A DNA stretch of 37,187 nucleotides from Promethearchaeota archaeon (GTDB taxonomy: Archaea; Asgardarchaeota; Lokiarchaeia; Sigyniarchaeales; SOKP01). Positions within the stretch are counted from its first letter, which is position 1; every line of letters starts with the position of its first letter. The notes below the pieces were generated by a model that was given only the letters and a program-made list of their open reading frames with translations, was not told the origin of the DNA and did not search any database. The position numbers and the translations under genes are program-made. Shown here piece after piece: positions 1-37,187 of the stretch. The DNA lies in contig JAEOTH010000199.1 of NCBI GenBank assembly GCA_016839915.1, positions 1 through 37,187 of the forward strand, in the 5' to 3' direction.

Positions 1-123
1 TGACCCTGGAACGAGTATAAATTTAAAATTCTTTCCAACCCAAGAGAGTACATTCCCGATGGAGCTTTCCTTTTTCTTTAATTCAATTTCTTCCGATATT
101 TCAACTTGATAAGGTTTTTCCAT
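1..123 (-). CDS. Hypothetical protein, N-terminal part only (cut by window edge)
   Basis: An ATG at 123 reading leftward opens a frame that stays open to the window edge, giving the first 41 residues. The start is MEKPYQVEISEEIELKKK, a charged, probably helical or flexible leader, followed by a more hydrophobic stretch containing LSWVGKNFKFILVPG. The charged lead-in to a Trp/Phe/Ile-rich segment could be the cytoplasmic start of a membrane segment or of a small globular domain. No family is recognisable from this piece. The downstream half of the gene lies outside the window. Confidence 0.55.
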   Translation of the reverse strand, partial: MEKPYQVEISEEIELKKKESSIGNVLSWVGKNFKFILVPGS

Positions 124-260
124 AAATAATTTCACTTGAAATTTTTTAAGTGAGTCTTAAATTATAATATGTTATTTTTTAAGTTTTAAAGATTTTTGTT
201 TATTTTAATAAACATCTTAATATCTTGTAAAGATTTAAGATCAAAAATTATTCATAGAAT

Positions 261-512
261 TTATTGATTTTCATATAGATCCTCTAATTCTCTTAACCAA
301 TCTGAATCTTTAATTAATTTCTCAAATATATCTTTATTTCTAAAATCTCCTCTAAATTGATTTCTTTTCATTTTAATAACTCGAACTTTCCATTTTCTTT
401 TATTAATAAAATGACTGCCTTCATTATATTATGTCTCTATAACACTATAATTTTGATATTGATTTAATGAAAATTGGTAAAAGAGGTTCCTGCTTATATC
501 ATTTTTTATGAA
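261..512 (-). pseudogene. Decayed ORF fragment with an in-frame stop
   Basis: Reading leftward from about 512, the frame gives protein-like sequence (ISRNLFYQFSLNQYQNYSVI), meets a TAA at 429-431, then continues in the same frame with GSHFINKRKWKVRVIKMKRN and a charged tail ending LRELEDLYENQ before a TAA at 261-263. The composition on both sides of the internal stop is coding-like (Trp, Arg, paired charges), unlike random AT-rich spacer. A 36-residue peptide could still be made from the ATG at 369-371. The most likely explanation is a gene remnant inactivated by a nonsense mutation and lacking its 5' part. The family is not recognised. The rest of the 124-639 gap is AT-rich with no other gene seen. 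Confidence 0.4.
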
Positions 513-602
513 TAATTATATTATTCTGATATCACTGAAGTATTATAATTCTTTTTTTTTCCCATTTCGTAAATAATATTAGTCTGATAAAAATAACATG
601 AG

Positions 603-614
603 TTTTATTAAATA
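603..614 (+). promoter_or_regulatory. TATA-like element upstream of the longin/wHTH gene
   Basis: The run TTTTATTAAATAG at about 603-615 matches the AT-rich archaeal TATA box. It lies roughly 25-30 bases before the ATG at 640, so a transcript starting at the normal archaeal distance would be nearly leaderless. This favours ATG 640 over TTG 631. In such an AT-rich genome the match alone is weak evidence. Confidence 0.3.
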
Positions 615-639
615 GAAACGATCTGGTTTATTGAGATTA

Positions 640-1389
640 ATGATTTGCGATGTTCTTATAATTAAAGATGGATTACCATTATTATCCAAGAGTTTTTGTA
701 ATTCTACTAGTATTAAAAATTTGTTTTCAGAAGTAGATAATCTTATTATGGTATCTGGTTTTTTTTCAGCATTAAATTCATTTTCTGATTCATTTGAAGA
801 TATGGGTACCATCAGCGAGCTAAAATTATCAAATAATAATCTTAAACTCTCCTTTTTAAAAGATGGGAATATACCTGAATTAATATATTTGGCTACTTAT
901 GATAAAAATTCGAATCTTATGAATGTACAAACATTTCTAAAAAAATTATCTGTATCATTTCAGCAAAAATTTAACATAGAGCAAATTATAAAATGGAATG
1001 GAAAACTAGACAGTTTTAAGTCATTTGACTCTGTAATAGAGCAATTAATTAAAGAAGACGAGAAATCTAAACAAATTAAATATAACGATCAAGTAGTGGA
1101 TTGGCTAAAAAGTTTTGAGAGCGAGTCAGATGAAGGTTTACAATATAAATTCGAATCAGAGAAAGTTGAGTCAATCCCTGAATACTTTAATTATATCCCA
1201 ATTTTCACATCATCCAAAAAAGTTAATCCAAAATATTATTTAACAGGAGAAATATCATGTAGAGTTTATGAACAAATAGATGGGAAAAAATCAATCAATC
1301 AAATATCTAATCAATTGATGGTTAAAGAAATTCAAGTATATAATATATGTAAAAATCTCATTAAAATGGGTTTTATCTCATTAAATTAA
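640..1389 (+). CDS. Longin-like N-terminal domain plus C-terminal winged helix (Asgard-type regulator)
   Basis: A 249-residue soluble protein. The start (MICDVLIIKDGLPLLSKSF) has the beta-strand pattern of longin/roadblock-like domains, which act as GTPase-associated platforms and are numerous in Asgard genomes. Residues about 190-249 (around IDGKKSINQISNQL and ending NLIKMGFISLN) look like the winged-helix unit found at the end of bacterial DUF4388-type proteins. The middle (about 100-185) is charged and helical. The ATG at 640 is chosen; a TTG nine bases upstream is possible. It lies 156 bases upstream of the CheR-CheD fusion on the same strand, with hairpins between them. Domain calls rest on pattern resemblance. 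A role linking small GTPases or CheD-like sensing to output is inference. Confidence 0.55.
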   Translation: MICDVLIIKDGLPLLSKSFCNSTSIKNLFSEVDNLIMVSGFFSALNSFSDSFEDMGTISELKLSNNNLKLSFLKDGNIPELIYLATYDKNSNLMNVQTFLKKLSVSFQQKFNIEQIIKWNGKLDSFKSFDSVIEQLIKEDEKSKQIKYNDQVVDWLKSFESESDEGLQYKFESEKVESIPEYFNYIPIFTSSKKVNPKYYLTGEISCRVYEQIDGKKSINQISNQLMVKEIQVYNICKNLIKMGFISLN

Positions 1390-1415
1390 TGGCAAATGTT
1401 AAAAATTTTAAAAAG

Positions 1416-1471
1416 TGTGGATTTTTTACCACAAATCCTGTTTTACTATTTTGTTACTACATAACAAAATA
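1416..1471 (+). promoter_or_regulatory. Two inverted repeats between the longin/wHTH gene and the CheR-CheD gene
   Basis: The first hairpin has 5-bp arms TGTGG/CCACA (1416-1420 and 1429-1433) with an 8-base T-rich loop. The second has perfect 10-bp arms TATTTTGTTA/TAACAAAATA (1447-1456 and 1462-1471) with a 5-base spacer. No long T-tract follows the second hairpin, so an operator for a dimeric regulator is as likely as a terminator. Both lie in the 156-base gap upstream of the fusion gene. Confidence 0.4.
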
Positions 1472-1545
1472 AAATCTCTTTAAGAGTATATTAATATCGG
1501 CATATTTTTATAACAATAGAGTAAAAAATCTTAATAGCAGGCATT

Positions 1546-3669
1546 TTGGTGTGTAAAATTTCCGTATCCTCGATTAATCCTTCGTCTATAGATGCTCTTA
1601 TAGAAGAATTAAAGAGCGCAACAGGAATGAAATTTGACCATTATCAAAGAAAATTTCTTGAAAAAAGAATTGATTTTAGGATGAAAAATCTAAATCTTAA
1701 TTACTATCAAGAGTATATAAAATATATTCGAGAGAATCCTGTTGAATTAGATTTATTTTTAGATAAATTTACAATTAATTATACCTATTTTTTTAGAAAC
1801 TATAATATTTATAAGAATTTTGAGAAATATATTAAATTCTATGTTAATTATCACAATAAAATTCTTCGTGTTTGGTCAGCTCCTTGTGCTACTGGAGATG
1901 AACCTTATTCTATTGCAATTGTATTAGATCAACTGAAAAAGAATAATAAAAATTTTCCTGATTTTAAAATAGTCGCCTCAGATATTGATCCAGCTGCGCT
2001 GAAAGTAGCAAAAAACGGTGTTTATGGAGAATATTCAATACATGAAACCCCAGAGACTTATTTGAAAACATATTTTTCAAAAAAAGATACTGAACTTGGT
2101 CCAGAATATATTCTAATTGATGAAATCAAAGATAATGTCGAATTTATTAAAGAGGATATCATTAAAGGTCATAACAAGAATATTAAATATGATATAATTT
2201 TTTGTAGAAATTTCTTTATATATATAAATCAATATGCTAGAGAAAAATTATTACAGATTTTAGAATCCCGGCTTTTTGATGGGGGATTATTAATTTTGGG
2301 TGGATCAGAAACACTTCCCCATAAAAATACTAATTTTAAATCAATTAATTTGAGAGATCGTTTTTATATTAAGAATTTTTCAACTCAAGAAGTAAATTTT
2401 AAGAATAGAATTTACAACCTTTTTAAAAACCAATCGGTTTCTAAATATTATGGGGGAAAATCATCAAGGATACAAATTGAGCAACAAGATGATAAAGAAA
2501 TTAAAAAAATTAAAACACATTTAAAAACAGTGCCTAAATCCTTACCAAGAGTAAAAATCTCTGAAAAAAGTATTAAAAAGAAGAAAATTAAACCTGATAA
2601 AGAAATTAAGAACTTATATGAAACCGAAAGGATGAAAACCGAGGTCAGGATAACAGGTATTGAAGTAAATAATAGGTTCAATGGGAATGGATACAAATAT
2701 CGCAATAATCTATCACCAGAATCTACGAAAAATCCAGATGAAGAGTTTAAAATATATACATATAAAAAATGGGAACAATCCATAAGGCAACGTGAGCTAT
2801 TCGCAGAACAGAGAGAAAAATTTATAGAAGAACGGATTTCTTTTTTAGATGAAAAGTATAATAAAATTAAACAAAAAAGAAAAGAAGTAAATGATTTACT
2901 CAAAGATATTAAAGATCAAGAAGTAGAAGTTAAAAACCGTATAGAAATTCTAGAAAGGCTAACTAAGAGAGTAGAAAAAAGAGAAAAATTATTAGAACAA
3001 AAAGAAAAGCAATTTAACCGCCGAATAAGACAGGTAGGAGATTATACTAGACAAGTTATGCAACAAGAAGTTCAAATTAGTGGAATTTCAAAAGAGTTAA
3101 TAGAAAACGAAGAATTACAAAGTATTTATGAACAAAAACGTATAGATCAAATAGAGAATGCATATGATAAGAAAGAACTAATAATCCCTATGGGATATTA
3201 TGGCTTAATTAATTCTTTTGACAAATATGAAACTGCTACCAAATTCATAATTGAAGGATTGGGATCGGGGATTGCTTTAATTCTCAAGGATCCAATAAAT
3301 AATATTTTTGCTATGTCCCATATATCATTACCTTCTTCATCAGCTTCAAAACAGGGGTATCATTTACTTTTCCCTCATACTTTTGTAGATACTTCAGTTA
3401 AAGATCTGTATAATAACTTACTATATAATGGAGCTAATAAAATAAATATTACTGCTCTTATTATTGGTGGAGCAAAATTATTTTTAGACTATGATATGAC
3501 ATATCAAGAAAATATCGATGCTGTAAAAGCGCAGTTAGATACAAATCAAATAAAACTTGAAGCTGAAGATATAGGTGGATTAAGTGAAAGAGCAGTTGTC
3601 TATGATACTATTAATGATGCCCTTTATGTTAAAAAAACCTGGGAATTTGAGTATAGAAAAATTAATTAG
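1546..3669 (+). CDS. CheR-type methyltransferase - coiled coil - CheD-like domain fusion
   Basis: 707 residues. Residues about 10-275 are a complete CheR: N-terminal helical domain (TGMKFDHYQRKFLEKRI), SAM-binding motif around WSAPCATGDEPYSIA (residues 110-124), acidic loop ASDIDPAAL and DIIFCRNFFIYI. CheR methylates glutamates on chemoreceptors. Residues about 300-400 are a Lys-rich linker and about 400-530 a long charged coiled coil. Residues about 544-700 match CheD, the receptor glutamine deamidase: GLGSGIALILKDP, AMSHISLP, IIGGAKLF, AEDIGG. The CheD catalytic Cys (GLGSC in the family) is Gly575 and the catalytic Thr is also absent, while the His is kept (H592). The CheD part is therefore probably a binding module. 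The start is TTG 1546 or GTG 1549; the first ATG would cut the CheR N-domain. No other chemotaxis gene is in the window. Confidence 0.88.
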   Translation: MVCKISVSSINPSSIDALIEELKSATGMKFDHYQRKFLEKRIDFRMKNLNLNYYQEYIKYIRENPVELDLFLDKFTINYTYFFRNYNIYKNFEKYIKFYVNYHNKILRVWSAPCATGDEPYSIAIVLDQLKKNNKNFPDFKIVASDIDPAALKVAKNGVYGEYSIHETPETYLKTYFSKKDTELGPEYILIDEIKDNVEFIKEDIIKGHNKNIKYDIIFCRNFFIYINQYAREKLLQILESRLFDGGLLILGGSETLPHKNTNFKSINLRDRFYIKNFSTQEVNFKNRIYNLFKNQSVSKYYGGKSSRIQIEQQDDKEIKKIKTHLKTVPKSLPRVKISEKSIKKKKIKPDKEIKNLYETERMKTEVRITGIEVNNRFNGNGYKYRNNLSPESTKNPDEEFKIYTYKKWEQSIRQRELFAEQREKFIEERISFLDEKYNKIKQKRKEVNDLLKDIKDQEVEVKNRIEILERLTKRVEKREKLLEQKEKQFNRRIRQVGDYTRQVMQQEVQISGISKELIENEELQSIYEQKRIDQIENAYDKKELIIPMGYYGLINSFDKYETATKFIIEGLGSGIALILKDPINNIFAMSHISLPSSSASKQGYHLLFPHTFVDTSVKDLYNNLLYNGANKINITALIIGGAKLFLDYDMTYQENIDAVKAQLDTNQIKLEAEDIGGLSERAVVYDTINDALYVKKTWEFEYRKIN

Positions 3670-3725
3670 TAGATCAAAAAAAACCCACCAGCATTATTAG
3701 GTTAGTTAATCCAAAATATTAAATC

Positions 3726-4028
3726 TCAATGTTTTCTCTTTTGCTGGAGTTTTTTCTTTTTACGTTCTGCGTTATGAATTTCTTCTTCTATCTCATACAT
3801 TTGTGAATTATCCTTTCCTTCTAGTTTGAATTGCCCAAATATCTTACTTTCTTCTCGTTCGCCTGTTTTTGATATTTTTTCAAAAGATAATTCAATAGGT
3901 AAACCTTGTTTTAAAGCTAAATTTATAAAGTTTATAAAACCAATATGTTTGCTAGGAGCAATTGGGAATTTTATATTTACATCTTTATTTGTTTTTGTCT
4001 TTGTTTTTAATATTAAACGCAATTTCAA
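3726..4028 (-). CDS. Hypothetical basic protein
   Basis: A 100-residue protein starting at TTG (4028), with no early ATG in frame. Residues 1-60 alternate hydrophobic and basic residues (KLRLILKTKTKTNKDVNIKF) and could form a small beta-rich fold. The C-terminus from about residue 78 is a charged helix ending in a Lys/Arg-rich tail (ERKKKKLQQKRKH), which suggests nucleic-acid binding. It is convergent with the CheR-CheD gene, with 56 bases between them. Charge patterning supports this strand over the antisense frame, which is a hydrophobic shadow. No family recognised. Confidence 0.5.
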   Translation of the reverse strand: MKLRLILKTKTKTNKDVNIKFPIAPSKHIGFINFINLALKQGLPIELSFEKISKTGEREESKIFGQFKLEGKDNSQMYEIEEEIHNAERKKKKLQQKRKH

Positions 4029-4147
4029 GGCTATTCTCTCTCTTTATATAGTCAATATTTATATATTTTAAATATTCACATTAAAAAAACTATGTTATTT
4101 TATAATAAAAAATATATTTTAATTTAACTCATAAAATAGTTTAAAAT

Positions 4148-4771
4148 ATGGCTTCGAAATTTAGGATAAGGATTATCTTTAGACCTTTGGTAAATCTAAT
4201 AGCAAAAGGCTTAATTAGAATTAGGATAAGTCCAAATTATGCAACGACCTTTATGCTTTGTTTTTCTTTTTTGAGTTTTATCTCTCTTGCAGTTTTTCAA
4301 AATCTTTTATGTTTTTCTATTTTTGTATTTATTACAGGTATTATGGATGGCTGTGATGGAGCAATTGCGCGATTAACTAGTAAATCTACTAAATTTGGAG
4401 GTTTTTTTGATTCTTTTATGGACAGGTTTTCGGAATTTTTTATATTTTTAGGATTGCTTATTTACAATGAAAATCAATTTCTGTGGAATTGTATCAATAT
4501 GAACATCATTATATTTATATCTTTCTTAGCTTCGATAATGATTAGTTATAGTAGAGCAAGAGCAGAAGTATTCTTTAAGGGAGATTTCGATATTGGTTTA
4601 ATGGCAAGATCAGAAAGGTTATTTTATATTGTTATTATTTCAATTATAGGATTTTTTGGCAATCTTGTTAATATATTATTATTTATCTTTATGTTACTTG
4701 TCCTAGGAACATTTCTTTTTAGAATAATACGTATTTACAGCATAGTAAAAATAACAGATAATCAGAACTAA
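4148..4771 (+). CDS. CDP-alcohol phosphatidyltransferase, probably archaetidylinositol phosphate synthase
   Basis: A 207-residue integral membrane enzyme carrying the full CDP-alcohol phosphatidyltransferase signature: DGCDGAIAR followed by GGFFDSFMDR (about residues 68-93), the four Asp residues that hold the metal ions and the CDP head group. The N-terminus has ISPNYATT, as in archaetidylinositol-phosphate synthases and related enzymes. About six hydrophobic segments follow the family layout. The reaction joins an alcohol, most likely inositol-1-phosphate, to CDP-archaeol, releasing CMP. Glycerol- or serine-phosphate acceptors cannot be excluded from sequence alone. It is a single gene after an AT-rich spacer. 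Confidence 0.85.
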   Translation: MASKFRIRIIFRPLVNLIAKGLIRIRISPNYATTFMLCFSFLSFISLAVFQNLLCFSIFVFITGIMDGCDGAIARLTSKSTKFGGFFDSFMDRFSEFFIFLGLLIYNENQFLWNCINMNIIIFISFLASIMISYSRARAEVFFKGDFDIGLMARSERLFYIVIISIIGFFGNLVNILLFIFMLLVLGTFLFRIIRIYSIVKITDNQN

Positions 4772-4848
4772 TATTCTCAGTACTATTTCTTAGGAAATTC
4801 TATTTCCAGATTGCCAATATTTTTCAAGATAAGATTTGCTGTGTTGGG

Positions 4849-4983
4849 GTGCAATTCAGGGATAAAAGAAGGTTAAAGAATTTACATCTTAAAATGAATT
4901 CATTAAGGGAAGAGATTAATAGAACACAAGAGTTAGTCCTACAAAATAGGACACATGCTTGGGAAAATCAGAAAAAGTTTTGA
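4849..4983 (+). other. Possible small ORF or gene remnant (44 residues)
   Basis: In the 291-base gap 4772-5062 one frame is open from about 4771 to a TGA at 4981-4983. A GTG at 4849 would give a 44-residue charged peptide containing KMNSLREEINRTQELVLQ; an ATG lies at 4894. Within it is a perfect 6-bp stem with a 5-base loop (GTCCTA/TAGGAC, 4936-4952). Right after the stop is GAGGAGG, a strong ribosome-binding-like motif, followed by TTG and only 17 further sense codons. This could be a tiny gene, a remnant or a structured RNA. No family is recognised. Confidence 0.25.
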
Positions 4984-5062
4984 GGAGGAAACACATTGCT
5001 AATATATATGAGGTACGTTGGAATAATAATCAAAATATTTAGTAGTTGAGAGATATTTTTTA

Positions 5063-5770
5063 TTATTTTTTTAGTTCTATTCGGACTTCATCTCCATCCT
5101 TTAAATTTAATTCGTCTCTTAGGTATGGTGCTGCAATGATTTCAACGATATTTTTCTTGTGATGCGTTCTTTTGATCTTTAATATTGCTGCGTTTATTTT
5201 CTTGTCTTGATCATCCAACCGAGACACTAGACAACTATAACAATGTACAAGTCCATAAGAACGACCTGCATTTTCATCTTCAAAACTTTTTATTATGATA
5301 GAATTTTGATTCTTTAAATTTTCAGTTAAGAGTTCATTGTTAAGTTCACTTAGAGTTAAATTCAGAGTCCCCAGAAAGGGTTTAAATTTTAATTTCTCTT
5401 GAAATTGATCGTAATATCTTTTGATCGCAACATAATATGCCCCCTCTTTCATCCCAGTGACAACTTCACCCACTATTAGGATTTCTTCGAGGATTTGTTT
5501 TAAATCCATATACATTGCAAGCATGATATCAGCGCCTTTCTTTGTGATTCTTATAATCTGTTCTTTCCCTATAATTTTTCTTTGAATCCAACCAATTTCC
5601 TCCAATTGGTTTATTCTCCTCGAAGCAGTTTGTTGAGATAAATTAAGAATCTTGCCAAACTTAACACTACTAATATGAATTGCTTTCCTACTTCCAATAT
5701 TTTGGCAGAGGTGATAAAGTGCAAACCAATTTGCATAATTATCTGATGAAATTCTTTCTCTATCTTCCAT
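5063..5770 (-). CDS. ribK: CTP-dependent riboflavin kinase with N-terminal winged helix
   Basis: About 235 residues. The first ~90 form a winged helix (FGKILNLSQQTASRRINQLE, then wing EQIIRITKKG), followed by the archaeal riboflavin kinase domain: GEVVTGMKEGAYYVAIKRYY, then FKPFLGTLNLTL, and near the end EIIAAPYLRDELNLKDGD. These are hallmarks of the DUF120/RibK family, which phosphorylates riboflavin to FMN using CTP. The fused HTH form is known in archaea and may couple flavin level to transcription. The ATG at 5770 is chosen because it overlaps the ribL stop by 11 bases, typical of coupling; an ATG at 5806 would overlap by 47. RibL just upstream performs the next step, FMN to FAD. Confidence 0.87.
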   Translation of the reverse strand: MEDRERISSDNYANWFALYHLCQNIGSRKAIHISSVKFGKILNLSQQTASRRINQLEEIGWIQRKIIGKEQIIRITKKGADIMLAMYMDLKQILEEILIVGEVVTGMKEGAYYVAIKRYYDQFQEKLKFKPFLGTLNLTLSELNNELLTENLKNQNSIIIKSFEDENAGRSYGLVHCYSCLVSRLDDQDKKINAAILKIKRTHHKKNIVEIIAAPYLRDELNLKDGDEVRIELKK

Positions 5771-6233
5771 TATCAAAATTATTATTATATTTTCTATATT
5801 TTTCAATAATTTTTTTTTTTATTAAACTTGAACTATTTAACTCGTATTTATCATAATAATTTTCGAGTCTCCTAATCTCTATATGATTTAAACCCTTTTC
5901 ACTGAGCCCCTTTTTTAGGGTTTCAATACTGTATTTTTGATCCGGCCCCAGAAGAATGATGTCTGGATTAATCTCTTCAACTGTTCTAAGTGTATTATTA
6001 TCACTTCTTCCCAATCTAGCATTTTTCACATTTTTGAGATTTCTTACAACTTCCAATCTTTGTTCTTGGGGCACTATAGGTCGTTCACCCGAAAAAAGTT
6101 CACGATTTTTATCAGTAGCAACAACTACATATACATTTCCCAAATTTGCTGCTTCATTAATAAGATAAATGTGGCCAGTATGAATTAAATCGAATGTTCC
6201 AGCTACTAATACTCGTGTTTTTTTTTCATTCAT
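5760..6233 (-). CDS. ribL: FAD synthetase (archaeal RibL nucleotidyltransferase)
   Basis: 157 residues. The N-terminus has the cytidylyltransferase-like nucleotide-binding motif GTFDLIHTGH (residues 12-21, HxGH). The following strand LGNVYVVVATD, the segment RLEVVRNLKNVKNARLG and the C-terminal SSSLIKKKI (counterpart of the ISSTxIR motif) all fit. Family and position before ribK support RibL, which adenylylates FMN to FAD. The ATG at 6233 is chosen because it gives MNEKKTRVLVAGTFD, the normal family start; an upstream ATG at 6293 would run into the translin gene. Its end overlaps ribK. Confidence 0.87.
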   Translation of the reverse strand: MNEKKTRVLVAGTFDLIHTGHIYLINEAANLGNVYVVVATDKNRELFSGERPIVPQEQRLEVVRNLKNVKNARLGRSDNNTLRTVEEINPDIILLGPDQKYSIETLKKGLSEKGLNHIEIRRLENYYDKYELNSSSLIKKKIIEKYRKYNNNFDNGR

Positions 6234-6276
6234 CTTAGTCTGCTCATATATACATGTTAGATAGTTTAGGTTAAAA

Positions 6277-6888
6277 CTATATATTATTTTCAAAACATTT
6301 CTTCAAGTCATCCATTTGAATAGCTAAAGAAATATCTCCTCTCGTTTTTTCGATTAAATTTCTAGCAACATCTACTTTATGTCGTAAATCCTGAGTTACT
6401 CCAGCAGGGTAATCCAACGTAAATAAATGGGTATAAATATCATCCATTTTTTCTAGAATTGAATTTAAATCTTCAACCCGCGAATTCCTAATATTATCTA
6501 AAGCATATCTTCTTAATTCTCCAATAACATCTGCTAAACCTAATACATAATTGAAAGGATTAATCTTTAAATCAAGAGGTGATGGAATCTCTTTTTTGTC
6601 AATAATTGAAAAGAAAGCAATTGCTTCAACAAATTCTTGCTCTGGTGTTTTTAAGTATTTAAAAAATTGCCCAGGATTTTTGTTAACTAAATTTTGGAGA
6701 TTCTCGTGATTAATTTTTATCTTTTCTATTCTTTTATGAAATTTATCAAATTCTTTTCTATGAATATTTTTTATAGCAATACTACAGTCTCTAACAATAT
6801 TACGAGATAAATTCAAGATCTCTTCCCTATCATGAAATAGTATATCTAATAACTCAGATATTTCTGAAAAAGCTTTTTTAAGATTCAT
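6277..6888 (-). CDS. Translin/TRAX family protein
   Basis: A 203-residue all-helical protein. The C-terminal third carries the translin signature (YPAGVTQDLRHKVDVARNLI, then EKTRGD), and the middle has EFVEAIAFFSI and LADVIGELRRYAL, where family members keep acidic residues used for RNA cleavage in TRAX. Archaeal members are oligomeric RNases; the eukaryotic complex C3PO degrades passenger strands and tRNA fragments. It is first in a leftward block with ribL and ribK, 43 bases ahead of ribL, and diverges from thrS. A functional link to flavin synthesis is not evident. Confidence 0.88.
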   Translation of the reverse strand: MNLKKAFSEISELLDILFHDREEILNLSRNIVRDCSIAIKNIHRKEFDKFHKRIEKIKINHENLQNLVNKNPGQFFKYLKTPEQEFVEAIAFFSIIDKKEIPSPLDLKINPFNYVLGLADVIGELRRYALDNIRNSRVEDLNSILEKMDDIYTHLFTLDYPAGVTQDLRHKVDVARNLIEKTRGDISLAIQMDDLKKCFENNI

Positions 6889-7013
6889 AATAATAGAATT
6901 ATAATTTAGTAATAATTAATTTGAATTTAGAATTTAATTATATATCAAAAGTAAGAAAAATATTTAGAATTTATGATATAGGATTAGTAAACAATTAAAA
7001 AAAATGATCTAAC

Positions 7014-9074
7014 ATGAAAATCTTGTTAATCCACTCAAAAAATGTCGAAGTTATAAAAAATAAAGAGGCTACCAGCAACCCCCAGGATTTTAAAGAGGAT
7101 TCTATTAAGATGGAAGGCTTAATTCTTGTTTGTTATGTTTCAGTTGAAGATCAAGATACATACGATACAGATTTGATAGCAAAGCAAGGTGCTGAAGAGA
7201 TTGAGGCAGCAATATTGCAAATTTGTGATTTTCCTGAAAATATCAGGCTACAAAATGAAGAAATAAGAGGCTTTAATAAAAAAATAGAAAGAGGAGAAAT
7301 AAAAGGAAAACCAAAGAAAATAAAAGAACTTATAATGGAACGAGACAATTATCGAGTGGATAAAGTTTTAGTATATCCATGGGCGCATTTAAGTAAATTT
7401 CTTAGTAAGGAGGCAAATGCAATGGAAGTTTGTCCAAAAATTGTTGAAAATTTACTAAAGAAAGGAATAGAATCAAAATTTTCCCCTTTTGGATGGTACA
7501 AATCTTTTAAAATAAATTGCTTAGGTCATGAGTTAGCTGAAATGTATAGAGATGTTAAATTAGCGATTAAACCTGAAGAACAGGCTAAAAATTCAATATT
7601 TAAAGTAATTACTACATCAGGAGAAGAGATTGATTTAAATTTTGATGAAGATCAAAAGTTATTGCCATCACAAGAAATTAAAGAAGAAAATTTTCGATTA
7701 TTCTTAAATTCTGAATTAGGTTCAAGATTAATAGATAAAGGAATAGAACCCGCTCATATTAAGGTTATGAAGGAGTTTGAACTATTAGATTTCGATCCTA
7801 ATACTGATGCAGGAAATTTTAGATGGTATACAAAGGGAATCATCATGAAAAATTTAATAAAAAATTTTATTGAAGACAGATTAATTGATTATGGAGCAAT
7901 TCTTATAGACACCCCTGTTATGTATACCGTGAAAAATAAGAAATTAACAGCTCAAACGGCACGATTTCCAGCAAGGAGTTATTGGGTTGAATCTGGAAGT
8001 GATAGATATCTCTTAAGATACGCTTGTGATTTCTTACTTTTTGATTTATTTTCCCAAATGAATTTGAAACCACATTATCTTCCTTTGCGAGCATATGAAT
8101 ATGAACAGTATGCATTTAGACGTGAATTAGAGGGTGAATTAAGCGGTTTAAGAAGATTACGCGCGTTTATAATGCCAGATATGCATACAATGTGCAAAGA
8201 TATTGAATCTTCTGTTGATGAGTTTATAAAGCAATACGAATTAATTAAAAGCTTGGAAAGAGATTTAGGGATAAAAACTTATGTTACTTTTAGAGTAACA
8301 CAGGAATTTTATAAGGAAAATAAGGACTGGATTATTAATTTAATCAAAACCGAAGAGCATCCTGCGCTATTAGAACTTTGGGAGGATAGATATTATTATT
8401 ATGTACTAAAATTTGAACGAAATGTTCTTTCTGCTCAAAACAAAAGTGCTACTCTAGCAACTAACCAGATAGACGTAGAGAGCTCCTTAGAATATATGAC
8501 CGATACTGATGGTTTTAAAAGGCAGAAATATAATATATCTTTCATAGACAATGATGGTAGTCTAAAACATCCAATTATTCTTCACAATTCTCCAACTGGT
8601 GCTATAGAAAGAGTTTTATGGGGATTAATTGAATCGGCTATTCGAAATAAGGATAAAATTATTCCTGGATTTAAAACTTGGTTATCTCCGATTCAGGTCC
8701 GAATAATTACCGTGAATGATGAACAGAACGAGTATGCTGAAAAATTACTTAATATCCTTAACGGAGAAGAATTCAGAACAGATTTCGATGACCGAGAAGA
8801 AACAGTAGGAAAGAAAATAAGACAATCTGAAATTGAATGGATACCCTATACAATAATAATAGGTAAAAAAGAACAACAGAACCATACAATTTCTATTAGA
8901 AAAAGATTAATTGGTGAACCATATGGTACAAAAAAACAAACATCTGAACAAATTAATAATGTAAAGTTAGAAAAATTGCTTGAACTACTTGAAGAAGATA
9001 CATTAAAATTTCCAAAATACAAATTACCGATTCCATTTAGAAAGATCTCAACAAGAGTCTATTTTAGACACTAG
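7014..9074 (+). CDS. thrS: Threonyl-tRNA synthetase, archaeal type
   Basis: 686 residues. The N-terminal ~150 form the archaeal ThrRS editing domain, related to D-aminoacyl-tRNA deacylase, which removes mischarged Ser: it begins MKILLIHSKNVEVI and includes YPWAHLSKFL and SPFGWYKSFKINCLGHE. The class II catalytic core follows: YLLRYACDFLLFD (zinc-site Cys region), ELSGLRRLRAFIMPDMHTM (motif 2 with the zinc-site His) and ILHNSPTGAIERVL (motif 3 region). The last ~110 residues are the anticodon-binding domain (LSPIQVRIITVNDEQNEYAE). The length is slightly above the usual archaeal ~610-650. The ATG start gives a standard N-terminus. It charges tRNA-Thr. Confidence 0.95.
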   Translation: MKILLIHSKNVEVIKNKEATSNPQDFKEDSIKMEGLILVCYVSVEDQDTYDTDLIAKQGAEEIEAAILQICDFPENIRLQNEEIRGFNKKIERGEIKGKPKKIKELIMERDNYRVDKVLVYPWAHLSKFLSKEANAMEVCPKIVENLLKKGIESKFSPFGWYKSFKINCLGHELAEMYRDVKLAIKPEEQAKNSIFKVITTSGEEIDLNFDEDQKLLPSQEIKEENFRLFLNSELGSRLIDKGIEPAHIKVMKEFELLDFDPNTDAGNFRWYTKGIIMKNLIKNFIEDRLIDYGAILIDTPVMYTVKNKKLTAQTARFPARSYWVESGSDRYLLRYACDFLLFDLFSQMNLKPHYLPLRAYEYEQYAFRRELEGELSGLRRLRAFIMPDMHTMCKDIESSVDEFIKQYELIKSLERDLGIKTYVTFRVTQEFYKENKDWIINLIKTEEHPALLELWEDRYYYYVLKFERNVLSAQNKSATLATNQIDVESSLEYMTDTDGFKRQKYNISFIDNDGSLKHPIILHNSPTGAIERVLWGLIESAIRNKDKIIPGFKTWLSPIQVRIITVNDEQNEYAEKLLNILNGEEFRTDFDDREETVGKKIRQSEIEWIPYTIIIGKKEQQNHTISIRKRLIGEPYGTKKQTSEQINNVKLEKLLELLEEDTLKFPKYKLPIPFRKISTRVYFRH

Positions 9075-9160
9075 GGTCTAGTGCTACCTATTCTTATTTT
9101 TTATTAAAAAAATATTTATTCGATCTGTTATTTTAAGTTTAAATAAATATTTTTTTTGTC

Positions 9161-9778
9161 ATGAAGGTTAAAGCAATTGTTTTTGATTTAGGAGGAGTAG
9201 TTATAGAATTCGATTTTTCTAATTTTTATAATAAGATAATAATTCAATCTCCTTTAAATAAACCTCAAACACCAATCATGTTAGAATTTTTTAGACAATC
9301 TGACATGTATCATCAAGGAAATATGAGTGACAAGGAGTTTTATCAACTTGCATGTGATCTCCTACAGGTCTGCATGGTAGACCAATCTGATTTTTTTGAA
9401 GCTTTTAACAGCATCATATCTGGTTATAATCCGGATGTGGCAGCAATAATCAAAAATATCCGAGAAATTAATCGGTATAAGCTAATTGCTTTATCTAATG
9501 TTAATTCTAGTCACTGGAATTATATATTAGAGAAAAAATGGGATTTTATAGATTGGTTTGATGAATTAATTTTATCACATGAAACTCACATGATTAAACC
9601 AAATCCTAAAGTTTTTGAATATACCATTAAAAAAGCTGGTTGTAAGCCAGAGCAAATGATCTTTATAGACGATGGATTGATGAACATACATTCTGCAAAA
9701 GAATATGGAATAATAGGTATAAAATATACAAATTCAGAAGAACTGGTCGAAGAACTTAAAAAGTTTAAGATTATTTAA
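9161..9778 (+). CDS. HAD-superfamily phosphatase (subfamily IA, YihX-like)
   Basis: A 205-residue soluble hydrolase with all HAD motifs: I, VFDLGGVVIEFD with nucleophile Asp9; II, ALSNVN; III, the Lys in HMIKPNPKVFEY; IV, FIDDGLMN. A helical cap lies between motifs I and II. The residue two after the nucleophile is Gly rather than Asp, as in YihX-type sugar-phosphate phosphatases. The substrate cannot be assigned. It starts 86 bases after thrS on the same strand and converges with the GTPase gene. Confidence 0.85.
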   Translation: MKVKAIVFDLGGVVIEFDFSNFYNKIIIQSPLNKPQTPIMLEFFRQSDMYHQGNMSDKEFYQLACDLLQVCMVDQSDFFEAFNSIISGYNPDVAAIIKNIREINRYKLIALSNVNSSHWNYILEKKWDFIDWFDELILSHETHMIKPNPKVFEYTIKKAGCKPEQMIFIDDGLMNIHSAKEYGIIGIKYTNSEELVEELKKFKII

Positions 9779-9784
9779 ACTTAA

Positions 9785-10309
9785 TTATTCACTTATCTCC
9801 TGAAGACAAGCTTTTGCGATCTTTTCGAATGCGATTTCAACATTTTCTCCGGTTTTCGCTGAAGTTTCCATATATTCACAATTTAACCTCTTAGCTAAAT
9901 CTTCTGCTTCTTCTCGATCTACTTCCCTTTCTAAATCAACTTTGTTGCCAAGGAGTAACATTGGTATAGTTTTTTTTACTGTTTTTTTTATAGAGCTTAC
10001 CCAACCCGGGATTTTTAGAAGTGATTGACTAGATGATATATCAAAAACTCCAAGTGCGGCATTACTTCCTTTAAAATAGATTGTTCTAAGTTTGTGAAAT
10101 TGAGGTTGCCCCCCAATATCCCAAAGGAGAAGACGTACATTTTTTCCTTCAAGCTCGACGTCTTTAATTAAAAAATTACTGCCTATTGTCTTCTTTAAAT
10201 CATCACCAAAATAATCTTTTATATATCGCAATAAAAGGGATGTTTTACCTACACCTCCAGGTCCAAAAAGAGTTATCTTGAATTTATACTGAGAATCCGG
10301 GCTCATCAT
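9785..10309 (-). CDS. Ras/Arf-like small GTPase
   Basis: A 174-residue eukaryote-like small GTPase with all G boxes: G1 GPGGVGKTSL (residues 16-25), G2 Thr in KKTIGSNF, G3 WDIGGQ, G4 GNKVDLE and G5 ETSAKTG. G3 has the Arf/Roc-like form WDIGGQ, while the rest is Rab/Ras-like. The catalytic Gln is kept. There is no C-terminal Cys for prenylation and no N-terminal amphipathic helix or Gly2, so stable lipid anchoring is unlikely. It is expected to cycle between GTP and GDP forms with regulators such as longin or roadblock proteins, which occur elsewhere in the window. Two adjacent ATGs make the exact start uncertain by one codon. Confidence 0.92.
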   Translation of the reverse strand: MMSPDSQYKFKITLFGPGGVGKTSLLLRYIKDYFGDDLKKTIGSNFLIKDVELEGKNVRLLLWDIGGQPQFHKLRTIYFKGSNAALGVFDISSSQSLLKIPGWVSSIKKTVKKTIPMLLLGNKVDLEREVDREEAEDLAKRLNCEYMETSAKTGENVEIAFEKIAKACLQEISE

Positions 10310-10480
10310 TAAATTCCTCTTATTAAATCATATTTACTATATTAACTTGAAAATTAAATGATATGAATTAACTTTAATGAAATTAATTCATTGCTTATAA
10401 TTTCATAATATCTTTTAAAGATATTTATATCTTTATAATAAAGCTTAATTAATTCTTAAATTGCTCTAAATAGGATCTCT

Positions 10481-11749
10481 TTACGACAGTTTTTTATTTT
10501 TTCCAGCACTTCCAATTTTCCTCATAATCCATTCAGGTGTTCCGACACCATTGAAATATTTCAACCAAACATACATAAGGAGGCCCAAAAAACCACAATA
10601 ACCAACCCAAATAATTGGGACAAAGATTATTGAAAATTGGCCCACATATAAAGGAAGAAATAAATATTGAATTATAAAAAGAGAGAGACTTGTTTTTCCA
10701 TAAAATAAAACTAACTTTATGACATCATTCATTTTCTTTTTTATATCAATAACATAAAAACATATTGCAATAAGTAAAAAAGCAATACCAAGGTTGTAGA
10801 ACATATTATGTGCTGTACATCTTACCATAAAAATTGGCATTCCGTCAAAGTGAACATAATTTTGCTGATTAGCGATAGCTAATAAGTCAATATGCAAATA
10901 TTCTGATTTTACAATAACTCCTGGAGATGCGTGAGTTCCGGGAATTAATCGTGCCAACCCAGTTTCCCAGATGTTGAAAGCAACACCCCTCGGAATAATT
11001 AAAAATATTCCCGCTAAAACAAATACTATCCCATAAATCGAAAATATTCTAAATAACTTATAATAAGCTTCCTTAGTCCCTTTTATCATTGCCTCGTAAA
11101 GGAACTCACCAAATATGGTAGACATAAAGCAAACTGCTAAATATGGTAAAATTGGAACTTGAGGAAGTGGAGAGGTTATAATAAAATGCAAGATATTCAT
11201 TAATAGGCTTCCTGATATTTTACCCTCATATAATACGTCTCGTATCCAAGGAGAGAAGTAGATTACTATTAAACCAATCACAGCACGCCATTTCTTGTTA
11301 AGCTTTATTGCATAATAAGATAAAATCTGAGAGAATCCAATAAACATTAGGATATTCCAACCCCATAAATTTGCAGGAAAGGGAACTGCTTCACCTTCTG
11401 TTAATAAAGAAACGGGATTGAATAGCACACCTATAATCATAATTACTACTCCTCTTGTCAAAATTCCATTACGAATCGCTTTTTCCGACATTTTCCCTTT
11501 TTTTCTTTTATAACTAAAAACTACACTTAGAGCGGAAAGAAAAACAAATAGAGAAGGTCCTAGAACATCCATGAATGCAAAAACGAGCCCATATACATAA
11601 CGCCAATCTTTATCAAACCAACTGAGCCCAACATGGGCCAAAATTATCCACACTATAGCAAATCCTTTCACGTAGTCTATTGAAGCTATACGTTTTGATG
11701 TATCATTTTTAAGATCATTGTTTAAAACTTCCTCAATTGGAGTTGACAT
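10481..11749 (-). CDS. Membrane acyltransferase, HGSNAT/DUF1624-like (copy 1)
   Basis: 422 residues with about 10-11 hydrophobic segments. The N-terminal hallmark is RIASIDYVKGFAIVWIILAH (Arg20, Asp25, His39), then a helix with FMDVLGPSLFVFLSAL, as in heparan-alpha-glucosaminide N-acetyltransferase (HGSNAT) and DUF1624 proteins; acyltransferase-3 proteins have a similar start and remain an alternative. HGSNAT-type enzymes move acetyl groups from cytosolic acetyl-CoA across the membrane to a sugar amine. A paralog lies two genes upstream (13215-14615), with a GT87-like protein between, suggesting modification of surface or lipid-linked glycans. The gap to the GT gene is 158 bases. Confidence 0.7.
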   Translation of the reverse strand: MSTPIEEVLNNDLKNDTSKRIASIDYVKGFAIVWIILAHVGLSWFDKDWRYVYGLVFAFMDVLGPSLFVFLSALSVVFSYKRKKGKMSEKAIRNGILTRGVVIMIIGVLFNPVSLLTEGEAVPFPANLWGWNILMFIGFSQILSYYAIKLNKKWRAVIGLIVIYFSPWIRDVLYEGKISGSLLMNILHFIITSPLPQVPILPYLAVCFMSTIFGEFLYEAMIKGTKEAYYKLFRIFSIYGIVFVLAGIFLIIPRGVAFNIWETGLARLIPGTHASPGVIVKSEYLHIDLLAIANQQNYVHFDGMPIFMVRCTAHNMFYNLGIAFLLIAICFYVIDIKKKMNDVIKLVLFYGKTSLSLFIIQYLFLPLYVGQFSIIFVPIIWVGYCGFLGLLMYVWLKYFNGVGTPEWIMRKIGSAGKNKKLS

Positions 11750-11907
11750 TCTTGATCCTACTCAAATAATAATAATATCCTAAAAATTTTGTTAATATTA
11801 TTGAACATTAAACATATTAAAACCTTTTTGTTATTATTATAGTTAGTACATAATACACGTAAAACGCTCTATATTTAGAAATAAATGTAGTAAACCTTCC
11901 TTAAATA

Positions 11908-13191
11908 TTATCTAGCTTGATTCACATAATATAGGATTAAGCAGTAGTATAGTAACATTAACAAAATTAATCCTCCCATATTAAAGGGGAAAAATGTATA
12001 GGTCAGATAAAAAATTCCCCAAAAAATAACCATTAATATAGCTAATAGATAATAAAGATATTTGATCATTCTATAATATCTAAAATTCTTATTGATGAGA
12101 AGAAAAAAAATCAAAAATGGAGTCAAAACTACAAGGTGATGAGGCCAAGAATCAAAATAGGCTATTAACACAACTAAAAGTCCAGCAAAATATCCATTGA
12201 TTAATTTTATGGGCTGAGAAGAGTTTTGAATATAGAAATAATAGATAGGAACAAGGATCACTAAGCTAATTACTACAAAAATTAAAAATCCACTAACTTC
12301 AATTCCCAATAATTGCATGAAAATCAAGACAATTCGAGTAAGACTAAATGAGGGATTAATTTCAATACCCCCATCTACAGTATAAGTATATTCTCCAGTA
12401 AGATTAACGGCAATAAAATCAGTTAACATTTGCGGATATATTAGAAAGTAAATTCCTGAAATTAATAATAAAACTATAGGTCCTAACAATCTTATAGCAG
12501 ATTTTTTAAAATTAAAGAAAAATTTCCTGGATTCTTTATTATAATGTAATACAATTAAAAATGGTAATAGAAAAATTAAATTGGGACGAAATAATATTGC
12601 TGATCCCAACAAAAATCCTCCGATAAGATCATTCCTATTGTTTCCTTTCAAGAAATAAAAAAGAGAAGAAAGAATGAAAACCGAAACTAAAATATTCACC
12701 TGGCCTAAGAAAAAATTCATAAATTGGGGCAATATAATTAGGAAAACTGCATTATGATGGAGTATTGGTTCATTTTCTGTTTTATCAAAGATATCTCTAA
12801 AATTATCTAGTTTAAAGTTAAAGTCAGAGCTCTGATATGAATTATTGTAAATTTGGATTATTTTGTAAATTAGATAAATTATTAAGATGTTTAGAAAAAA
12901 ATTGAAAATTTGGAAAACAAAATAGCCCAATTCTAATCCTAAAATTGAAAAAGGTGTAAAAAAGTATGCGGAAAGGGGTAAATATCTAAACGGAAATGGA
13001 GAAAGCGAAGAGTTATATAAATTAGGTAAATCTTCTAAAACATTCCGGCCGGCATAATAAAATGACAAATAATCATTTTCGTTTATACTCATTAAAGGAC
13101 TATCTAAAAAATAGAAGAATATGAAAGTTAAAATCAAATAAAAGGCATTGACTGCACAGGCTATAAAAAAAAATAAACGAGTTTTATACAT
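11908..13191 (-). CDS. GT87/DUF2029-like membrane glycosyltransferase
   Basis: 427 residues with about 11 hydrophobic segments. The first outer loop after helix 1 carries NENDYLSFYYAGRNVL and then PFRYLPLSAYFFTPFSIL, the conserved Asp and the F/RYxP...P pattern of GT-C fold alpha-mannosyltransferase-like enzymes (DUF2029/GT87). These use polyprenyl-phosphate sugars as donors on the outer membrane face. A hydrophilic loop at about 115-145 faces the cytoplasm. It sits 23 bases after acyltransferase copy 2, implying co-transcription. Sugar and acceptor are unknown. Confidence 0.72.
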   Translation of the reverse strand: MYKTRLFFFIACAVNAFYLILTFIFFYFLDSPLMSINENDYLSFYYAGRNVLEDLPNLYNSSLSPFPFRYLPLSAYFFTPFSILGLELGYFVFQIFNFFLNILIIYLIYKIIQIYNNSYQSSDFNFKLDNFRDIFDKTENEPILHHNAVFLIILPQFMNFFLGQVNILVSVFILSSLFYFLKGNNRNDLIGGFLLGSAILFRPNLIFLLPFLIVLHYNKESRKFFFNFKKSAIRLLGPIVLLLISGIYFLIYPQMLTDFIAVNLTGEYTYTVDGGIEINPSFSLTRIVLIFMQLLGIEVSGFLIFVVISLVILVPIYYFYIQNSSQPIKLINGYFAGLLVVLIAYFDSWPHHLVVLTPFLIFFLLINKNFRYYRMIKYLYYLLAILMVIFWGIFYLTYTFFPFNMGGLILLMLLYYCLILYYVNQAR

Positions 13192-13214
13192 CAGATATCA
13201 TATCTTTTCATAAT

Positions 13215-14615
13215 CTATTCGTTTTCACCATTTTTTGACAATTTCTTCATGAAATCTTCCATTTTTTTTACTTTTTCTCGCTTTTTGATTTTAGCATACA
13301 TCTTTTTTGTTGTTTTCTTTACAGCTTCGCCTGATTTTTGACCAATTCTACCCAATTGCACCATTAAATATTCAGGAGAACCTACACCCTTCCCATATTC
13401 CATCCAAATATACATAAAAATACCTAAAAACCCAATATAAGAGAGACTAATGATTAGGAAGAAAGTCACATTGAATTGATTAAAAAATAAGGGGATAAAT
13501 ATGAAATGAATAAGGAATAAACTCAAGGAGACTTTCCCGAAATATATTAGCATGTTTGTTAAATTATTAGATTTGTTCTTGATATCAATAAAGTAAAAGA
13601 AAATAGATATAATCAATAATGCGGCACCCTGATTATAAAACATATTAGCACTTGTTCCTCTTATCAGAAAATTTGGCATTCCTGGAATATAGAAAAAATC
13701 TTGTTGATTTGCATATGCCCAATTAATCAAATGAGGATATTCAGCTGTTCCCCCCACTATTGAAGCAGGTGTTTCTAATGTCCATCCCGGTTCCCAAATG
13801 GCAAGATTCGCTCCATCGGGAAAGAAAGCAAATATTCCAATTATAATAAAAATAATCCCCCATACAGAAAATATTCTAAATAGACCAATATACGCATCCT
13901 TAGTACCCTTATTCATTGCTTCGTAAATATATTCACCAAAAATTGTAGAGATAAAAGAGATTGAAATCCACGGTAGTAAAGTTAAATGAGGTGTTGGAGA
14001 GGTAATAATATAGTGCAGAATAATACCCAATATATTTCCATCTTTGTTACCAAAATACATAAGAGCTCTTAGCCATGGAGAGAGAAGAATTATTACTAAT
14101 CCTATAATAATACGCCATGATTTTCTTATTTTCAAGATATAATAAGAAAAGATTTGAGAAGCCCCAATAAATGTAATTATATTCCAACCATATATCGCTA
14201 CTTTTACTTCTCCCCCTTCAATAACTAATATATTCGTAATCATTCCAATTATTATCATTACAACTCCTCGAGTAAAAACTCGATTTCGGATGATCTTCGG
14301 ATGCACTATACCTTCTTTTCTCTTAATACTAAATATTACGCTGAGAGCTGAGAGGAATACAAACAATGAAGGTCCTAAAATATCTAATAAGGCAAACATT
14401 AATCCATATAAATAATATGAATCGGGATCGAGCCAACCGCTTGCTGTATGAGCTAATATTATAAAAACAATAGCAAATCCTTTTACAAAATCTATTGCCT
14501 TGATACGTCTAGGCGAAGCATAATCTCTTATATCTTCTAAAGGAATTTCTTGCTTTAGATAATTAAAAAGAGGGGGTGATTCCGTTTCGATTTCTGATAT
14601 TGATTGGGAAGACAT
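13215..14615 (-). CDS. Membrane acyltransferase, HGSNAT/DUF1624-like (copy 2)
   Basis: 466 residues, a close paralog of the gene at 10481-11749: RIKAIDFVKGFAIVFIILAH (His56), then LLDILGPSLFVFLSALSVIF, a shared ISTIFGEYIYEAMNKGTKDA block, and a shared GVGSPEYLM near the end of the helices. It differs by a longer N-terminal cytoplasmic lead and a C-terminal ~45-residue Lys-rich tail (KKTTKKMYAKIKKREKVKK). The paralogs have diverged across most positions, so the duplication is not recent. It is the first gene of the leftward glycan block. The acyl donor and acceptor are unknown. Confidence 0.7.
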   Translation of the reverse strand: MSSQSISEIETESPPLFNYLKQEIPLEDIRDYASPRRIKAIDFVKGFAIVFIILAHTASGWLDPDSYYLYGLMFALLDILGPSLFVFLSALSVIFSIKRKEGIVHPKIIRNRVFTRGVVMIIIGMITNILVIEGGEVKVAIYGWNIITFIGASQIFSYYILKIRKSWRIIIGLVIILLSPWLRALMYFGNKDGNILGIILHYIITSPTPHLTLLPWISISFISTIFGEYIYEAMNKGTKDAYIGLFRIFSVWGIIFIIIGIFAFFPDGANLAIWEPGWTLETPASIVGGTAEYPHLINWAYANQQDFFYIPGMPNFLIRGTSANMFYNQGAALLIISIFFYFIDIKNKSNNLTNMLIYFGKVSLSLFLIHFIFIPLFFNQFNVTFFLIISLSYIGFLGIFMYIWMEYGKGVGSPEYLMVQLGRIGQKSGEAVKKTTKKMYAKIKKREKVKKMEDFMKKLSKNGENE

Positions 14616-14753
14616 AATATTCCAATTTTCTATTAATTGAATTTTTATTTTAAAACCTAAGAAAAATTAAAATTTTCGAAATTTATTTTAATATTATTCT
14701 TTTCCAATTTTTATAATTTTTTAATTTTAACAAAAAAATATGTATGAAATTTA

Positions 14754-15176
14754 ATGGAATTCAAAAAATATGTCAATACCTATATCATTGGTTTTATTGG
14801 TTCATTAATAATAATATTATCTGAATTTTTTTCATGGTTTTCCAATTATAACCTATTAGAGATTTATATTTTCACATCATCTGTAGAACTTGCTGACTCA
14901 TTTTTATACCTATTCCCAATTATGAGTGGTATCATTTGTCTAATTGCTAGCTCTTTAGTGATTTATAAAATAGAATTAAAAGTAAAATCTGTGATAGTAT
15001 CTTTTGTTGGGCTAGGCTTTTTAGTCATATTTTTTGTTGATTACATATCTCAAGAATTCGAATTTCTTTTAAATGCAGGAATAGGATTCTATTTGGGAGT
15101 TGTAGGCTTTCTTTTAGTATTGATTAACATAATTAATTCACTATTATCAATAGAAAAACAAAGGGAAGGTAATTAG
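14754..15176 (+). CDS. Four-helix membrane protein, unknown
   Basis: 140 residues with four hydrophobic segments (about 9-28, 45-70, 76-96, 104-128) and a short charged C-terminus ending EKQREGN. There is no catalytic motif. Its stop codon (TAG 15174-15176) is 2 bases before the proposed ATT start of the next gene, which encodes a membrane-tethered winged helix. The two are very likely translated together and may act as a sensor-regulator pair. It diverges from the acyltransferase block. Confidence 0.65.
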   Translation: MEFKKYVNTYIIGFIGSLIIILSEFFSWFSNYNLLEIYIFTSSVELADSFLYLFPIMSGIICLIASSLVIYKIELKVKSVIVSFVGLGFLVIFFVDYISQEFEFLLNAGIGFYLGVVGFLLVLINIINSLLSIEKQREGN

Positions 15177-15178
15177 GA

Positions 15179-16069
15179 ATTTCTAATAAATCAAATGAAG
15201 CTGAAAAAGAACCCAATGGCAAAAATACTGAAGCAAACTATTATTATGCACTAAGTCATGACATCCGACGAAGAATAATAAAAATTATTGGAGACAATGA
15301 ATACACTACTTTTACTAGACTTAAAAAGGAACTTGGAGTAAGCACTGGAACTATTTATCATCATTTAGACACATTAGCAGAATTAGTTGAGCAAAAACAA
15401 GATAAAAAATATTATTTGAAGGAATTAGGATTATATGCTTATAATTCTTTAAGAGATAATATTGAAACAATTAAAACACCAGATTTTGCCCATAGAGAAA
15501 TTAAATCTCCGATCTTACGCAAGTTAATGTGGATCACAACAAGTAGATTTATCCAGTTTCAGAAAAAAGATAAAAAGTTTGTAATCATAATATCAATAGG
15601 AATACTGCTAATAGGAACAATACTTTGTTTTTTAAATGGATTTTCCTCATTCCTATTATATTTTATGGAGATTGAACAATACAATTTCGAGATGATTATT
15701 CAACTATTAATTAGTTTAAGCTTTATTTTAAATTTCGTTATTTTCTTTCTTGTTTTAGAAGGTATCTCTCGATTTTTTTTCAAAAAAAAAGAAAATACAG
15801 GAGATTTCTTAATTTCATTTGCAATTATTCTATATCCAATGATATTCTTCCTAATATTTCATATGATTTTCAAATGGTTTAACCTACTAAATATTAGTAT
15901 TTTTAATTTAATTGATAACGTTTTATTGATAATTTTTCAAGTATGGTCATTATGGTTATTATCATATAGTTTATGTGTAAAAAAAGGTTTAAAAATTGAA
16001 AGTAGTCTAATAATTTCACTTCTGCTTCATTATGGAGGTTTTACGATAATTCTGTTTTTATTGGTGTAA
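15179..16069 (+). CDS. Membrane-tethered ArsR-like winged-helix regulator (non-standard start?)
   Basis: The frame is open from 15173. Residues about 20-95 form an ArsR/DUF-type winged helix: YYYALSHDIRRRIIKIIG, FTRLKKELGVSTGTIYHHLD, LAELVEQKQ, then YYLKELG. After a linker (to about residue 130) come five hydrophobic segments, a Yip1-like membrane domain. No ATG, GTG or TTG exists in frame between 15173 and TTG 15416, and that TTG lies beyond the whole DNA-binding domain. I therefore place the start at ATT 15179, nine bases after GGGAAGG and just past the upstream stop; a -1 frameshift from the upstream gene or a sequencing indel are alternatives. The 3' end overlaps the convergent ATP-grasp gene by 29 bases. 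Confidence 0.6.
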   Translation: MSNKSNEAEKEPNGKNTEANYYYALSHDIRRRIIKIIGDNEYTTFTRLKKELGVSTGTIYHHLDTLAELVEQKQDKKYYLKELGLYAYNSLRDNIETIKTPDFAHREIKSPILRKLMWITTSRFIQFQKKDKKFVIIISIGILLIGTILCFLNGFSSFLLYFMEIEQYNFEMIIQLLISLSFILNFVIFFLVLEGISRFFFKKKENTGDFLISFAIILYPMIFFLIFHMIFKWFNLLNISIFNLIDNVLLIIFQVWSLWLLSYSLCVKKGLKIESSLIISLLLHYGGFTIILFLLV

Positions 16070-17345
16070 TAACAGTGAAATCTAACTTTTCTATAATTTC
16101 AATTATCTCCTTCAATCTTATCTTTGAGGCGTATAAATCCTTTGTTTTTGTAGCAATAAAACATGAGAATTGATTCTGTTCCTTAAGTGAAAAGGGGGGT
16201 GTTACAAACTCAGGAATTAACTTTATTAGTGTATGCGTAAGATCTGTATGACTTTCCTTCATATTATCATTTTTATTAAAATAGAAATCAATACGAATGA
16301 AATAGGAATGATATGGAAAATCGATTTCAAAGTTGTTAATATTATTATTATTAGAATTAAATATAAGTTCTGCACAATTAAAATTAAGTATGTTTCTTAA
16401 CCCAATATACGATGTGGTTAATCTAGGGTTAATCTCTATAAAATTAAATGAATTTTTGTTTTCTATGAAATCAATACCAAAATATCCTTCGATATTAAGA
16501 TTATTTAATTTTCTAGTAATAACCATTAATTTTTCAATAACATCATTATAGTTTTCTATGGGAGTATAACCGCCAATATACTCCGATTTTAAACTTTTGA
16601 TATCAATATATTGAGAATTCACACTTAATATTATTGGGTTTGTGTTTAACTGAGGTGTCCCTATTAATGATATGCTTAAGTCTTTTCCTTCAATAAATTC
16701 TTGAAGTAGAAATTTCCTTCTTTTTTCAGTCTTTACATTATAATTCATTAAGAACTCTAATATTTGAGGTTCGTTTTCAAAATAATGGATCGATTCCGCA
16801 CCAACTCCATCATCAGGTTTAATAACAATAGGGCATTTTAATTCCCTAAATTTATGAAGTATGAAATTTAGGTCTAATTTATTGTTTTTTAATGGTATGA
16901 TATAAGTTTTTGGAGTTAAGATCTTTTTCTTTTTAAAGATTTTATAAGTAGAAATTTTTGATGTGCCATAATTAATCCCCCTTAGATTTGTGCTTAAAAT
17001 GATTCTATCATGCTTTTTAACAATTTTTGTCAAATTATAAAGGATTTTTGAAGTTTCGGGAGCAATAACAAAAGTGTATTTACACTTATTTACACAGTTC
17101 TTGAAAATCGTGATATAATTATCAAAACTATTTACTTTTTTTATGTTATCAGCCAGTAAGAATTCCGATAAAAAGAAGACCCTTGAATCTAGCATTGTAT
17201 GAATTTCACAATCTATGGCTTTAAAATCCATAATTATTGACCTAAGCATACCAAATCCTTCACAAAATAGTGAGGTTGGTATATTTACTTTATTAAGGCC
17301 GCCACCAGAAATAAATTCAAAAATAAAAATTAAATCTTTATTCAT
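16041..17345 (-). CDS. ATP-grasp ligase, MfnD-like (tyramine-glutamate ligase family)
   Basis: 434 residues. It begins FIFEFISGGGLN and LFCEGFGMLRSIIMDFKAI, the N-terminal signature shared with MfnD of methanofuran biosynthesis and related archaeal ATP-grasp enzymes. The ATP-grasp core follows: CPIVIKPDDGVGAESIHYF, LLQEFIEGKDLSISLIG and YFGIDFIENKNSFNFIEINP with metal-binding Asp/Glu/Asn. MfnD joins tyramine to glutamate. Anaerobic Asgard lineages with a methyl-branch Wood-Ljungdahl pathway would need methanofuran, so the role is plausible but not proven. An uncharacterised C-terminal region from about 345 lies beyond the core. It is convergent with the membrane regulator. Confidence 0.72.
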   Translation of the reverse strand: MNKDLIFIFEFISGGGLNKVNIPTSLFCEGFGMLRSIIMDFKAIDCEIHTMLDSRVFFLSEFLLADNIKKVNSFDNYITIFKNCVNKCKYTFVIAPETSKILYNLTKIVKKHDRIILSTNLRGINYGTSKISTYKIFKKKKILTPKTYIIPLKNNKLDLNFILHKFRELKCPIVIKPDDGVGAESIHYFENEPQILEFLMNYNVKTEKRRKFLLQEFIEGKDLSISLIGTPQLNTNPIILSVNSQYIDIKSLKSEYIGGYTPIENYNDVIEKLMVITRKLNNLNIEGYFGIDFIENKNSFNFIEINPRLTTSYIGLRNILNFNCAELIFNSNNNNINNFEIDFPYHSYFIRIDFYFNKNDNMKESHTDLTHTLIKLIPEFVTPPFSLKEQNQFSCFIATKTKDLYASKIRLKEIIEIIEKLDFTVITPIKTELS

Positions 17346-17518
17346 TTATGTGCACTTAAAATTCCTTTTTTTGTATAAATATTGACATTCAATATTTAAC
17401 ATTAATTTTTTCCAGTTAATTTGATTGAATTGAAAAACAAAAGTATCCATCTTATCTAATTTAATATTTTAATAGGTTCAAAAACTGTATCAAAAGATTT
17501 TAAAGGAAATATAAAATA

Positions 17519-18790
17519 TTGTTATGTAACTATAATTTAATAAAAATTTCTGATTCTGATATGTTTTTTGACGAAGAAACCATGATGAGAATAAGGTATC
17601 TTCACTTCAAAATTAAACACTTAGAAGATGCTTTAGAAAAAGAAGATGAACATGTTAATTTAGATGATTTAAATCTTATATTGGAATATACTAAAATCTT
17701 AAATATCAATTATGAAAATAAGAACCATAAAGAGATATTGAAAGAATTAGATATAACTCCGATTTTCATCGATCCACAGGCAAATAAAGAAATTGAAATT
17801 CAGGATATGATGTTTGAATGTGCTCGAGCTTTATGGGTTATGGCTAAATCCTATTCTCAATTATCTGAAAAATATGAAGAAGAAGAGGAATGGGAAAACG
17901 CTATTATTGCAATGACTGAATGCAGTAAAATATATAAAACTGCAGCTTATTTCAGTGCTGCTGTTGTTTACCAAAAAGAAATAGGAAATTCAATTACTTC
18001 TGAAAATCTCGAACTAAACTCAGAAGAATCAAGAATTATTGCTCAAAGTATTGCTGCATTAAGAGAAGAAAATAATAATAATATCTATTTTTCTTCAAAA
18101 CTGTATGCGGGCCTTAGTCTTTTATCGAAAAGACTGTTCTACCTAAAAAAGCACGAAGAAAAAAAGAAACAACAGATTAGAGCTCAATTTCATTATGATA
18201 TGGGAAAGGCATGTCATCTGAAAGCCCGTGCTTCCCTAGAATCATCTATTACATTAATTAATAAGGATAAGGTCTCAAAATTACAACAAAAAGCTTTATG
18301 GTATTTTGTGAAAGCACAAGATATTTGGGAGGATATGTTAAACAATCTCTCACTTTCAGGTGATGAAAAAGAGAATATTCAATTAAATTTGTCTATAGTT
18401 AAAGATAATCTAAAAGAGAATGATAAAGAACAATTAGATTATGATGAAATTAAAAAGATACAAGATCCTGAGCCTATTATTATTATTCCAGAGAATCTAG
18501 CACCATTTGTCCCTAAAAGTATTATATATTTGACCAAATTTGTTCCTAAGGATTTAAATATCAAACGTTTTAAATCATACCAAAAAAAGAAATTAGAAGA
18601 AAAAATTCCTTATAGCAAAAAAGAAAAATTGATTGATCAAAAGGCAGGAGTTGTTAGGACAATAAATGAGTTAAAACTATTGAATGAAAGTAATGAAATT
18701 GATATTGATAAATTTGCTGAGCTAATGGAAAAATACTCAACTAAATTAAAAATGATTGAGTCAGCTATAGAGAAGCTAGCTAAAAAATAA
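17519..18790 (+). CDS. Helical repeat protein, candidate BRO1-like domain
   Basis: Up to 423 residues, all-helical and charged. The block at about 96-155 (ARALWVMAKSYSQLSEKYEE, then a helix with ENAIIAMTECSKIYKTAAYF) resembles the BRO1 core, where FNxAAxYSQL is followed by a helix AxxYFQKAAGAF. Further helices (YFSSKLYAGLSLLSKRLFYL; FHYDMGKACHLKARASLE; ALWYFVKAQDIW) match the TPR-like scaffold. BRO1 domains (ALIX, Bro1) bind ESCRT-III subunits. A Pro-rich stretch at about 318-330 (PEPIIIIPENLAPFVP) precedes a charged C-terminal helix. The start is TTG 17519 or ATG 17561, the latter giving 409 residues. The BRO1 assignment is by pattern only; a generic TPR-like protein is the alternative. Confidence 0.5.
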   Translation: MLCNYNLIKISDSDMFFDEETMMRIRYLHFKIKHLEDALEKEDEHVNLDDLNLILEYTKILNINYENKNHKEILKELDITPIFIDPQANKEIEIQDMMFECARALWVMAKSYSQLSEKYEEEEEWENAIIAMTECSKIYKTAAYFSAAVVYQKEIGNSITSENLELNSEESRIIAQSIAALREENNNNIYFSSKLYAGLSLLSKRLFYLKKHEEKKKQQIRAQFHYDMGKACHLKARASLESSITLINKDKVSKLQQKALWYFVKAQDIWEDMLNNLSLSGDEKENIQLNLSIVKDNLKENDKEQLDYDEIKKIQDPEPIIIIPENLAPFVPKSIIYLTKFVPKDLNIKRFKSYQKKKLEEKIPYSKKEKLIDQKAGVVRTINELKLLNESNEIDIDKFAELMEKYSTKLKMIESAIEKLAKK

Positions 18791-18811
18791 ATAATCTCAC
18801 CGTATTCAATA

Positions 18812-19315
18812 TTAAAACTTATCTCCAGGTATCGGTTTTTTCTCTCTTTCAAGATATTTCTTACGCTCTGCTTCTATCTCAAAATTTCTTCGAGTTTCTT
18901 CTAAAAAAACTAAATCGTATACTTCTTTGAATACTAAAGCAATCAATGTTATTTCCATAAGGATAATAAGGGTTACCATAATCATTACTAAGTTATGTAG
19001 GTTTTTGAAAAAAAGAGTCGCAAATATTACAGCATGAGGAAGATATATTGATGTAGCAACGCCAATAACTTTTCCAAATTTAATTATAATTTTATTTTCT
19101 AATCTGAAAATATATTCTAGCCTTATTGCATTCCAAAAATAGTAAATAGAAAATAAAATATTTATAGTACATAAAATAATTATTAAATCCCTTTCTTGAG
19201 ATAAAATACCTATATATGGTTTTAATACTATTGTCCCAATCATAAGAGTAATTGAAAACAAAAATAATATCAAAGCCAGTGATAATAATCCATCATGGAA
19301 ATCTTTGTAATCCAA
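18812..19315 (-). CDS. Four-helix membrane protein with charged tail, unknown
   Basis: 167 residues with four hydrophobic segments (about 9-34, 43-63, 80-102, 110-135) and a C-terminal cytoplasmic charged helix (EETRRNFEIEAERKKYLERE). No conserved motif is recognised. It converges with the BRO1-like gene, 21 bases apart. Hydrophobic segments alternating with charged ends support a real membrane protein. Confidence 0.6.
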   Translation of the reverse strand: MDYKDFHDGLLSLALILFLFSITLMIGTIVLKPYIGILSQERDLIIILCTINILFSIYYFWNAIRLEYIFRLENKIIIKFGKVIGVATSIYLPHAVIFATLFFKNLHNLVMIMVTLIILMEITLIALVFKEVYDLVFLEETRRNFEIEAERKKYLEREKKPIPGDKF

Positions 19316-19405
19316 GAATAGATCACAATTCTAGAGTATTTTTATTGAAAAATCAGGAATGTTATATTTCCTATTTTTATTATAAGCTTCTTTTTAAATA
19401 ATATT

Positions 19406-19669
19406 ATGTCTGAACATATTTCAATTCTATTATGTATTAAGAACATGCTTGCAGATTTAATTTATATTAATAGTATCGTTGCAACTGAGATAATTAAAAT
19501 CACAGAAAACACAGCAACAATTAGACATGGTGATGAATTTTTAAATCTAACAAGCTGTCCAGCTGAGCATTATGAATTAAGTAAAAAAATCATTGAAATT
19601 GCAAAGAAATATCAAAAAAAACCATCAGATTTATCAGTATTAGAAGATCATGTTTTAAAACATATATAA
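19406..19669 (+). CDS. Small hypothetical protein
   Basis: 87 residues. The first half is predicted helix then strands (KITENTATIRHGDEFLNL), the second half helical (KIIEIAKKYQKKPSDLSVLE). Two Cys residues are present but not in a metal-binding spacing. It diverges from the four-helix membrane protein at 19315. No family recognised. The balanced composition supports coding. Confidence 0.5.
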   Translation: MSEHISILLCIKNMLADLIYINSIVATEIIKITENTATIRHGDEFLNLTSCPAEHYELSKKIIEIAKKYQKKPSDLSVLEDHVLKHI

Positions 19670-19747
19670 CATTATTTCCAAAGCAAGTTTTATAACAAAG
19701 GGATGTCTCAATACTAATCAAAGGTAATTTAATATTTCAATTAAATA

Positions 19748-19760
19748 TGACTTGAAGTCA
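19748..19760. promoter_or_regulatory. 13-base palindrome, possible operator
   Basis: The sequence TGACTT-G-AAGTCA is a perfect odd palindrome, 96 bases before the alpha/beta hydrolase ATG and 79 after the preceding stop. Such symmetry fits binding of a dimeric winged-helix regulator. No second copy was noticed. Confidence 0.25.
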
Positions 19761-19855
19761 ATATTTTTATAGGAAAAGCTTTATCCAGATTTAGTAACCA
19801 TAAATTTAAAAGAAGTATTATAAAATATAAACGTAATAAATTATTTAAGTATATT

Positions 19856-20575
19856 ATGTTGGATTTAAAGATTGAGAATATAGAGATTCCAATTATATCT
19901 GATAATATTACATTAAAGGGTTCAATCTATTATACTTCAATAACTCCTTTAAAAGCTCCATGGATAATTGTTTTAACAGGTTTTTTAGCTCATCGTGGTA
20001 GTAAATTCGTTAGAGCTTTTTCTGAGAAATTCGCTGAAGCGGGGTATTATGTATTATCTTACGACTATCGAGGTCATGGAGAAAATAAAAAAACCAAGAG
20101 AATTGATTTTATAGAGATAACACCAAAAATTTTCTCAGATATTCATGAAGTAATTAATTGGGTATTACAAACTCAATCAATTAGGATTTTAGATGATAAA
20201 ATTGTATTATTTGGAAGGAGTTATGGTGGAGCGATAATTTTGACTGAAGGATATAAAGACCAGAGAGTTAAAGGTTTAATAGCTCTTTGTGCTAGATATG
20301 ATTACGCCACTGTTCCTTTTGAAATTCCTAAGGATTTTATAAATAAAATAAGTCCAAAGTGTTTTGTTAAGAATGCTCATTTAAATAATGAGAGGATTCT
20401 TTTAGCACATTGTAAAGATGATAATAGAATTCCTTTTGAAAATATCCTTCAAATTAAACATCATTTAGGGTTACGTGATAAAAATGTATTAATATATGAT
20501 AAAGGAGGTCATTCATTTGAAGGCCATAGAGATGAGTTATTTAAAAACATAATTCAATTCTTGAAAAAATTATAA
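19856..20575 (+). CDS. Alpha/beta hydrolase (serine esterase/lipase-like)
   Basis: 239 residues. Features: an oxyanion region LTGFLAHRGSKFVRAFSEKF, the strand-turn YVLSYDYRGHGEN, nucleophile elbow GRSYGG (Ser in GxSxG), the acid Asp in LLAHCKDDNRIPF and His in GGHSFEGH. This is a complete catalytic triad in canonical order. There is no signal peptide, so it is cytosolic. The substrate is unknown; acylglycerol or carboxylesterase activity is typical of the subgroup. It lies 36 bases upstream of prs on the same strand. Confidence 0.85.
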   Translation: MLDLKIENIEIPIISDNITLKGSIYYTSITPLKAPWIIVLTGFLAHRGSKFVRAFSEKFAEAGYYVLSYDYRGHGENKKTKRIDFIEITPKIFSDIHEVINWVLQTQSIRILDDKIVLFGRSYGGAIILTEGYKDQRVKGLIALCARYDYATVPFEIPKDFINKISPKCFVKNAHLNNERILLAHCKDDNRIPFENILQIKHHLGLRDKNVLIYDKGGHSFEGHRDELFKNIIQFLKKL

Positions 20576-20611
20576 AACAAATATCAACTTTCTTTATATT
20601 GAGTGAGATTT

Positions 20612-21514
20612 ATGGAAAAAATAGTGATTGTAGGACCGGCTTCCCAAATTCTCGGAGTTAAAATAGCAAAAGAATTAGGATTTGAGTCTATAAACACAGA
20701 AATTAAAAAATTTCCCGATGGAGAAAATTATGTAAGAATTAATATCGAGGATGAAACTATAGTTGCGGGGAAAGAAGTAATAATTGTGCAATCAACAGGC
20801 CCTAGTGCTAATTCTGATCAGAATGCTAGATTAATAGAACTTTTTATGATGATTGATTCAGTAAAACGTATGGGTGCAGAAAAAATCATAGTTGTTGCTC
20901 CGTATTTAGCTTACGCACGACAAGATAAAATATTTCGACCTGGAGAAAGTCAATTTGGAAATGCTATTATTCAGTTAATAAATGCTTTAGGTATCGATGA
21001 ATTATATGTTGTTGACATTCATGCCCCTTCAATCTTGAAAGATTGCTCATGTAAGGCTATTAATATTGACTCGATGAAATTACTAGCCGATTATATTAAA
21101 TTAAAAGGGATGAAAGATATTGTTGTCGTATCTCCTGATAAAGGAGCAATCGAAAGAGCAGGGGCATTTGCTAAACATATCGGTGAGAATGTTCCAGTAG
21201 AAATAATTGAAAAAGAAAGAGACAAAATAACAGGTAATATTAAAATGGAAGGTTCATTGAATCTTAAAGATAAGGATGTAGTTATCTCAGATGATATTAT
21301 TTCTACAGGAGGTACAATGGCAAGTGCTATAAAATTAGCAAAAGATAGTGGAGCTAAGAGTATTTCGGTTGTCGCAACTCATGCGTTATTACTACAACAA
21401 GCAAAATACCGAATTATTAAGGCTGGAGCTGATGAAATAATAGGCACAGATTCAATAGATAATGAAGCAAGCAAAGTTTCATTAGCAAAAACAATTGCTG
21501 ATTACTTAAAATGA
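20612..21514 (+). CDS. prs: Ribose-phosphate pyrophosphokinase (PRPP synthase)
   Basis: 300 residues. It makes PRPP from ribose-5-phosphate and ATP for nucleotide, His and Trp synthesis. Seen: the N-terminal half FPDGENYVRI, VAPYLAYARQDKIFRPGES (ATP/metal region) and VVDIHAP, and the PRPP-binding loop VVISDDIISTGGTMASAI. The length equals the archaeal enzymes (~285-300), which are shorter than bacterial ones. The ATG at 20612 (MEKIVIVGPAS) is chosen over GTG 20603, because family members start directly with the first strand. Confidence 0.94.
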   Translation: MEKIVIVGPASQILGVKIAKELGFESINTEIKKFPDGENYVRINIEDETIVAGKEVIIVQSTGPSANSDQNARLIELFMMIDSVKRMGAEKIIVVAPYLAYARQDKIFRPGESQFGNAIIQLINALGIDELYVVDIHAPSILKDCSCKAINIDSMKLLADYIKLKGMKDIVVVSPDKGAIERAGAFAKHIGENVPVEIIEKERDKITGNIKMEGSLNLKDKDVVISDDIISTGGTMASAIKLAKDSGAKSISVVATHALLLQQAKYRIIKAGADEIIGTDSIDNEASKVSLAKTIADYLK

Positions 21515-21528
21515 GAGTATTAAGATTA

Positions 21529-22071
21529 TCAATAGGAATTAATAATATTTATAATTAAATTTCTTACTTTTTTCTTTAAATTTTCTATAGAAGAATTATT
21601 TTGTATTGTATAATCAGCGTTTTCTAAAACTTTATCAAGTCCAAACTCGAGTTCTCTTTTATCCCGTTCTGTTAATTCTTCAAGGTTTTTTGGGTCATCA
21701 CTACGATCTCTTTTAAAAAGGCGATTAAATCGTATTTCTTCATCAACGACAATGGATATAATTGGAAATTTCCAAAATCTTCTAAATATGTTTATCTCGG
21801 ATAATGATCTAACTCCATCCACAAAAACTACTTCTTCATTTTTGCTTTTTATTAAATCGACACATTTTTCAGCTATTATTGTAGGACCATATTCAGCTCT
21901 TAAATCTTTTGCAATTTTACCGATATTGTTTCCAGACGGTTCTAAATTTCTTTTTCTGGCTTCATTTCGAACAACATCCCCCATTGTGACTACTACTCCT
22001 AAATCTCTTATAGCATCTATTGCAGTTGTTTTTCCTGAACCTGGTTGTCCCGTAATAGCTAATACTTTCAT
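21529..22071 (-). CDS. UPF0200 family P-loop kinase-like protein
   Basis: 180 residues. Walker A is TGQPGSGKTTAI (from about residue 6), then VVTMGDVVRNEARKR, VVFVDGVRSLSEI, and the lid-like RFNRLFKRDRSDDPKNLEEL followed by RDKRELEFGLDKVLENADY. This arrangement is that of archaeal UPF0200 proteins, which resemble nucleotide and dephospho-CoA kinases and have no firmly established substrate that I can cite. It is convergent with prs, 14 bases apart. Confidence 0.82.
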   Translation of the reverse strand: MKVLAITGQPGSGKTTAIDAIRDLGVVVTMGDVVRNEARKRNLEPSGNNIGKIAKDLRAEYGPTIIAEKCVDLIKSKNEEVVFVDGVRSLSEINIFRRFWKFPIISIVVDEEIRFNRLFKRDRSDDPKNLEELTERDKRELEFGLDKVLENADYTIQNNSSIENLKKKVRNLIINIINSY

Positions 22072-22189
22072 ACTTTTTTATATTAAAATTTCTTTGAATA
22101 TAATTTAAATATTTAGACTTTGTTTAAATTCTATATAGATCAAGAAAAAAAAATTTATAAAACATAACAAAGCATTAAATGCAAGAGTT

Positions 22190-23320
22190 ATGAAGAAAAA
22201 TAAAAAGATTGATCCCTTTAAAACTCCAGTACTATTAACTCAGAAAGCATATGAGAGAATTGTAGGTTATGCGATAAGATATGCTAATGAGGATCAAAAT
22301 CCAGACAAATGGCGTGAAGTTTATGGAATTTTAGTTGGATCAATAGAAAATAACTCTAAAGTTATTGTAAAGGACGCAATTCCAATGGTAGTTGGAGATA
22401 GAGCGGGTGTAAAATATGAAAATAAACAATATGTCGATATGGCTCAGATTGATGCTTCTGTATTTGAAAGATCTATTCAAGATGACAAAAAAGATTTTAT
22501 AATTGGGTGGTTTCATACACATCCGGGATTTGGTTTTTTTTATTCACCAATAGATTGCATGACACAGTTAGGTTATCAGATCCCTAATCCGTATGCAGTT
22601 GGATTAATTTTTGATCATGATAAGAAGGAATCTGATCTACATTTTCTTGGAATTGCGGGATTAAGATTAAAAGATCCTGAGTTAGGACTTTCCTCATCTT
22701 ATGATTTAATAGAATTGAAATATGAATTAGAAGAAAACAAGATGGTAGAGAAAATTGAGTCCATATCAAAAGAAATAAATAAAAATATTGATAAAATATT
22801 AAAAGAAATTAAATACATCGATGAAATACTCCGAAAGAAGGCTCTAGCTCAGTTACAAAGGAATTATGGATTAATTTTAGTTCCTAAAGAGGATATAATC
22901 GTTACTGATGATGAAGAAATTGCTGAAGAGGATGATCGATATTTATATGAATGGGATCCTGAATTTTTTAAAAAATCATATCGTATTCCTAAATTTAGAG
23001 CAAAAATAGAAGAAGTGATTGCTACTGCTTATGATGAATTAGACAATTTACTTGAAAAAGATGAAAAAGAAAAATCCGCAGTTAGAAGAGAGAAATTATC
23101 TAAAAAAGTTCAAAATTTATTAAAAAAACCAAATGAATGGTATGATAAATTAATGGATGACTTTTCGAAAAGAATTGAAGTGATATTTCCATACTATTCA
23201 TTTTTAGATACAGATGAAAGGAAAGTTATTGAATATTTCGAAGAGAGAAGCTCTGAATATTTTAAGATTTTAGATGAGTTAAATCACAGATCAAAATTAA
23301 TCTTAGAAGGATATAAATGA
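22190..23320 (+). CDS. JAMM/MPN metalloprotease, Rpn11-like, with helical C-terminal extension
   Basis: 376 residues. The MPN domain (about 12-175) has the full zinc-protease motif: Glu43 in REVYG, then HTHPGFGFFYSPID, giving His109, His111, Ser119 and Asp122 in exact HxH-x7-SxxD spacing. The GFGFFYSPxD variant is close to the Rpn11/CSN5 deubiquitinase type rather than the small bacterial Mec+ type. Residues about 180-376 are a charged, largely helical extension with an acidic loop (TDDEEIAEEDDRYLYEWD). Such proteases cut ubiquitin-like modifiers from targets in archaea with a ubiquitin pathway. No ubiquitin, E1 or E2 gene is in this window. It is a single gene preceded by an AT-rich region. 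Confidence 0.88.
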   Translation: MKKNKKIDPFKTPVLLTQKAYERIVGYAIRYANEDQNPDKWREVYGILVGSIENNSKVIVKDAIPMVVGDRAGVKYENKQYVDMAQIDASVFERSIQDDKKDFIIGWFHTHPGFGFFYSPIDCMTQLGYQIPNPYAVGLIFDHDKKESDLHFLGIAGLRLKDPELGLSSSYDLIELKYELEENKMVEKIESISKEINKNIDKILKEIKYIDEILRKKALAQLQRNYGLILVPKEDIIVTDDEEIAEEDDRYLYEWDPEFFKKSYRIPKFRAKIEEVIATAYDELDNLLEKDEKEKSAVRREKLSKKVQNLLKKPNEWYDKLMDDFSKRIEVIFPYYSFLDTDERKVIEYFEERSSEYFKILDELNHRSKLILEGYK

Positions 23321-23465
23321 AAATTGCTTATTTGATAATTATCAAACTTTAAAAAGATAAAAAGATATAATCAACTTAGGAACTATAATAAAATTTTATA
23401 TATATATATAATATAATTATTAAGAATTAGCTTCTTTTTAATAAAGTATAAATTTTTCACGGTTA

Positions 23466-23801
23466 ATGAGATTCATGGTTAATGAAACTACAATTATAAT
23501 TAGACACAGAAATGATAAAGAGAAGTCAATTAAAGACGCAATTTTTGCATTCTCTGGAGGGAGGAAATCATTATTGATAAAAGGGGAAGGGGAAGAAATT
23601 AGCACAGCTGTAGAAGTCGCAGAAATTCTTAAAAATCGCATGTATCCCAGATTAGAAATTGCAAATGTGTCTTTAGGAAGTAGACCTTACTTTAATAACA
23701 AATATCAAAGACAACATGATAAATATTCTAAATCTAATAAGAAAAAAATAGATATAATTTCTAAAATTGAAATTACGCTTCAAACTAAATCAATCACGTA
23801 A
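23466..23801 (+). CDS. Alba-like nucleic-acid-binding protein
   Basis: 111 residues. The core (about 30-75) has the Alba pattern: SLLIKGEGEEISTAVEVAEI, then LKNRMYPRLEIANVSLGSR, i.e. strand, GxGxxI...AVxVAEIL helix, and the final strand. Alba proteins bind DNA or RNA as dimers. The N-terminal Lys pair typical of chromatin Alba is replaced by RHRNDKEK. The C-terminus is a basic tail (QRQHDKYSKSNKKK). The start is ATG 23466 or 23475. It lies 3 bases before a small zinc-ribbon gene, probably co-translated. Confidence 0.72.
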   Translation: MRFMVNETTIIIRHRNDKEKSIKDAIFAFSGGRKSLLIKGEGEEISTAVEVAEILKNRMYPRLEIANVSLGSRPYFNNKYQRQHDKYSKSNKKKIDIISKIEITLQTKSIT

Positions 23802-23804
23802 GCT

Positions 23805-23975
23805 ATGAAAGCCAATTTTGAGCATTTAGGTCCATTGCTAGAGGAGCACCGGACAACTGCAGTATGTGAGATCTGTAAGAATTTCATCTATAAACGTATT
23901 TATCAGGATGAAAATTCTAAGAAGAAACAAAAAATAGTATTTGTTTGTAAGAATTGTTTAGATAATAATAATTAA
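23805..23975 (+). CDS. Small zinc-ribbon protein (56 residues)
   Basis: A short gene starting at ATG 23805, 3 bases after the Alba-like stop, ending TAA 23973-23975. It has two CxxC pairs, CEIC at 21-24 and CKNC at 48-51, giving a four-Cys zinc ribbon with a Lys-rich hairpin between. Tight linkage to the Alba-like gene suggests a shared nucleic-acid-binding or translation role. No specific family is recognised. Confidence 0.65.
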   Translation: MKANFEHLGPLLEEHRTTAVCEICKNFIYKRIYQDENSKKKQKIVFVCKNCLDNNN

Positions 23976-23988
23976 ATCTAATAATCTT

Positions 23989-24813
23989 TTATGAATTCTT
24001 GTATTCGTTGAGCTTCTTCTGCCTCCGTTTCTCAAGATATTTTGTCCAATCAAAGGCCATTATAAAAAACATAACTGTTATTGTTACTAATAATAATATC
24101 GCTTCAGTTACTATGCTTGAAGTATCATTAGATTGGATTCCTTGCGCTACCAATCCAAGTGCCATAAATATTGGCCAACAACAATAAAAGAAAGTTGTAA
24201 AATTTTTTCCTAACCAACCAGGAATTATACATTTCCAAAAAGGGTATTTAATCATTCCTAGTGGTAAAAATAGAAGATCATCTGGGAGGGGAGTCAGAGC
24301 AAATAAGAATATATATAGGGGAGTTCGTTTTTCATTTTCCAAGATCAACTTTCCAAATCCATTTACATTATTTAATATATCTGAATCTCTTTCTTCTGCT
24401 AACTTTTTTGCTCCATATCCAACACCATAACCAGTAAGTTCGCCTAATGCGCTTCCTAAACCTCCAAATAATGCAAGACCGATAATTTGCAACCAAAAAG
24501 GACCCGATTGTAGGATTTGTGTTATTTCTAGGCCCAGAGTAGAGTAATTACGATATATTGAGTCTGAAAGAGAAAATAAAACGAATGGAAAAGGAACTGG
24601 GAAACCAATTGATGCGGAACCTAAAAAACATATTCCAAGAGAAATTAGACAAGCCCAAAAATAATTTGGACCTTCGGTGATTACAGTTAGATTTTGTCTA
24701 ACATCTATCACAAAATTTTGGAAACTTGGTACAAATAAAAATAGAATTATATAAATAATTACAGAGAGATAAAAAAAAGTAAAAACAATCATTAATTTCC
24801 TTGGAACGCCCAT
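23989..24813 (-). CDS. VTT/DedA-like membrane protein
   Basis: 274 residues with about six hydrophobic segments. Between them are GGLGSALGELTGYGVGYGAK and LFALTPLPDDLLFLPLGMIK, matching the two re-entrant, Gly/Pro-rich motifs of the VTT (DedA/YqaA/TMEM41-VMP1) domain. That domain is linked to lipid scrambling or flipping in bacteria and eukaryotes. It ends with a basic cytoplasmic tail. It lies 4 bases after the cyclophilin-like gene on the same strand, so the two are likely co-transcribed. The transported lipid is unknown. Confidence 0.75.
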   Translation of the reverse strand: MGVPRKLMIVFTFFYLSVIIYIILFLFVPSFQNFVIDVRQNLTVITEGPNYFWACLISLGICFLGSASIGFPVPFPFVLFSLSDSIYRNYSTLGLEITQILQSGPFWLQIIGLALFGGLGSALGELTGYGVGYGAKKLAEERDSDILNNVNGFGKLILENEKRTPLYIFLFALTPLPDDLLFLPLGMIKYPFWKCIIPGWLGKNFTTFFYCCWPIFMALGLVAQGIQSNDTSSIVTEAILLLVTITVMFFIMAFDWTKYLEKRRQKKLNEYKNS

Positions 24814-24817
24814 GATC

Positions 24818-25195
24818 TTATATCTTTTTAGATATTTTTGTATTTAATCCATTTCTCGCCTGTAATAATATATCAAGGTTATTATCAACTTTTCCAATCT
24901 TATTTACCTTATTTGGCATTTCTAAATCTTCTAAAGCTATTATTAATTCATCAGTTTTTGGATTATAAATAATATCTCCTTTTTCTACTGTAATTTTGGA
25001 TTTGTTATTAAGCCCTTTGAAGATTTCTACACCAGGTAAGGTCCAGTATTTTTTGGAGTCAAAACTAAATCTTCCTCTTAGTACAAGTGGCAATTTATTA
25101 ATTATCGCATCTGCAGTAAGAGGGGCAATATGCCTAATAATATTTCCTTCTATTATTCCAATTCCAAATAAATCAATCTTAATTAATACACTCAT
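24818..25195 (-). CDS. Cyclophilin-like fold protein (TM1367/DUF369 type)
   Basis: 125 residues. Family-like features: an early strand plus RHIAPLTADAIINKLPLVLRG, a middle GVEIFKG, and VEKGDIIYNPKTDELIIAL. This matches small archaeal and bacterial cyclophilin-like beta-barrel proteins (TM1367 type), whose prolyl-isomerase activity is doubtful. The start is ATG 25195. It sits directly upstream of the VTT gene. Confidence 0.6.
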   Translation of the reverse strand: MSVLIKIDLFGIGIIEGNIIRHIAPLTADAIINKLPLVLRGRFSFDSKKYWTLPGVEIFKGLNNKSKITVEKGDIIYNPKTDELIIALEDLEMPNKVNKIGKVDNNLDILLQARNGLNTKISKKI

Positions 25196-25705
25196 ATTTT
25201 ATAAATAATGAAATTTCTGATATTTATATTATTTTAAATTAATAAAATCAATTATTTTCCTTAATAAAAAGATTTAAATAGTTAAAATATCATATATTTA
25301 GGTGAAAAGGACAATTTGCATTGGAATTAGATACAAAATTACGGTTTTTACACCGATTTAGTAGTTACAATCTAATAAACCATTTCTTTATTTGTGACTT
25401 TTTTTTGGTTCACATCGCCTGATTCAGATTTACTTAACATCATTCAAGATTTAATCGCATTGTTCCTTCAGTGCTTAAGAGGTTGGCATTCAAAGATTTT
25501 AACTAGCACTTTGGAGCAGATATTTAAATGAATCATTTGTATGACGATTTTGATATAAGATATAAACTGAAAATTTGAGCTCTTGTTGAATATAATGTAA
25601 AATTTATTGATACATGAGACATTAAAACATGATACGTAATAATTACATATAATTATAGGAGTTTCAAAATTGCTTCATTGGATTATCTTTTTTAACACCT
25701 TTGAG
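25196..25705 (+). other. 510-base stretch without an intact gene; possible degraded ORF
   Basis: A TATA-like ATTTAAATA at about 25273-25281 is followed by a frame reading LELDTKLRFLHRFSSYNLIN from TTG 25320 to a TGA at the GCCTGA near 25418-25423. Around the run of eight T (about 25399-25406) the sequence becomes open in another frame: from GTG 25394 to TGA 25529-25531, 45 codons reading FFWFTSPDSDLLNIIQDLIA and onward. Two consecutive open pieces joined at a homopolymer suggest a frameshifted gene remnant. The rest, to 25705, is AT-rich with nothing recognised. No tRNA-like structure was seen. Confidence 0.25.
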
Positions 25706-26587
25706 TCAATAATTATTGGAGCACCTATTGTCCTTTTCTTTTTTTTTTTGTATCTCCAAATCGTAAGCATAATCAATATCATAAAAAGGTTTTTCACTTT
25801 CAAGTTTGATGGCATAGACTTTCTTTCCATTAAAGATTATATAATTTAAAGCCTCCCAAATCGTTGTAATTGGAATTTTTTTGTTGATTTTTAAGATTTC
25901 AATGATAGAGTCATAATTTAATGCAATGATTGGTATAATTTGATTTAATACATCACTACAGAGAATGTCTCTTACTTTTATTTGAGAAATTTTATTTAAT
26001 GTAATTTCAGATCCATTAATTTGAATTTCAGGTTTAGAAATTAATCTTTTTTGTCTATATATTTCTCTTAATGATTTTGATCCTATATTTCTATAAAAAA
26101 CAAATGGGTAATAATAAAATGAATCATTCTTCTTAGAAATCTTTGATAAAATTTCTTTTAAAAGGTCATACTCAAATATAGTGTCACCTGGAATTACGAG
26201 ATAAAAATTTTTCTTAGTGAAGAAGCTTTTATCCTTAGTTATTGATAAAAAAGAATATAGTGGGCCTAATTTGTATTCATTTTCAGTATCTATTATATTT
26301 AATCTTTCTTGAAAAGTATGGTTTTCATTTTTTAAATTTAAGATAAACTGCCTTATGGTCTCTCCTAAATATCCAATAACAATAGCAATGTGTTTTATCT
26401 CTAAATTGATTAAAGTATTAATAAGATGATGGAGAATTGAAATATTATTTAAAGCTTTTATTTTTATTAATGGTTTTGGAGTAGTTTTTGTAATTTTTTT
26501 TAGTCTAGTTCCCTCTCCAGCACATAAAATGACAATAGATAGTCTTTCTTTAAATTCATTCTTTAGTAGTGACAATTCTGTTACCAT
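25706..26587 (-). CDS. Sugar-phosphate nucleotidyltransferase (GT-A-like NTP transferase)
   Basis: 293 residues. The N-terminal signature is VILCAGEGTRLKKITKTTPK followed by PLIKI, the nucleotide-binding loop and Lys of glucose-1-phosphate/mannose-1-phosphate nucleotidyltransferases. HIAIVIGYLGETIRQFI and LVIPGDTIFEYDLL (metal Asp in GDT) follow. No C-terminal hexapeptide repeats are seen. It activates a sugar phosphate to an NDP-sugar; which sugar is unclear. The ATG at 26587 overlaps the map 3' end by 32 bases, in the same transcription unit. Confidence 0.8.
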   Translation of the reverse strand: MVTELSLLKNEFKERLSIVILCAGEGTRLKKITKTTPKPLIKIKALNNISILHHLINTLINLEIKHIAIVIGYLGETIRQFILNLKNENHTFQERLNIIDTENEYKLGPLYSFLSITKDKSFFTKKNFYLVIPGDTIFEYDLLKEILSKISKKNDSFYYYPFVFYRNIGSKSLREIYRQKRLISKPEIQINGSEITLNKISQIKVRDILCSDVLNQIIPIIALNYDSIIEILKINKKIPITTIWEALNYIIFNGKKVYAIKLESEKPFYDIDYAYDLEIQKKKEKDNRCSNNY

Positions 26588-27473
26588 CCATATCTATTAC
26601 AATTGTATGCTCTTCTTGAGCTACGGGTTCTTTCGTTTTTTCTACCAAAGTATAATATATATCAACAATTTTTTTGCTTTTAAATGTTCTAAGGGTCATC
26701 TTTATCTTGTTTTTAGGAATAAGACCTTTATTTTCTATCCAGCGTGGAGAAAATGGAAGACGCCCAAAGTTCTCCTCAATTCTGTTCATAAAAGCTATAT
26801 CTTCATAAGGCATATTTTTTTTATTTTTTTTCAAAAATCGATAGATATAGTAATATTGCCCGTTAACTACTTCTCCTACTCCAGATGTAGCAAAAGGTTC
26901 ACATGCAAATGCATCTCCCGGTTTTACAATTTGATTATGAATTTTATTTTTATAATTTGGGATAAAAAGGCCAGCATGTAAATTATATCGTTTCAATTCA
27001 TGACCACCTAAGTTTTTTATGGATCTTAAACCCCTACTTAAGATTTTTTCTTCGATAACTTCCCCTAGTTCATATAATTGAACGCCTGGCTCGAATTTTT
27101 CAATTGCTGCGTCGAGTGCTTCTTTTGCAGCCTCTATGTAATTTTGAAGTTTAGGATCTTCATCAATATTAATTGTAAATGCAGAATCGGCTATATATCC
27201 GTTATAATGCGCACCAACATCTATTTTTAATAAACCTTTTTCAGGTATTAGAGTTTGATCATCAATAGGAGGGCTATAATGAGCAGCAATTTCATTTAAA
27301 GACATATTTATTGGAAATGAGAGGTCACATCCACTCTTAATTATTTCAGCTTCACATTTATTTCCAATTTCTAAAAAAGTTTCTCCTGGTATAATCAACT
27401 TTTTTGCTAATTTTTTTGCGGCTATAACTGCCTTTCCAGCTTTGATATAGTCTTGAATATATTCATCTTTCAT
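26556..27473 (-). CDS. map: Methionine aminopeptidase, type II (archaeal)
   Basis: About 305 residues. It removes the initiator Met from new proteins. Metal ligands are seen in order: Asp in LLKIDVGAHYNGY, Asp in IADSAFTI, His in GGHELKRYNLHAG, Glu in ACEPFATSG and Glu in AQEEHTIVI. The insert between the last two ligands contains a helical subdomain (YIYRFLKKNKKNMPYEDIAF), as in type II enzymes. ATG 27473 is preferred over TTG 27482. It follows aspS after a short gap. Confidence 0.94.
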   Translation of the reverse strand: MKDEYIQDYIKAGKAVIAAKKLAKKLIIPGETFLEIGNKCEAEIIKSGCDLSFPINMSLNEIAAHYSPPIDDQTLIPEKGLLKIDVGAHYNGYIADSAFTINIDEDPKLQNYIEAAKEALDAAIEKFEPGVQLYELGEVIEEKILSRGLRSIKNLGGHELKRYNLHAGLFIPNYKNKIHNQIVKPGDAFACEPFATSGVGEVVNGQYYYIYRFLKKNKKNMPYEDIAFMNRIEENFGRLPFSPRWIENKGLIPKNKIKMTLRTFKSKKIVDIYYTLVEKTKEPVAQEEHTIVIDMDGNRIVTTKE

Positions 27474-27501
27474 TTTTTTCAAACTGTTATATTTATTTTT
27501 T

Positions 27502-28821
27502 TTAAGGCGTTAATCGATCAGGTGTCCTAGGATACATCACCGCTTCTCGGATATCATCTAATCCGCATAAAATAGTTAACCATCTATCAATACCTAAACC
27601 AAAACCAGCGTGTGGTGGCATTCCATAATCAAATGTATTAAGATGAGAAGTAAATGCAAGTGGATTAAGTCCTTTTTCTTCAAGTGCATTTATTAATTGC
27701 ACTTTATTATGAATTCTTGTACCTCCTGAAGTCAATTCTAACATTCCTTTTTGTAAATCAAAGGATTCACTATACTTAGGATTAATTGAAGGCATAATAT
27801 AAAAAGGTTTAATAGACATTGGCCAATGAGTAATATAATAATATCCAATAAACTCTTCACCTAATTTTCTATAAGCCTCTGTAGAAATATCTTCTCCAAA
27901 ATCAATGTCAAAGGAAAATTTGTTGTTGATTAAATCAATGATTTCTTCATACTTATATATAGGAAAAGGAATCTCTGGTAGAATTGTCGTTTTATCTACC
28001 TTTAAATATTTCAATGCTGACATTTGATTCTCTCTGATATCTTTAATAGCATTATAAACCATCGCCTCCAATATTTTGAGAACATCTTCCATTGTAGAGA
28101 ATGCTATCTCCAAATCTAAAGTAAAAATCTCACATATATGCCTTTTTGTGCGACTTTTTTCAGCTCTAAAACAATCACTTATTTCAAAAACTCTTTCATA
28201 TACTCCACTTAATTGTTCTTTATATAATTGGGCAGATTGAGTAAGGAATGCCTCTTCTTCAAAATATATAATAGGAAACAATTCAGTACCTCCCTCAGTA
28301 GCAGAACCTATAATTTTAGGAGTAGTGATTTCAGTAAAATTTCTTTCGAATAAAAAATTCCTAATAGATCTGAGTAATTCTCCTCTAATCTCAAAAATAG
28401 CTTGATTTTTAAGGGATCTTAGATCTAAAGCTCTATTATTTAATCTAAGATCTAACTCTGATACGGTTTCTCCAGTCATATCTATAGGAAGTTTATCGGG
28501 GGTCGTATTTAATATTTTTATTTCAGATGGGATTATTTCAATTCCACCAGGAGCTTCATTAAACTTTTTTACAATACCTTTTACCATTATACAGTACTGA
28601 TACCCTAGTTTCGTTTTTTCAAAGAGCTCATTATCAACTACTCCCTTTTTTAAGGTTATCTGACGCTCTCCAAATTTATCTTGAAGAGATATGAATTTTA
28701 AACCTCCAAGATCTCTAAAATTTCGGACCCAACCACCTAAGAATACTTCTTCATCAATTAAATCTGAATTGATTTCTTTAGTATAATGAGTTTTTCTCCA
28801 ATCTCCTAGTTCATCTAGCAT
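27502..28821 (-). CDS. aspS: Aspartyl-tRNA synthetase, archaeal type
   Basis: 439 residues. An N-terminal OB-fold anticodon domain ([20 protein letters not shown]) is followed by a class IIb core: motif 1 region ending [31 protein letters not shown], motif 2 [21 protein letters not shown] and motif 3 [18 protein letters not shown]. Length and GGTELF place it with archaeal/eukaryotic AspRS. Whether it also charges tRNA-Asn depends on a few anticodon-domain residues that I cannot settle by eye. It is the first gene of aspS - map - nucleotidyltransferase. Confidence 0.93.
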
Positions 28822-28907
28822 ATATTCGCATCAACTTTAATTATTTTCACACTTTAATTTTTTAAATTAAATTAAAAATAAAATTTTTGCCTTCATATCT
28901 ATTTATT

Positions 28908-30395
28908 ATGGTAAATTTAAAATGGAAAGGTAAAGAAGAAACAAAAGTTATTTCTCCTAATGCTAATGAGACCATACCATTCCAAAATGTTGAGATTTAC
29001 CAATTTCCCAAGAATGATAATAAATCAGATGAGAACTGGGAAAATCTACTAATTTTGGGAGAAAATAAATCAGTAATAAATTCTTTATTAAGAAAATTCG
29101 AGAAAAAAATATCTCTTATTTATATTGACCCTCCCTTCGCGACAGGAGGGGATTTTAATTTGAAAATTCAAATAGGGGAAGAAGGAGATATTTTAGACAA
29201 AATTTCTTATACTGATAAATGGGGTGCAGGATTAGACGCCTATTTAAATTTTTTATATGAGCGTCTAGTACTTATGAGAAAATTATTAACTAATCAGGGC
29301 TCTATTTATATACATTTAGATTGGCATATATCCCATTATGTTAAAGTCATCATGGATGAAATATTTGGGATTGAAAACTTTAGGAATGAAATAATTTGGG
29401 CTTATCCTGCCGCCTCAGTGAAAACTAGACGGTTTTTTATTAGATCCTATGATATCATACTTTTTTATTCAAAATCAGATAATTTTGTATTTAACGATGA
29501 TCCTAATATTTATATGGAGTACTCAAATCGAGTTAAAAACGCTTTAAAGAAAGATGAACATGGAGTATTTTATTATAGAGGAGGAAGTCACAATGGAAAA
29601 AAATTATCAAGGAAAGTTTATGTAGAGAAAGAAGGAATTTTTCCGAGAGATGTTTGGAATGATATTCCATATATCCGAGCAAACACATTAGAATATCAAG
29701 GTTTTTCTACTCAAAAACCAGAGCGTCTTTTAAAAAGGATTATCTTGGCATCTACAAATAAAAATGATATAGTAGCTGATTTTTTTTCTGGTTCGGGCAC
29801 CACTTTGGCAGTAGCAGAAAAATTAGGTCGTTTTTGGATTGGATGTGATTTACATAAACAAGCAGTTCATATGACAAGGAAAAGAATTCTTAATTTAAGG
29901 GAGAGTAATGATATTTTAAATTGGAAAAAGCGATATCAACGGGATCCAAATTCATTTAGGATTTTAATGATTGAAAAAGGCAATGAAGCAATTTCTATCC
30001 CTACAGAATTTTTAAAAAACACTAATGAGGAAGCTTTAAAGCTTCAGATGAATGAGCGCCCTAATTTAAATGTCCGAATCCGTCAAAATGACAATAAAGT
30101 TGAGATAGAATTGATTGAATATAAAGTACCGTTTATCGATCTCATATCAGAAAAAGTTCAAAAAAATATTGGAGTATTTTCTGATTTCATTGATTATTGG
30201 GCTATAGATTTCGATTATAATAATGATAGTTTTAAAAATATGTGGTTTTCCTGTAGAAATCCGAAAAGTAGGATATTGTCCTTAAAATCAAATTCCTATC
30301 AATACAATAGTTCAGGTAGTTATTATATAGTAATTAAGACAATTGATATTTTCGGAATTGAATCAATAAAAAAATTTAAGATAAAAATTACTTAA
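28908..30395 (+). CDS. Site-specific DNA methyltransferase (adenine-type, Mod-like), orphan
   Basis: About 495 residues. The catalytic motif IV is IYIDPPFATGG (DPPF), N-terminal to the SAM motif I DFFSGSGTTLAVAEKLGRF, i.e. the permuted beta-class order typical of type III Mod and related N6-adenine methyltransferases. QGFSTQKPERLLKRII is a conserved lead-in to motif I. The C-terminal ~160 residues include FSDFIDYWAIDFDYNNDSF and a beta-rich end. No restriction subunit is adjacent, so it is an orphan or regulatory methylase. ATG 28908 is chosen over TTG 28887. It overlaps the convergent truD by 8 bases. Confidence 0.85.
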   Translation: MVNLKWKGKEETKVISPNANETIPFQNVEIYQFPKNDNKSDENWENLLILGENKSVINSLLRKFEKKISLIYIDPPFATGGDFNLKIQIGEEGDILDKISYTDKWGAGLDAYLNFLYERLVLMRKLLTNQGSIYIHLDWHISHYVKVIMDEIFGIENFRNEIIWAYPAASVKTRRFFIRSYDIILFYSKSDNFVFNDDPNIYMEYSNRVKNALKKDEHGVFYYRGGSHNGKKLSRKVYVEKEGIFPRDVWNDIPYIRANTLEYQGFSTQKPERLLKRIILASTNKNDIVADFFSGSGTTLAVAEKLGRFWIGCDLHKQAVHMTRKRILNLRESNDILNWKKRYQRDPNSFRILMIEKGNEAISIPTEFLKNTNEEALKLQMNERPNLNVRIRQNDNKVEIELIEYKVPFIDLISEKVQKNIGVFSDFIDYWAIDFDYNNDSFKNMWFSCRNPKSRILSLKSNSYQYNSSGSYYIVIKTIDIFGIESIKKFKIKIT

Positions 30396-31770
30396 TAATT
30401 TCTCTAATTAACATAGTTGCATAACTTCCCTTTTGAAGGGAAAATTCTAATTTAAGTTTAAGTTTTCCAGGATTGAAATCATCGTTAGCAAACTCTAATA
30501 TTTTTAATGATAATGGTTTAGCAGTCATCGCTCTAATAGAACCCTTATATTCTGTTTCAAATGTAACTTTTTTATCAAAAATATTGCCAATCTTAATGTG
30601 TCTTGCAATCTCATTAAAAAATAATTTCATTAACGGAAATTCATCTAAATTAGTAATAGAGCCAATAATTGGTAATATTATTACTGCATGTTTTAAAGTC
30701 AATGCTTTCTTTAAATATCTATCATAAGAGTTTCCATATATATATTTAACTGGAGTAAGATTTCCATTATAGTCATCTAATATGCCAATAACATCCCCTT
30801 TTATAGCTTTGAATAAAGGAAGACCTTTTTCAACCCTTTTTGATAACATCTTGTTAAAAATATATGATTGAAATGAGCTTATTAATAATTTTATCAAATC
30901 AGATGTTAGAGTTCTAATTGAACCTTCATAATCACCTGGATTATTAATTAAATAGTTGATCATATTTCTTTCATATTTCAATTTTCTTGGGAATTCAATG
31001 TACGCCTTTTCAAGATTCCCAGTCTTTCTAAATTCTCTCCTAACGATTCTAGAATCTAAGGATTCAGTTGAATAGGTGGTTGAAACAAATTCTTCAAAAG
31101 CTTCTTGATATCTACCTTCTAGAATAAAACGCCCCACAATATGTGAATTTGGCCTGAAACTTCCGAATCTTTGAAGCCCAAAATAGTTAGGAAACCCATA
31201 ATTGTTTAAGAATTTAATATAATTCTCCAGTCTGTTTTTTAGATTCTGACCTGGAAAAACATTTCTTAGGGTAATCGTGAAATTATTTCCTACATGACTT
31301 CCCAATTTAACTGGTTTTCTGGTGGGATGGATATTTCTAATAAAGATGTCGTTTATCTTTAATTTCTTTAAGTGATTAACATAGTTTCCCTTGATAGATA
31401 CTTTTTGAACTGAAATAGAATTTTTATCTTTTAATCCAGAATAGCTAAAGAAATCATAAGGAATTTTCAAAATTTTACTAATCTTTCTTAAAGCTTCAAA
31501 AGTATCATAATTGACTTTTACCATATTAAAGGTTGTGTATTTATCTTTTAATTCCATTGAAAAAGTAGGAATTTTATAATCCTCCTTTATATCAAGAGTC
31601 CTCCCATTATTATCAATTTCTTTAACAATAAAATCCTTTAAATTTTTCTTATATTCACCACCAATTCCCCTAATTTTATCAGTAGCAAAAGCTTCAATTC
31701 CCACAAACTTTTCTACTTCTCTTTCGTCATTATTTGGAAAGAAATAAGTATCCGTTTCTTGGTTAGACAA
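30388..31770 (-). CDS. truD: tRNA pseudouridine synthase D (TruD)
   Basis: 460 residues. TruD modifies U13 of tRNAs (Pus7 in eukaryotes). Seen: catalytic Asp in FSYSGLKDKNSISVQ (about residue 110), PVKLGSHVGNNFTITLRNV, and FPNYFGLQRFGSFRPNSHIV, all family hallmarks, plus the insertion domain typical of archaeal members. The C-terminal LEFSLQKGSYATMLIREI is the conserved end. It lies 17 bases after pth2 in a leftward block. Confidence 0.93.
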   Translation of the reverse strand: MSNQETDTYFFPNNDEREVEKFVGIEAFATDKIRGIGGEYKKNLKDFIVKEIDNNGRTLDIKEDYKIPTFSMELKDKYTTFNMVKVNYDTFEALRKISKILKIPYDFFSYSGLKDKNSISVQKVSIKGNYVNHLKKLKINDIFIRNIHPTRKPVKLGSHVGNNFTITLRNVFPGQNLKNRLENYIKFLNNYGFPNYFGLQRFGSFRPNSHIVGRFILEGRYQEAFEEFVSTTYSTESLDSRIVRREFRKTGNLEKAYIEFPRKLKYERNMINYLINNPGDYEGSIRTLTSDLIKLLISSFQSYIFNKMLSKRVEKGLPLFKAIKGDVIGILDDYNGNLTPVKYIYGNSYDRYLKKALTLKHAVIILPIIGSITNLDEFPLMKLFFNEIARHIKIGNIFDKKVTFETEYKGSIRAMTAKPLSLKILEFANDDFNPGKLKLKLEFSLQKGSYATMLIREIIK

Positions 31771-31787
31771 TTTTCTATCCTATATGT

Positions 31788-32144
31788 TTATAATAATTTT
31801 AATTCACCAGTAATTTTATCAATCTTGGTTGATAAAATCGGTCCTATTCCAATTGCAGTCATAGTCCCTGGGCTTAATTGAGTTAGTCCTGCGTCATTAA
31901 CAATGAAATACGGAATTTTACTTGAGTCAAGTTTGATGATTACTTCTTTTAATTGATCCATATCACTTACTTTAAGAACAACCTTTTTTTGCCCTGAATT
32001 CTTCCAATTCTTCCATATCGCTTTATTTTGGACTCGAACTATATCAGATGCGGACACACTGGCATGACAAGACTGAGCACATTTTTTCCCAGTGCCCATT
32101 TTTAAATCTGTTCTTACTAAAATAACTTGTTTATATTCTTCCAA
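31788..32144 (-). CDS. pth2: Peptidyl-tRNA hydrolase, Pth2 type
   Basis: 118 residues. Pth2 signature: [57 protein letters not shown] and TAIGIGP. It releases peptidyl-tRNAs that drop off ribosomes. It starts at TTG 32144; no ATG precedes the first strand. The full family length is present. It lies between the zinc/KH-like gene and truD, a translation-linked block. Confidence 0.95.
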
Positions 32145-32191
32145 GATAAATCTATTAAATAGTAAGAAATTAGTAAATTAAATGTTATTGA

Positions 32192-32704
32192 TTATTGAAA
32201 TTCTACTCTGGTAATATTACCTGTTAGTTCATAAATCAATTCTTCAAGTTCATCTTTAGTGAATAATAATTTTTCTCTATCATCCTCTGATAACACTGCT
32301 CTAAATTGAATATCTCCAGTAGCTAAGAAAATTTCATTCAAAGATCCTAATTTATTTGGTGCGATTAGTGCTTCTACAACCGGTCGTGGTTTATTTGTTT
32401 TTTCAATTAATATTAACTCATCAATTTCATAAGTTTCTTTAATCAATTCTATTAAAATTGGAGTTATCTTCAATTTATCCTTCTTCCCAACGACTAAAAT
32501 TACCACATCTTCATAATCAATGGCTTTATAAAATGAGATATTTCTAAGAAATGCAAATTGTTCTTCTTCCTCCTCTAGTTGAAGCAAATCTTTTGCCAAA
32601 TCAATCTCAAATTCTGTTATTTCTCCCGCATCAAGTCTAGCTTGACAATTTGTACATAAAAAGCCTGAATTTATACATGTCTTATCTGCAGGGAGAACTT
32701 TCAT
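32192..32704 (-). CDS. Archaeal zinc-containing KH/NusA-like RNA-binding protein
   Basis: 170 residues. The N-terminus holds Cys10 and CTNC at 17-20 within KTCINSGFLCTNCQARLDAG, a partial zinc knuckle. Residues about 60-110 look like a small alpha/beta unit (VVILVVGKKDKLKITPILIE), and the C-terminus (IQFRAVLSEDDREKLLFTKD, then ELIYELTGNITRVEF) resembles the last part of archaeal KH/NusA-like proteins. RNA binding is inferred from this and from its place upstream of pth2 and truD. The assignment is by resemblance only. Confidence 0.55.
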   Translation of the reverse strand: MKVLPADKTCINSGFLCTNCQARLDAGEITEFEIDLAKDLLQLEEEEEQFAFLRNISFYKAIDYEDVVILVVGKKDKLKITPILIELIKETYEIDELILIEKTNKPRPVVEALIAPNKLGSLNEIFLATGDIQFRAVLSEDDREKLLFTKDELEELIYELTGNITRVEFQ

Positions 32705-32859
32705 GGGTGTTAAACCAGATTAAAAATTTCATGTTTAGATAATATCCCATTGAAATTTGATATTGTAATTGTTATCTATTAAAAATAATTAATTAATTTT
32801 TTCATAAAGATTCTAAAAATATATATTTAAAAAGGAATAAATTCCGAGTCGATTTAAAC

Positions 32860-33780
32860 TTAAAAATCAAATATTAAATAATCATTAATTTCTGATTCTA
32901 TCATAGAGATTTCTATGAGTATTTTTTTAAATTCATATTTTGGCACTTTATTTCTATTCAGTAAAACTTTCGCAAGATTTTTATATTTATCTATTACATG
33001 AGATTCAGCAAAATTCTCTAGTTTTATACAAAAAGAATAAAGATATGAATAAGTTTCTGCGTATTTAGAATATTTTATTGACTCCTTTACCTTATCTAAG
33101 TAATAATGTAATCTAAGTCTACGATCCTTAATTTCATCTTTTAAAGATTTAGCTTCGGTTTGATACTCGATAAACTTTTCGTCATCGTGAAGTTTTTCAG
33201 AAATCTCTATTAATCTCTTTGAAATTTCATATTTCTTTATAAAATTTTCTTCTGTTAAATATTGAACTCTGGACTCTTCCCTTTGCTTTAATAAATCTTC
33301 TCTTAATTGTACTGATAATGATCCTTTTTGTTCCCATATAGATTTTAAAATTGTGCTTTGATCTGCTGTCAGAGTTGATTCTGCAACTAATTTTTTATCT
33401 GAAAGAATAAGTTGTATTATATTTAAATCAAACATTTCTAATTTTTCTGGTTTAAGATCCCAATTAATAAATAAATCTTGATAGGTGATTATAATTTCAC
33501 TTATTTTTGGGATTATCTTTTGGACTTCCTTGATATCTTTTTTGTGTGTAATAATTACTAAATCAGATAAAATTTCTGGTATTCGTGTGATCAATACGAT
33601 GTATTCTCCTAATTCAATAGTATTCAACGATTCTGTACTACTTTCTGTAAGTTCTGATACAAAAGTCTGTAGTGCAGAAAAAAAAAAATCAAACATCTCT
33701 AATTTTTCATCACTTTGAAAACTTTTGTTATATAAAAGGTCTCTTGACTGACTTTTAAAAATATAAAGCGCTTGAATCAT
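32860..33780 (-). CDS. Longin-like domain protein with helical C-terminus
   Basis: 306 residues. Residues 1-110 (MIQALYIFKSQSRDLLYNKS, FDFFFSALQTFVSEL, LGEYIVLITRIPEILSDLVI) show the five-strand, GTPase-partner-like longin pattern. Residues about 145-306 are charged helices, probably coiled coil or TPR-like (YEISKRLIEISEKLHDDEKF). Longin domains serve in vesicle-trafficking adaptors and GTPase exchange complexes of eukaryotes and are abundant in Asgard archaea. There is no membrane segment. The partner is unknown. Confidence 0.55.
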   Translation of the reverse strand: MIQALYIFKSQSRDLLYNKSFQSDEKLEMFDFFFSALQTFVSELTESSTESLNTIELGEYIVLITRIPEILSDLVIITHKKDIKEVQKIIPKISEIIITYQDLFINWDLKPEKLEMFDLNIIQLILSDKKLVAESTLTADQSTILKSIWEQKGSLSVQLREDLLKQREESRVQYLTEENFIKKYEISKRLIEISEKLHDDEKFIEYQTEAKSLKDEIKDRRLRLHYYLDKVKESIKYSKYAETYSYLYSFCIKLENFAESHVIDKYKNLAKVLLNRNKVPKYEFKKILIEISMIESEINDYLIFDF

Positions 33781-33926
33781 AGTAATACTTTCTTACTCAT
33801 CATTTATACTAGATATGAAATAATGATAATTTAATTTATAATTATCTTTTTCTAAAAACCAGAGAATAAGGTGGAGCTCCAAATCGCTAAATGGAATAAG
33901 TTAATTATATCTAAATTAAATAGATT

Positions 33927-34121
33927 TTATAATTCTATAATATCGCAACCAATATTTCTTAACAATCTCTCTGCACTTGCCGGATCAGTTTTATAAGTAT
34001 AAAGAATTTTCTTAGTTCTTAATTTTAATTTTACAACTTCCTTTAGACGTTTAACTCGGCAATGGACGGCATATTCAGAAATCTCTAGAAATTTATTTTC
34101 ATCAAAAATTTCTCTTGGCAT
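33927..34121 (-). CDS. rpl38e: Large-subunit ribosomal protein eL38
   Basis: 64 residues. It starts MPREIFDENKFLEISEYA and has VVKLKLRTKKILYTYKTDP and AERLLRNI, matching the eukaryotic L38e pattern (MPkEI-d-FL..., VKFKVRcsrYLYTL, AeKLkqsL). eL38 is universal in eukaryotes and patchy in archaea. It is a stand-alone gene, divergent from eL40 with 189 AT-rich bases between. Confidence 0.88.
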   Translation of the reverse strand: MPREIFDENKFLEISEYAVHCRVKRLKEVVKLKLRTKKILYTYKTDPASAERLLRNIGCDIIEL

Positions 34122-34310
34122 ATTAGCTCAGCAAATATTACATGTGTAAAGTATGAATAGATCTAGTAATTATAGAATTTTAATTTTATCATATTTTACA
34201 ATTGTCTAAACATAAATTTTATTTTGAATCATTTGTTTTAGAAATTATCCTTATTTTCATCAATTTGAAGATTATAATTAAGAGATTGGAAAAAAGAAAA
34301 TCTGAGAAAT

Positions 34311-34472
34311 ATGCCAATTGACGATCCCGTGAAGAGGAGAATCGCTAGATACCACTTATTGGAAAAAACTGTCTGTAGAAGATGCGGTGCTCTAAATCCA
34401 CTCAGAGCAAAGAAATGCCGCAGATGTCATGGAAAAGATTTACGACTTAAAAGAAGAGAATTAACTAAATAA
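34311..34472 (+). CDS. rpl40e: Large-subunit ribosomal protein eL40
   Basis: 53 residues from ATG 34311 to TAA 34470-34472. The zinc-ribbon pair CRRC (22-25) and CRRCH (36-40) lies within a strongly basic protein (AKKCRRCHGKDLRLKRRE), the archaeal eL40 pattern. In eukaryotes the same protein is made as a ubiquitin fusion; here it is unfused. GC content is higher than the surrounding spacer, typical of a highly expressed gene. Confidence 0.95.
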   Translation: MPIDDPVKRRIARYHLLEKTVCRRCGALNPLRAKKCRRCHGKDLRLKRRELTK

Positions 34473-34543
34473 TCTGAATGTCTATTTCAGTTTTCCTTAT
34501 TATTTATTGCATCTTTCCAAGAATTTGCTTTAGCTTCTTTATC

Positions 34544-35149
34544 TTATTTGCCATATCCACTAAATTCTTTACCCTTAGATAAAGCAAGCTCTTTTAACGG
34601 GGGAATTATTTCTTTATGTATTTTTTTAAAATCTATTCCACTCTCAAGCACAATACTTTGACTTCCTTCTCCTAAGAAATAAAATGTATAGAATGTTCGC
34701 TTGTATTGACGGTATCCTGTTATTTTTCTTTTTATTTCAATATTATCAAACTCAAACCAGCCAACTTGAAAAATAGGTTTGTTTGGTAAATCAATTATGA
34801 TTTTTTCTTCAGTTACTATAAATCTTCTGATTTTACCAGCACTAGGTACCAAAGACTTAACAAATACTGCCATAAAAAAAATAGCAAATGCACTAATAAG
34901 AAGCACTATAATGCCTCCAGCGCCCCATTTAATAAAACTGAATACTGTAAATATTATCAGCAGCATGGCTAGCCATGATATACAGCAGATACCGAATATT
35001 CGTGTTGATTTCAAAGTTTGAGAAATGTCTAATAAATTCTGAGATTCCTCTGTAAAACTATATCCACAATTGAAACAAACTTTATCACCTAGTTTGTTAA
35101 TCTTTGCACATTTAGGGCAAACAAGCTGAGTGTTTTTTTCACTTTCCAT
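34544..35149 (-). CDS. Zinc-ribbon membrane protein, unknown
   Basis: About 201 residues. An N-terminal zinc ribbon (CPKC near residue 11 and CFNC near 25), two hydrophobic helices (about 52-72 and 76-100), then a C-terminal beta-rich cytoplasmic domain (RFIVTEEKIIIDLPN, VGWFEFDNIEIKRK, YFLGEGSQSIVLESG) with a PH-like strand pattern. ATG 35149 (MESEKNTQLVCPKC) is preferred to TTG 35158. It diverges from the thermosome gene. The function is unknown. Confidence 0.65.
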   Translation of the reverse strand: MESEKNTQLVCPKCAKINKLGDKVCFNCGYSFTEESQNLLDISQTLKSTRIFGICCISWLAMLLIIFTVFSFIKWGAGGIIVLLISAFAIFFMAVFVKSLVPSAGKIRRFIVTEEKIIIDLPNKPIFQVGWFEFDNIEIKRKITGYRQYKRTFYTFYFLGEGSQSIVLESGIDFKKIHKEIIPPLKELALSKGKEFSGYGK

Positions 35150-35302
35150 TAGAATCAACTCAATTTAAGATAGATTTACACTTAAAAACTATATAAAAAA
35201 ATCAGTTTTCATATATAACTTTTTTTTAATAATTTCATTTAAGCGTTTTATGTTTCAAAATTCAAAATTCGTAAACTTTTTTAATTTTATGACTTAGAGA
35301 TC

Positions 35303-35312
35303 TATATAAATA
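35303..35312 (+). promoter_or_regulatory. TATA box of the thermosome gene
   Basis: TATATAAATA lies 45 bases before the thermosome ATG and is preceded by purine-rich AGAGATC, a possible BRE. A transcript starting about 25 bases downstream would carry a short leader that includes AGAGTGAA before the ATG. Confidence 0.5.
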
Positions 35313-35356
35313 AAATATTATTATTCAAAAATTATATTTACTAAGAGTGAAAAAAA

Positions 35357-37054
35357 ATGGCACAATTAGGCGGAACACCCGTATTAATAATGCGAGAAGG
35401 TACAGAAAGACAACGTGGAAGAGACGCAATGCAAAACAACATTGCTGCCGCAATTGTTATTGCTGAAGCTGTGAGAACTTCACTTGGACCCATGGGTATG
35501 GATAAGATGCTCGTAGACCAGTTTGGTGACGTTGTAATCACGAATGACGGCGCAACAATTTTAAAAGAAATTGATGTACAACATCCTGCTGCCAAAATGA
35601 TGGTCGAAGTCTCAAAAACCCAAGATTCAGAAGTTGGTGATGGAACAACAACATCAGTTATTCTTGCCGGAGAATTATTAAAGCGAGCTAAAAAATTGCT
35701 AGAACAAAAAATACATCCTACAGTAATTACTGAAGGATTTCGAAAAGCAGCAGATAAAGCTGTTGAGATTCTCTATGCAATATCAATAAATAGTGGTATT
35801 GATGACGAGGAAGGTTTAAAAAACGCTGCTATGACGTGTATGTCCAGTAAAATTGTATCTGAATCAAAAGTAAAGTTAGCTCAAATTTGTATGGATGCTA
35901 TTAAAGCTGTTGCTGAAAAATCTGAAGATGGAAAATGGACTGCTGATATAGAAAAAGTCCAAATTCAGAAGAAAGAGGGAGATTCAATTGATGATACCAG
36001 TTTAATTAAAGGTATTATCTTAGACAAAGAAGTTGTAAGCCCTGGAATGCCAAAAAGTGTTAGTGATGCTAAAATTTTGTTATTGCAGAGCGCGATAGAA
36101 ATTGAAAAAACTGAATTTGATGCCAAACTTCAAATCACAAGTCCAGAACAAATCCAACAATTTCTTGACGAAGAAGAACATATGCTAAGAACTATGGCCG
36201 AAAAAGTCGCAAATTCTGGAGCAAAAGTCGTTATCTGCCAAAAAGGAATCGATGATATGGCTCAACATTTCCTTACTAAAGCAGGAATTATGGCTGTCAG
36301 ACGAGTGAAAAAATCTGATATCGAAAAACTCGCTAAGGCTACCGGTGGTACAATTTTTACTAACCTTGATGATATTTCCAATGATAAACTTGGATGGGCT
36401 GGACTAGTCGAAGAACGTAAAATAATGAATGACTCATGGATTTTCATTGAAAAATGTAAAGACCCCAAATCTGTCGTGATTCTTATAAGAGGTGGAACTG
36501 AACTCGTCATTGATGAAGTTGAAAGAGCTATTCATGATGCCCTTTGCGTAGTTAGAGATGTTGTCGAAGATCAAAAACTTGTCGGCGGTGGTGGCGCTCC
36601 AGAAATTGAAACTGCCATCCAATTAAGAAAATATGCCTCTACTCTAGGCGGACGTGAACAACTTGCCGTAGAGATTTTCGCTGACTCACTTGATATCATC
36701 CCAAAAACTCTCGCTGAAAATGCTGGATTAGACCAAATCGACACACTCATGAAATTAAGAGCTGCTCATCAACAAGGTCATAAGTTTGCTGGTACCGATT
36801 TAGATACCGGAGACGTTGTCAATGATATGGCTAAAATTGGAGTTGTCGAACCAACTGTCGTAAAAGTTCAAGCTATAAAAAGCTCGACCGAAGCTACCTC
36901 CATGATTTTACGGATCGATGATGTAATCGCATCTGCTAAATCTGCAGGGATGCCTCCCGGTATGCCTCCTGGGGGAATGCCTCCGGGAATGGGTGGTATG
37001 GGTGGAATGGGTGGTATGGGAGGAATGGGCGGCCTTCCTCCAGGAATGATGTAA
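35357..37054 (+). CDS. Thermosome subunit (group II chaperonin)
   Basis: 565 residues. A CCT/thermosome with all hallmarks: [58 protein letters not shown] (ATPase loop), [10 protein letters not shown] and [14 protein letters not shown]. The C-terminus is a Gly-Met-Pro repeat tail ([15 protein letters not shown]) that projects into the folding chamber. It forms a double-ring ATP-driven folding machine in the cytosol. Codon use is more GC-rich than neighbours, as expected for high expression. It is a single gene with its own promoter. Confidence 0.97.
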
Positions 37055-37090
37055 TTATTATTTTTTTTCTTTATTTATTTTTTATTTCTA
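37055..37090 (+). terminator. T-rich transcription terminator after the thermosome
   Basis: Immediately after the stop come several T-runs (TTTTTTTTCTTTATTTATTTTT) without a stem-loop, the usual archaeal intrinsic termination signal. Confidence 0.5.
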
Positions 37091-37144
37091 TCTATTCTTA
37101 TTAATTTAAACCTAATTTTAATATATAATTATATGAATTATTTT

Positions 37145-37187
37145 TTATAGTTCAGGTTCGTTGACTCCAAATGGTATCATTTCATCA
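37145..37187 (-). CDS. C-terminal end of a leftward gene (cut by window edge)
   Basis: Reading leftward from the right edge, one frame gives DEMIPFGVNEPEL before a TAA at 37145-37147. The other frames hit stops sooner. Only 13 residues are visible, so the product cannot be named. It converges with the thermosome gene. Confidence 0.4.
   Translation of the reverse strand, partial: DEMIPFGVNEPEL

Follow-up and report, generated by a model that had tools for sequence, protein, structure and literature searches.

In Bacillus subtilis, CheD is reported to matter more through its binding to CheC and to receptors than through deamidation (accessible text of PMC3513319). In that text, a CheD-F102E protein deamidates, binds CheC and receptors poorly, and shows null-like behavior; since a deamidating but poorly binding CheD behaves in this way, binding appears to be the main job of CheD in that organism. 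The same text gives Met-Phe at positions 101 and 102 as the criterion for a CheC-binding CheD and describes CheC and receptors as competitors for CheD. In Halobacterium, CheD was described as an interaction hub, and a loop from CheY to methylation through CheC, CheD, and CheB was proposed (accessible text of PMC3579733). Likewise, a set of che genes from lokiarchaea is already known, along with putative arrays (accessible text of PMC9834061). Here we describe an open reading frame (ORF) from a 37,187-nucleotide stretch of lokiarchaeal DNA (the window) that joins CheR to a CheD-like domain. We consider it reasonably probable that this ORF specifies a lokiarchaeal chemosensory receptor methyltransferase with a C-terminal pseudo-CheD used for binding. 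Genomes and loci of the analysis carry G and L numbers, respectively; G000 is the genome of the window, and g3 and g9 are genera.

The fusion ORF encodes CheR_N, CheR, a Lys-rich linker, a long helix or coiled coil, and CheD in a single open frame (Table 1). In a Pfam scan, CheR_N (PF03705) scored 34.7 bits against a cut-off of 27, CheR (PF01739) scored 160.8 bits, which exceeds its curated cut-off, and CheD (PF03975) scored 52.6 bits against a cut-off of 25, matching residues 595 to 697; the scan of the fusion protein returned no match to TPR repeats. The NCBIfam CheD models began their alignments at residues 563 to 571, with every score below the strict equivalog cut-off. Lysine makes up 19% of the linker. 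Windows covering residues 421 to 516 showed heptad-range hydrophobic periodicity above that of shuffled sequences, and the full-length AlphaFold model, which was poor (pLDDT 45; alignment of 7 rows), nevertheless formed a single helix across the region. The same CheR-CheD architecture was found again in many genomes, and an assembly chimera was therefore rejected. The nine loci of a homolog search largely belong to genomes that are also counted under G labels and are not independent of them.

The TTG codon at position 1546 is probably not the true start. Four of seven homologs read TTG GTG TAA at this place, and a conserved GGTG/GGCG-N6/7-ATT/ATA arrangement favors the ATT at 1558 as the probable start codon. 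The spacing of 6 to 7 nt between the tetramer and ATT or ATA was found at the window and at L001 to L006 and L008, and several homologs carry in-frame stops just upstream. The tetramer reads GGTG in seven of the eight loci compared, window included, and GGCG in L004.

Table 1. Features of the fusion locus and of the related operon CheR remnants. Coordinates are window positions unless a locus number is given; T. maritima and B. subtilis denote the reference CheD proteins.
Feature	Coordinates	Strand	Basis or remark
CheR - linker - coiled coil - pseudo-CheD fusion ORF	1546..3669	+	707 codons counting from TTG
GGTG Shine-Dalgarno-like tetramer, putative	1548..1551	+	6 nt 5' of ATT 1558; role inferred
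Probable non-AUG start codon ATT	1558..1560	+	ATT in 7/8 loci, ATA in 1/8 (L006); role inferred
CheR_N all-alpha domain, residues 16-65	1591..1740	+	Pfam
CheR SAM-binding methyltransferase domain, residues 78-270	1777..2355	+	Pfam; motif alignment
Lys-rich variable linker, residues 278-395	2377..2730	+	Composition; 23-54% identity to six genus homologs
Long helix / coiled coil, residues 398-513	2737..3084	+	AlphaFold model; periodicity
CheD domain without catalytic Cys, residues 545-707	3178..3666	+	Pfam, NCBIfam, phmmer, AlphaFold
Gly575, replacing nucleophile Cys27 (T. maritima numbering)	3268..3270	+	phmmer alignment with 2f9z_C; Asgard CheD alignment
His592, equivalent to His44, retained	3319..3321	+	phmmer alignment with 2f9z_C; Asgard CheD alignment
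Thr612, replacing Lys59 (kept by 31/34 non-fused rows)	3379..3381	+	Asgard CheD alignment
Phe646, aligned to Phe102 of B. subtilis CheD, retained	3481..3483	+	CheD alignment; Phe102 binds CheC and receptors
Tyr653, replacing Gly101 (kept by 34/34 non-fused rows)	3502..3504	+	Asgard CheD alignment
Deleted operon CheR remnants	L045 about 11441-11760; L106 about 7481-7760; L144 about 6101-6450		L144 C-terminal piece weak

The best sequence match of the CheD half in a phmmer search was Thermotoga maritima CheD (2f9z_C; E = 6.4e-16). The best of five AlphaFold models of this half had a pLDDT of 70.6 and a pTM of 0.72 (the remaining four had pLDDT values of 38.6 to 48.9), and the best PDB match of the CheD-half model was again 2f9z_C (E = 3.5e-13; TM = 0.74). 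Under the residue numbers that we assume for 2F9Z, the catalytic Cys27 column is occupied by Gly575 and the His44 column by His592. There is no Cys anywhere in the CheD half of the window. At the positions of the B. subtilis Met-Phe pair, the fusion reads Leu645-Phe646, with Phe kept and Met replaced by Leu; the genome's own Cys-bearing CheD reads Ile-Phe. Judged by its sequence, the CheD half has lost the nucleophile and retained the CheD fold and is probably a pseudoenzyme.

A first-pass annotation of the window had proposed a CheR-coiled coil-CheD fusion with a C terminus matching CheD, a Gly in place of the nucleophile, His592 at the catalytic His position, and a fold kept without the reaction. 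The Pfam matches at both ends, the linker and helix between them, the alignments with 2f9z_C and Asgard CheDs, and the structure prediction bear out the fusion, the lost nucleophile, the His, and the retained fold. The annotation also counted the catalytic Thr as lost. The Thr is indeed absent, but its absence is uninformative: the Thr21 position holds Ile569 in the fusion and likewise Ile in the genome's own Cys-bearing CheD, and Thr occurs there in 1 of 33 aligned non-fused Asgard CheDs, all of them Cys bearing. Because the other 32 also lack it, a missing Thr is not diagnostic of inactivation, and Thr loss was rejected as evidence for it.

A census of CheD (PF03975) across 227 genomes of the phylum gave 58 matches, distributed over 46 genomes and sorted by ORF into 39 non-fused proteins, 18 fused or remnant copies, and one coiled-coil-CheD protein without CheR (G015), which was not counted as a fusion; the model may miss far-diverged CheDs, as it missed that of G078. 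Both Cys and His were kept in all 39 non-fused CheDs (33 aligned and 6 read by eye). Of the aligned proteins, 21 were selected from search loci with a Cys-requiring motif, a possible source of bias in this count; every locus was retained, and no such motif was used to extract the six read by eye. Among 14 aligned fusions outside genus g3, the Cys position held Gly in seven, Ser in five, Thr in two, and Cys in none; this set excludes G078 (too diverged), G016, and G015 and includes pieces of two broken copies (G036 and G030). None of the same 14 rows kept Lys59 or Gly101, both of which are conserved in non-fused CheDs (Table 1), whereas all 14 kept the GG pair, 12 kept the His, and 12 kept the equivalent of Phe102; G025 and G072 had lost both of the latter residues. 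In these alignments, residue loss in fused CheDs is specific (Cys, Lys59, and Gly101).

The Ser and Thr residues at the Cys position, in 5 and 2 of the 14 rows, are what would be expected if the CheD half were still catalytic through another nucleophile, be it that residue or a neighboring Cys. A Cys does lie two residues downstream in G039 and G042, and the rows of G069, G070, G071, and G078 have a Cys elsewhere. The first-pass annotation would have been contradicted by homologs that keep a Cys nearby in space; of the 15 fusion rows outside g3, nine have no Cys. Rescue of the window protein by a nearby Cys was rejected, as its CheD half contains none. Continued catalysis also has to contend with Gly at the Cys position in 7 of 14 rows, window included, and with the loss of two further conserved positions, and we regard it as the least probable of the readings weighed here.

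The absence of Cys, Lys59, and Gly101 might instead mean that the CheD half is functionless and decaying and that CheR alone matters. Broken or remnant copies in six members of the window's genus agree with such decay, as does the fast evolution of the fused CheD half outside the genus, where g9, G072, and G078 have long branches in the CheD tree. Within the genus, however, the CheD half (residues 545 to 707) of G000 is 78 to 83% identical to six homologs, exceeding the identity of CheR (residues 58 to 277; 65 to 81%) in all six comparisons, while the coiled coil is 36 to 76% identical and the linker only 23 to 54%. The non-fused CheD of G000 is 68 to 80% identical to that of four of the same six genomes, and by this comparison conservation of the dead CheD domain within the genus equals or exceeds that of the live one. 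Where the gene breaks, moreover, the CheR part breaks too. We therefore give little credence to decay of the CheD half. As to the origin of the fusion, the CheD tree and the CheR tree required two changes each, with G016, G072, and G078 as long rows, and the CheD tree placed the g9 fusions on the non-fused side. All fusions may share one origin, with which these trees are compatible.

We take FFR, EPY, SDID, and CRNxxIY to be the active-site motifs of CheR. In the fusion of the window, Arg84, EPY (119 to 121), Asp146, CRN (220 to 222), and Tyr226 are all present by alignment. Ten fusions were aligned with Salmonella CheR, and nine of them agree with it at the FFR, EPY, SDI, and CRN..Y motifs, apart from minor differences such as SDIN or SDIS in G069 to G072 and G078. 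The CheR half of the fusion looks live as a methyltransferase, and methylation of MCPs is predicted. The tenth aligned fusion, from G016 (L100:2709-4244, + strand), is a mirror image: its CheR motifs are altered (FFN, EAY, SNFN, and no Tyr), and its CheD keeps GLGSC and the His. This form is from a single genome, and its CheR lies on a very long branch of the CheR tree.

The statement of the first-pass annotation that no receptor, CheA, CheB, CheC, or CheY is visible is correct for the window, which contains no che partner genes, and does not extend to the genome (3.65 Mb in 221 contigs; completeness, 93.94%; contamination, 6.89%). On four other contigs, four ORFs gave five MCP matches, and contig C66 carries a che operon. 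In transcription order, it encodes CheW, CheY, CheA (Hpt, P2, dimer, HATPase, and CheW domains), two conserved unknowns, CheW-CheC, a gelsolin-like protein, CheB, CheD with GLGSC, CheC, a Roadblock-Ras-like GTPase, and CheB. A PF01739 search of the genome found the fusion as its sole CheR; a further CheR may lie on missing sequence. In G027, G025, G038, and G043, a separate operon CheR follows the gelsolin-like gene; the operon CheRs read in relatives are 299 to 347 aa long. In G000, G040, and G033, this place holds pieces only, with N-terminal matches of 33 to 52 residues in all three and C-terminal pieces that are clear in G000 and G040 and weak in G033 (E = 0.1 to 0.58). Because N- and C-terminal remnants persist there, the operon CheR of G000 appears to have been deleted in place. 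G040 has another CheR elsewhere. Since the fusion is the only CheR found in a genome that has a che operon and MCPs, we read it as a chemosensory component. A strict E/Q methylation-site pattern is present in two of the genome's own four MCP ORFs and a loose pattern in all four; none of the three with a complete C terminus ends in a pentapeptide-like sequence, the fourth being cut by a contig end. In g9 and G078, no strict methylation-site match was obtained for the MCPs that neighbor the fusion.

The first-pass annotation had also suggested a methylation module possibly outside classical chemotaxis. The location of the gene in the window's genus and in G025 would suit that suggestion: it is found away from the che operon, among housekeeping genes and in a neighborhood that is conserved. 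A gene for a 252-aa protein of no known family (window 631-1389, + strand) adjoins the fusion in the genus and in G025, including at broken or remnant loci. In three g9 genomes (G069, G070, and G071), by contrast, the fusion adjoins CheB inside a che cluster, and MCP, CheW, CheY, and CheA follow 3.6 to 4.7 kb after it on the same strand, with a few genes between, some on the opposite strand (domains assigned by Pfam for G069 and by BLAST for G070 and G071). In G069, the gene immediately after the fusion (L092:8098-8901, + strand) encodes an LCIB-type carbonic anhydrase (PF18599, 111.7 bits). The fourth g9 genome, G072, showed no other che gene on its 17-kb contig. In G078, the che cluster ends with the gelsolin-like gene and then the fusion; Pfam detects only the CheR of this fusion, and recognition of its far-diverged CheD half required a profile built from the other copies (E = 2e-11, sequence searched alone). 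With the fusion inside che clusters in these relatives, and as the sole CheR match of a genome with MCPs and a che operon whose own CheR is deleted, a role outside chemotaxis is very improbable.

Co-occurrence was counted in 19 genomes of the window's genus. All six genomes with an intact fusion (G000, G027, G035, G039, G040, and G044) have MCPs, and five of them have a non-fused CheD. None of the six with a broken or remnant fusion (G030, G031, G036, G037, G041, and G042) has a non-fused CheD, and four have MCP matches, those of G030 containing stops. No fusion was found in the remaining seven. Of these, G033, G038, and G043 carry both CheD and MCPs, and the other four lack both, although one (G034) gave a single MCP match below the cut-off. 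The difference in non-fused CheD between intact and broken fusions (5/6 versus 0/6) gave a Fisher P value of 0.015, uncorrected for ancestry. This count of co-decay would be weaker if sequencing errors explain some of the "broken" copies, as they could for the single in-frame stops of G030 and G042 and for the split copy of G036. The fusion may be dispensable, because three members of the genus (G033, G038, and G043; 76 to 94% complete) have a che operon with CheD, and no fusion was found in these genomes.

The coexistence of a Cys-bearing CheD with an intact fusion in five of six genus members raises the alternative that the pseudo-CheD is a competitor, which would sit on receptor Gln/Glu sites or tie up CheC and thereby regulate the Cys-bearing CheD rather than target CheR. 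Contest over CheD between CheC and receptors in B. subtilis lends this idea some appeal. A competitor would leave the fusion to CheR itself unexplained, however, and no second CheD match was found in the four g9 genomes that carry the fusion; we consider it improbable.

Docking by the pseudo-CheD, as first suggested from the window, is the likeliest reading, given the Phe102-type residue that is kept and the conservation within the genus. Carried on a long and probably dimeric coiled coil, the pseudo-CheD would grip MCP methylation helices or CheC. Such a grip would hold CheR on receptors that have no C-terminal pentapeptide, and it could also make methylation depend on pathway output by way of CheC and CheY-P. 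A CheR joined to a hub of this kind would be brought to receptors, and at high CheY-P, CheC could draw it off them.

The che loci themselves hold further genes of interest. A Ras-family GTPase gene is present in nine of them (L045:8117-9073, - strand, L107, L108, L109, L145, L147, L131, L132, and L133) and was not seen in L104, L106, L137, L138, and L144, some of which end at a contig edge, or in L103, L105, and L148. Of four of these GTPases scanned, three match Roadblock/LC7 N-terminally (E < 0.001), one of the three scoring above the cut-off; the Roadblock-Ras-like arrangement recalls the MglA/MglB pair downstream of Frz. A conserved operon protein (L045:11716-12297, - strand) with 12 orthologs has a weak gelsolin-repeat match, with 3 of the 13 orthologs matching PF00626 weakly and the first member scoring 20.1 bits against a cut-off of 21. 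The che cluster also keeps a 670-aa CheW-CheC fusion (L045:12367-14379, - strand) in which three stretches show the CheC motif. Archaellin (PF01917) was matched in 0 of 19 genus genomes, against 4 of 14 named genomes in the control, and an archaellum is therefore probably not the output of the system. A broader scenario, which we think rather unlikely as a whole, would start from an ancestral lokiarchaeal CheR-CheD fusion that became half-dead in opposite ways, mostly with a live CheR and a dead CheD and in G016 with a dead-looking CheR and a Cys-bearing CheD. The dead half would dock to the receptor or CheC, and CheY-P acting via CheC would move the whole methyltransferase on and off receptors. 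With no archaellin match in the genus and with a Roadblock-Ras-like GTPase and a gelsolin-like protein encoded in the che operon, the output in this scenario may be cytoskeletal instead of a rotary filament.

Compared with CheD (PF03975; T. maritima 2F9Z and B. subtilis), the C-terminal half has the same fold, family, GLGS loop, His, and GG-x-x-F motif and differs in lacking the catalytic Cys, in its changed Lys59 and Gly101 positions, and in being joined to CheR. With CheR (PF03705 plus PF01739; 5FTW and 1BC5), the fusion has both domains and the active-site motifs in common, to which it adds the linker, coiled coil, and pseudo-CheD. In pentapeptide-tethered CheR, an extra contact brings the enzyme to receptors; here, the contact would sit on the enzyme and not on the receptor. 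CheR-TPR fusions such as FrzF likewise attach to CheR an interaction module that is proposed to direct or restrict methylation (accessible text of PMC3447774), the module here being a pseudo-CheD with no TPR match. For Ca. L. ossiferum, cheA/B/C/D/R/W/Y, 15 MCPs, and putative arrays were reported, and the accessible text mentions no CheR-CheD fusion (PMC9834061). Our literature search found no description of such a fusion, which is weak evidence of novelty, since most subscription papers lay outside the search. The fusion also opens a way to study how Asgard chemosensory systems adapt; in this genus, their operon has eukaryote-like GTPase and gelsolin-like genes beside it, and the genomes showed no archaellin. 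The argument made in B. subtilis is that CheD matters by binding, and evolution appears to have run that experiment here: the nucleophile was removed, the domain was kept, and CheD was welded to the methyltransferase, which suggests a dead enzyme steering a live one.
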